Shown in pieces: positions 1-44,055 of a stretch of DNA of 44,055 nt. The stretch is from Lachnospiraceae bacterium (lineage in GTDB: Bacteria > Bacillota > Clostridia > Lachnospirales > Lachnospiraceae): NCBI GenBank assembly GCA_014804615.1, contig JAAUZL010000012.1, positions 181,805-225,859 of the forward strand. The letters are read 5' to 3'. How positions within the stretch are numbered: position 1 is the stretch's first letter; each line of letters opens with the position of its first letter. Both the position numbers and the translations under genes were made by a program. The notes beneath the pieces are model-generated. The model did no database searches. It was not told where the DNA came from and saw only the letters and a program-made list of their open reading frames with translations.

Positions 1-208
1 ACGCATCTGACTACCTACACGTCGTTTCCGGCTGACCCGGACTATTATGTCTGTACAGTGACTTGTCGTCAGTTTCCTAACTTGACATTCGCTCCACGGA
101 AAACCTGCCACGTGGGCAGCAACCTCACGCTTCACAGCTATCATGCCACAGCACAAACTAGTATATATGAAGTTTTTGGTAAATGCAAGAAAAAAAGTGC
201 AAAAGAAA

Positions 209-237
209 TTGTTTTTTTTGGGATACAATGTTATACT
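209..237 (+). promoter_or_regulatory. possible promoter upstream of the methyltransferase gene
   Basis: TTGTTT at 209-214 and TATACT at 232-237 are separated by 17 bp, a reasonable sigma-A spacing. A transcript from here would start near 244 and carry the inverted-repeat element at 253-365 as its 5' leader before the gene at 421. This rests on pattern only. The T-rich surroundings make chance matches easy, and a second TATAAT at 385-390 has no convincing -35 box. Confidence 0.35.
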
Positions 238-252
238 TGTCGAGTATGGCAG

Positions 253-365
253 GCGCAAATGTTACATAAGCTCTTCGTCCCTGCGCAAACTCGCGCCCAT
301 CTCGCTTTGCGAACTCGGCGCTCAAACAGTGCTTCGGGACAGCAGAGTTAATGTAACATCTGCGC
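253..365 (+). repeat. long imperfect inverted repeat, intergenic
   Basis: The outer arms GCGCAAATGTTACAT (253-267) and ATGTAACATCTGCGC (351-365) are complementary over 15 bp with one mismatch. The 83-base interior holds further complementary pieces such as GTCCC with GGGAC and CGCAAA with TTTGCG, so a branched fold is possible. It lies just ahead of the methyltransferase gene and may be an RNA leader or a small palindromic mobile repeat. No T-run follows, so it is not a simple terminator. The remainder of 1-420 shows no gene: the overlapping open frames there have no clear ribosome binding site and no family resemblance. Confidence 0.55.
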
Positions 366-420
366 GGCAGTTATATCTCGACATTATAATAATGATATCA
401 CAAGGACTGGTGAAAATTCA

Positions 421-1296
421 ATGTGGATCGCAGACAACTGGAAGGACTATGAAGTAATCGACTGCTCGAAGGGAGAGAAGCTGGAGCGCTGGGGCGAATA
501 CCTCTTAGTGCGTCCGGATCCCCAGGTCATCTGGGACACCCCCAGAACGGACGGGCGCTGGAAAAAGAAAAACGGTCACTACCACCGCAGCTCCAAAGGC
601 GGCGGCGAATGGGAATTTTTTCATCTGCCCCAGGAGTGGAGCATCGAATACCGCTCTCTCACCTTCCGCCTGAAGCCCTTCAGCTTCAAACATACCGGAC
701 TTTTCCCCGAACAGGCCGTGAACTGGGACTGGTTTTCTTCTATTATAAAGGATGCCCGGACAAAAGCGCCGGACAAGCCCTTCAAAGTCTTAAACCTCTT
801 CGCTTACACGGGCGGCGCGTCGCTTGCCGCCGCATCCGCCGGTGCTTCTGTCACCCATGTGGACGCCTCCAAGGGAATGGTGTCCTGGGCAAAAGAAAAC
901 GCCGCTGCCTCCGGCCTCTCGGATGCTCCCATCCGCTGGCTGGTAGATGACTGCGTAAAATTCGTGGAGCGTGAGATCCGTCGGGGAAACACCTACGACG
1001 GCATTATCATGGACCCGCCCTCCTACGGCCGCGGGCCAAAGGGCGAGATCTGGAAGATCGAGGAGAATATTTTCCCCTTTATCTGTCTGGCGGCAAAGCT
1101 GCTGTCAAAGGACGCAAGATTCTTCCTGGTAAATTCCTACACCACCGGGTTACAGCCCGCCGTGCTCACCTACATGATCCACACGGCCCTTGTCCCTCAG
1201 TTTGGCGGTCATGTTGAGTCCTCAGAAATCGGACTTCCCGTCACCACAAGCGGTCTGGTGCTGCCCTGCGGCGCCTCCGGCAGATGGTTTACATAA
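421..1296 (+). CDS. class I SAM-dependent RNA methyltransferase, RlmI/RlmK-like
   Basis: This 291-residue cytosolic protein resembles the catalytic half of RlmI/RlmK-type enzymes (Methyltrans_SAM family), which methylate 23S rRNA bases. Seen in the sequence: VLNLFAYTGGASLAAA near residue 122, the glycine-rich SAM-binding motif I; HVDASKGMVSWAKENA, the motif II acidic strand; and DPPSYGRGPKGE near residue 199, the motif IV DPPS catalytic signature typical of this group. There is no PUA-type or THUMP RNA-binding domain, so it is a short stand-alone version. The ATG is chosen at the start of the homologous region; the ribosome binding site (AAGGA, about 13 bases upstream) is weak. Its last 8 bp overlap the tail of the convergent TraX-family gene. 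The family is confident; the exact rRNA target is not known. Confidence 0.88.
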   Translation: MWIADNWKDYEVIDCSKGEKLERWGEYLLVRPDPQVIWDTPRTDGRWKKKNGHYHRSSKGGGEWEFFHLPQEWSIEYRSLTFRLKPFSFKHTGLFPEQAVNWDWFSSIIKDARTKAPDKPFKVLNLFAYTGGASLAAASAGASVTHVDASKGMVSWAKENAAASGLSDAPIRWLVDDCVKFVEREIRRGNTYDGIIMDPPSYGRGPKGEIWKIEENIFPFICLAAKLLSKDARFFLVNSYTTGLQPAVLTYMIHTALVPQFGGHVESSEIGLPVTTSGLVLPCGASGRWFT

Positions 1297-2107
1297 CTCC
1301 AGTCAGTTTTGCAATCCCGTACAGGAAAAGCAGGTGTACCGGATAGAAGCCATAATAAAAGAACTTAGGAAGCTGTTTTCCCCTCTCCCCACTGTAAACG
1401 CCGATCAGGAGAAAGGCGAAGAGCCCATACATCTCCCGGATGGAAGACCAAAACAACTTGTCCGCTGTATAGCTTCCTGTGTAACGTATTATATTGGAGC
1501 TCCAAGTACCGAACAGCATGACCAGTCCCACCGCCATAAACCTGACACCCTCGTCCCTGCCACGCGTCAGATAAAAGGTGAGAATGAGCAGAACTCCCAT
1601 AAAACGGTAATCTGTCGCTCCATAAAACGCGGCAGCACAGGCCGCCGCCACAGTTAAGAAACGTCCAACTGCGGATAAAACTCTCCCGCAGTAGGAGAGA
1701 TATTCCCAAATCGTTAACACCAACACTCCAATAAGCAATGTCCAATATATATTTTGGCCTTCCCAGTCAATCAGTTCTCCCGAAAAAGCCAAATCAAAAG
1801 GAATTTCCGACAGCAATGCAAACAGGAACAGGCGCAACAGAAACCGTGCTCTGCTTCTTGTGCGAAGAAATCCCTCCACGATCAAAAAAGCAAACAGAAT
1901 AAAAGCGATCCTTCCCACAGCTCTGCCCGCACGATAAACCGGCACCAGCTTCGGATCCCAGGCACCGTTTACCGTATGAATGCTCATATAATTCAAAAAA
2001 ATGATTGCAAAAAAATGGTCTATGAACATGGAGACATAAGCAATGTTCTTTAACACCGCACCTGTCAGTATCTTATCTCTTTCTCCGTTTCTGTGTAAAT
2101 CTTTCAT
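1289..2107 (-). CDS. TraX-family integral membrane protein
   Basis: This 272-residue protein is almost entirely hydrophobic with about eight predicted membrane segments. It carries the TraX family pattern: LKNIAYVSMFIDHFFA near the N-terminus with the conserved IDH, then GRAVGRIAFILFAFLIVEG and a SEIPFDL segment. TraX of plasmid F is needed for N-acetylation of pilin, but chromosomal Firmicutes homologues sit away from conjugation genes and probably acetylate another substrate; that is inference. GGGGAAAACAG precedes the ATG. No conjugation gene is nearby. The gene faces the methyltransferase and the two 3' ends overlap by 8 bp. Confidence 0.88.
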   Translation of the reverse strand: MKDLHRNGERDKILTGAVLKNIAYVSMFIDHFFAIIFLNYMSIHTVNGAWDPKLVPVYRAGRAVGRIAFILFAFLIVEGFLRTRSRARFLLRLFLFALLSEIPFDLAFSGELIDWEGQNIYWTLLIGVLVLTIWEYLSYCGRVLSAVGRFLTVAAACAAAFYGATDYRFMGVLLILTFYLTRGRDEGVRFMAVGLVMLFGTWSSNIIRYTGSYTADKLFWSSIREMYGLFAFLLIGVYSGERGKQLPKFFYYGFYPVHLLFLYGIAKLTGVM

Positions 2108-2127
2108 CTGTTTTCCCCAAATTTGAA

Positions 2128-2158
2128 GGGCTCCTGCTATTTTTCATAGCAAAAGCCC
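2128..2158. terminator. intergenic hairpin between the coiled-coil protein gene and the TraX-family gene
   Basis: GGGCT pairs with AGCCC and TGCTAT with ATAGCA around a short loop. The hairpin follows the stop of the gene at 2174 and precedes the TraX start at 2107 on the minus strand. The minus strand downstream reads TTCAAATTT rather than a clean U-run, so termination would be weak. It may be a partial terminator or a leader structure. Confidence 0.45.
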
Positions 2159-2173
2159 GTTCTGCTTCCTCAT

Positions 2174-3049
2174 TTACGCCAATGCATCCACACTTCCACC
2201 CACTAACTCTGCCGCCGACTGTCCGACTTCTGTGGAAACCGGAATATCCACCCCATCAAGCTCCAGGGAAACCGCCGGATTCACAGCCTGCTGTGCTATC
2301 TGCTGTGCTGCCTGCTGTACACTCGCCTTCTCCCTCTCCAGCTTGTTGAACAGAGATTTCAGGTACTTCATATCCGCTTCCACGATATCTTTCATCTCGT
2401 CAGAACGGTGTTTCTTGCGGAGATTATCCACCTCCTCGGGTGACATCTCCTGCTCCGTGGCTCCCATGTACTCCTTCATCAGATCATTGGCGCCGCCGGT
2501 CTCCTCCATCTCCTGCATGAGCTTCTCGTACTCCTCCATGAGTTCCTCAAGCTTTTCCATTTCTTCTTCGGTCGCATTTTCCATGGATTCTTCGAGTTTC
2601 TTTATCTGCTCGTCATCATCCGAACCGGCACCGTTCTCGACCAGGCCCTTTCCGGTTGCCGCCGCCTTCTCCTCTTCCTCCAGATGTTTCTTCTTTCTGC
2701 GGGCGATCCGCTCCATCTTTCTGGCATGGATAATCGCATGGCGAAGATCTGTCTCGTCATATTTGCCGCTCATCTGTTTGCGCAGAAGAGAAACCACCTC
2801 TTCCCGCGCCTTGGTTATCACTCTGCGCGCTCCCGTGGAGGTGTTATTCATTGTGATCTGCCTTGAAATCTTCTTGTAATTATAGTTTAACTTCTTTTTC
2901 TTAGTAGATTTGCTCTTTTGGATCCTGATGGCGCTCATCGTTTTGTTCGCCGCCAGGCTGCCGCACTCATTCTTGATATCCTGCTTCGTTCTCCGTGTAT
3001 AGGGATCCGCCGATGCAGACACAGGCGTAGTAGCCACTTCCATGCCCAT
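2174..3049 (-). CDS. coiled-coil protein of unknown function
   Basis: I do not recognise a characterised function. The 291 residues have no signal peptide or membrane segment and are strongly charged. A basic stretch (KSKSTKKKKLNYNYKKISRQI) lies in the N-terminal third, followed by KMERIARRKKKHLEEEEK and a long acidic Glu/Met-rich coiled coil (EESMENATEEEMEKLEELME). The C-terminus is Ala/Gln/Val-rich. The ATG at 3049 is chosen because AAGGAGG sits 7 bases upstream; an upstream in-frame ATG at 3106 has no ribosome binding site. The tyrosine-rich NYNYKKISRQI core followed by a helical region resembles conserved hypothetical proteins I associate with Lachnospiraceae, but no role can be assigned. 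Single gene between MATE and TraX-family genes. Confidence 0.75.
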   Translation of the reverse strand: MGMEVATTPVSASADPYTRRTKQDIKNECGSLAANKTMSAIRIQKSKSTKKKKLNYNYKKISRQITMNNTSTGARRVITKAREEVVSLLRKQMSGKYDETDLRHAIIHARKMERIARRKKKHLEEEEKAAATGKGLVENGAGSDDDEQIKKLEESMENATEEEMEKLEELMEEYEKLMQEMEETGGANDLMKEYMGATEQEMSPEEVDNLRKKHRSDEMKDIVEADMKYLKSLFNKLEREKASVQQAAQQIAQQAVNPAVSLELDGVDIPVSTEVGQSAAELVGGSVDALA

Positions 3050-3155
3050 ACCCAATCCTCCTTGATTGCTGTCAAACCGGTAACTCCATTTACCATAGAC
3101 TTCCATATATTATATAAAATATATCGACTCGTCCGTCCCTAATATTAAGACCTCA

Positions 3156-4490
3156 CTATAACTTCCGCATCCAATTTTTCCTCCGAAAAATCAAAACAGA
3201 TAAAAGCAGTCTGACCGCTTCCTCCAGAGACAGGATAAAATACACCTGCGGGATCGGGAGCCGCCATACAAAGGCCGCCAAAAGCCCCAGAGGTACACCA
3301 AACACCCATGTGCCGATCAGATCGATCCACATCACATAACGAGTCATCCCCCCGCTCCTGATAATGCCGCCGCCCAGAATCATATTCTGTACCTTAATAG
3401 GAGAGATTATGGCGAAAACAGCTAAAATCTGATATGCCGTACTCTGAACAGACAATTCCACATTATAAATTGAAACATAAGACTGCCCCACGACAAGCAA
3501 TAGAATGGAAAGGATCATTGATCCTGCAGCCCCGCATCCCATAAGTCGTTTGCCATCACGATAAGCCGCTGTATAATCCTCCTTCCCCAAATGTCTGCCG
3601 ATCATGATGCCCGCCGCCTGAGACACTCCGCTGAGCAGCCCGATCATCAATCCCTGCACCGGCCCTGTCATTGTCATCGCCGCGCAGGGCTCTGTTCCCA
3701 AATGCCCGTAAATACTCCCATACACATTTTCACCCAGACTCCACATAAACTCACAGATCAGAATCGGCGAGAGAATTCCCAGATACCGCCTCCAGGCTTC
3801 TCCCGGCATGGAGAGACCGGACCTGGATTTTATGCCCTTCCCGGAAAAGCAAAAATAAGCGGCAGTCACGGCAAAGGCCGCCGTCTGCGCGATCACGCTG
3901 GCCAAGGCCGCGCCCCGCACCCCCATAGCCGGAAAGCCTCCGTATCCGAAAATAAGAAGATAATTCAGACCTGTGTTCAGAAGTACAGAAAAAAAGCTTG
4001 CCGCCAGAGGTAATGCCGCTTTCCCGATACACCGTAAAAACACTGCCATTATAGTAGACATTGCAACAGGCAAAAAGGAAAATGCATAAATCCGCAGATA
4101 GACCGTTGCCTGCGCTTTTACCGCCTCATCCCGGGTATACAGCGCCATGATTCTGTGTGGGAAGATACAACACACCATCATAAAGGCTGCTGCCAGAAAA
4201 AGACTCAAAAGCAGATTCAGGTAAAAACCCCGCTCTATCCCCTTCTCATCCTTTGCCCCCACATACTGCGCCACCATAATACCTGCTGCCGCCGCTACCG
4301 CACCCAGCACCACTGTGTAGAGGGACGCAAACTTTCCTCCCAGCCCAATTCCCGCAATGCTCTCACTGCCCAGCTGTCCAATCATGATCTGATCCACTAC
4401 GCCGAAGGATGACTGCAAAAGAGCCTGCAGAGTCACCGGCAGCGCTATGCTGATTAAATCTGTACGAAATTGCTTTGTTCCGTTTTTCAT
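3156..4490 (-). CDS. MATE-family multidrug/metabolite exporter
   Basis: This membrane protein of about 444 residues and roughly twelve transmembrane helices would exchange Na+ or H+ for organic cations or drugs. The MATE signature is visible near the N-terminus: LPVTLQALLQSSFGVVDQIM followed by IGQLGSESIAGIGLGGKF, with a second half repeating the layout (PILICEFMWSLGENVYGSIYG). The ATG at 4490 has GGGGGAAGAG directly upstream; an in-frame ATG 12 bases earlier would remove that site from its leader. It starts essentially at the end of the LacI-type regulator gene, so the two are co-transcribed, and the regulator is the likeliest controller of the pump. The substrate cannot be read from the sequence. 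Confidence 0.92.
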   Translation of the reverse strand: MKNGTKQFRTDLISIALPVTLQALLQSSFGVVDQIMIGQLGSESIAGIGLGGKFASLYTVVLGAVAAAAGIMVAQYVGAKDEKGIERGFYLNLLLSLFLAAAFMMVCCIFPHRIMALYTRDEAVKAQATVYLRIYAFSFLPVAMSTIMAVFLRCIGKAALPLAASFFSVLLNTGLNYLLIFGYGGFPAMGVRGAALASVIAQTAAFAVTAAYFCFSGKGIKSRSGLSMPGEAWRRYLGILSPILICEFMWSLGENVYGSIYGHLGTEPCAAMTMTGPVQGLMIGLLSGVSQAAGIMIGRHLGKEDYTAAYRDGKRLMGCGAAGSMILSILLLVVGQSYVSIYNVELSVQSTAYQILAVFAIISPIKVQNMILGGGIIRSGGMTRYVMWIDLIGTWVFGVPLGLLAAFVWRLPIPQVYFILSLEEAVRLLLSVLIFRRKNWMRKL

Positions 4491-4503
4491 CTCTTCCCCC
4501 ATG

Positions 4504-5505
4504 TCAAAGTTTTTTTACACTGTCTCGCTCCACTAGCTGTACGGGAAGCACCTCCCGCATGTCTCCTTCTCTGCCCTCCCGGAGCCTTTGCAGCGCCCGC
4601 ACCGACATCTCTGCACGTTTCGCCGCATCCTGCTTTACCGTGGTAAGACGAGGAAAACAGGTTTCACAGAGGGCGTTATCGTCAAAACCCACCACCGACA
4701 TCTCCCCTGGTACCGAAATTCCCTGCTCTTGTAGAAAATGGATCAGCTCTGCCGCATAGACATCCGACACGGCAAAGGCCGCCGTACACTTTTGGATTCT
4801 CTGCAGGTTTTCCTTGTAGAAAGCATAACGCTTAGCCCTTTGCATAGGCACCTGCAAAAAGTCAGTCTGTCCGTCCTCAAAACCTTCCCGAAAGCCCTCC
4901 ATTCTCTCCTGATCCATACAGATACTATTGTCCGAGATGAGGAGTGCCTGCCGATGTCTCATTCTCCGCAGATACGCACCCACCTGACGGCCACCGTCAA
5001 AGTTATCGATTATCAGATTACAGATTTTCTCGTTTTCTGCAAAATAACCGTCATAAACCACAAAGGGGATGTGCATTTTTTCCCGCAGCTTCTGGTAATC
5101 GTTCTCACAAAAGCCCAAAAGCACCAACCCCTCCATATTCCACATAGAAGCGAAGCGCTCCACCTCACTCCATTCCTGCGCCGTCTTTACCATCATAAAA
5201 TAGTCTGCCTGTTCCAGTGCGGATAATAAAGCATTCAGGGAGGACGCTACAAAAGCATCTTCCAGCGTCTTTCCCTCATACTTCTCATGATCGTTCACCA
5301 CCACACCGATAATGCGGGAAGAGTTCTGCGCCAACAGGATTCCCGCCATGCTGGGAATATAGCGCCGCTCTTCCAAGAGTTCCTGCACCCGCTTCACCGT
5401 CTCATCCGATATCTTCTTCGTTTTCCCGTGGATCACATTGGAGACTGTGGCAGTACTCAACCCCAGTTCCTCTGCAATATCCACGATCCGTACTCTCTCT
5501 GCCAT
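4504..5505 (-). CDS. LacI/GalR-family transcriptional regulator
   Basis: This 333-residue DNA-binding repressor has an N-terminal LacI helix-turn-helix (VRIVDIAEELGLSTATVSNV, residues 5-24), a hinge helix (IPSMAGILLAQ) and a periplasmic-binding-protein-like sensor core ending in VVGFDDNALCETCFPRLTTV, the usual family C-terminal pattern. The hinge segment reads YIPSMAGILLAQNSSRIIGVV as in the family, so a sugar or nucleoside effector is expected but not identifiable. It is first in a two-gene operon with the MATE exporter, only 1 bp apart. A promoter (5567-5595) and an adjacent palindrome with a central CG (5598-5613) suggest autoregulation. Confidence 0.93.
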   Translation of the reverse strand: MAERVRIVDIAEELGLSTATVSNVIHGKTKKISDETVKRVQELLEERRYIPSMAGILLAQNSSRIIGVVVNDHEKYEGKTLEDAFVASSLNALLSALEQADYFMMVKTAQEWSEVERFASMWNMEGLVLLGFCENDYQKLREKMHIPFVVYDGYFAENEKICNLIIDNFDGGRQVGAYLRRMRHRQALLISDNSICMDQERMEGFREGFEDGQTDFLQVPMQRAKRYAFYKENLQRIQKCTAAFAVSDVYAAELIHFLQEQGISVPGEMSVVGFDDNALCETCFPRLTTVKQDAAKRAEMSVRALQRLREGREGDMREVLPVQLVERDSVKKL

Positions 5506-5566
5506 ATACCTGTTCTTTCTCCTCTAAACCGATAGCTGATTTATTCCCGCATATCTTTCACAATAG

Positions 5567-5595
5567 ATTGTAATCGCATCTTTGCTTAAACTCAA
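5567..5595 (-). promoter_or_regulatory. sigma-A promoter of the LacI-type regulator/MATE operon
   Basis: On the minus strand TTGAGT (5590-5595) and TACAAT (5567-5572) are spaced by exactly 17 bp, about 60 bp ahead of the regulator's ATG. This is one of the cleaner promoter matches in the window. The candidate operator lies immediately upstream of the -35 box. Confidence 0.7.
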
Positions 5596-5597
5596 TA

Positions 5598-5613
5598 GGT
5601 TAAACGCGTAACC
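5598..5613. promoter_or_regulatory. candidate LacI-family operator
   Basis: GGTTAAACGCGTAACC is palindromic in its outer five bases on each side and has the central CG usual for LacI-family operators. It abuts the -35 box of the promoter of a LacI-family gene, fitting autoregulation. Assignment is inference from position and symmetry. Confidence 0.45.
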
Positions 5614-5618
5614 CATTC

Positions 5619-5672
5619 CAAAAAAGAAGCGTATCCGCAGACAATTTTTAGACAAATTGCTACGATACGCTT
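5619..5672 (-). terminator. intrinsic terminator of the EAL-domain gene
   Basis: AAGCGTATC and GATACGCTT form a perfect 9-bp outer stem (5627-5635 with 5664-5672), with CAATTT/AAATTG pairing inside. On the minus strand the hairpin is followed by CTTTTTTGG. It lies 26 bp past the stop of the EAL-domain gene and insulates it from the LacI/MATE operon. Confidence 0.8.
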
Positions 5673-5697
5673 TTCACTATACTACTCTTCCTGTTTT

Positions 5698-7626
5698 TTA
5701 GGCCCTTACTTCCAAAAAGCGGATAAACTCCGGCTTCGGCAGGGGCTTCGAGAAGAAATATCCCTGAATAAAGTCACATTTCAATTCCGTAAAGAAATCC
5801 AGCATTTCCTGTGTCTCGATTCCTTCTACCACGATCTCCATATTGATATCCTTGAGCATTGCCACCGTATTCTTAAGAACCACCCGCATCTTGGGATTGT
5901 GCTGGTCATCCACAAAGGATTTATCCAGTTTAATGATCTTAACGGGCATCTGGATCACGCGTTTGATATTAGAATAGCCTGTCCCATAATCATCCAAAGA
6001 GAAGGAAACACCCGCCTGTTCCAGCTTCCTCAGATTTTCCTCCAGAATCTCCTGCATATGGCTTGCGCTTGCCGCGGTCTCGGTGATCTCCAGATTGATC
6101 GCCTCAGTCGGGACACGGTATCTTGCCATGATCCCCAGCACATTGTCCGCCAGATTTCCACGCATACACTGCGCTACCGACAGATTCACCTCTATGTATT
6201 CCACCCCCAGCGCACGAAACTCACTGCTTGAGATAAAACGACACACCTCTTCCAGCACATAATCTCCGATCCTGTGTATGGCACCGCTTTTCTCCGCCGC
6301 CGTGACTATGATCTCCGGCGAGATAAATCCATAGGTGGGATCAAACAATCTAAGTAATGCCTCCGCAGAAACAAACCGCCCCTTCTCCACCGAATAGATC
6401 GGCTGGTAATACACCTGAAACCGTTTAAATTCCAAAGCTTCCTCGATGATCTTGTCAATGTTGCTGTGAATTTGAACCAAATCCTTATGGAAGATATCCT
6501 CCACGTGCATGACCCGTCTCTCATATTTAAGCTTCTCATGGAAGTCCGTACCAAAGGTCATGAGCATTTTAAAATCTGTGATCTCCTCCGGGCAGCGCGC
6601 CAGCACCACAAAAGGCTGACGAGTGATATCCAGATCGTTGAAATCCATTTTTTCTTTCAGGCTCTCCACCAGCATATCCGCCGCCTTGACCGCTCTGTCA
6701 TGGTGTCTCTCATTAAACACAATGCGAAATCGTCCCCGATCCAGATAATACACTTCTCCCTTATTACCCAAAAGTCTATTGATTCTGCGAATCTGCTCCA
6801 CCACATCCTCCAGTACAAGCATCGCAAAATCATATCCCATCATGGCGTGAACCGAAGAAAAATTCCCGAGATTGAGCATGACCACATCCACGTTTTTTCC
6901 ATTCCGGTAGTTCCGCTTCATAGCGTTCGCATATGCGCTGTATTTCAAAAACTGCGTGTCAGAATCTATGATCTGCTCCGGCCGCTGAACCCCGATGCTT
7001 ATCAAGAGCAGGCCGATCGCGCCACCGTACATCTCCACCAGCATAGTGGGATACAGCATCTGGATCATCACCGCTATCAAGCCAATCGGCATATACGACA
7101 GAAAGATAAGTGTTTTAGAAAACTCCAGCAGTTCCCGGTAATAGATCACATAACCAAGCACAAAAATCATATAAACCGCAATGACTGCATAAATCAGGGA
7201 AAACCACTCGCCCCGCTGATACCCCGAATCCACCGTAAACATCTTATTGGTGAGCGGATTTGTGACCAGAGTCGCAAACAAAACCAGATAGGGCATGCAG
7301 AGCGCAAACCGAATCCAGAAACTCTTTCTAATCTTATGCCAGGTATCTGTGAGACTGATCACAAACAGGGCATACAGCGGCACCGTAAAATTATGTATGA
7401 TCAGATACCCGCAATGCGCCGCATAAAGTGCCGGCAGATTCGTAGAATTTGCGTTGTCAAGGGCAACTGCCCAGATATCAAACACCGTGGCCAGCCAGGT
7501 AAATGAAGTAAATACCAAAAACAGCCGATTCTGCGTCCCACTCGTCATCTTGCGCAAAATGCAGGATACGATGAGTATGGTCAATATCAATAATGCCGCA
7601 ATATCAAAACTAAGACTTTTTCCCAT
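5698..7626 (-). CDS. membrane-anchored cyclic-di-GMP phosphodiesterase (7TM-GGDEF-like-EAL)
   Basis: This protein of about 642 residues has an N-terminal block of about seven membrane helices (roughly residues 1-210), then a degenerate GGDEF domain whose signature reads DRGRF, so it should not make c-di-GMP, and a C-terminal EAL domain (about 390-640). The EAL domain keeps the catalytic signatures: AEALLRL, NLEITET, SLDDYGTGYSN, IKLDKSF, VEGIET and QGYFFSKPLP. It is therefore predicted to hydrolyse c-di-GMP to pGpG. The start at 7626 is preferred because AAGGG lies 6-7 bases upstream; the open frame extends 18 codons further without such a site. The membrane block presumably senses a signal. 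Single gene with its own terminator. Confidence 0.9.
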   Translation of the reverse strand: MGKSLSFDIAALLILTILIVSCILRKMTSGTQNRLFLVFTSFTWLATVFDIWAVALDNANSTNLPALYAAHCGYLIIHNFTVPLYALFVISLTDTWHKIRKSFWIRFALCMPYLVLFATLVTNPLTNKMFTVDSGYQRGEWFSLIYAVIAVYMIFVLGYVIYYRELLEFSKTLIFLSYMPIGLIAVMIQMLYPTMLVEMYGGAIGLLLISIGVQRPEQIIDSDTQFLKYSAYANAMKRNYRNGKNVDVVMLNLGNFSSVHAMMGYDFAMLVLEDVVEQIRRINRLLGNKGEVYYLDRGRFRIVFNERHHDRAVKAADMLVESLKEKMDFNDLDITRQPFVVLARCPEEITDFKMLMTFGTDFHEKLKYERRVMHVEDIFHKDLVQIHSNIDKIIEEALEFKRFQVYYQPIYSVEKGRFVSAEALLRLFDPTYGFISPEIIVTAAEKSGAIHRIGDYVLEEVCRFISSSEFRALGVEYIEVNLSVAQCMRGNLADNVLGIMARYRVPTEAINLEITETAASASHMQEILEENLRKLEQAGVSFSLDDYGTGYSNIKRVIQMPVKIIKLDKSFVDDQHNPKMRVVLKNTVAMLKDINMEIVVEGIETQEMLDFFTELKCDFIQGYFFSKPLPKPEFIRFLEVRA

Positions 7627-7733
7627 AGCTTTTCCCTTATTTTCTATAAAACCAGTAAGACATGCTGGGTCTGCGTCCATTATACCAAAATTAGGGAAAA
7701 AAGGAAAGCCTTCCGCAAAGAATCTCCACCGCT

Positions 7734-10118
7734 TTATTCAGCAAGATAAATCCCCAATCGTGCTTCAATGGAGTCCATAGCTTCCTCCAGACTCTTATCG
7801 CCCCGCATAAAATATATTCCCTCCTCGTACACCACACTCTCAAAGGTACTGTCCTCTACATAGGCGGTGTCCAGCGTCTCGATCCACTGCAGCAGCGCAT
7901 TCACCTTCGCCTCATCCGGTATACGGATCACCAGCGTAATATCCTTCCCGTCGTCCGTGTACAGGCTGCCGCCGCCGGAAACATAGTCGTTATCCTTGTA
8001 AATTCTCCACTGGTTCGCATAATTATCCAGAATCGCCTTCTTATTGACTGAAATGCCATCCTGCAGCTTGGCCTGTACCTCATTACCAAGCGCTGCCTGC
8101 AAAAATTCCTGTGCCATCTCCGTGTTTTCGGATGTGGCATTGATCCCCAGCAAAGTCTGTGCCCAGAACACGTTACTGCACTGCCCAGACATGGGAATGG
8201 CTTTGCAATCCTCAAAGCCCTCCGTCACAAAAATGGAGGTGCTGATGTTATAAGCAGTTACGTCTCCTATAGAGCCCGGCACAAACTGCCGTAAATTGCC
8301 CATTAAATAGATTTGATCATGGTGGGCTCTGAGTGCATCCGAATCCTCCAGTTCTTCCCCATGCACACTATCATAAGCCTGATATACTCCTCTCAAGCTC
8401 TCCCACTCATCCATCGCCTTTTCTGAAAGTCCATCCATCTCTGCATCATAGATTCGTTTCGACTGGGTCAGGAAATCCGAAATTGCATCCCGGTCAATCG
8501 TTCCGCCCTCTGTTTTCCATGCAGGCGCCGACGCCATAGAAAACATACGCATGATCCCTTTCTCTGACGGAAGCAGTAACAGGCTCTCGCCCGGATTCGC
8601 CTCTCTCATTTTCTCCATAGCATCTGCGATTCCTGACAGATCTGTCATTTTCTGCAGATCGCTGTTTCTGCCAAGAAGATAGGGCAGCTGCATCTCACAG
8701 GGCATCATATAGATTTTTCCGTCATTCCTGAAAGCCTCCACCACATTGGGAAAAGGAGCCTCCTCCCCGCTCATACCGTCCAGCGCCGGGCTAAGATCCA
8801 AGAGAATCCCTTTCTCAATGTAGGAATCCGTTGGCATATCATCCAGGATCAACACATCGGGGCCCTCCCCTGCCATAAGGTGCGTGTTCAGATTTTTGAT
8901 GACATCCTCTCTGGTCATGACAGACCCCTGCTCTAAGCCGACCTCATACTCCACATAAGCCTCCGGGTGCGCCTTCTGGTACAGATCGATTGCCTGCCGT
9001 ATAGCAGCTTTATCCTCCAATCCCCACACCTTTAGCTTTTTATCAGGTCTGGCCGGAACATCCGGGTCGTAAACAAGGTGTGCCACCTTACCCGGTGTAA
9101 ACAGCACAACAAATTCATTGTCCTTCACCGCCATCATATCCATGATACTGTATGCCGGATTTCCCAGAACGCACAAACTTCCGTCAATGATCTGCTCCAT
9201 CGCGCTGCCGCCCAGCACATGACGATATACGCCCTGTTTTCCCGCCAGATAGATCACATCGTCTCCGCCGAAAAACTCAAACAGATCATAGCTTCTGCCT
9301 CGGGAAAGGGATCTGTCACTGAAATTTTCTTTTACAAAATCGGCAAGCACCTCATCCTCTATATATGTCTTTGCCTCCACATCATAAATGAGAGGCGATT
9401 CATATCCTGCTCCATCCAAAAGCAGCAGATTATTATGCAGTCGAAAAAGATCCGGACTTCCTTCCCCAATATTCAGGAGTTTCTCAAAGCTGCCATCCTC
9501 TTTCACCTCATAAAGTGTGCTGCCCGATGCGTTCACAAGGATCCTTCCCGTATCCGATACATACACGGTATCGAGCCAAAAATCATCCGATGCCAGCCGC
9601 GTCTCCACCTGAACTTCCGTGCCGTCTGGCTTAACAACCGTAAGCTGCATATTCAGGGAAAGCTGAACGCCGTTGCCGCCTTCTCCCCCCTGATCGATGG
9701 GCACCGTCCAGATCACAGCCGCCGTACCGTCAGGACCTACCGCCATATCTCTGATATACTTGTTATCTTCCTTCATCTTCGCAAGCCAGGCGGGTGTCTC
9801 CTCACTCCAGTTTGCGCCGTTATCCCGTGACCGCAGAGCAAACCCGCTGTTATCCGTCAAAAGCAGACTTCCGTCTTCCATCTCTACCACCCGGCTATTC
9901 CAGTCGGTCAGATCATTTCCGTTAAGCTCCACATCCTTTTCCACATAACGGCCCCTGGCAGTCCCCTGTTCTCCCTCCTGCCCGGCGCTGTCGCTTCCCG
10001 CTACACCGGATCCTGTGCCGTCATCCGCATCCGCGCCGCACCCAGTCAGTGTCCCAATTGTCAAAGCCGCCACCAGAAGCCACACGATACTTTTCCTGTT
10101 TCCTGCCTTCCTCCTCAT
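7734..10118 (-). CDS. lipoprotein fusing a BNR/propeller-like region to an extracellular solute-binding domain
   Basis: This protein of about 794 residues is exported and lipid-anchored: a basic N-terminus and hydrophobic stretch end in lipobox LTGC with the modified cysteine at residue 27. After a Gly/Asp/Ser linker, roughly residues 60-370 contain beta-rich repeats including SRDNGANWSEE, which resembles a BNR/sialidase Asp-box. From about 380 the protein looks like a family-1 ABC solute-binding protein (KAHPEAYVEYEVGLEQG, AGEGPDVLILDDMPT, EDCKAIPMSGQCSNVF). The ATG at 10118 has AAGGAGG upstream. No ABC permease or ATPase is adjacent, so it may serve a distant transporter or act as a sensor. 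The leader contains a 22-base hairpin repeat shared with 17323-17344. Confidence 0.85.
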   Translation of the reverse strand: MRRKAGNRKSIVWLLVAALTIGTLTGCGADADDGTGSGVAGSDSAGQEGEQGTARGRYVEKDVELNGNDLTDWNSRVVEMEDGSLLLTDNSGFALRSRDNGANWSEETPAWLAKMKEDNKYIRDMAVGPDGTAAVIWTVPIDQGGEGGNGVQLSLNMQLTVVKPDGTEVQVETRLASDDFWLDTVYVSDTGRILVNASGSTLYEVKEDGSFEKLLNIGEGSPDLFRLHNNLLLLDGAGYESPLIYDVEAKTYIEDEVLADFVKENFSDRSLSRGRSYDLFEFFGGDDVIYLAGKQGVYRHVLGGSAMEQIIDGSLCVLGNPAYSIMDMMAVKDNEFVVLFTPGKVAHLVYDPDVPARPDKKLKVWGLEDKAAIRQAIDLYQKAHPEAYVEYEVGLEQGSVMTREDVIKNLNTHLMAGEGPDVLILDDMPTDSYIEKGILLDLSPALDGMSGEEAPFPNVVEAFRNDGKIYMMPCEMQLPYLLGRNSDLQKMTDLSGIADAMEKMREANPGESLLLLPSEKGIMRMFSMASAPAWKTEGGTIDRDAISDFLTQSKRIYDAEMDGLSEKAMDEWESLRGVYQAYDSVHGEELEDSDALRAHHDQIYLMGNLRQFVPGSIGDVTAYNISTSIFVTEGFEDCKAIPMSGQCSNVFWAQTLLGINATSENTEMAQEFLQAALGNEVQAKLQDGISVNKKAILDNYANQWRIYKDNDYVSGGGSLYTDDGKDITLVIRIPDEAKVNALLQWIETLDTAYVEDSTFESVVYEEGIYFMRGDKSLEEAMDSIEARLGIYLAE

Positions 10119-10144
10119 CTCGTCCTCCTTGCTATGTATTAAAT

Positions 10145-10166
10145 CCCCGGCATCTCCCAATGCCGG
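10145..10166. repeat. 22-base palindromic repeat, copy 1
   Basis: CCCCGGCATCTCCCAATGCCGG forms a hairpin (CCGGCAT with ATGCCGG) in the leader of the lipoprotein gene. The same 22 bases occur in reverse complement at 17323-17344. It has no U-run here, so it is not an obvious terminator; it may affect translation or mRNA stability. Confidence 0.7.
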
Positions 10167-10250
10167 AGAAGGATATAGTTTTCCACTTATTATCATAACA
10201 AGGTTTTCTCTAAATAATCTCTAAAGAAACGTGGCAATTCTCTATAGAAT

Positions 10251-10277
10251 AAAAAAGAGGGGCATAAATTGCCCCTC
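10251..10277 (-). terminator. intrinsic terminator of the VTC/DUF4956/Cthe_2159 operon
   Basis: GAGGGGC (10257-10263) pairs perfectly with GCCCCTC (10271-10277) across a 7-base loop, and the minus strand continues with TTTTTT. The stem overlaps the TGA stop of the last operon gene. Confidence 0.88.
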
Positions 10278-11904
10278 AGTATTTGATCTTCATTGCCATA
10301 AACAGACCGCTCAATAATACCATTATGGAAATGCCAAGCAAAATCAGGGTGCTTCCCTGTCCCTGTACCTCACCAGGCTCAAACGGCCTTTCTCCATTTC
10401 CCGGCATCTCCTGCCTGCCCGGCCGATTTTCATCATTTCCCCACATATTGAATTTTTCAGACCGACTTTCATCATCAGACATTTCCGGTTTATCAAAAGG
10501 TTTCCTATTATCTTGTCCTCTGCCGCCTCGCATGCCGCCTCCCCGCATGCCCATTGCCATAAAGCCGCCTTCCGAAGAATTATCAATCGTAACCTGTTCC
10601 TGTGCACCGCCGACTTCGATCGTACAGATGTCTCCTACTTTCAATGTGGGCGTACTGATCACGGCAGATGAGAAGCTGCAGGGAATTTCCTCGGAAAGGA
10701 GCTCTCTGCCCTGGGCATCCGCCAGTCTTATCGTTGTCCCCGCCGCTCCTTTCGCACTATGCATCAGGAAACCCTGCGGCGAATCCGCATCAAACCCCTC
10801 CGCCATGGCACTGCCGCCACAGGCGATCACCGTGCCGCCGCTGACGATACACTCACCGCCGTTTTCACTGCCATAATCAAGCGCACAGTTACTCCCGCCG
10901 TCCGTAACACTGATAAAGGTTCTGCCGCCCTCAATGTATATATCACCGTTGGAATCCAATCCGTCAGCATCCCTGCCCGAAGGATTGATGATCGTAACGT
11001 CGCCTCCCGTAATACGGATGACAGAATTCTCACCATACCCGTTGGCATTGATCCCATCGTCTGTCGGCGCAATGTCGATATTTCCGCCTGCAATTGTGAT
11101 ATCTATGGCCTCCAATCCTTCATAGCATTCCGAAATGGAAATGCTTCCGGAGGCAACATAGATATAACTTGTCTCTTCCTCATTTGACACGGTAATCCCG
11201 TCGTCCCCCGCTGCAATCGAAATGGCGGCATCCCGGATACGCACGCTGTCATTCGCGTGAATCCCATCCTCCGCGGCATTGATCGTGATATTGCCTCCGG
11301 CGATCACCAAATCATCGTTGCATACGATTCCGTGCCGATACGCAGTATCTATCACCAGCTCTCCGGTTCCGTTGATCGTCAGATCATCCCGGGAATAGAT
11401 CGCGCCGTCTGTACCCGAAGCCACACTCTCTTCGTTATACTGTTCACCGGAAGATATGGTGCTTTTCGTTCCCTCCGCCAGCGTCAGAAACACTTTATCC
11501 GCCTGCTCGATCCGAATTGCCGCATCGTCGTCACAATGAAGCGTCACATCCTCCAGAGAAATCCATATATCGTCACTTTTTTCCGCATCGATCACAACGC
11601 TTCCGTCCGTGAGTTCACCGGTGAGGACATAAGTACCCGCATAGGCAATACAGACGTTTCCGTCATAAACATAGGCCCCATTGCCGTCGATCGTAGTTCC
11701 CTGATCAGACAGAACGATTCTGGTGGCAGTGGAAACATTCCAGTCCGCATCCATATCCTTTGCCGTAAACATACCGTCGCTGACTTCCGCACTCATGACG
11801 GGCACAATGCCAAGCGCTCTTCCATTGATCAACAGGACAGTAAGCACAACAGCGAGGAGAACCGCCGCAATACAAATGCTGTCAATTCTTTTATGTGTTG
11901 ACAC
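10276..11904 (-). CDS. Cthe_2159-like carbohydrate-binding beta-helix protein, membrane anchored
   Basis: This 542-residue protein has an N-terminal hydrophobic segment (about residues 8-27) and a C-terminal membrane helix (ILLGISIMVLLSGLFMAM) before a short basic end, so it is surface-anchored. The body is a chain of beta-helix rungs rich in Asp/Gly (GGNITINAAEDGIHAND, DGITVSNEEE, GGNIDIAPTDDGINANGYG), the hallmark of the Cthe_2159 family, whose founder binds cellulose and pectin-like glycans with calcium. A Met/Gly/Arg-rich low-complexity linker (MRGGGMRGGRGQ) precedes the C-terminus. It starts with GTG, with GGGAGG 7 bases upstream. It is last in an operon with DUF4956 and VTC-domain genes. 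Ligand and cellular role are unknown. Confidence 0.88.
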   Translation of the reverse strand: MSTHKRIDSICIAAVLLAVVLTVLLINGRALGIVPVMSAEVSDGMFTAKDMDADWNVSTATRIVLSDQGTTIDGNGAYVYDGNVCIAYAGTYVLTGELTDGSVVIDAEKSDDIWISLEDVTLHCDDDAAIRIEQADKVFLTLAEGTKSTISSGEQYNEESVASGTDGAIYSRDDLTINGTGELVIDTAYRHGIVCNDDLVIAGGNITINAAEDGIHANDSVRIRDAAISIAAGDDGITVSNEEETSYIYVASGSISISECYEGLEAIDITIAGGNIDIAPTDDGINANGYGENSVIRITGGDVTIINPSGRDADGLDSNGDIYIEGGRTFISVTDGGSNCALDYGSENGGECIVSGGTVIACGGSAMAEGFDADSPQGFLMHSAKGAAGTTIRLADAQGRELLSEEIPCSFSSAVISTPTLKVGDICTIEVGGAQEQVTIDNSSEGGFMAMGMRGGGMRGGRGQDNRKPFDKPEMSDDESRSEKFNMWGNDENRPGRQEMPGNGERPFEPGEVQGQGSTLILLGISIMVLLSGLFMAMKIKY

Positions 11905-11916
11905 TAAGTAACCTCC

Positions 11917-12588
11917 CTACCCTATGTAATCCCCGTTGTAGCTGACAAGAACCGCACTGTTTACTCCCTGCATTTCAGACAGTGTATTAATAAAATCAGT
12001 ATTGTCATCTTTCAGGCGGATCTCCACGGTCAATTCCAGACTGCCCTTCTGAGCGCTTTTGCTTTTGACAGTACACCGATTCGTCATTTCCTCAAGATAC
12101 GCCCTTGCCGCAGTCTCACTGTCATGCCCAACGCATTGAATAACAACAATATAAGGATTACAATGCGGCTTCTTATTGACAAAGACAAGAAGTACCACAC
12201 CGACAAAAACGCTGCCGACCACAGCCAACGGAATCATTCCTGCTGCCAGTACGATACCGGCTGCAATCGCCCAGAATAGGAAAGCAATGTCAAGCGGCTC
12301 CTTGATCGCCGTACGAAAACGAACGATGGACAGAGCGCCCACCATTCCCAGAGACAACACGACATTGCTTGTCACTGCAAGAATCACCAGTGTGGTTATC
12401 ATGGTCAACGCAAGCAGTGTCACGCCAAAGCTGGAGGAATACATGACGCCCTGATAAGTCTTTTTGTAGACCAGAAAGATAAACATGCCCAAGCAGAATG
12501 CAAGAACGAGCGCCAGCAGCATATCAAAAAGACTGACTGCAGCTACATTTTCAAGAAAGCTGGATTTAAAAATATCATTGAATGTCAT
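11917..12588 (-). CDS. DUF4956 membrane protein
   Basis: This 223-residue protein has about four membrane helices in its first 140 residues and a cytosolic ferredoxin-like C-terminal part. The conserved family segment LSLGMVGALSIVRFRTAIKE lies between helices, followed by DIAFLFWAIAAGI, characteristic of DUF4956. Function is unknown. Proteins of this family commonly neighbour VTC-domain genes, as here: the VTC gene is 25 bp upstream and the beta-helix gene 12 bp downstream, so the three are one operon. AAGGAG precedes the ATG. It could be a channel or partner of the VTC protein, by analogy with membrane-embedded eukaryotic VTC; that is inference. Confidence 0.9.
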   Translation of the reverse strand: MTFNDIFKSSFLENVAAVSLFDMLLALVLAFCLGMFIFLVYKKTYQGVMYSSSFGVTLLALTMITTLVILAVTSNVVLSLGMVGALSIVRFRTAIKEPLDIAFLFWAIAAGIVLAAGMIPLAVVGSVFVGVVLLVFVNKKPHCNPYIVVIQCVGHDSETAARAYLEEMTNRCTVKSKSAQKGSLELTVEIRLKDDNTDFINTLSEMQGVNSAVLVSYNGDYIG

Positions 12589-12613
12589 AATTTTTCTCCT
12601 TTATTTCATCTAT

Positions 12614-13285
12614 TTAACCGTAAACACGGCATTGTGCATATTTTGAAAAAGCGGTTACCCGCCGTCCGGGAAGCCGTACGGCATCACGAATAATGTCCGG
12701 TAAATAACTATCCCACTTCACTTCCAGAATAATAGGCGCCTCCCCTGCGGGAATCGTAATACAGTCCGGATTTAGAAAATCGCCACAGGAGGAACCTGTC
12801 CGGATATTATAATCCAATGTGACCCGCACATTGCCGGGTCCGAAGATAAACGGCTCCCGCGTGTAATCCACAATGGTTTTCGGCCGCAGCCCCTGCGTCC
12901 GCATTTTGACATACAACTCGTAAATCAACTCTTCTGAGCTGTCCGCCATCCAGTCCAGGCTGCCATTCACGATATCCTGCGCCTGCACTGCAGTGAGGTT
13001 GGCGCTTTGTTTCTTTCCGAGACCGCCTATTTTACTTTTCTTTTCCAGATGAATCAGAGAAGTATCCTCATTATAATAGCGGATGCGGAATTTCTCCCTG
13101 CGGCTGACGCCGTCCAGTTTTTCCCGTAGCGCTTTGTCGGCGGCATTATCAAAATACAGGCTTCGTATCAGATATTTACCGTCAACCGCATGAGGATCAG
13201 GTGTGGTTACTGCCCGCAGACGCTGCCGCAGGACAAGCAGATCCGCCTGATTGATCTCGTGCTTCCACTCATGTCGATAATCCAT
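12614..13285 (-). CDS. VTC-domain protein, predicted polyphosphate polymerase-like
   Basis: This 223-residue cytosolic protein matches the VTC/CYTH-like tunnel fold that makes polyphosphate from ATP in the yeast VTC complex. Visible elements are YRHEWKHEI at the N-terminus, IRSLYFDN, KFRIRYYN, HLEKKSKIGG, VTLDYNIRT and the acidic ILEVKWD, i.e. the alternating basic strands that line the tunnel plus the metal-binding glutamate. AAGGAGG lies ahead of the ATG. It is the first gene of the VTC-DUF4956-beta-helix operon. Polyphosphate synthesis itself is not established for bacterial members, so activity is inferred from family. Confidence 0.9.
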   Translation of the reverse strand: MDYRHEWKHEINQADLLVLRQRLRAVTTPDPHAVDGKYLIRSLYFDNAADKALREKLDGVSRREKFRIRYYNEDTSLIHLEKKSKIGGLGKKQSANLTAVQAQDIVNGSLDWMADSSEELIYELYVKMRTQGLRPKTIVDYTREPFIFGPGNVRVTLDYNIRTGSSCGDFLNPDCITIPAGEAPIILEVKWDSYLPDIIRDAVRLPGRRVTAFSKYAQCRVYG

Positions 13286-13358
13286 AGTCCCTCCTTTACA
13301 TTTTAATCCATGGCAGCCGCCGCCGAATCCTTTTACTTTGCCAAGTTTACATTCTGAA

Positions 13359-13397
13359 CATGGAAAAATCGTGAAAAAATTGTGAAAATTCTGTGAT
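13359..13397 (-). promoter_or_regulatory. four 11-bp-phased direct repeats upstream of the VTC operon
   Basis: On the minus strand ATCACA, TTCACA, TTCACG and TCCATG begin at 13397, 13386, 13375 and 13364, exactly 11 bp apart, with ATTTT-type spacers. Hexamers at one-helical-turn spacing are the usual binding pattern of OmpR/PhoB-family response regulators, including PhoP boxes. The array ends about 75 bp before the VTC ATG. Regulation by phosphate is only a suggestion. Confidence 0.5.
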
Positions 13398-13400
13398 ATT

Positions 13401-14057
13401 CTACTGATTATCCTGAAATACTGCCGCTTTTGCTACCACCGGGAACACAATAAGCAATGTACCGGTCTTCACCGAAATACTGCTCTCTTTTCCGATAAAC
13501 TCGTTGCTTACCCCGAGCGGATAGCTGTTTGACAAAACGGCATCCTGCAGTTCATACTTTAAACCCTTCAACCATACTCCCTCCGCCCGATCCGAATGAG
13601 CAAACACAGATACATATCCGGAAACATGATCAGGAAACACAAAGGTCCCGTTTGTCAATGCGGTTATAATATAGTCTCTCCCAAATAAAAATCCCCGTTT
13701 CCCACCTGAAGATAATTCCGCCAGAAGCTGCATATTGGCAATCGTATGCTCGATGCGTCCGCCTGTTCCGCCATAAATGTGAAAAGTTTCGTATCCGGCT
13801 TTCATTCCCTCAAGGACAGCCGCACGCATATCTGTATCATCCTTTTCCCTGCTCAAAGTCCTCACCTTTGCATGCTCTGGAATATATTGAAGCGAATCAA
13901 AATCTCCAATCACCAGATCCATGTTTATTCCGTTCTGCTCAAGCACCTGAAATCCCGCATCTGCAGCGATCACCAAATCATCTGCGCAAGGAGAAAAGTG
14001 GATACCATAGTTTTCACCCGCTCCGACAATATAGCAAATTCCTGTTTTTTCACTCAT
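13401..14057 (-). CDS. thiN: thiamine pyrophosphokinase
   Basis: This 218-residue cytosolic enzyme transfers pyrophosphate from ATP to thiamine, forming thiamine diphosphate. Family signatures are in order: a nucleotide-binding N-terminus (YIVGAGENYG), ADAGFQVL, DLVIGDFDS near residue 47, KDDTDMRAAV, and GGTGGRIEHTIANMQLL near 96, which carry the acidic and substrate-binding residues. The C-terminal beta domain is present (VSVFAHSD to GTLLIVFP), so the protein is full length. AAGGAG lies upstream of the ATG. It is 12 bp downstream of the C39-like gene, so probably in the same transcript. No thiamine riboswitch was seen nearby. Confidence 0.93.
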   Translation of the reverse strand: MSEKTGICYIVGAGENYGIHFSPCADDLVIAADAGFQVLEQNGINMDLVIGDFDSLQYIPEHAKVRTLSREKDDTDMRAAVLEGMKAGYETFHIYGGTGGRIEHTIANMQLLAELSSGGKRGFLFGRDYIITALTNGTFVFPDHVSGYVSVFAHSDRAEGVWLKGLKYELQDAVLSNSYPLGVSNEFIGKESSISVKTGTLLIVFPVVAKAAVFQDNQ

Positions 14058-14069
14058 TCTTTTCTCTCC

Positions 14070-14426
14070 TTATTGATAAATCCCCAAAAATGATGTGATT
14101 TTTCCGTAGGTATACTCACCCTCGATCAATCCGAATTCAGGGTCATAGTATTTGTTGTCATACAGCAGCGTCCAGTGCGTGTACCCTGCATTTGTGTGTA
14201 CTGTTAAAATAGAATACTCATACGGTACAGGATTCTTCTTTGAAATGCGCGTATTTCTCTCAGCATGCTTCACTCCATAAAAGTCCAGTATTTCAATCAA
14301 CTGGCCTATGCTCGTAGGACTGCTTGTTTTCATATCTTTTATTACTTCTTCGATCTCTTTTCCTGTGATCATTGCAATACATGCCTGACCACAGGTTTCA
14401 GGCGTTGGCTGCATAATCAGTTTCAT
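14070..14426 (-). CDS. small C39-like papain-fold protein
   Basis: This protein of about 118 residues resembles a minimal peptidase C39/papain-like domain: MQPTPETCGQACIAMITG holds the Gln and Cys of the active site (Cys near residue 9-13), and YTHWTLLYDNKYYDPEFG supplies His and Asp. There is no signal peptide and no ABC transporter, so it is not a typical bacteriocin exporter peptidase; a cytosolic processing or immunity-type role is possible. GGAAGGAG lies 6 bases ahead of the ATG at 14426. An earlier ATG at 14465 overlaps the regulator's stop (TAATG) and could give a 131-residue form by translational coupling. It lies between the HTH regulator and thiN. Confidence 0.65.
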   Translation of the reverse strand: MKLIMQPTPETCGQACIAMITGKEIEEVIKDMKTSSPTSIGQLIEILDFYGVKHAERNTRISKKNPVPYEYSILTVHTNAGYTHWTLLYDNKYYDPEFGLIEGEYTYGKITSFLGIYQ

Positions 14427-14464
14427 TTTTCTTCTCCTTCCGGTTTCACTGTTGACTGTGCTCA

Positions 14465-15202
14465 TTACGAAAAATTTGTGAAGCTGTCTGTCTTTGAGAC
14501 ACTGTCCACATGAATATATACATCCATATAGGTAATCTCTTCTTTCTCATAGACATGTTCAAAACAGGATAAAATATCCTTCTTAGGCTTTTCGCAAAAT
14601 CCGTTGGCCCCTAAAAAATCTAATATTCTCTTATAGGCGTTGGGAATGCGTCCTGCGGCTGCCGCAAAGGGATCCTGTATTGTGATCACTGCATAATCCG
14701 CTTCTTTCTGCTCAGCAAATTCCACACCGGGACAGCTCGTCTCAAAGCCTTCCGGCAAAATATAAGCGGCTACATATCCGCGAAGCCCAAACCTGTTCTG
14801 CATTTCGGATATGGCAAACGGGAAATCCCATCCAATCCTCATGGCATCCGGCTGAAAGTCCAGCAGACCTGACCGCCTGGCCCAGTTCTCCATGTAGAAA
14901 TTTACATCATCTTCCGGGTTGGGCGTAAGCATAACATATCGCGCCATCCTGAATGCTTTCATTCTTTTTACCGTAATCTCTGAATAAACCTCGTCACCGG
15001 CATTCATGTCTTCCTTGACCAAAGCGTCCAATTTGCAGGAAAACAAGTCACTTAGGACAACCAGCTTATTCAATTCCGGAATAATTTCATCCGCCTCCCA
15101 CTTGGATATTGTCTGGCGAGTGACGGACATCATCTCGGCTAACTGCTCCTGTGTAATCCTCTTTTGCTTTCTCAGATACTGAATATTTTTCCCTAAACTC
15201 AC
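14465..15202 (-). CDS. XRE-family regulator with GyrI-like effector-binding region
   Basis: This 245-residue protein starts with a standard XRE/Cro helix-turn-helix (residues 1-60; MSVTRQTISKWEADEIIPEL) and continues with a C-terminal region resembling GyrI/AraC-type small-molecule binding domains (ADYAVITIQDPF and a terminal ITYMDVYIHVDS strand). GTG start with AGGAGG upstream. Its stop overlaps a potential start of the C39-like gene, so regulator, protease-like protein and thiN are likely co-transcribed. It probably controls its own operon in response to a ligand that cannot be named from sequence. Confidence 0.88.
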   Translation of the reverse strand: MSLGKNIQYLRKQKRITQEQLAEMMSVTRQTISKWEADEIIPELNKLVVLSDLFSCKLDALVKEDMNAGDEVYSEITVKRMKAFRMARYVMLTPNPEDDVNFYMENWARRSGLLDFQPDAMRIGWDFPFAISEMQNRFGLRGYVAAYILPEGFETSCPGVEFAEQKEADYAVITIQDPFAAAAGRIPNAYKRILDFLGANGFCEKPKKDILSCFEHVYEKEEITYMDVYIHVDSVSKTDSFTNFS

Positions 15203-15460
15203 AGCATTTCCCTCCTAAGTTCATATGTAAATGAAGCGCAGGTTTATGTTACCATAAGATTAAAAGGAAAAACACCTACCCAAAAACGCTGCTTCGGTAA
15301 GAATTGTCAACCCCGGATTTACATTTATTATATCATATTCCTGCGCAGTGCACATTCGGAAGCCTATGGCTGCCATTTTTTCATCTTACATCTGCGCACT
15401 GCTCATTGCCTCCGCGTATATTATATTGTATAGGGAATTGTAAGGAGGAAGGTATCATTT
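15203..15460. promoter_or_regulatory. divergent intergenic region between the HTH regulator and the SpoIID-like gene
   Basis: This 258-bp region separates two divergent genes. A plausible plus-strand promoter is TTGTCA near 15304 followed 17 bp later by ATTATA. Two similar GC-rich words, TGCGCAGTGCACATT near 15343 and TGCGCACTGCTCATT near 15393, are imperfect direct repeats that could bind a regulator. AAGGAGG near 15443 serves the gene at 15461. No terminator or RNA gene is evident. Confidence 0.35.
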
Positions 15461-17281
15461 ATGGCTACCGGTTATTTGATCATACAGGCGCGAACGGCGC
15501 ACGACGCGCTTCCGCTCAGTGGAGTGCAGATCTGGATCATGGATTCGCAGGAGACACGTACTTATCATGTGACTACGGATGAAAGCGGAGAAACGGAGAA
15601 GATTGCTTTAGAAACGCTGGACAGATCCCTGTCCTTAGATCCGAATTATTCCGGAACACCTTATATCAGTTATGATGTACTTGCGTTTGCGGAAGGTTTT
15701 CATTCTATTCATATTGTCGGCATTCCGATTCTGGAAGGGGAGACGGCTATTCAGCCCCTTGATTTTATCCCGATGCAGGATAGGCAGCGCACCCCGACCG
15801 TGACAGAGATTACCATCGGCAGACCCGCCGTTTCCCTGCCGGGTGATCGTGATCAGGTGGGATCCGATGCGGAGTCCCGGGTACTCCGCCAGGTAGCCAT
15901 TCCGAATCCAATCACGGTACACCTGGGCAGTCCCAGTGCATCCGCATCCAATGTTCAGGTGTCTTTTCCCGATTATGTAAAGAATGTCGCCAGCAGTGAA
16001 ATATATCCCACCTGGCCGGACGCCTCCCTGCGGGCAAATATTTATGCGATCATCACTTTTGCACTGAACAGAATCTATACAGAGTGGTACAGGAGCCGCG
16101 GCTACAACTTTGACATCACAAACAACACTGCCTATGATCAATATTTTGTATATGGACGAAATACCTATGAATCCATCAGCCGGATCGTAGACGAAATTTT
16201 TAATGAATATGTCCGCAGGCCGGGGCAGACGGTGCCCTATTTTACATCGTTCTGCAACGGCACCACCGCGACCTGCGCAGGTATGTCCCAATGGGGAACG
16301 GTTACGCTGGCAAATCAGGGACTCAGCCCTCTGCAGATACTGCGCTCCTATTATCCGAGGGATGTGGAGATTGCGGAAACGAACATTATTACCGGAATCC
16401 TGTCATCCTATCCCGGCACTCCGCTTAGGACCGGAAGCACGGGACTTGACGTACAGACGATTCAGACATATCTGGGAAGGATCCGGCGCAATTACCCGGC
16501 AATTCCCGCGATCACAGATGAAGCGGGCGTATTCGGAGAAAGCACACGGGCGGCAGTTGCCAAGTTTCAGAGTATTTTCAATCTCTTCCCCGATGGTATA
16601 GTTGGAAAATCCACCTGGAATAAACTTTCCTATCTGTATGCCTCCGTGACCAGACTTGCCGAACTGGACAGCGAAGGAACCACTCTGGGCATCGGAACCG
16701 TTCCGCCAAGTTCCATTCTGCGTCTGGGTTCATCGGGACAGGATGTCATCACCCTGCAGTATCTCTTGAATGTGGCAGCCGAATTTAATTCTACGATTCC
16801 GGCTCCGAAGCAGGATGGCAGTTTCGGAAGCGGAACCCAACAGGCGGTTACCGCATTCCAAAGGGCAGCAGGGCTTACCCCCGATGGCATTGTAGGGCCT
16901 CGCACCTGGCAGGCGCTGTATAACACTTATCTGGGAGCAAACAATGTGATTCCGCCCACCACCAATCCCGGCGTTATACAATACGTTGTCCGTTCCGGGG
17001 ATACGCTCTGGCTGTTAGCGCAAAGATATGGCACAACAGTTGACGCGATCAAGCGCCTGAATGGACTGACCAGCGATAATCTTAGCATCGGGCAGGTACT
17101 CAAAATCCCAGCAGGGGCATCTACAGGCGGATCGTATTTTGAATATACTGTTCGGTCGGGGGATACGCTGTGGTTGTTGGCGCAGAGATTCGGCACAACG
17201 GTTGATGCGATCAAAAGCTTAAACGGACTGAGCAGCAATATTCTGAATATCGGGCAGGTGCTACGGATTCCGAACAGTTGA
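15461..17281 (+). CDS. SpoIID-like protein with two peptidoglycan-binding and two LysM domains
   Basis: This 606-residue protein has an N-terminal carboxypeptidase-regulatory-like beta domain (about 1-110). A SpoIID-like domain follows (about 165-305): E180 in SSEIYPTWPDASLRANIY aligns with the SpoIID catalytic Glu, and CAGMSQWGTVTLANQG matches the family's C-terminal signature. Two PG_binding_1 domains follow (about 320-390 and 420-490, DGIVGKSTW and DGIVGPRTW), then two nearly identical LysM modules (SGDTLWLLAQRYGTTVDAIK type, about 505-606). SpoIID is a lytic transglycosylase acting on stripped glycan in sporulation. No signal peptide is visible, which fits a mother-cell or spore-coat protein. 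The spore role is inferred. Confidence 0.85.
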   Translation: MATGYLIIQARTAHDALPLSGVQIWIMDSQETRTYHVTTDESGETEKIALETLDRSLSLDPNYSGTPYISYDVLAFAEGFHSIHIVGIPILEGETAIQPLDFIPMQDRQRTPTVTEITIGRPAVSLPGDRDQVGSDAESRVLRQVAIPNPITVHLGSPSASASNVQVSFPDYVKNVASSEIYPTWPDASLRANIYAIITFALNRIYTEWYRSRGYNFDITNNTAYDQYFVYGRNTYESISRIVDEIFNEYVRRPGQTVPYFTSFCNGTTATCAGMSQWGTVTLANQGLSPLQILRSYYPRDVEIAETNIITGILSSYPGTPLRTGSTGLDVQTIQTYLGRIRRNYPAIPAITDEAGVFGESTRAAVAKFQSIFNLFPDGIVGKSTWNKLSYLYASVTRLAELDSEGTTLGIGTVPPSSILRLGSSGQDVITLQYLLNVAAEFNSTIPAPKQDGSFGSGTQQAVTAFQRAAGLTPDGIVGPRTWQALYNTYLGANNVIPPTTNPGVIQYVVRSGDTLWLLAQRYGTTVDAIKRLNGLTSDNLSIGQVLKIPAGASTGGSYFEYTVRSGDTLWLLAQRFGTTVDAIKSLNGLSSNILNIGQVLRIPNS

Positions 17282-17320
17282 GTACCACCCCAAAAGTATC
17301 CTTGCCATGAAATGTAGTAT

Positions 17321-17344
17321 CCCCGGCATTGGGAGATGCCGGGG
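17321..17344 (+). terminator. hairpin after the SpoIID-like gene; copy 2 of the 22-base repeat
   Basis: CCCCGGCATTGGGAGATGCCGGGG is a strong hairpin 40 bp past the stop, followed by TTGTTTATGTTTT, so it probably terminates the plus-strand transcript. Bases 17323-17344 are identical to the reverse complement of 10145-10166. Confidence 0.65.
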
Positions 17345-17398
17345 TTGTTTATGTTTTCCACTCGTTCTTTCATTTAACCAAGATACATTGTGCCAATA

Positions 17399-17434
17399 TT
17401 TGTTACGACATTTACTACGACATTTATTGCGACA
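17399..17434 (-). repeat. three degenerate 12-base tandem repeats, abutting the arsC-like gene
   Basis: TTTGTTACGACA, TTTACTACGACA and TTTATTGCGACA are consecutive. The first differs by one base from the TTTGTTCCGACA unit repeated three times in the Fic gene at 18208-18243. Read on the minus strand in the matching frame, the tract encodes Asn-Val-x-x repeats (NVAI NVVV NVVT NIGT), a decayed version of the NVGT linker. It begins right after the stop codon of the ArsC-like gene. Confidence 0.7.
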
Positions 17435-17785
17435 TTACAAAAGTTTCTCTTCCCACTCCGATTCCTTAAATCCCGTAAGCACCTTATTATCATCTACAAT
17501 AAGCGGGCGCTTTACAAGCATGCCATTCGTTGCAAGAAGCTTTAACTGCTCTTCCTCACTCATAGCAGGCAGCTTGTCCTTCAACTGCATCTCTTTGTAC
17601 AGTAATCCGCTTGTATTAAAAAACTTCTTAAGTGGTAACCCACTTTTTCCGTACCACTCTTTTAATTCTTCATAAGAGGGATTATCCTCTGCAATATGAC
17701 GTTCTGTATAAGGAATATTATGTGCATCCAGCCACTTTTTTGCCTTCTGGCAGGTGGAACACTTTGGGTATTGTATGAACAGCAT
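17435..17785 (-). CDS. ArsC/Spx-family thioredoxin-fold protein
   Basis: This 116-residue cytosolic protein starts MLFIQYPKCSTCQKAKKWL, with the CxxC motif (CSTC) of Spx/ArsC-family proteins near residue 9. It retains the family segments LKEWYGKSGLPLKKFFNTSG, ATNGMLVKRPLIV (with the conserved RP) and the C-terminal GFKESEWEEKL. Proteins of this type are often annotated as arsenate reductase, but without other ars genes the substrate is open; a redox or YffB-like role fits equally. AGAGGAG precedes the ATG. Its upstream region has a symmetrical inverted repeat (17857-17890). Single gene at the edge of the accessory island. Confidence 0.87.
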   Translation of the reverse strand: MLFIQYPKCSTCQKAKKWLDAHNIPYTERHIAEDNPSYEELKEWYGKSGLPLKKFFNTSGLLYKEMQLKDKLPAMSEEEQLKLLATNGMLVKRPLIVDDNKVLTGFKESEWEEKLL

Positions 17786-17856
17786 AGAGCTTTCTCCTCT
17801 TTGAAAAGTTCGCTTATTTATGAAAAATTTTGAGATAATATACTCTATATCTTTTC

Positions 17857-17890
17857 TATCTCATGAAAATCTTATATATTTCACGAGATA
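17857..17890. promoter_or_regulatory. inverted repeat upstream of the ArsC/Spx-like gene
   Basis: TATCTCATGAAA and TTTCACGAGATA match over 11 of 12 bases around a 10-base AT-rich centre. A further GAGATA word lies at 17832-17837, towards the gene. The position, about 75-105 bp before the ATG and in an AT-rich promoter-like stretch, suggests a regulator binding site. Confidence 0.4.
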
Positions 17891-17990
17891 TACACAGAGT
17901 AACTTTCCTTCAAATTGTATGTTTTTCGCTAACTTGGAGTTCTGTCCTCTCAATATCTGTTAGTATCTCGGGGCTCCTGTAGTGTTTTTG

Positions 17991-18027
17991 ATCCGAATTT
18001 CTCAAACATTGCTTGGGATGTTCGGAT
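17991..18027. other. hairpin after the Fic gene
   Basis: ATCCGAA (17991-17997) pairs with TTCGGAT (18021-18027) with CAT/ATG pairing inside. The U-run follows on the plus strand, opposite to the Fic gene, so as a Fic terminator it is weak; on the plus strand no gene ends here. Confidence 0.4.
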
Positions 18028-18029
18028 TT

Positions 18030-19025
18030 TTATTCTACAATTTCCCAATAACCGTTTTTGTTTGCCCCATGTCGGACTAATTTACTATCCGTTTTCAGTT
18101 TCGACAATATTCTTTCCACCTGTCTGTCCGTCAATCCAAGTGTAGGAGCAAGTGTTTTAGCGGTTAATCGGTTATCCTGTCTGAGTAATGCGAGTATCTT
18201 TTCCTCATTTGTTCCGACATTTGTTCCGACATTTGTTCCGACATTCGCGAGTCCGTTCTGTCTTTCTACCACATCTTTCAACGCATCACGAATCACTTCC
18301 AGCATAAAAACAACAAAGATCGTTGACTCTCCTGCCGCATTAGAGACATTAAGTGCCTTATAATATCCTTCCTGTTTAGCATATATCAGTGTCTCAATCG
18401 GCATCCATGCAAAGAATTCTTTCCATCTCTGCAAAATCAGCGACTGCCATAGTCTGCCGGTACGACCGTTGCCATCAGCAAAAGGATGAATAAACTCAAA
18501 TTCATAATGAAAGATGCAAGACTTTATCAACGGATGAAGCTTTGACTTCTTCATCCACTCAAATAACTGCTTCATCAGTTCCGGAACATACTTTGCAGGA
18601 GAACCTGCGTGTATCAGTTGATTTCCAGCATATACACCTACATTTCCGCTCCTAAAGCGTCCGGCCTCTTTCACCAAACCCTCCATCATAATCTTATGCG
18701 CCAATAAAAGATTTTTCACACTATACGGGTCAAGTGCCGATATCCTCTCGTATGCTTCATAAGCATTCTTTACTTCCCGAATATCCTGCGGCGGTCCAAG
18801 TACTGTTTTTCCGTTTACAACATCCGTCACCTGCTCCAAGCTCAAAGTGTTTTGCTCTATGGCAAGGGATGAATGAATGGACTTAATCCTGCTCTCACGG
18901 CGTAGTTTCGGATTCGCCTGTAGTGCATCATACGTTACAACCACCCCAACCTGCTCACCAATTTCAATTACAAGGTTTGTTATCTCTTCCGTTATTGTAA
19001 AGGGAGGCGTATATATGTCGTCCAT
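18030..19025 (-). CDS. Fic-family AMPylase-type protein with C-terminal winged helix
   Basis: This 331-residue protein carries the Fic core HPFADGNGRTGR (residues 180-191), which transfers AMP or a related nucleotide to target hydroxyls. Near the N-terminus SSLAIEQN (52-59) corresponds to the inhibitory helix motif, though the residue after Glu is Gln instead of the usual Gly or Asn. A three-unit NVGT linker (about 263-275, encoded at 18208-18243) leads to a C-terminal winged helix (TAKTLAPTLGLTDRQVERIL), so it may bind DNA and autoregulate. Fic/HTH proteins of this type frequently sit in defence or mobile regions. No separate antitoxin gene is adjacent; the inhibitory helix is internal. Confidence 0.92.
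   Translation of the reverse strand: MDDIYTPPFTITEEITNLVIEIGEQVGVVVTYDALQANPKLRRESRIKSIHSSLAIEQNTLSLEQVTDVVNGKTVLGPPQDIREVKNAYEAYERISALDPYSVKNLLLAHKIMMEGLVKEAGRFRSGNVGVYAGNQLIHAGSPAKYVPELMKQLFEWMKKSKLHPLIKSCIFHYEFEFIHPFADGNGRTGRLWQSLILQRWKEFFAWMPIETLIYAKQEGYYKALNVSNAAGESTIFVVFMLEVIRDALKDVVERQNGLANVGTNVGTNVGTNEEKILALLRQDNRLTAKTLAPTLGLTDRQVERILSKLKTDSKLVRHGANKNGYWEIVE
18208..18243 (-). repeat. three perfect 12-base coding repeats in the Fic gene
   Basis: TTTGTTCCGACA occurs three times in tandem and encodes NVGT units linking the Fic domain to the winged helix. Length-variable NVG-type linkers are known between catalytic and HTH domains of such proteins. A degenerate copy of the array lies at 17399-17434. 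Confidence 0.9.
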
Positions 19026-19125
19026 GTTTCTCTCTCCTGCTTTTTGCTATTAATTACCTCTGGTATTTGTTGATAACCCTAAATTCTTCCATCATTATTT
19101 AGTATATACTTTTTCGATATTTTAA

Positions 19126-19248
19126 TCAATTCCTATCATAATAATATTTGCCACGGTCTGAACCTGCTGTACGCCCACCCTCACGGATTAGGTTGGAAGA
19201 ACCTTGAATGGCAAATAGCGTGTTTTCGGGATTTTCTGTTATTACATT
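19126..19248 (-). pseudogene. orphan C-terminal-like coding fragment resembling the EF-Tu tail
   Basis: This short open frame has no start codon in frame or ribosome binding site and follows an in-frame stop. It reads NPENTLFAIQGSSNLIREGG then RTAGSDRGKYYYDRN and stop. The LFAI...IREGGRTxGSxR pattern matches the EF-Tu C-terminus ([20 protein letters not shown], encoded at 43285-43360). At DNA level ATCCGTGAGGGTGG and GGTTCAG are shared with that gene in the same order and spacing. It could be a remnant of a tuf copy or the tail of an unrelated lost gene; the final residues no longer match EF-Tu. Confidence 0.4.
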
Positions 19249-19429
19249 TTATGAAAACATTGTTTTTCTCTATGTTTTAAGAATTTTTGTAACTAATTTG
19301 TAGCCAAAGTCTGCTGGAGACTCCACTCATAGCTTCACTCATCTTTTTGAGAAAAGTTCGAATTTTCAAGTATATAGCACACACTTTATCATTCTTCTCA
19401 ATCAAAACACTACAAAATTATTCTATCCA
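19249..19429. other. AT-rich intergenic remainder between the debris and the island operon
   Basis: Nothing firm is recognised. A 21-codon minus-strand frame at 19277-19342 (MSEAMSGVSSRLWLQISYKN then S) has no ribosome binding site and looks like debris rather than a gene. The stretch from 19026 to 19125, upstream of the Fic gene, is also AT-rich and should contain the Fic promoter, but no clear -35/-10 pair was chosen. Confidence 0.4.
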
Positions 19430-20323
19430 TTATTTTATCAACACACATACATGATATAATATAGTTTCACACTGATTTCGGTTATGTACAGTTTTCATAA
19501 CTTTAATATCAGAATACGAAATATTATCAATCACAACATTTTCATTAATTAAAATCATTTCAAATGGATAACTGTATCTTTCAATATGCTGAAAATATTT
19601 TTCACAAAAGCTCGCGAAATCCGCCACTGTGACATACAACAAAATAATATTAAACTTATTACCTGCTGTATCATAATCATATATTTTATCAATATGCTTA
19701 TCTAAATATGCTGTATTGAGACTATTTAGATTTAGCGCCTCAATAAGTGTTACCGGAAAATCCTTTTCCTTAATTAAAATATCAACTTCCCCAGCAGCTT
19801 TTCCATTTGGAGATAATCCTCTTCGTGTTTGGTCCTTTACATCATAACCTGCTGTATCCAAAATATCCCGAATATAATCATTTCTTTGATCTTCCGTTGC
19901 TCCATAATAAAGCGAGTTCGCCTGCAACTTAACACATGCTGATAATACTTCCCTTAACACCTCGTTTATCTTACATAAATCTGCACTATTAACTTCCGAA
20001 ACTCTTTCACATGTTCTTACCTTTATTATGCAAATACGTCTTCCCTCAACATTACAAACCTCATAAGAAATATCAGTTTTAATTCGGACTTGTTTTATTG
20101 CGCTTTGAACAACGTTATCCATGTTTATATTTTTATCAAATCCACAGAAACAATAATTACTTTTTTCTTTTATGACTCCAATTATAACATATCCATATTT
20201 CTGACAGCCGTGAGCCACTGATTCTATGTATGTAGATACTTGATTTGGCAACAAGCAAAATTGCTTACAAATCACATCGTTATTTCCCAAAACAATTAAT
20301 TCTTTAAGTTCTTCACTCGTCAC
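19430..20323 (-). CDS. AlbA_2-like plus PD-(D/E)XK-like predicted nuclease
   Basis: This 297-residue protein of the defence island is not a recognised named family. The N-terminal 110 residues resemble the Schlafen-type AlbA_2 fold (VAHGCQKYGYVIIGVIKEK, then VQSAIKQV and GRRICIIKVRTC). The C-terminal half has the layout of a restriction-endonuclease fold: GEVDILIKE (E179, D181), TLIEALNLN (E195) and HIDKIYDYDTAGNKFNIILLYV. The expected catalytic Lys after E195 is absent (EAL), so activity is uncertain. It starts with GTG just 2 bp after the GHKL ATPase gene, with AAAGG upstream, so the two proteins are translationally linked and probably partners. It is the last gene of the long operon that begins at hsdM. 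Confidence 0.6.
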   Translation of the reverse strand: MTSEELKELIVLGNNDVICKQFCLLPNQVSTYIESVAHGCQKYGYVIIGVIKEKSNYCFCGFDKNINMDNVVQSAIKQVRIKTDISYEVCNVEGRRICIIKVRTCERVSEVNSADLCKINEVLREVLSACVKLQANSLYYGATEDQRNDYIRDILDTAGYDVKDQTRRGLSPNGKAAGEVDILIKEKDFPVTLIEALNLNSLNTAYLDKHIDKIYDYDTAGNKFNIILLYVTVADFASFCEKYFQHIERYSYPFEMILINENVVIDNISYSDIKVMKTVHNRNQCETILYHVCVLIK

Positions 20324-20325
20324 TT

Positions 20326-23300
20326 TTATCTAACCTTTCGTAATGGTATCCTATTAATCCCTGTAAGTTTTAACATTTTCCCAAAGGTTATTTGCTGCGG
20401 TTGCTCTATTCCATCTTCAACCCACAGTTCATAATCTTTTTCAAAATCTAAGGTATCTTTTTCTGCTCCATAATATAGAATGACCTGCCCATAATCTGAA
20501 GGACGTGTAATTAAAACCATTTCTTTTCCATACTTTTTTATAATAAATATCGTATTTGTTACTTCAATCGGTGTAGCAACATCATAATCTTCCAATGTGG
20601 CTAAATAATTAAAAATAGCAGTTTTTGCCCTTTCTAAAATACTTTTCACATAATCAAATTTGCCCCTATCACTTTCGGAAACATGGATGAAGTTTTCTTT
20701 AAAAACACTATACTGCTGCGCTTTTACAAATTCTTCTATGCTTGAAATTCCATATTGAATCATAAGTTCCTCTGAAATCTCTACTTTATCATCAACAGCA
20801 TCATCATTCTCTTGAGAATATACTTTCAAAATATTTTCTAAATCCCTTTCACTCTGTATATTATATCTTTTTAATAAACTATCATATTTTTCAGCTTTCT
20901 TCATATTCTGTGCAATTTCTTCATCATCAATTAACCAATGTTTATTATCAATAATCTCTTTGAAAAATAATTTTGCCTTGTCTGGGTTATCGTTAATCCA
21001 ATAAAACAGTCTATTAAAATTATTTCGAACAGTATCATTTTGGTTTTTACTTAACCCTTGATTCTGCTTTACATATTCTGTAATTCCCTGTACAACGTCT
21101 TTGAGTTCCTTGACCCTGCTTTCCGGAAGTTCTAAATAAATATTTACTGGCAACAATATACGTCGCAAATCATTCCCTGTTTCAGCTAAAATATCTTTAA
21201 ATATATCATCAATTTCTCCAGAATCCAAAAATACAGCTTCAATTATTATAAAATCTCCATTTTGATTTGGTATAATCGGCTTAGTTTTTCTTTCAAACAA
21301 GTTTTTATGATTATATCTTCCAAAATATTCGATAAGTTCCCTCAACCATGAGAATGCATCTTCCTCAGACAAGTTTAAGTGATATGCCAAAACAGCAATA
21401 TTTTGACAGTCTGCTACCTCATCAGCCATTTCATTACACCAATACTTTCTAGCTTTTTCCATAACTTCAGTGTTGATTTTTTGAACTTCAAAAGCATTCG
21501 ATATTTCTTCTGCAAATACCTTCTCCAACAACTTCAACAAATCTAATTGTTCTTCGACTTTAGTTTCCTCATTATATAAAGTGATTATTTTTGCCATTGC
21601 TTCCCGTTCGGAAAATGAATTATTATTCATTGCTTCTAAAATGTCACAAAACAACATATCATAATCATAAATCCTACAAGATATATTATCTGACAGTCTA
21701 ATTCCTTTATCCAACAAAATCTCTTTACATTCGTTACCTAGCAATGACAAAATTTGCTTATATACATCTTCAATATCATTATCCCTATATAATTCATTTA
21801 TACTGCAAAACTGCCCTAATTGATTTGGATATATCTTAGCATTTTTATATTCTTCTACATTTTTTGAATTTATTAATGCTTCATATAAATCATTTAACCA
21901 TGCAATCGAACCCGTGCTATTGTTCAAATTCAATTCTAATGTTTCTAAACATCCGTATTCTTCTATTGTTTGAACCAATGTATGCATATTAAAATTTCTA
22001 CATTCTAGCCATAATGAAGAATACCATTTATGGATATCCAAAAATGGCACTATACAATCGGGATATATCGGCTTTACTAATTCCCATACTTGTTCTCTCT
22101 CTATCGTTTCATTATCACCTATTATAAATATGTTAGAATTATCCCAAGAATCATATAGTGATCTTCTTTCACCACTTTCTGTATCAACAATTTCCACATA
22201 CTTTATATGCTGCTTACATTCTTCAATAATGCCAGCAAACCAATCTTTTGACAACCAATCTTTTTGTGGTTGTCTTGGTATATGCACAACATTATACACT
22301 TGCTTCCAATGATGTTCTGCCACATAGTTCAATAAATTCTTATAAGCGTTTAGTGCCTGACTTATCAAATTCTTGTTCTCATCAACAACTTTATTTTCAA
22401 CATCAGTTAGGTAAATTCCACTTCTCGGATCATTTGGATTAAAATATGCGCTGTTTACAATAACCGGAAATGAAAAATCCTCTGTGCCAATAAGAGGAAA
22501 TGTACAAAACAATTTAGGAACATTCTTTGAATATTCATCTATATAAATCTCATTATTTTTCACCTTAATAGGTATTGCCAAATCTATTTTTTCTTCATGG
22601 TATGACAATATATATAATGTATCCTTTATTCCATTTTCGCTTATATAAATTGTATGTACCTCCGCTATCCCAAGCTTTCCTTTTTCACCACGCTCTATGT
22701 ACAATGAGTCATTTACTTTTATAGAGTTAATTTTTCCCACAAAGGCAAATACATAAGGAATTGAAGCATAAAAACTTTTTAACCCATTTTTCGCAATTTC
22801 TATTCCTCTATCACCCAATTCATATAAAAAACATGTATTGAAACCGGCAGTTTCCTCCAAAACAGAAATATCTATTTCCTTACTTTTTTCAAGCTGTCTA
22901 AAACTCTCATTTACTGCAGCAATAACCTGTTCCTTTGTTTCACCGCTTCTATCTAATAAAATATGTATTTCCTTTAAAGGCTCATTTTCATCCTGCAAAA
23001 AAGCGTTTACTACTACTTTTTGTGATAACAAATGGGTTGTTAAAAATCCTGTTCCAAATTTTCCGGTAACTCCATTATCTGGAGATTGATTTCTTTCTTT
23101 TGAAGAAACCTGTGAAATTAAATGCACTATATTCTCTGTCGTAAAACATTTCCCATCATGCTTAAATGACAAATATCTTTCACACTCGTTAAAATCAATT
23201 TTGATATTTATCATTCCACTACTGCCGGACACATCTTTAGCATTTTGAATTAATTCCCAAATCCAGCGACGAGCTGTATTTTCATCATTTTTTAATATTA

Positions 23301-23388
23301 AGTCCTGCATCATATCAAGTATCTTATTTGCAATTGCTGTATCATGTGCACTATTAATGGCAGCTTGCACTTTATCGGAATAATTCAT
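20326..23388 (-). CDS. large GHKL/Hsp90-like (sacsin-type) ATPase
   Basis: This protein has about 1020 residues. The N-terminal 200 residues carry the GHKL ATP-binding boxes: WELIQNAKD (E45, N49, D52; N-box), HDGKCFT (77-83; degenerate G1 box) and GVTGKFGTGF (106-115; G2 box with lid). The rest is a long helical region without named motifs, ending in a compact C-terminal domain (ITRPSDYGQVILYYG to LTGINRIPLRKV). Large Hsp90-like ATPases of this sacsin-like type are recurrent in bacterial defence islands. The ATG at 23388 has AGAGGTG 7 bases upstream. It lies between the STAND-like NTPase (40 bp upstream) and the nuclease-like gene (2 bp downstream). Visibly AT-rich. Precise function unknown. 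Confidence 0.8.
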   Translation of the reverse strand: MNYSDKVQAAINSAHDTAIANKILDMMQDLILKNDENTARRWIWELIQNAKDVSGSSGMINIKIDFNECERYLSFKHDGKCFTTENIVHLISQVSSKERNQSPDNGVTGKFGTGFLTTHLLSQKVVVNAFLQDENEPLKEIHILLDRSGETKEQVIAAVNESFRQLEKSKEIDISVLEETAGFNTCFLYELGDRGIEIAKNGLKSFYASIPYVFAFVGKINSIKVNDSLYIERGEKGKLGIAEVHTIYISENGIKDTLYILSYHEEKIDLAIPIKVKNNEIYIDEYSKNVPKLFCTFPLIGTEDFSFPVIVNSAYFNPNDPRSGIYLTDVENKVVDENKNLISQALNAYKNLLNYVAEHHWKQVYNVVHIPRQPQKDWLSKDWFAGIIEECKQHIKYVEIVDTESGERRSLYDSWDNSNIFIIGDNETIEREQVWELVKPIYPDCIVPFLDIHKWYSSLWLECRNFNMHTLVQTIEEYGCLETLELNLNNSTGSIAWLNDLYEALINSKNVEEYKNAKIYPNQLGQFCSINELYRDNDIEDVYKQILSLLGNECKEILLDKGIRLSDNISCRIYDYDMLFCDILEAMNNNSFSEREAMAKIITLYNEETKVEEQLDLLKLLEKVFAEEISNAFEVQKINTEVMEKARKYWCNEMADEVADCQNIAVLAYHLNLSEEDAFSWLRELIEYFGRYNHKNLFERKTKPIIPNQNGDFIIIEAVFLDSGEIDDIFKDILAETGNDLRRILLPVNIYLELPESRVKELKDVVQGITEYVKQNQGLSKNQNDTVRNNFNRLFYWINDNPDKAKLFFKEIIDNKHWLIDDEEIAQNMKKAEKYDSLLKRYNIQSERDLENILKVYSQENDDAVDDKVEISEELMIQYGISSIEEFVKAQQYSVFKENFIHVSESDRGKFDYVKSILERAKTAIFNYLATLEDYDVATPIEVTNTIFIIKKYGKEMVLITRPSDYGQVILYYGAEKDTLDFEKDYELWVEDGIEQPQQITFGKMLKLTGINRIPLRKVR

Positions 23389-23428
23389 CGTCACTCACCT
23401 CTTCCCATTTATTTATGTAAACTATTAT

Positions 23429-26400
23429 TTAATCTAATGATTTCTTTTCCTCATCCTCTTCTGCTGCTAAATATCCATTTTCCATCAATAATTCAAGCCA
23501 TTCATTTATATCTGAATTATCATATAAATTTTTTTCATTCAACCCATATGGACAATTAGCGCATAGCGGATTTATTTCTATTGGGCGCCATTCCTTCTCA
23601 CTATTATTAAAAATTTCCTTAATAATCTTTCCTTCTTGAATTTCAAAATGCAAAGATGTTTCGTCAGCATAACCTGTTTCGGGAATAAATTTTTCTGTAA
23701 AAGCAAAGTATTTCAAAACATGACTCTTTAAATATTCATCAAAATACTCTTTTCTAATAAACACTGTTCCCCCTATAGGATCATTATAATATGAATTTTT
23801 ATTGTTATTGCACAATATAATCTTTTTACCATCTTTATCAACCCATGACATATCTGCATAAACCGGACTTAACTGAAAATATGATATTAACTCAGCCGGT
23901 GGCAGTACTAACGCCGTTTCATCAAATATACTTGACAAATAATTTATATTCTTAACATCTTTGCATAACCAGGGTTTTGAAGCGCACTTTCCATAATTAT
24001 CTAAATTTCCAGAATACTCATCCAGTTCAATAGTAAGGTATCTGGCTTCACCATCATCCATTATCGTTTCTTTTTCTGATGTACAACACCAAATATCATA
24101 AGTGTCTTTCCACCTCGTTTCCCATTTAGTATCTTCATGAATCGAAATTCTTCCAGCAATCATTACCCACTCTACATCTTTAGTTTTTATGGGTTCCATG
24201 AAAGACAACAAATTCTTTCGTGTAATGGCCGCATCCTTTACCCACATTATGTCTTTCTCTACAGGAATCTCAATGCGATCGACCACTATATCTCCTAACT
24301 TTTCAATATAATCCTGATATATAGGTACTGGTGTAGCAATGTAAATATCTTCGCCATATTCAATTGGATCATATACTTCAAACCCAATATTTTCTTGCCA
24401 ATTGTTATATGTTGCAAATTCATTTGTATAATAATTACACATTAAGCTACCATAATAATACCCTATAGCAATATCAACACACTTCATAAAAAGTGAATTA
24501 GTAAAGTCCTCTTCCCGCATATAGCTATCGGTTTGGCTAAAGGATTCTTCAAATATATTAAATACTTGTTTCAAAACAACTTCATATGAGCAAAAGAAAG
24601 TTCCTATTTCTAATACTTGCTTCTTCGAGTCAATATTATATTCCCCTATAGCAAAATCCTCAAACAACATTCTCCCATTACATTCACCTGTTTTTACACA
24701 TATATATTTTTCTTCTAGGAAATTGTTTAGTTTCAAAATTTCTTTTTTATCTATATTTAGGAATTCTGTATGCATATCAATGTGATCTTTTCCCCAATAT
24801 CGAAAATTAAAAAAATCTTTGTTCATAAGATCAACTCTAAAAAGAACATCATTTAAAAATTCAGAAATGACTGTTCCCGAATGAATATCATATAAATCTT
24901 CCCTATTCCATTTAATGTACCCATACTTATCTCCCAAATAAGTAGAAATTCGCTTAATACTTTTCGCCATTAGTTGATTTTCTTTAATTATTAGTTTTTT
25001 AAAAAAAGCTACAATATCTACATCATTCGGCGAACAAATCGCAAGAACATAAATAATATTTTCTTTTATATATGAGTCAATTATATTTTTTTCATATTCT
25101 TTTATCAATCTATTCTTATATTCATTATTTTGCCTTACAATTTCGTACAATAGTTTCATAGCAAGACAACGTACATCTTTATTTGGTGCAGCACAACACC
25201 ACAACGCAAAATAAAATGCCTCTTCCATTCTTCTATCACCGCTATTGTTTAACGTAATAAAATAAATGATATTTTTCAATCTCCCTTTCACATGTTCTAA
25301 GAAATGTAAGCCAGATAACTCCGTCGATAATTCTCTTAACTGACGCACACTTGACTTATAGTACTCATTTAAAAAATATATACAGTTAAATGGTTTATTA
25401 GTATACCCACCAAAAATAGTGATTAATTGACTGCTTTCCGTAGGTTGAAATGCCTTTATAAATTCTGTAATATGCTCCTCCTTAAAATTAACTTTAATTA
25501 ATGTTTCGTATTTTACAGAAGTAAGTAAATCTGTCGATTTTAGTAGTTTAATAATATATTGATAATCTGGAGCATAATTATCAAATATTGCAATAATCAA
25601 GGCCTCTTCCATGCTATAGAGTTTTCCAACTTTCTTGGATATAATCTCTACCTGTGCTTCAAATGTTCTTTCCGCAATATCTTCAAATAATGAACGAGCA
25701 ATCAAGAAATCAGTAAGTGAGTCAATTGCAAAGAAAAAATAGTGAATTTCTTTATAATCATATTCCCTTAGAAATCCAGCTTGCATCATTACCTGTATAA
25801 AGGTTTCACCTGTTTTCACAATCAAACGTAAGTTGTCTTCATCAATTTCTTTGCTTTCGTTTCTATACATCCATTTTGCAACTTCCTTAGTATCTTTCCA
25901 GATTTTAATCGGATCCTCATCCGAAATTTTGCCTTTAAATATTCTTTTAATAGACTTTTTGATGTAATGTTCTAGTATAAATGTAACTGTAGCAATACCG
26001 TTTTCTGTTTCATCAATTATTTTTTTATCACTAAGAACACTACAAAGCATACTTAAGAGCAATGCATTATTTGAATATAATATATCCTCATATTTATAAA
26101 TATCTGGAATTGATAACTTTAAAAGTTCTCCAAGTGCTGATTCAAAAGAAACTCCTGGAAAAGTATACTCTGCCATTGCTATTTTTTTATATTGATCCAA
26201 TATAGCCACATCCATAGCATTTGTACGATATGTAAGGATAATTCTAATATTACTATATTGCCTTAAAGAATGAAGTATATTAAGCAGGTTCTCTTGTCCA
26301 TTTTCAGACATCTCATTTATAGCATCAACTATAAACACAAATCCTTTTTGACTATTTTTTATAATTTCATTCAATTCAATATTATTTGTATCTTTTTCAA

Positions 26401-26833
26401 ACTTTCCATATATACATAAATGTGGAATATTCCTCTGTTCAAATTCTTCTAAACACTTAATAAAGTAACTTTTTCCAATACCTCCTTCACCTGAAATCAA
26501 ACAGCATTCTTGTTGCCGAATAGACTCTTCCACTTCATAAATGCTTAATCCATACCAGTTTGCTTTTTTATGTTGTATAGACGTAACTATATCTTCGATA
26601 TTCTTTATAAATGTTTCTTTATTTTCTAAAAAAACATCATATTGTGAAAGCATTCTTTCTAATGTTGTTAGTTCCGTTTGAATCTCATTCTCATTTTGAC
26701 TATGATGGACAGACGGTAGTTTTCCTATAAGAGTATTAAAAAAATCAGGTTCTTCCCACTCCATTTCAAACTCATTATTAATTATCCGTCCCATTCTTTT
26801 TCTTTGATCATTATTTAACAACTTATAATTCAT
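23429..26833 (-). CDS. large STAND/NACHT-like P-loop NTPase
   Basis: This 1134-residue protein begins with a helical segment (1-105), then a P-loop domain: Walker A SGEGGIGKS (114-122), Walker B FVFIVDAINE (165-174) with the DxxNE ending common in STAND NTPases, and IILTYRTN (198-205) as the sensor arginine segment. A winged-helix-like and helical-repeat region follows (to about 650), then a distinct beta-rich C-terminal part (about 780-1134), probably sensor or effector. No protease, nuclease or TIR motif was recognised. STAND NTPases commonly detect phage proteins and trigger cell suicide. It lies 43 bp downstream of hsdR in the same orientation; GAGGTAATTT precedes the ATG. Strongly AT-rich, indicating transfer. 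Confidence 0.78.
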   Translation of the reverse strand: MNYKLLNNDQRKRMGRIINNEFEMEWEEPDFFNTLIGKLPSVHHSQNENEIQTELTTLERMLSQYDVFLENKETFIKNIEDIVTSIQHKKANWYGLSIYEVEESIRQQECCLISGEGGIGKSYFIKCLEEFEQRNIPHLCIYGKFEKDTNNIELNEIIKNSQKGFVFIVDAINEMSENGQENLLNILHSLRQYSNIRIILTYRTNAMDVAILDQYKKIAMAEYTFPGVSFESALGELLKLSIPDIYKYEDILYSNNALLLSMLCSVLSDKKIIDETENGIATVTFILEHYIKKSIKRIFKGKISDEDPIKIWKDTKEVAKWMYRNESKEIDEDNLRLIVKTGETFIQVMMQAGFLREYDYKEIHYFFFAIDSLTDFLIARSLFEDIAERTFEAQVEIISKKVGKLYSMEEALIIAIFDNYAPDYQYIIKLLKSTDLLTSVKYETLIKVNFKEEHITEFIKAFQPTESSQLITIFGGYTNKPFNCIYFLNEYYKSSVRQLRELSTELSGLHFLEHVKGRLKNIIYFITLNNSGDRRMEEAFYFALWCCAAPNKDVRCLAMKLLYEIVRQNNEYKNRLIKEYEKNIIDSYIKENIIYVLAICSPNDVDIVAFFKKLIIKENQLMAKSIKRISTYLGDKYGYIKWNREDLYDIHSGTVISEFLNDVLFRVDLMNKDFFNFRYWGKDHIDMHTEFLNIDKKEILKLNNFLEEKYICVKTGECNGRMLFEDFAIGEYNIDSKKQVLEIGTFFCSYEVVLKQVFNIFEESFSQTDSYMREEDFTNSLFMKCVDIAIGYYYGSLMCNYYTNEFATYNNWQENIGFEVYDPIEYGEDIYIATPVPIYQDYIEKLGDIVVDRIEIPVEKDIMWVKDAAITRKNLLSFMEPIKTKDVEWVMIAGRISIHEDTKWETRWKDTYDIWCCTSEKETIMDDGEARYLTIELDEYSGNLDNYGKCASKPWLCKDVKNINYLSSIFDETALVLPPAELISYFQLSPVYADMSWVDKDGKKIILCNNNKNSYYNDPIGGTVFIRKEYFDEYLKSHVLKYFAFTEKFIPETGYADETSLHFEIQEGKIIKEIFNNSEKEWRPIEINPLCANCPYGLNEKNLYDNSDINEWLELLMENGYLAAEEDEEKKSLD

Positions 26834-26876
26834 AAATTACCTCAAAAAAGATTATCTTTACTATTGAAATAATATA

Positions 26877-29800
26877 TTATTCGTGCTCTATTACATCTCC
26901 ATACAGCACCGGCTTCTCCGCCACCATAGACAAATTCTGCGGCATCTCATAGATATACGCCTCAGATTTCTCCGAAGTCTTAACACCTTTCCTACGTGCC
27001 TCCCGATACACAATCTCTGCCAACGCACTCATAATCGCATTATACTTAGCAGTATCCTCAAACAAACTCTGATACGACTCCTGTGCTTCTACATATCCGT
27101 CTTGAGCCGCCGCACCAAATGCTTTCGGAAAGATACTCTCAACAAAAATCTGCGGATCAGAAGACTGCGCCATCTTTTTCAATTTCTTATCAGAAAGCAA
27201 CTTATCTCTCAGTGCTGACAGAATAACTTTATCTCCCTCTGTGAAATTCCCTTTAAATTTTTCATTGATTTTTGCAATCACCTCATCCAAAGGTGTTTTC
27301 TCGTCCATACCTTTCACAGCTTTGTGCTTTGCCGGAACATACACCGTCTTTGCTTCATCCAAAGCAATTTCACCTTGGAATGTTTTTTGCAACTTATAGT
27401 ATTCCAGTTTCAATTTCCCCTCAAGATCAATCAACTCTACAGGGTCTTTTGGCAATAATCCAATCAGATAAGAGCAGAACACATACTCTTTCTGTAACTC
27501 TTTATCAAACATTCTCAATATCTGTGATATGTAGCTATACCATTTGATCAGGTTACGAACCTGTCTGCGGAATTGATATCTTTCATTCTGAGTCTTTTTG
27601 TTGTAACGGTTGGAAACAGGAAGCAAAATGCTGCTCATTCGTCCCATTGCCCTGTCGTCCTGCCTGCCCTTTTTGTAATACTCGTTTGTGAAGGCTTCAA
27701 TATCCTCATCCGAGTAAATACCATAAGCCCGCAATTCCCTTTGCGTCTGGTATAATAAATCTGCATTTACTTCTTCCTGCAAGAACGTTTCCTGATAGAA
27801 CGGCTGAAATGCGTCCTTTATGTCCTCCGCCTTATTTACAAAGTCCAACACAAAAGTATCCGTCTTACCTTCACACGTCCGGTTGAGCCGGGATAAAGTC
27901 TGTACTGCTTTCACATTCTTTAACTTCTTGTCCACAATCATCGTATGTAAAAGCGGCTCATCAAATCCTGTCTGATATTTTTCCGCTACAATCAGCACAT
28001 TAAAATTATCATGAAACTCCGCCTTGGTCTGATTCTCCGAAATATGGGAACCGTCTTTACGCACATTTAATTTTGATTCCGTATATTCCTCTCCCCTGTC
28101 ATCAATCGCACCAGAAAAAGCCACTAGAATATCTACATTATCGTACTTCTTTTCCTCAATGTATCGCTTAATTTCATGGTAATAGCGGACAGCCGCCAGT
28201 CTTGATGATGTAACCACCATCATCTTTCCTTTGCCATCAATCTTATGTCTTGTGGTATCTCTGAATGTTTCCACAATAATCTGCGATTTCTGACTGATAT
28301 TATAAGGGTGCAATTCCTGATATTTACGGATGACCTTTGCCGCTTTGCTGGAAGGAACATCCGGATTATCTGTCATGGTCTTTGCGATTCGAAAACAAGT
28401 ATTGTAGGTCATATAATTTTGAAGGACATCCAAAATAAACTTCTCCTCAATCGCCTGCCTCATGCTATACACATGAAACGGATGGAAAGAGCCGTCCTCC
28501 TGTTCCTGCCCGAACATTTCCAGAGTGGTGGCCTTTGGCGTAGCCGTAAAAGCAAAAAAAGATAAATTCTTATGCTTTCCTTGAGCAATCATTTCTTTTA
28601 CGAGCCTGTCCTCCGGGTCAACTTCCTCCTCCGCTAATCCTTCACGTTCTGCATACTCTCTCAAGGCTTCTTCCGTATCTGCCAGTGCAGTTTTTAATTT
28701 CAATGCTGAACTTCCTGTCTGAGAAGAGTGTGCCTCATCCACAATAACTGCAAAGCATCTGCCATTTGCCTTATCAACCTCTGTGTAAATTACCGGAAAC
28801 TTTTGCAGAGTTGTAACAATAATACGCACTCCATCATTGATTGCATCTTTCAAATCTTGAGAATTTTTATCCTCTCCTATAGTCTCTACAGCACCTAACT
28901 TATGGTCAAATCCCGAAATCGTTTCCTGGAGCTGTGCATCTAATACAGTACGATCCGTCACAACAATTACACTGGAAAATACCGGCTTATTACTTTCATT
29001 GAAAAGCGAGGCAAGCCGGTATGCTGTCCACGCGATGGAATTGGATTTACCGGAACCGGCACTATGTTGAATAAGGTAATTCCTACCTGCTCCGTTTGTC
29101 CGTACATCTGCAATAAGTTTCCGAACAACATCTAACTGATGATAACGGGGGAATATCAATGTTTTCTTTTTCTGCAAATTGATAAACTTCCGGATAATAT
29201 CTAACATACTGTCTTTCTGGAATACATTTTCCCAAAGGTATGCTGTCGGATATCCGTCCGGATTGGGAGGATTACCTGCTCCACCATCAAAACCAGCTCC
29301 ATTAGAGCCTTGGTTAAAGGGTAAGAAATAGGTATCTTTCCCTGCCAGTTTCGTTGTCATCCAAACTTCTGTATGATCTACACAAAAATACGCCAAAATT
29401 CTCTTATTAAATTGAAAGCATATTTCTCGCGAATCTCTATCGTACATCCATTGAGCTTTCGCATTATCTACATTCTGCCCTGTGTACTGGTTTTTTAGTT
29501 CAAATGCAAACACCGGAATACCATTCACAACAAGTACCATATCCACAGACTTTTTCGTATCCGCAGAATAATACCATTGTCTATAGCACTCAACTTCATT
29601 TTCTGCGTACTGAATACCAGCCGTATCGTTCAATGCAGACTCAGGCTTAAAATAACAAACTTTAAAGGTAGTACCTCTGTGTTTAAATCCATTGCGCAAA
29701 ACATGAAGCACTCCATCCATATCACAAGCATTATTAAACGCAACACAGAATTTACGCACAGGATCTATATCATTCTGCCTCTCGAATGCTGCCCACTCTC

Positions 29801-29960
29801 TCGGCTGTGTACGCTGAATAAAAGAAATCAGTTTATCCGGATATAACCCCAACTTCGGATTATATGTTCCATTTCCCTTTGTATATCCACCGTCATCCGA
29901 TATGAGAAACGCTTCGATATCCGATTCAAATTGTTTTTCTGTGGTAACTGTTATGCTCAT
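26877..29960 (-). CDS. hsdR: type I restriction enzyme, R (endonuclease/translocase) subunit
   Basis: This protein of about 1027 residues cuts and translocates unmodified DNA in complex with HsdM and HsdS. The N-terminal nuclease keeps PD-(D/E)XK residues: D140 in [10 protein letters not shown] and E154-L-K156 in [11 protein letters not shown]. The superfamily 2 motor has Walker [11 protein letters not shown] (about 299-308), the DEAH box VIVDEAH (405-411), FFAFTATPK (motif III), [13 protein letters not shown] and QTLSRLNRT (motif VI). A helical C-terminal region for HsdM contact is present, so the subunit looks intact. The ATG at 29960 follows GGGGGAAAACC. It is separated from hsdS by the cyclase-like gene. 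Confidence 0.96.
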
Positions 29961-30012
29961 GGTTTTCCCCCGCAAATCGCTTTCTCATAAAAATTGCTAC
30001 ATGCAGCAACTT

Positions 30013-30744
30013 TTACTCTTTTCGCTGCTCTAATTGTATTTTAACTCTTTGCATTGCTAAATTTAGTTTCTTTTCCAAATACAAATATTTTTCCCGAATG
30101 GAACTATCTACAGTAGTATCCAACATATGCTCGATCCTTTTTTCAACTTTTTCATGAATTGTTTGATCGCCAATAAAAAGAATTCTTATGCAATCCACTA
30201 CGTAAAACGCATCGTCATCCCGAAACACAAATCTTCTCAACATAGATAGATGATCATCCAAATTATATTCTTTTCTAATCTTCACAGACTGCAGCGTTTC
30301 ATTCGTTAGTATAATTCTCGGATATTTCGTATTGTTCTCTTCCAATAAATAGGCTTGAGTTAACCCCGGTCCAAAAATTATATCCTTGTTTGCATATAAA
30401 TGTCCACGAACAATAGCTCCTCGCAAAAATATAGGTATGTTATTTTGATATAATTCATATTGAAAATATATACAAGACAATATAATACATAATAGCGCAT
30501 TAGTAATATTTACATCAATGTAAAAACATATGCTATCAGACATTACCTTTACTTTTAGTGCGTCTGCTGTATTATCGCTTATAATATTCCTATCCCCCAA
30601 ATATTCTTCCTTCAGAGGTTTACTATTGGAAAACTTTGCAAAAATCCCAGCTATTTCATCACAAGAGCTGTCATTTATAAGATTTTTAAATCCTAACATA
30701 TCTAAAAAAGCTACATAGCATTCTACATATTCAGCCTTTTCCAT
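30013..30744 (-). CDS. nucleotidyl-cyclase-like protein inside the type I restriction operon
   Basis: This 243-residue protein has no signal peptide. Its pattern resembles a class III nucleotidyl cyclase fold: VAFLDMLGFKN with D15 at the first metal position, KVMSDSICFY with D70, LRGAIVRGHLY (108-117), and FGPGLTQAYLLEEN then PRIILTNET, matching the GxxVNxAxxLE and following strand of cyclases. Such proteins occur in defence islands; known Pycsar cyclases make cCMP or cUMP on infection. Whether this one keeps catalytic residues is not certain, and no cyclic-nucleotide-binding effector was identified beside it. AGGGGAG precedes the ATG at 30744. Located between hsdS and hsdR in the same orientation. 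Confidence 0.55.
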   Translation of the reverse strand: MEKAEYVECYVAFLDMLGFKNLINDSSCDEIAGIFAKFSNSKPLKEEYLGDRNIISDNTADALKVKVMSDSICFYIDVNITNALLCIILSCIYFQYELYQNNIPIFLRGAIVRGHLYANKDIIFGPGLTQAYLLEENNTKYPRIILTNETLQSVKIRKEYNLDDHLSMLRRFVFRDDDAFYVVDCIRILFIGDQTIHEKVEKRIEHMLDTTVDSSIREKYLYLEKKLNLAMQRVKIQLEQRKE

Positions 30745-30863
30745 AAGATGCTCCCCTTTGTATATAACTAATCTTTTTAAATCCACTGTATAAAACCTTT
30801 TGCTGATACTACTTTTTCTTTCCTTTTCTTATTGGTCATACGATACTTGGGTAAATTTGTACT

Positions 30864-32156
30864 TCATGCCTGATAACCTTGCGGCACTTCTCTTTTCCCT
30901 GTAACATATTCGTAAATCAAAGATTTTTTGTAATTTTCTATTTCTGAGAGATATTGCTCTTTCTTGGCAATAAGTTCATCTATTGCAGAACATTTTTGGT
31001 CAAGATAATTTACTATTTCCTGTTGTTCCTCTAAAGACGGATGTACCACCTTTATATCTCTGAATTGGTCAGAATATGTTCTCCATCTCATTGCCATTAT
31101 CCCTTTTCCACGCTTGTAACAATCTCCACTAAATCCTTTAGTGCGAAAATAATAATGATAAAATTTACTCAACACCTCGTTTTTAGGAACGTATATATCA
31201 TATGCCGGACTCGTCACACCATTATATTCAGAATGACCAATTGCCCCCATCCAACACAAAATAATGTTTACAACAATATCATCCTTATATACTATTTTAT
31301 ATCCATCGGCATTTGACGCTTTATTCCCTGTGGTTTTCTCCAATTCTGAGTGCTGTACCACGCCTAAATCAGTATACAAGGATATAAGATTGACCTCTTC
31401 CAATGGGGAATAATTTTTCTCGTCTCTTAAAGTAAATAATGTTTTAATTCTACGCTCTTCCCATTCAGCAGGTATCTCTCCAATCCACTCAATATCGCTA
31501 CTTTTCATTTCTCTGTCACCTCTTATTCCTTTAGTGACAGCTTGTGTAATCACAGCTTGTTTTAACTTTTTGTACTCTTCTATACTTGCACAAGTCTTTT
31601 CAAGAATGTTGTTAAGTTCGACACTCATTCCATCTAAAAACATTGATATATTTTTTTGTTCACTAATTGAAGGAACAATGCACTCTATATTTCCTTGATT
31701 AGTAGCATTAATTATTTGTAAAACATTTCCATTTCCATATAGCAAATATCTTGACTCCTGTGCAAGGGTTAGATAATATCCGAATTTCCAATACATCCTT
31801 TCATTATAAACCAGTGCATTAATTTGCTGATTACAACAACACTCAACCAACGAATATCCAACTTTTCCCAAACTACCTATACAACACACATAAACGGTAT
31901 TAGGCGGCATCACTCTGGCAACCTTACATCCTTCTGTAGTCAAATATTCCGCAGTATGTGTAATCGAAAATCCCGTTCCCAAATTATCAGGTTTTATCCA
32001 TAGTGTCCCTTCATCAGCATAAAACAATGTTTCATCAGTCTTAGATGGTGTGTTGCCTGTCTGAATCTTTGCAAACCTTTTTAATGGCGCTATATTCCAT
32101 TCTTTTGGTATCTCCCCAATCCATTCAACTCCACTGTCCTTCATCTCTCTAGCCAT
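30864..32156 (-). CDS. hsdS: type I restriction enzyme, specificity subunit
   Basis: This 430-residue protein determines the split DNA target for HsdM and HsdR. It shows the internal two-fold repeat of HsdS: each target-recognition half starts with a similar segment (MKDSGVEWIGEIPKEW near residue 5 and MKSSDIEWIGEIPAEW near 216), and each ends in a helical conserved region (SIEEYKKLKQAVITQAVTKG and EIENYKKSLIYEYVTGKRE). The two variable domains differ, implying a bipartite asymmetric target that cannot be read from sequence. GAGGAG lies inside the end of hsdM, 2 bp upstream, so translation is coupled. No second silent hsdS or recombinase for phase variation was found nearby. Confidence 0.96.
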   Translation of the reverse strand: MAREMKDSGVEWIGEIPKEWNIAPLKRFAKIQTGNTPSKTDETLFYADEGTLWIKPDNLGTGFSITHTAEYLTTEGCKVARVMPPNTVYVCCIGSLGKVGYSLVECCCNQQINALVYNERMYWKFGYYLTLAQESRYLLYGNGNVLQIINATNQGNIECIVPSISEQKNISMFLDGMSVELNNILEKTCASIEEYKKLKQAVITQAVTKGIRGDREMKSSDIEWIGEIPAEWEERRIKTLFTLRDEKNYSPLEEVNLISLYTDLGVVQHSELEKTTGNKASNADGYKIVYKDDIVVNIILCWMGAIGHSEYNGVTSPAYDIYVPKNEVLSKFYHYYFRTKGFSGDCYKRGKGIMAMRWRTYSDQFRDIKVVHPSLEEQQEIVNYLDQKCSAIDELIAKKEQYLSEIENYKKSLIYEYVTGKREVPQGYQA

Positions 32157-32158
32157 AT

Positions 32159-33916
32159 CTATTTCTCCTCAGCAAACAACTTTTCCAAAGATGCAGAAAT
32201 ATCAGCCTCCAGCACACTAATTCGCGCCACAATATCTTCCACCTTTTCCGGAGCCTGATACTCATAGAAATATCGTGTCATAGGTATTTCATATCCCACC
32301 TTAGTCTTTTTCTTATCAACCCATGCATCTTTCACATAAGGCAGCACTTCTCTCTCAAAATATCTGTCGATATCCTGCACCAACGGTACATTCTCCGTAT
32401 CACGCAAACTTGCATCCGCGACAGGTTTCCCTTTTTTCAGGACAATTTCACCATTCTCATCCCGTAGAGGTCTCTCTACAACGATTTTGTTATATCCAAA
32501 CTCTACAGTCTCGAATATTTTACTCTCACAATAGATTCCGTTCTTATCTCCATACACAGCACAGTTTTCAAAAGAACCATAAGCCTTTACAATCAATTCC
32601 CGACATTTGTCTGTAATATCATTTCGTTTCGTACCAATACTCTTTCTTCTCGCTTCATAACAGTGGGAAGCATCAATAAGCTGCACTTTTCCTTCCCTAT
32701 ATGTGGGCTTATCTTTGGAACAAATCCAAATATAGGTACTGATGCCCGTATTCATGAACATATCCGTAGAAAGTTGCACAATACAGTCCAGCCAGTCATT
32801 TTCCAAAATATATCTTCTTATCTCTGACGGACCGCTCCCTGCATCCCCCGAAAATAGTGGGGAACCGTTTTGAATAATTGCCATTTTCCCATTTGGCGCA
32901 AGTTTAGAGAGGCCATTCAACACAAATAACTGCTGACCGTCACTGATTTTAGGAAGTCCGGGTGCAAATCTGCCTTGCTCTCCTTTTGCTGCTTCTTCTT
33001 CCACCTTTTTCTGTTCACGCTTCCAATCAATTCCAAAAGGTGGGTTAGAAATACAATAATCAAACGTAAAACCCGCAAACTGATCATCTGACAATGTATC
33101 TCCGAACCGCATATTATCCGGATCTCCACCGCGAATCATCATATCTGCTTTTGCTATCGCATAGGTGGATGGGTTAAACTCCTGTCCAAAGCAAGTAACC
33201 TCTATATCACTATTCAAATCATGAATTCTCTCCTCCATACAGGAAAGCATCTGGGATGTTCCCATAGTCATATCATAAACAGTCATTCCTCCTGTATCTA
33301 AGTTGGCATCCGCAAGAAGCAAATCTGTCATTAAATAAATAATATCTCTGCTGGTAAAATGCGCTCCAGCTTCCTCTCCAAAGGACTCTGAAAAGCGTCG
33401 CACTAAATCCTCAAAAATGTAACCACAATCTACAGCACTGATTTTGTCAGCGCCCAAGTATCCTTTTTCAGAATTAAACGCTTTGATAATAAGATACAGT
33501 GTATTGCTCTCCACCATTCTTTTGATGATATTATCAAAATCAAACTTAGATAATACATCCTGTGCATTTGCTGAAAAACCAGCTAAATAATCTTTAAAGT
33601 TCGTTTCTATATTATCCGGATCAGCCAAAAGTGTTTCAAAAGTAAATTTGCTTGTATTATAAAACTGATAACCGGATGCCCTTGTCAGGAAGCCATCAAT
33701 GACTGCCAAATGTTTCACTTTCTCATACTGCGCAAGCACTTCGTCATGAGTAGGCAGTAAGCAATCGTGAAATCTCTTAACCACCGTCATCGGTAAAATA
33801 ACAAGACCATATTCATGTGGTTTAAATGGTCCCCGAAGCATATCTGCAACATTCCAAATAACTGTAGCTTTTTCTGCTATATTTACTCCAACTTCACTGA
33901 TTTTATTGTTGCTCAT
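32159..33916 (-). CDS. hsdM: type I restriction enzyme, M (N6-adenine methyltransferase) subunit
   Basis: This 585-residue protein methylates adenine in the HsdS-defined target using SAM. Features: an N-terminal helical HsdM_N domain (1-150), FTSRDIIYLMTDLLL as in the N6_Mtase family, motif I VYDMTMGTSQML (213-224) and the catalytic motif IV NPPFGIDW (291-298). Length is normal for the subfamily. It is the first gene of the operon; the promoter at 33962-33990 lies just ahead of it and AGAGGAAG serves the ATG. It is divergent from the oxidoreductase operon. Confidence 0.96.
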   Translation of the reverse strand: MSNNKISEVGVNIAEKATVIWNVADMLRGPFKPHEYGLVILPMTVVKRFHDCLLPTHDEVLAQYEKVKHLAVIDGFLTRASGYQFYNTSKFTFETLLADPDNIETNFKDYLAGFSANAQDVLSKFDFDNIIKRMVESNTLYLIIKAFNSEKGYLGADKISAVDCGYIFEDLVRRFSESFGEEAGAHFTSRDIIYLMTDLLLADANLDTGGMTVYDMTMGTSQMLSCMEERIHDLNSDIEVTCFGQEFNPSTYAIAKADMMIRGGDPDNMRFGDTLSDDQFAGFTFDYCISNPPFGIDWKREQKKVEEEAAKGEQGRFAPGLPKISDGQQLFVLNGLSKLAPNGKMAIIQNGSPLFSGDAGSGPSEIRRYILENDWLDCIVQLSTDMFMNTGISTYIWICSKDKPTYREGKVQLIDASHCYEARRKSIGTKRNDITDKCRELIVKAYGSFENCAVYGDKNGIYCESKIFETVEFGYNKIVVERPLRDENGEIVLKKGKPVADASLRDTENVPLVQDIDRYFEREVLPYVKDAWVDKKKTKVGYEIPMTRYFYEYQAPEKVEDIVARISVLEADISASLEKLFAEEK

Positions 33917-33961
33917 CTTTATAAGCTTCCTCTCAAGGTTTTTTATAATTTTCTATTCCAA

Positions 33962-33990
33962 ATTATAACATTAAATTATCAAAACTACAA
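33962..33990 (-). promoter_or_regulatory. promoter of the hsd/defence operon
   Basis: On the minus strand TTGTAG (33985-33990) and TATAAT (33962-33967) are 17 bp apart, 46 bp before the hsdM ATG. No comparably good promoter was noticed in the short gaps between hsdM and 19430, so the downstream genes may depend on it. Confidence 0.7.
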
Positions 33991-34038
33991 TTTTTGCGAC
34001 TATATACTGTATTCTCTCAAAAAAACACTCGAAAAATG

Positions 34039-34067
34039 TTGACAACCCCGCAAATCATTATTAGAAT
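34039..34067 (+). promoter_or_regulatory. promoter of the 2-oxoacid oxidoreductase operon
   Basis: Perfect TTGACA at 34039-34044 and TAGAAT at 34062-34067, spaced by 17 bp, lie directly ahead of the T-box leader. Divergent from the hsd promoter about 50 bp to the left. Confidence 0.85.
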
Positions 34068-34088
34068 AATGTAGTATCAGTTTTTAAA

Positions 34089-34319
34089 GACGATGACGGA
34101 GCGAGTACATATTTTCGAAAAGTTACAGAGAGCCGCGCAAGCTGAGAAGCGGTACGAGTAGAACTTATGGAAAATCCCTCCTGAGTTGCAGCACCAAAGC
34201 AGGTATGCAAGTAGATGCTGACGGGTTCCTTCCGTAAAAGAGGACGCATATGGTGGTATGTCGTAAATGGAATAAGAAGATAGTGTAGGCTTCTACCGTT
34301 TACGGTGGAAGCTTTTTTT
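34089..34319 (+). ncRNA. T-box riboswitch leader
   Basis: The leader has T-box landmarks in order: stem I start GACGATGACGGAGCGAGTAC (34089-34108); AGAGAGCCG and GCTGAGAAGCGG (34137-34152); the specifier region GGAAAATCCCTCCTGAG (34169-34185); stem III-like AGTAGATGCTGACGGGTTCC (34210-34229); the T-box core TGGTGGTA (34251-34258), with the UGGU that pairs with the tRNA acceptor end; and a terminator. By spacing to CTGAG, ATC (isoleucine) is the best specifier guess. CGTAAATGG (34262-34270) can pair with CCGTTTACG (34296-34304), competing with the terminator. Uncharged tRNA would thus turn on the four oxidoreductase genes. Confidence 0.85.
34289..34319 (+). terminator. T-box regulated terminator
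   Basis: GCTTCTACCG (34289-34298) pairs with CGGTGGAAGC (34303-34312) over 10 bp including one G-U pair, followed by seven T. It ends 13 bases before the first ATG of the operon. Confidence 0.88.
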
Positions 34320-34331
34320 GTGGAGGTTAAA

Positions 34332-34931
34332 ATGGAAAACACAGTAGAGATCAGATGGCACGGACGTGGTGGTCAGGGTGCCAAGACCGCAGCGCTTCTG
34401 TTGGCGGACGTAGCGTTCAAAGGCGGAAAATATGTACAGGGCTTTCCGGAATACGGGCCGGAGCGCATGGGAGCGCCGATCACTGCCTACAACCGGATCA
34501 GCGCGGAGCCAGTGACGGTTCATTCCAACATTTATGATCCCGATTATGTGGTGGTAGTGGATGACGGACTGTTAGAGAGCACTGATGTGACCCACGGATT
34601 AAAGGAAACCGGTGCCATCATTATCAATACGGAAAAAGAAAAAGAAGCGCTGCTTCCCCTTTTACATGGCTATAGAGGCGAAGTTTATACTCTGGATGCA
34701 AAAGCCATTTCCATGCAGGCGCTGGGCAAAAACTATCCGAACTCCCCTATGCTGGCAGCTGTGGTGGCAGTATCCGGCGTCATGGAACAGGAAGAATTTC
34801 TGAAAGAGATGCTTGACTCGTTCCGGCACAAATTTGCAAAGAAGCCGGAGGTCATTGACGGTAACATGAAAGCTTTGGAACTTACATTTGCAGAGATTAC
34901 AAAGGCAAAGAAAGGCGGTGTCAATCCATGA
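34332..34931 (+). CDS. 2-oxoacid:ferredoxin oxidoreductase, gamma subunit
   Basis: This 199-residue cytosolic subunit belongs to an oxygen-sensitive enzyme that converts a 2-oxoacid and CoA to acyl-CoA, CO2 and reduced ferredoxin. The family start is clear: EIRWHGRGGQGAKTAALLLA, then KYVQGFPEYGPERMGAPITAY and DYVVVVDDGLLE. GGAGG lies 5 bases ahead of the ATG. It opens a four-gene operon in the order gamma-delta-alpha-beta. The operon's T-box, if read correctly as isoleucine, favours a branched-chain 2-oxoacid (VOR-type) over pyruvate as substrate; sequence alone does not settle this. Confidence 0.92.
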   Translation: MENTVEIRWHGRGGQGAKTAALLLADVAFKGGKYVQGFPEYGPERMGAPITAYNRISAEPVTVHSNIYDPDYVVVVDDGLLESTDVTHGLKETGAIIINTEKEKEALLPLLHGYRGEVYTLDAKAISMQALGKNYPNSPMLAAVVAVSGVMEQEEFLKEMLDSFRHKFAKKPEVIDGNMKALELTFAEITKAKKGGVNP

Positions 34932-35224
34932 TCAGTGAAAGAATCAACGAAAACAGTCCCTGGCAGGACATAACGGAGGGGAATAAGATTTTCGAGGCCG
35001 CTACCTCCAAAGAGTTTTGTACGGGTGAATGGCGTACTTCCACCCCGGTCTGGGAGCAGGAAAAATGTAAACAGTGTCTTCTGTGCACGCCGGTCTGCCC
35101 GGATTCTTCCATTCCGGTCTGCGACCAGAAGCGTGAGGATTTTGATTATGACCATTGCAAGGGCTGCGGCATCTGCGCCAAGGTATGCCCTTTTGGTGCC
35201 ATTACGATGAAGGAGGGAAAATAA
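34928..35224 (+). CDS. 2-oxoacid:ferredoxin oxidoreductase, delta (ferredoxin-like) subunit
   Basis: This 98-residue subunit binds two [4Fe-4S] clusters that pass electrons from the TPP site to ferredoxin. The cysteine sets are CKQCLLCTPVCP (C47, C50, C53, C57) and CKGCGICAKVCP (C77, C80, C83, C87). The ATG overlaps the stop of the gamma subunit gene (ATGA), and the alpha subunit begins immediately after its stop, so translation is coupled. The N-terminal WQDITEGNKIFEAATSKEF segment is typical of PorD/VorD subunits. Confidence 0.95.
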   Translation: MISERINENSPWQDITEGNKIFEAATSKEFCTGEWRTSTPVWEQEKCKQCLLCTPVCPDSSIPVCDQKREDFDYDHCKGCGICAKVCPFGAITMKEGK

Positions 35225-36412
35225 ATGGCTGTCAGAGAACGTTTATCCGGCAATGAAGCCGTGGCTTATGCCATAAAACAGATCAATCCGGATGTCATGC
35301 CGGCATTTCCGATCACTCCCTCCACGGAGATCCCCCAGTATGTGGCAAATTATATTGCAAATGGGGAGATTGACACTGAATTTATTCCGGTGGAGAGCGA
35401 GCACAGCGCCATGAGCGCTACCGTCGGGGCTTCGGCAGCAGGAGCAAGAGCGCTTACAGCCACCTCTTCCTGCGGTCTGGCTTTGATGTGGGAGGAGCTG
35501 TATGTGGCGGCATCCAACAGGCTGCCCATTGTGCTGGCGCTTGTAAACCGCGCCTTGTCCGGTCCTATCAACATCAATGCGGATCATTCCGACAGCATGG
35601 GTGCAAGGGACAGCGGATGGATCCAGATCTATGCGGAGTCCAATCAGGAAGTCTACGACAACTTTCTGCAGGCGTTCCTGATCGCGGAGCATAAAGACGT
35701 GATGCTTCCGGTCATGATCTGTCAGGACGGCTTTATCACCAGCCACGGAGTAGAAAATATTCTGCTGGTGGAAGACGATCAGGTCAAAGAATTTGTCGGC
35801 GAACGGGAGCCGGAGCATTATCTTTTAAATCCCAACGAGACGCTGGCTGTGGGCCCTTATGCCGTATCCTCCTATTATATGGAGACCAAACGCGGTCAGC
35901 GGGAAGCCATGATCAATGCCCGCAAGGTGATTTTAGAAGTGGCAGATCGCTTTCAGGCTATGACAGGACGGCAATACGGTTTCTTTGAAGCATACCGTTT
36001 AGAGGATGCAGACTACGCCGTTGTCATTATCGGTTCTGCGGCAGGCACCTGCAAGGCTGCCATTGAGCAGATCAGAAACACCACGGGAAAGAAGGTAGGT
36101 CTGCTGAAAATCAGAGTGTTCCGCCCTTTTCCGGAGGAGGAAATTGCGGCGGCTCTTGCCCATGTAAAGGCAGTAGCGATTCTGGATCGGTCAGAAATGT
36201 TCTCCGCCACCAGCGGTCCTTTGGGCGCAGAGGTAAGAGCAGCGCTCTATCAGGCAAAGGGAACCGCGGAAACCGTGAATTACTTCTACGGGCTTGGCGG
36301 CAGAGATATCACTGTGGAAGATTTCTGTCAAGTTTATGAAAATCTGGAGAAAATTGCAACAGAGCACAAAGTAACGGATATGTACGAATATATCGGACTT
36401 CGCACGAAATAG
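35225..36412 (+). CDS. 2-oxoacid:ferredoxin oxidoreductase, alpha subunit
   Basis: This 395-residue subunit holds the transketolase-like pyrimidine-binding domain (about 1-230: LSGNEAVAYAIKQI, FPITPSTEIPQYV, FIPVESEHSAMSATVGAS, ALTATSSCGLALMWEELYVA) and a C-terminal domain III (VVIIGSAAGTCKAAIEQI, GLLKIRVFRPFPEEEI). It pairs with the beta subunit to form the TPP active site at their interface. The ATG follows the delta subunit stop with no gap; GAGGG lies upstream. Full length for this four-subunit class. Confidence 0.95.
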   Translation: MAVRERLSGNEAVAYAIKQINPDVMPAFPITPSTEIPQYVANYIANGEIDTEFIPVESEHSAMSATVGASAAGARALTATSSCGLALMWEELYVAASNRLPIVLALVNRALSGPININADHSDSMGARDSGWIQIYAESNQEVYDNFLQAFLIAEHKDVMLPVMICQDGFITSHGVENILLVEDDQVKEFVGEREPEHYLLNPNETLAVGPYAVSSYYMETKRGQREAMINARKVILEVADRFQAMTGRQYGFFEAYRLEDADYAVVIIGSAAGTCKAAIEQIRNTTGKKVGLLKIRVFRPFPEEEIAAALAHVKAVAILDRSEMFSATSGPLGAEVRAALYQAKGTAETVNYFYGLGGRDITVEDFCQVYENLEKIATEHKVTDMYEYIGLRTK

Positions 36413-36427
36413 AAAAAGGAGCTACAT

Positions 36428-37363
36428 ATGGAGGCATATATTTTTAAAGAGATCATGAGCAAACCGGAACGGCTGGCTCCGGGGCACAGAATGTGTGCCG
36501 GCTGTGGCGGCACTATCGCGGTTCGCGGCGTATTGCGTGCGCTGCACGAAGGGGACAAGGCGGTCGTAGGCAATGCAACGGGATGCCTGGAAGTATCTTC
36601 TTTCATGTATCCGTACACGGCATATGAGGACAGCTATATACATAACGCCTTTGAGAATGCAGGTGCAACGCTTTCCGGCGTTGAGACTGCGTACCGGGTG
36701 TTAAAGAAACGTGGAAAAATTAAGGATGACTATAAATTCATTACCTTTGGCGGCGATGGCGGAACCTATGATATCGGTTTTCAGTCCCTGTCCGGCGCTA
36801 TGGAGCGCGGACATGACATGGTATATGTATGCTATGACAACGGCGCTTATATGAACACCGGAACCCAGCGTTCTTCCGCAACCCCTCAGTTTGCGGACAC
36901 TACCACCACGCCGGCCGGTAAAGTGTCCAACGGTAAGGTCCAGATCAGAAAAGATCTGGCGGCGATCATGGCGGAACACCATATCCCCTATGTCGGACAG
37001 ACCACTTTTACAACCAACTTTAAAGATTTACACACAAAAGCGGAGAAAGCCATTTATACGCCGGGCGCCGCTTTCCTGAATGTCCTTGCGCCCTGTCCCA
37101 GAGGCTGGGGCTATGAGCCTTCGGACCTTATGGATATTTGCAAAGCGGCAGTTGATACTTGTTACTGGCCGCTGTATGAGGTGGTAGATGGGAAGTGGAG
37201 CATAACCTATGAGCCCAAGGAAAAGCTGCCCATCGAAGACTTTTTGCGCTCCCAGCGCCGCTTCCGCCACCTGTTCAAACCCGAAAACGAAGAGCTGATC
37301 GCAGCGTTTCAGCAAGAAGTTGACAGACGGTGGGAAGAACTGCAGGCAAAGTGCGGCAGGTAA
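36428..37363 (+). CDS. 2-oxoacid:ferredoxin oxidoreductase, beta (TPP-binding) subunit
   Basis: This 311-residue subunit binds thiamine diphosphate and a proximal [4Fe-4S] cluster. MCAGCGG (C23, C26) supplies two cluster ligands and NATGCLE another. The TPP/Mg motif runs from TFGGDGGTYDIGFQ to YDNGAYMNTGTQRS, and the family tail LAPCPRGWGYEP is present. AAGGAG lies 8 bases before the ATG, and a second in-frame ATG (MSKPERLAPGH) is also possible. It is last in the operon and is followed by a strong bidirectional terminator. Confidence 0.95.
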   Translation: MEAYIFKEIMSKPERLAPGHRMCAGCGGTIAVRGVLRALHEGDKAVVGNATGCLEVSSFMYPYTAYEDSYIHNAFENAGATLSGVETAYRVLKKRGKIKDDYKFITFGGDGGTYDIGFQSLSGAMERGHDMVYVCYDNGAYMNTGTQRSSATPQFADTTTTPAGKVSNGKVQIRKDLAAIMAEHHIPYVGQTTFTTNFKDLHTKAEKAIYTPGAAFLNVLAPCPRGWGYEPSDLMDICKAAVDTCYWPLYEVVDGKWSITYEPKEKLPIEDFLRSQRRFRHLFKPENEELIAAFQQEVDRRWEELQAKCGR

Positions 37364-37384
37364 CCATTTTCAGCAATTAACGCA

Positions 37385-37417
37385 AAACTTCGCTCAATTT
37401 TTGAGCGAAGTTTTTTT
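37385..37417. terminator. bidirectional intrinsic terminator
   Basis: AAACTTCGCTCAA pairs perfectly with TTGAGCGAAGTTT (13 bp, 3-base loop). T-rich flanks on both strands let it end both the oxidoreductase operon (+) and the converging GNAT gene (-). Confidence 0.92.
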
Positions 37418-37421
37418 GAAT

Positions 37422-38303
37422 TTACCGTTTCTCCCACCAAGTCCACTTCTCTGCGGGTTTATATCCAATCGCTTTATAAAAGTCATGCCATCCACCTGTC
37501 ATATGCGTTGCCCCCAATGCTTTCATCCTTCGATACAATTCTGACAAAGCCGCAGCGGCAAGTCCTCTGCGCCGATATTCCGGAATGGTGCACAGCGGTT
37601 CCATATAAGCCAGTTTATTTTGGGGAGTCCACCACATTCCTGCATAACAGGCATACTCTTCTTTTTCATCGGCAATAATAACTGCCAGTTTCGTTGTTAC
37701 GTGTGGTGCCAGAGCATATAAATAATTACTCTGCTCGTATTGGTGATCCCATACCCCCTCATTTTGCTCATGATCGAAACCTTTCCAACAACACTTAGCT
37801 ACCTTTTCTATATCATATTCGTCCGGATCCACAAAATGAAATCCCTCCGGCAAAGGATAATCCAATGCGTCTTCAAACTCGAATTGCATATCCCAACTTT
37901 CTGATTTTTGATAATACCCTGCCTGTTTTGCGGCGTTCATCAACGCCTCCTGCCCTCCAAAAAGAATCAGTTGTATTTTCCCTCCTTTTATTGGCATATG
38001 GGCATCGGCATATGCAATCATTTCTGATGCCAATTCCTCATATCCTGGCTTCAAACTGAAATAAATATCTGTCACAGGCGATTCGTTAAAGCAAAATGCC
38101 ACAATCTCACCGTTATCCTCCCAAATGCGATTTTTATAAGAATATGTGATATCCATCCAATATGCAAATGAAGCATAGGCATGTTCAAAAAACGGGGCAG
38201 GCACGCCGTTTCTCCAGTCCCGTTCATAAATATCCAGCATAAACTGATAGATTTTTCCACAGTCCGCCAATACGCTAAATTGTCTTGTTGTTATATTTTT
38301 CAT
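37422..38303 (-). CDS. GNAT-family N-acetyltransferase
   Basis: This 293-residue cytosolic protein has its acetyl-CoA-binding domain in the C-terminal half: LAYMEPLCTIPEYRRRGLAAAALSELYRRM contains the Q/RxxGxG/A-type loop as RRRGLAA near residue 245. The N-terminal half (1-150) looks like a second, degenerate GNAT-like domain, as in two-domain GNATs. Substrate unknown; an antibiotic or small metabolite is possible given the neighbouring exporter. GGAG lies before the ATG and a good promoter sits at 38338-38366. Confidence 0.88.
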   Translation of the reverse strand: MKNITTRQFSVLADCGKIYQFMLDIYERDWRNGVPAPFFEHAYASFAYWMDITYSYKNRIWEDNGEIVAFCFNESPVTDIYFSLKPGYEELASEMIAYADAHMPIKGGKIQLILFGGQEALMNAAKQAGYYQKSESWDMQFEFEDALDYPLPEGFHFVDPDEYDIEKVAKCCWKGFDHEQNEGVWDHQYEQSNYLYALAPHVTTKLAVIIADEKEEYACYAGMWWTPQNKLAYMEPLCTIPEYRRRGLAAAALSELYRRMKALGATHMTGGWHDFYKAIGYKPAEKWTWWEKR

Positions 38304-38337
38304 TTTCTTATTCTCCTATCGTATGAATTTTAATATT

Positions 38338-38366
38338 ATTGTAAAAAGGATAGAATTATCACACAA
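38338..38366 (-). promoter_or_regulatory. promoter of the two-domain GNAT gene
   Basis: On the minus strand TTGTGT (38361-38366) and TACAAT (38338-38343) are spaced by 17 bp, 35 bp before the ATG. Confidence 0.65.
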
Positions 38367-38398
38367 GTAGCGAGAACAGTTATAACTAATATTGCGCC

Positions 38399-38431
38399 AA
38401 AAAAGACGCCTGCCGTTTAGGCAAGCGTCTT
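38399..38431 (-). terminator. intrinsic terminator of the CD3324-family gene
   Basis: AAGACGC pairs with GCGTCTT and TGCC with GGCA across a single mismatch and small loop. On the minus strand the stem runs into TTTTTT. It starts right after the stop of the gene at 38436. Confidence 0.88.
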
Positions 38432-38435
38432 AAAA

Positions 38436-38693
38436 TCAACCATATACTATTTTTTTAATTGTGCTATATGCCAGACCATATCGCTCCGTTAATACATCGA
38501 TAGAATAGCCTTCCTGAAACAGTTTTTGTATTTCTTTATTTCGCTCTTGATAAAATGTACGAGCGCCACTGCTGGTTCCCCATTCTTTCTTAACCGAAAC
38601 TTTGGGAATGTAAAGCACTCCTCCATCAATATAAGTCTGAAGCTCTTTCAATAAATGCTCCGGCAATATTTCTGCTGCATTCATATATTTCAT
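38436..38693 (-). CDS. CD3324-family small DNA-binding-like protein
   Basis: This 85-residue protein starts MKYMNAAEILPEHLLKELQT followed by YIDGGVLYIP, the conserved opening of the CD3324 family, and ends in a helix-turn-helix (LFQEGYSIDVLTERYGLAYSTIKKIV). It resembles Mor/Caudovirales-type small activators but has no proven role. The ATG at 38693 is preferred because AAGGAG lies 8 bases upstream; a GTG 9 bases earlier is the alternative. The gene is preceded by a tiny ORF plus hairpin (38761-38851) that may regulate it. Confidence 0.85.
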   Translation of the reverse strand: MKYMNAAEILPEHLLKELQTYIDGGVLYIPKVSVKKEWGTSSGARTFYQERNKEIQKLFQEGYSIDVLTERYGLAYSTIKKIVYG

Positions 38694-38760
38694 TTCTGCC
38701 ACTCCTTATTTATCTACTCATAAATAAAGTGCAGAAACAGCAGAACATATAGTGTTATTC

Positions 38761-38800
38761 GCCCATACAGAATTCTATATGCCTGCTATTCTGCATGGGC
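38761..38800 (-). promoter_or_regulatory. hairpin overlapping the end of a mini-ORF
   Basis: GCCCATACAGAAT (38761-38773) and ATTCTGCATGGGC (38788-38800) form a 13-bp stem with one G-U pair on the minus-strand RNA. The upstream arm is the last codons of the mini-ORF at 38786-38851. No U-run follows, so it could act on translation, or be a decayed attenuator. Confidence 0.5.
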
Positions 38801-38851
38801 AAAGGTGTTCTTGGCTCCATTTTGGTATAGTGCCTGCATTTTTCGTCTCAT
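38786..38851 (-). CDS. 21-codon leader-type ORF upstream of the CD3324-family gene
   Basis: ATG at 38851 follows a strong AGGAGG with good spacing and encodes MRRKMQALYQNG followed by AKNTFAHAE and a TAG stop. The stop codon and preceding codons lie in the 5' arm of the hairpin at 38761-38800, so a ribosome on the ORF would block folding. This is the layout of a leader peptide, but it could also be a real micro-protein. Nothing in the peptide suggests a function. Confidence 0.5.
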   Translation of the reverse strand: MRRKMQALYQNGAKNTFAHAE

Positions 38852-38925
38852 AGCCATTCCTCCTATCTGTTGATCATTTATTGTCTATCTTACTTTTACT
38901 ATAACACAATTTTTTGTTTTTGAAT

Positions 38926-39387
38926 CTATTGAACCTTTTCCTTTTTCTTGATACGAAATCCATTTTTCAAATACAACTTCACTGCATTCTGATTCCATTC
39001 AGCCACATGTAAAATGATTTCCTCATAGCCTTGTTCCTTGATATGATTCATTCCCCATAATAACAGCTTTTGTCCCATCCCCTGTCCTTGAAATGATTTC
39101 GCAACAATTAAATCGTCTATCTCATTTCCATAACAGGAGACCGCACCTGCTATTACTCCATTTTGCATATACAGGAAAATATCATTTACTTTATCTTTGA
39201 TCTGAGAATAGTCAGAATAAAAGTTTACTGGCTCGACCTCTAATGCTTTTCTCATTTCATAGAAACACTCATTATATATCTTCCTATACGCATTCCAGTA
39301 TTGCTCTTGAAAAGGAATGCAGCTTATATCATTCTGATACTCTAATGTTTGATCGAATAACATCTCATATGCAATTATTTCTTTCAT
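38926..39387 (-). CDS. GNAT-family N-acetyltransferase
   Basis: This 153-residue single-domain GNAT has the acetyl-CoA pyrophosphate loop FQGQGMGQKLLLWGMNHI and the following strand YEEIILHVAEWNQNAVKLYLKNGF, the usual C-terminal GNAT end. The ATG at 39387 follows GGAAAGGA and lies inside the MFS gene, overlapping it by 23 bp, so it is co-translated with that exporter. Pairing of an acetylating enzyme with an efflux pump suggests drug or toxin resistance, but the substrate is unknown. Confidence 0.88.
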   Translation of the reverse strand: MKEIIAYEMLFDQTLEYQNDISCIPFQEQYWNAYRKIYNECFYEMRKALEVEPVNFYSDYSQIKDKVNDIFLYMQNGVIAGAVSCYGNEIDDLIVAKSFQGQGMGQKLLLWGMNHIKEQGYEEIILHVAEWNQNAVKLYLKNGFRIKKKEKVQ

Positions 39388-40705
39388 CAATATTCCTTTC
39401 CAAAATCCTACTACTCATAAGATCATTGTAAATCGGCTTTTTCAAGCGAGAAAGACTTATGGCTATTCCAAAAACTCCCACGAAGAAGAATATAACCGCT
39501 ATTCCTGATCCATTTCCCGAACCAAAGAACCGGGAAAGCATCTTTTGCATGGGCGAATCCGCCGTCATAAACGGCTCCATGACATAATCTGCCAATACAC
39601 CACCTAAAAACAAACCTAAGGGGATCGTACAATTTTGCAAAGTATCCTTTGCCGAAAAAACACGACCCTGCATTTCAAGTGGTATATGTTCCCGCATGAT
39701 GGTCATTAGATTGGCGTTCATTATGACCGCTAGTACATAAGATGCAAAAGCAGCGATACACCAAACCAACGGCGACAGAGTCAGGCTTTGCACCACATTA
39801 CCTGCAAAGACAAAAGCGGTGGTTACAAAAACTACTTTCGATTTGTCTCTCACAGTTTTCATCAAGGTTACGATAATGCTTCCTGCGAGCAGCCCTAAGG
39901 CCACAGAGCTTTGCACCATACCCAGCACCTGTTGATCATTACCGGTTCTGCCCAAAACAAAGGGAGAAAGCATCCCATCATTTCCCAGTTTGGCAAGAAA
40001 ATTAACAATAGCAATGAACAGGGTAATGTGTAAAAGGGCCCCGTGATCCCGTAAATAACGGATTCCATCCCGACAACTCTCTAAAAACGGCTCCTTGTTT
40101 TTCTCCTCTGTATGCTCTATCTCCGGAATCTTGATGAAGAACAAGAGAACAAAAAATGCGACGGAAAAGCTTACCAAGTCACACGCCAAAACCAACTTCA
40201 TTCCGCCAAATGCCAGTAAACAACTTCCTAATGCCGGTGCCAGAATAGAAACAACAGAACCGGAAAAGCCCTGCAGCCCGCCGACCCTGGTATAATGCTT
40301 TTTCGGCACTAACAAACTGGTCGCCACAAAGGAAGCCGGTGTTTGAAAGGCATTCATAAAACTTAGCAAAACATTAATGACATATAAATGCCATATCCTA
40401 AGCGCGGAAAAAGAATACAACACAAGGATAGTTACCGTCCCACAAGCGGCTGCCAGATCAGTCAGCAGCATAATGCGCTTCTTATCCCAACGATCCGCCA
40501 AAGTTCCTGCTATAAAACGGAAAAAAATCGTCGGCAAATAGGAACAGATGGTTAAAATCGTTATACTGGAAGCAGTCCCCTTCTGTCCATAAATCCAGAT
40601 AATTAATGCATAGCTGGTCATTTCCGTACCCAATTCGGATACAGTCTGCGAACTCCATAAGAGTAAAAAACTCCGCAGTTCTTTGATAAAATTTAAATTT
40701 TTCAT
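39365..40705 (-). CDS. MFS-family drug exporter
   Basis: This 446-residue protein with about twelve membrane helices is of the MFS/macrolide-efflux-like type. The loop 2-3 motif reads GTLADRWDKKRIML, followed by a second half with REHIPLEMQGRVFSAKDTLQNC, a segment typical of MefA-like and related exporters. It would use the proton gradient to expel drugs. It is preceded by a leader peptide and attenuator (40789-40883) of a kind used by genes induced by ribosome-targeting antibiotics, which supports a drug-resistance role. The downstream GNAT gene overlaps its 3' end. Substrate not determinable. Confidence 0.9.
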   Translation of the reverse strand: MKNLNFIKELRSFLLLWSSQTVSELGTEMTSYALIIWIYGQKGTASSITILTICSYLPTIFFRFIAGTLADRWDKKRIMLLTDLAAACGTVTILVLYSFSALRIWHLYVINVLLSFMNAFQTPASFVATSLLVPKKHYTRVGGLQGFSGSVVSILAPALGSCLLAFGGMKLVLACDLVSFSVAFFVLLFFIKIPEIEHTEEKNKEPFLESCRDGIRYLRDHGALLHITLFIAIVNFLAKLGNDGMLSPFVLGRTGNDQQVLGMVQSSVALGLLAGSIIVTLMKTVRDKSKVVFVTTAFVFAGNVVQSLTLSPLVWCIAAFASYVLAVIMNANLMTIMREHIPLEMQGRVFSAKDTLQNCTIPLGLFLGGVLADYVMEPFMTADSPMQKMLSRFFGSGNGSGIAVIFFFVGVFGIAISLSRLKKPIYNDLMSSRILERNIDERNNCI

Positions 40706-40788
40706 GGCTTTGCTCCTTATATAAATAGAATTTTTGTGTATACAAGTAATGCAAAGCCTAATGCGGACGATAAAATTTATCTAAGATG

Positions 40789-40838
40789 AAAAATGCGCTC
40801 CGTGCCGGTATCGTCCTATATTAGACCTTGCACGGAGC
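40789..40838 (-). terminator. attenuator hairpin upstream of the MFS exporter
   Basis: GCTCCGTGC (40797-40805) and GCACGGAGC (40830-40838) are perfect complements over 9 bp, with a 24-base loop that can pair further (GGT with ACC, CTA with TAG). On the minus strand the hairpin is followed by GCATTTTTC, i.e. a U-run at 40789-40793. Its promoter-proximal arm lies in the Ala-Pro-Cys codons at the end of the leader ORF, so a stalled ribosome there would prevent terminator formation. Confidence 0.75.
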
Positions 40839-40883
40839 AAAAACATCTGCGGAAAAAGGTATACCACACTTTGATTGTGTCAT
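40821..40883 (-). CDS. 20-codon leader peptide of the MFS exporter
   Basis: ATG at 40883 lies 9 bases after GGAGG and encodes a peptide that begins MTQSKCGIPFSADVF and ends APCKV before TAA. The final codons form the 5' arm of the terminator hairpin. This arrangement, a short translated leader overlapping an intrinsic terminator, matches ribosome-mediated attenuation known for several resistance genes. No good -35/-10 pair for the leader transcript could be fixed: TATATT at 40922-40927 lacks a well-spaced -35. Confidence 0.68.
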   Translation of the reverse strand: MTQSKCGIPFSADVFAPCKV

Positions 40884-41012
40884 TTAGAAACACCTCCGAT
40901 AGTGTCAAGATTTTTTTCACAAATATAATTCCAATCGCTTGGTAACCTGTAATCAGCCGACTATGATATCAGACAGCAACTCAACTTCCGGTTTAGTGAG
41001 ATAATCCATGTT

Positions 41013-41051
41013 CATGTAGCAACGGGCTCCCTATTGGGTCCCTGCTACATG
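41013..41051. repeat. inverted repeat between the MFS leader and the AbiL-like cassette
   Basis: CATGTAGCA and TGCTACATG are perfect 9-base complements around a GGGCTCCCTATTGGGTCCC centre. No U-run flanks it. A 20-codon minus-strand frame starting MNMDYLTKPEVELLSDIIVG begins at the edge of the repeat and may be debris of a lost gene. The rest of 40884-41111 shows no gene. Confidence 0.5.
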
Positions 41052-41111
41052 GTAAAGTCTGGCACATACAAGCATCAGAACACTCTGTCCATCCGGAATA
41101 TTCATCTTGTA

Positions 41112-41759
41112 TTACTTAATATCTTTCTTTACATCTTTTATGTATGTAATAAATTCAAACATATTAGTATACGGATTACATTCATGTGAAAAAACATTTT
41201 TATGTACTTCAGCTTGTGCTTTATGTAACAGTATCGCCTCCTTAAAAGCTTTATCTTGCTTATCTAACAAAATATCAAATATATCCGTTGTTTCTTTATA
41301 CTCAGGTTCCTCTTCCTTTACTAAGTCTTTTATTATTTTTTTAATTTGCTCTGCACTTTTTCCATAAGGAGCTTTCCTATAATGTAGTATAAACCAAATC
41401 TCAAATGATGGATTTGAAAATATACATTCTAATCCTTTGTGCTTATAACCTCTAACCAAATCAAATGCTTCATTAATATTCGGGTTAGATCCCGGATCTG
41501 AATCAAATACACAATAGCATTTATCACCTAATTCGACATCTACTTCATTATCATCTATATATTTTTTTGCATACTTTACAATTCCTACTGCATCCGTATG
41601 CTTTGGATCTACTGGAATAACCTCTATTCCCCTTTTCTTATTCTCATAGTGCTGTAAATAAATTTCTTCCGTATCTCCCTCAGTAAAAATATATATTTTA
41701 CATGGCTTTTCTTTTGTGCTCTTTCCTTTTTGCTCTTTTCCTCTTGCTCTAGTACGCAT
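41112..41759 (-). CDS. RloB/AbiLii-like TOPRIM-type protein
   Basis: This 215-residue protein has a basic N-terminus and then IYIFTEGDTEEIYLQHY (TOPRIM glutamate), VFDSDPGSNPN (acidic DxD strand) and NPSFEIWFILHY, the RloB family signature. The fold is OLD-like TOPRIM, a metal-dependent nuclease domain. It lies 10 bp after the AAA ATPase gene, forming the ATPase plus TOPRIM pair known from AbiL/RloAB abortive-infection systems. AAGGAG is 14 bases upstream of the ATG. AT-rich. Confidence 0.88.
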   Translation of the reverse strand: MRTRARGKEQKGKSTKEKPCKIYIFTEGDTEEIYLQHYENKKRGIEVIPVDPKHTDAVGIVKYAKKYIDDNEVDVELGDKCYCVFDSDPGSNPNINEAFDLVRGYKHKGLECIFSNPSFEIWFILHYRKAPYGKSAEQIKKIIKDLVKEEEPEYKETTDIFDILLDKQDKAFKEAILLHKAQAEVHKNVFSHECNPYTNMFEFITYIKDVKKDIK

Positions 41760-41769
41760 AATATCTTAT

Positions 41770-43008
41770 CTACTCCTTAATATTGGGAACAGCTCCATAT
41801 CGTCCTTTTAAGTATCCTAATTCAATATTATCTTTTTCTCGAATTAAGTAATCATCCAAAAGCTTAACATATGTTGCTCCATCTTCATCCTTATCCACTA
41901 AGTATATCTGTTCAGGATTTAACAAATTAAGAATTTTAGTATCATGTGTACTAAAAAACAACTGCGCCCTTCCATAATTTACTTCATTACTATTAAATTG
42001 TTCTAGAAAATACTCCGTTAATTTTGTATGATAATTTCTACCTAGTTCATCTTCTATAAACAAACCACCCTCCTTATTTACAAAAAGCATTTCCGCAAGA
42101 TTATCTATAATATCACGTGTACCAGAGGAATCATCATTCATCTCAATATTGAATGTTTCTCCACTCTTGCTAGCATGCGTAACCCAAATCACTGGCGTGT
42201 CTTCTGGTATTATATCCTCTGAAACCTCACCTTCTCCTAATATATTTGTCAAAAATTGAATCATTGCGTCTCTTTGCTGTTTTTCAATCTTCTTATTCTT
42301 TACATATATATCCTTTATGTTAAAATCCGCCTTTGAAAGTGCTTCCAATAATACATTTTTCCAAGAAGCATCTTTCACTACATCTGCTATTACTTGGCTA
42401 ATATTCATATCGCTATATTGCCTGAACATTTTTTCAAACCATTTGTATGGATCTTTTGCTTTTTCATATCCCCACTCCGCTGCAACCGGCAAATACAGTC
42501 TATTAGAATTTGTTTTTTTGGATATTTCATTTTGAGCCTTAACATCATTCCCCCTAAAATTGTATTCCGATACGATATTTACATCTCTTTCGAAAATTGT
42601 AGTTGCTTTTTTGGAATAGTATGCCAAAAGATACTCTTCCAAAACACGTTCTGTGTCTATTGTAAATCCATAAACATATTTTATATTATTCTCATAGAAA
42701 ATGAATTCGAATGAAGACCCCTCTTCTCTGCTATTCTTATCAAGCATAAACATTTCAATATTAATTTTAGATTTTTCTTTTCGTTCTATTGTAGCATTAA
42801 TAAACCTCAATGCAAAAAACAATGAACTGATTATATTACTTTTTCCACTTGCATTTGGGCCTACTAAACCAATACATCTATAAACGGAACAGCCTATCTC
42901 ATCATTGATAAGCTTGTCAGAATCTACTTCTTTTCCCATTGCAGTAAAATTAATAACAATTTCATCTTTGATTGATTTATAATTTCTTACTGAATATTGT
43001 ATTAACAT
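41770..43008 (-). CDS. RloA/AbiLi-like AAA_15 ATPase
   Basis: This 412-residue SMC/ABC-type ATPase has Walker A GLVGPNASGKSNIIS (about 46-60), the region NDDSSGTRDIIDNLAEML standing in for the signature, Walker B GGLFIEDELGR and the H-loop FFSTHDTKIL. It belongs to the AAA_15/OLD-type group and is paired with the downstream RloB-like gene, so it is the sensor or motor half of an AbiL-type system that presumably causes growth arrest on phage infection. GGAAGGTG precedes the ATG at 43008. AT-rich compared with the neighbouring tuf gene. Confidence 0.9.
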   Translation of the reverse strand: MLIQYSVRNYKSIKDEIVINFTAMGKEVDSDKLINDEIGCSVYRCIGLVGPNASGKSNIISSLFFALRFINATIERKEKSKINIEMFMLDKNSREEGSSFEFIFYENNIKYVYGFTIDTERVLEEYLLAYYSKKATTIFERDVNIVSEYNFRGNDVKAQNEISKKTNSNRLYLPVAAEWGYEKAKDPYKWFEKMFRQYSDMNISQVIADVVKDASWKNVLLEALSKADFNIKDIYVKNKKIEKQQRDAMIQFLTNILGEGEVSEDIIPEDTPVIWVTHASKSGETFNIEMNDDSSGTRDIIDNLAEMLFVNKEGGLFIEDELGRNYHTKLTEYFLEQFNSNEVNYGRAQLFFSTHDTKILNLLNPEQIYLVDKDEDGATYVKLLDDYLIREKDNIELGYLKGRYGAVPNIKE

Positions 43009-43230
43009 ATATTCACCTTCCAAATTATTAATATAGTTTTATGTTCTTTTTTCTCCAAAAATGGTATGATAGAGCTTATTTTTGAGTTTATCACTTCCAC
43101 CACTATTTGTCAAAAGAAATATCATAAATAATACTATTATAGACAATTTTATAAATTTTATTCCTATAACAGTTTATTTTTCGGCACCGTTTTGGCATCA
43201 TTCACTCTCATCTTCGCCATTTCTGCACGC

Positions 43231-43260
43231 AAAAAGGCTCCCAAGAAAACCTCGGAAGCC
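43231..43260 (-). terminator. intrinsic terminator of tuf
   Basis: On the minus strand GGCTTCCGAG pairs with CTTGGGAGCC (10 bp with G-U pairs, 5-base loop), followed by TTTTT. It starts 25 bp after the tuf stop. Confidence 0.88.
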
Positions 43261-43284
43261 CTAAAATTGCTGTACTATTTGCAA

Positions 43285-44055
43285 TTACTCGATAATCGTA
43301 GCCACACGGCCTGAACCAACTGTTCTACCACCCTCACGGATAGCGAAGGTAAGACCCTGCTCCATAGCGATGGGGTGAATCAGCTCGATGGTCATCTCTA
43401 CGTTATCACCAGGCATGCACATCTCTGTGCCATCAGGAAGATTACATACACCTGTGATATCCGTTGTTCTGAAGTAGAACTGAGGACGATAATTGTTGAA
43501 GAAAGGTGTATGACGGCCACCCTCATCCTTGGTCAGAACGTATACCTGAGCCGTAAATTTCTTGTGGCAGGTAACTGTGCCGGGTTTTGCAAGAACCTGA
43601 CCTCTCTCGATGTCAGTTCTCTGGATACCACGAAGCAGTACACCTACGTTATCACCAGCCTGAGCCTCGTCAAGCAGCTTACGGAACATCTCGATACCGG
43701 TTACAACAGACTTCTGAGTCTCTTCCTTAACACCGATGATCTCAACTTCATCAGACATATGCAGTGTACCACGCTCTACTCTACCGGTAGCAACGGTACC
43801 ACGGCCTGTGATAGAGAATACATCCTCGATAGGCATAAGGAAAGGCTTATCGGTATCACGCTGAGGATCCGGAATATAATCATCTACAGTGCTCATGAGC
43901 TCCATGATCTTGTCGCCCCACTCGCCGTTGGGATCTTCCAGAGCCTTCAGAGCGGAACCCTTGATGATCGGGCAGTCTGTGAACTCGTACTCCTCAAGCT
44001 GCTCTGTGATCTCCATCTCAACCAGCTCAAGCAGCTCAGGATCGTCTACCATATC
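43285..44055 (-). CDS. tuf: elongation factor Tu, partial (N-terminal part outside the window)
   Basis: The 256 codons seen are the C-terminal two thirds of EF-Tu, which delivers aminoacyl-tRNA to the ribosome. Visible are the end of the G domain ([27 protein letters not shown]), domain 2 ([17 protein letters not shown]) and domain 3 ([20 protein letters not shown] to the terminal VATIIE). The reading frame remains open to the right edge; roughly 140 N-terminal residues with the GTP-binding P-loop are missing. The sequence is intact and its codon choice is higher in GC than the AbiL-like genes beside it. Confidence 0.97.

Follow-up and report, generated by a model that had tools for sequence, protein, structure and literature searches.

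The locus raises the question of whether, and how, a 20-codon open reading frame that ends inside an RNA stem controls the putative exporter gene behind it. The window analysed was a 44,055-nucleotide stretch of a Lachnospiraceae genome (GCA_014804615.1, contig JAAUZL010000012.1), and its features are collected in Table 1. A sequence-only reading had proposed that the leader ORF and the stem, followed by a U-run as a terminator, form an attenuator through which a ribosome-targeting drug induces a MefA-like exporter. The ORF with its GGAGG, which lies ahead of an MFS gene and shares bases with one side of a 9-bp stem, was confirmed in coordinates and pairing, as was the overlap of the MFS and GNAT ORFs. 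The label MefA-like held at the superfamily level but not as Mef(A), for which the protein scored 106.4 bits against a curated NCBIfam cut-off of 675. Just upstream of the leader, at 41112-43023 on the minus strand, lie an AAA_21 ATPase gene and then a RloB-like gene, a type of pair seen in anti-phage loci, and positions 63-143 (minus strand) hold an S10-Clostridia ribosomal protein leader (RF03136, 95.5 bits).

Table 1. Features of the two elements and of the genes behind them in the window
Feature	Position	Strand	Remarks
Leader ORF MTQSKCGIPFSADVFAPCKV (20 codons and TAA)	40883..40821	minus	GGAGGTG (GGAGGUG in RNA) 7 nt upstream of start
s1, GCUCCGUGC	40830..40838	minus	Codons Ala16-Pro17-Cys18; pairs with s3 (helix P1), can pair with the Shine-Dalgarno sequence (SD; P4)
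s2, GCAAGGUCUAAUAUAGGACGAUA	40809..40831	minus	Pairs with s4 (helix P2, ON state)
s3, GCACGGAGC	40797..40805	minus	3' arm of helix P1, the terminator stem of the sequence-only reading
U5 run (TTTTT)	40789..40793	minus	3' of s3 after GCA; U5 not conserved in the family
s4, UAUCGUCCGCAUUAGGCUUUGC	40751..40772	minus	Pairs with s2, or through its 3' end GGCUUUGC with s5
s5, GGAGCAAAGCC	40706..40716	minus	MFS gene SD and the stretch pairing with s4 (helix P3, OFF state)
MFS exporter, TIGR00900-like, distant relative of Mef proteins	40705..39365	minus	PF07690 5.3e-29; TIGR00900 207 bits, below cut-off
GNAT acetyltransferase	39390..38926	minus	Overlaps MFS gene; PF00583 2.5e-15
Second leader ORF MRRKMQALYQNGAKNTFAHAE, ending at a stop codon	38851-38786	minus	SD AGGAGG; ahead of CD3324 gene
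Second element	38693..38800	minus	s1 38800-38789, s2 38794-38778, s3 38772-38761, s4 38749-38731, s5 38699-38693
CD3324-family protein, target of the second element	38436..38702	minus	NF040785 101 bits (cut-off 65); likely ATG start 38693

The leader ATG at 40883 (minus strand) directly follows GGAGGTGTTTCTAA. Near the end of the ORF, GCTCCGTGC, read as GCT CCG TGC in codons 16-18, is perfectly complementary to GCACGGAGC and forms the 9-bp stem s1:s3. The loop of this stem is 24 nt long, and three bases (GCA) separate the stem from the U-run. The stem was not among the entries of a consensus terminator scan, which takes loops of 3-8, and s1:s3 with the U-run is a long-loop, poor candidate for a terminator. 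The 220-nt leader folded more stably than 200/200 dinucleotide shuffles (z = -4.3). The stem and TTTTT of the sequence-only reading are present in this copy, but that reading missed two further helices, s2:s4 and s4:s5, on which the working of the element depends.

In the fold of the leader, s2 and s4 form a helix of about 20 pairs. The 3' end of s4, GGCUUUGC, is also complementary to GCAAAGCC (40713-40706), which links the MFS Shine-Dalgarno sequence to the start codon, and GGAGCAAAG in s5 is kept across the family. Thus s4 has two alternative partners, s2 or s5. Since s1:s3 crosses s2:s4, these two helices are mutually exclusive, and s1 can also pair with the MFS Shine-Dalgarno sequence (GCUCC with GGAGC). 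Such an arrangement of s1-s5 is that of a translational attenuator. As in erm- and cat-type systems, there are mutually exclusive helices, one of which closes the ribosome-binding site of the regulated gene, and a leader ORF with its own SD lies ahead of that gene, its translation being inferred from codon conservation.

Two close relatives share PFSADVFAP of the leader peptide. In the Lachnospiraceae MAG HAN044 (L038), whose MFS protein is 81% identical, the leader reads MIQAQIYLPFSADVFAPRRV and the GNAT gene is absent after the MFS gene. Genome G347, from another genus, carries the leader MRYLLPFSADVFAPCKV before a degenerate MFS gene (L035, contig C153); there the leader and RNA arms are intact, the MFS gene is reduced to fragments, and an unrelated gene lies beyond. 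Across the three copies the pairing arms are nearly unchanged and the s3-s4 interval, the site of the U-run, has changed. This close group consists of three loci only, one of them with a degenerate MFS gene, and it is rare, since a degenerate FSADVFAP pattern matched only this copy and G347 in 397 family genomes.

The wider family surfaced only when MFS genes 42% identical to that of the window were examined. Most species sampled from the genus have genes at about this identity, preceded by leaders of 10-14 codons that end in (A/T)PC(K/R)(V/A/G)-stop and by the five segments s1-s5 as well. Covariance models matched 53/397 genomes of the family (Lachnospiraceae-like; 48/334 genera), 31/295 of the order, 18/245 of the class and 2/199 of the phylum, with the source genome counted within each of the four tallies, and less than one in ten of the other sampled Clostridia. 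The phylum-level match outside the sampled class is L155. In all, the architecture was found again in more than 100 loci, and the named species that carry it are Monoglobus pectinilyticus and Subdoligranulum variabile. Weaker matches keep the RNA and shift the frame of s1, giving LHAK or LHTK endings (L117, L119, L124, L128, L129, L149) or endings such as SKQRL (L127, L131, L146). In five copies (L006, L010, L018, L019, L023) s3 holds GGAGG and a small ORF, for example MTVSSNFAT followed by a stop, lies between s3 and s4 as a possible second leader. Nucleotide searches of plasmids and phages with the MFS-leader region gave no match. The same was true of plasmids searched with the element of a family member and of viral contigs scanned for the conserved 19-mer, and the covariance model found no element at a CatA-like gene on a Pusillibacter plasmid.

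The sequence-only reading had named conservation and covariation of the ORF and hairpin in related loci as a test of itself, and both proved strong. In an alignment of 27 copies, compensatory changes in P1, P2 and P3 far exceeded shuffled and slid controls: for P1, 98.1% of cells were paired and double changes were seen in 13 (against a mean of 4.7 in shuffles, 0/500), for P2 93.4% and 22 (6.4, 0/500), and for P3 92.1% and 8 (2.0, 0/500), shuffle counts that are not readable as probabilities, as the copies are related. P1 gave the same result in two further alignments, one of 80 copies and one of 42, and P3 in the former (92-95% of P3 cells paired overall). P1 lay outside the structure given to the models, and in newly found copies it had 98% of cells paired with more double changes. 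In most copies the s4 column beside CUUUGC changes between C, A and G, and the matching positions in s2 and s5 each follow as G, U and C, respectively. Such triple covariation is what one expects of a base with two alternating pairing partners. Four copies have Ala-Leu instead of Ala-Pro, and a change in s3 restores the pairing. The element is thus conserved as a three-helix switch, with s1:s3 at the end of the leader, s2:s4 as the alternative and s4:s5 closing the MFS ribosome-binding site.

A different reading of the same helices is transcription attenuation, in which s1:s3 and the U-run would terminate transcription intrinsically and ribosome stalling would let s2:s4 form as the antiterminator. 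This copy does have a 9-bp stem followed by GCA-UUUUU, P1 formed with probability 1.0 in RNA cut at s3, and the exclusivity of s2:s4 and s1:s3 would suit such a mechanism. However, the loop of 24 nt, the offset U-run and the absence from the terminator scan speak against it, and a conserved GC-rich stem running directly into a U-run was not found. A U-run, defined as at least 5 T in the 8 nt after s3, occurred in 9/122 copies, a count that includes one locus twice, so that 113/122 relatives are without it. In contrast, the sequestered MFS ribosome-binding site is common to the family, and a pure terminator needs no conserved complementarity to that site. We therefore regard terminator-based attenuation as unlikely, and as the conserved mechanism it was not upheld; in this copy a terminator could add to sequestration of the ribosome-binding site. 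What stood of the earlier interpretation is the translated leader whose ribosome decides exporter expression, to which the conservation and covariation point.

The peptide itself was examined in leaders anchored at Ala-Pro-Cys. Leu stands five codons upstream in 72/79 leaders, with all six Leu codons used, followed by Cys in 48/79 and then Ile in 69/79. When codon columns were shuffled between leaders, Leu reached 59.3 +/- 2.2 against 72 observed and Cys 23.1 +/- 2.5 against 48, and 0/2000 shuffles, in which relatedness was uncontrolled, reached the observed value in either case. The Ala-Pro-Cys part could not be used in this test because RNA pairing fixes its bases. Selection thus acts on the leader peptide.

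The place where a ribosome would have to halt was computed by partition-function folding with the ribosome footprint masked, equilibrium folding and a footprint of P site +13 to +15 being assumptions of the model. Helix probabilities were used instead of mean SD accessibility, which was too blunt a measure. When the RNA was cut after s3, s1:s3 formed with a mean probability of 0.83. The full-length free RNA of this copy had both s1:s3 and s4:s5 at 1.0 and was shut, and the minimum-energy structure of a longer stretch, with s2:s4 formed and s1 on the Shine-Dalgarno sequence, was likewise shut; the two shut forms differ between stretches, so their balance depends on the stretch folded. Over 96 copies, the mean s4:s5 probability fell from 0.63 to 0.31-0.38 only with the leading edge at +4 to +6, into the Ala codon, and was about 0.9 or more once the edge reached +8. 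In this copy it fell from 1.0 to 0.14 at +5, with the P site at Asp13 (FSA-D/V). The 3-nt opening window equals one codon, and the predicted stall therefore falls on the codon three before Ala, which is Asp13 here and Ile in the main family. The HAN044 copy rests with s2:s4 formed and s1 on the SD, and opens once s1 is covered. The masked folding thus predicts that the gene stays shut when the leader is read to its end and opens only when the ribosome halts at one place.

That covering one codon reproduced the switching bears on whether the RNA might instead be a riboswitch that senses a ligand directly, with the ORF incidental. The RNA is strongly structured and conserved, as a riboswitch would be, but a peptide kept through synonymous codons and an SD in nearly every copy are at odds with an incidental ORF. 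There was also no conserved unpaired pocket, and no Rfam 15 family matched the element at gathering score. A riboswitch is accordingly a most improbable explanation.

The genes behind the element are mostly of the MFS type. Of the first round of 80 copies, 78 stand before an MFS gene, which in a few cases is a fragment, a proportion biased toward MFS in that about one-third of the 80 were found via MFS genes; the other two precede an esterase (L100) and a type A CAT (L103; PF00302 1.2e-58, NCBIfam 210.8 bits, below the cut-off of 270). The 42 order- and class-level copies were followed by 26 MFS genes, 2 CAT genes (L145, L147), 6 genes for a 430-aa protein, 2 for SpoU-type methylases, 1 for an APH-type kinase and 5 of the CD3324 family. 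The three type A CAT-like genes come from three genomes and score 210-212 bits against the 270-bit NCBIfam cut-off. The SpoU-family (TsnR/RlmB-like) methylase genes (L119, L124) follow the version with the LHAK frame. The 430-aa protein, confined here to one family (f17; L118, L121, L123, L125, L126, L130), has no Pfam or NCBIfam match, and its leaders, for example MRLTIVLTPCKVILDSVCME with its stop, extend through s3. CAT and SpoU-type methylase genes behind the same element are consistent with an inducer that targets the ribosome.

The downstream genes also bear on an attenuator of amino-acid supply or general translation stress, in which uncharged tRNA (for example for Cys) or a metabolite-dependent arrest, rather than a drug, would halt the ribosome. 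Cys occupies two consensus positions (48/79 and 75/79), and the 430-aa protein and CD3324 genes are found downstream as well. But the Cys codons vary (Arg in HAN044 and others), the second Cys lies inside s1 where RNA pairing fixes the bases, and the leaders have no runs of one codon. Together with CAT, SpoU methylase and APH-type genes, which are drug-resistance types, this makes such an attenuator quite unlikely.

The window contains a second copy of the element, ahead of a CD3324-family gene. Its arms are s1 GCCCAUGCAGAA, s3 UUCUGUAUGGGC, s2 GCAGAAUAGCAGGCAUA, s4 UAUGUUCUGCUGUUUCUGC and s5 GCAGAAA at the start codon, and they form the same three helices, perfectly or nearly so, in divergent sequence. 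The R2 model gave this copy a low score (18.1 bits, E 0.11) because its letters differ. Folding reproduced the switch: it opened only when the codon in the P site was about Lys14, the one following Ala13. In other genomes CD3324 genes are also preceded by the element. In the window a GNAT gene of about 293 aa follows the CD3324-family gene (37422-38702, minus strand), and the element in L128 is likewise followed by a CD3324 gene and a GNAT-like gene of about 297 aa.

Taken with the rivals above, the element is probably a ribosome-gated translational attenuator of the erm/cat style that a ribosome-targeting drug would open. In uninduced cells, s1 at the end of the leader ORF would pair with s3 once s3 is transcribed. 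With s2 trapped in the s1:s3 loop, s4 would then pair with s5 and shut the MFS ribosome-binding site, and if s2:s4 formed anyway, s1 itself could seal the Shine-Dalgarno sequence. Under induction, an antibiotic would halt the ribosome with Asp13 at or near the P site, Val14 in the A site and a nascent chain ending in FSAD, so that s1 would be covered and s2 left free to take s4, releasing s5 for translation of the exporter. A ribosome that reached the stop codon would mask s2 as well, and s4:s5 would stay shut, so that opening would take a halt at about one codon.

The inducer would most likely be a drug that targets the large ribosomal subunit. At the predicted stall, the penultimate and P-site residues are Ala12-Asp13 here, Ala13-Lys14 in the second copy and mostly Cys-Ile in the main family. 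L117 has Arg-Val/Arg at this place, which resembles the macrolide +X+ motif. The main-family context Leu-Cys-Ile/Ala and the CAT leaders fit no arrest rule known to us. Chloramphenicol and linezolid arrest best with Ala as the penultimate residue and less with Ser or Thr (PMC8987054), and the arrest motif of the CmlA leader is KNAD (PMC10192921). The predicted FSA-D/V stall of this copy resembles these contexts, a fit made, like that of L117, after the fact, and KNA-D and FSA-D are alike when compared by leader motifs only. For this copy a phenicol- or oxazolidinone-type inducer may tentatively be suggested, at low confidence. The phenicol guess is weakened because the CAT leaders (MKRGLDAAPC in two of three) have Gly (Gly-Leu) or, in the third, Cys as penultimate residue and not Ala, Ser or Thr.

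Known attenuators share parts of this design. Those of ermC and other erm genes (PMC5418344) also have a short translated leader, alternative helices and a resistance-gene ribosome-binding site that is sealed unless a ribosome stalls; here, in contrast, the leader peptides and RNA arms are unrelated, the main effect of helix 1 is to trap s2 in the loop, and the element is Clostridia-wide and mostly before MFS genes. The chloramphenicol-inducible attenuators of cat, cmlA and fexA (PMC5418344) similarly control CAT or exporter genes at translation, and the present element also occurs before CAT genes, but its CAT-linked leaders are without Ala-Asp at the predicted stall codon. The mef(E)/mel attenuator likewise places an MFS efflux gene behind a leader peptide, using a Rho-independent terminator and the leader MTASMRLR (PMC4335068), whereas the leader here, MTQSKCGIPFSADVFAPCKV, is not of the MRLR type, and the R2 model gave no match on the tested mef(A) and mef(F) loci. 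The only result of permissive Rfam searches was the uup RNA motif (RF03060), also a cis-regulatory hairpin, which matched weakly at the P1 hairpin on the opposite strand (24.1 bits, below the gathering score of 36.8). The leader peptide matched no Pfam or NCBIfam family. In the literature searched, which left out most subscription papers, the peptide motifs were in no relevant text and the element was not described. It is apparently an undescribed, separate family that works like the erm and cat attenuators.

Across copies s1 is read in all three frames (...APCKV, ...LHAK and ...SKQRL). It is possible, although we would put it at somewhat below even, that the element is a modular drug-sensor scaffold, in which one RNA switch is kept while the leader frame and peptide and the downstream gene are exchanged and each copy answers a different ribosome inhibitor. 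If true, the gene string of this window carries two copies of such a scaffold. To our knowledge, inducible attenuation of this kind has been described chiefly for the erm, cat, mef and tet genes of well-studied bacteria. The present family points to probable ribosome-gated switches across gut and other Clostridia, before mostly uncharacterised exporters and modifying enzymes, and to a hidden layer of inducible resistance that is invisible to gene-presence surveys. The family offers testable stall codons and could show which natural compounds these exporters answer.
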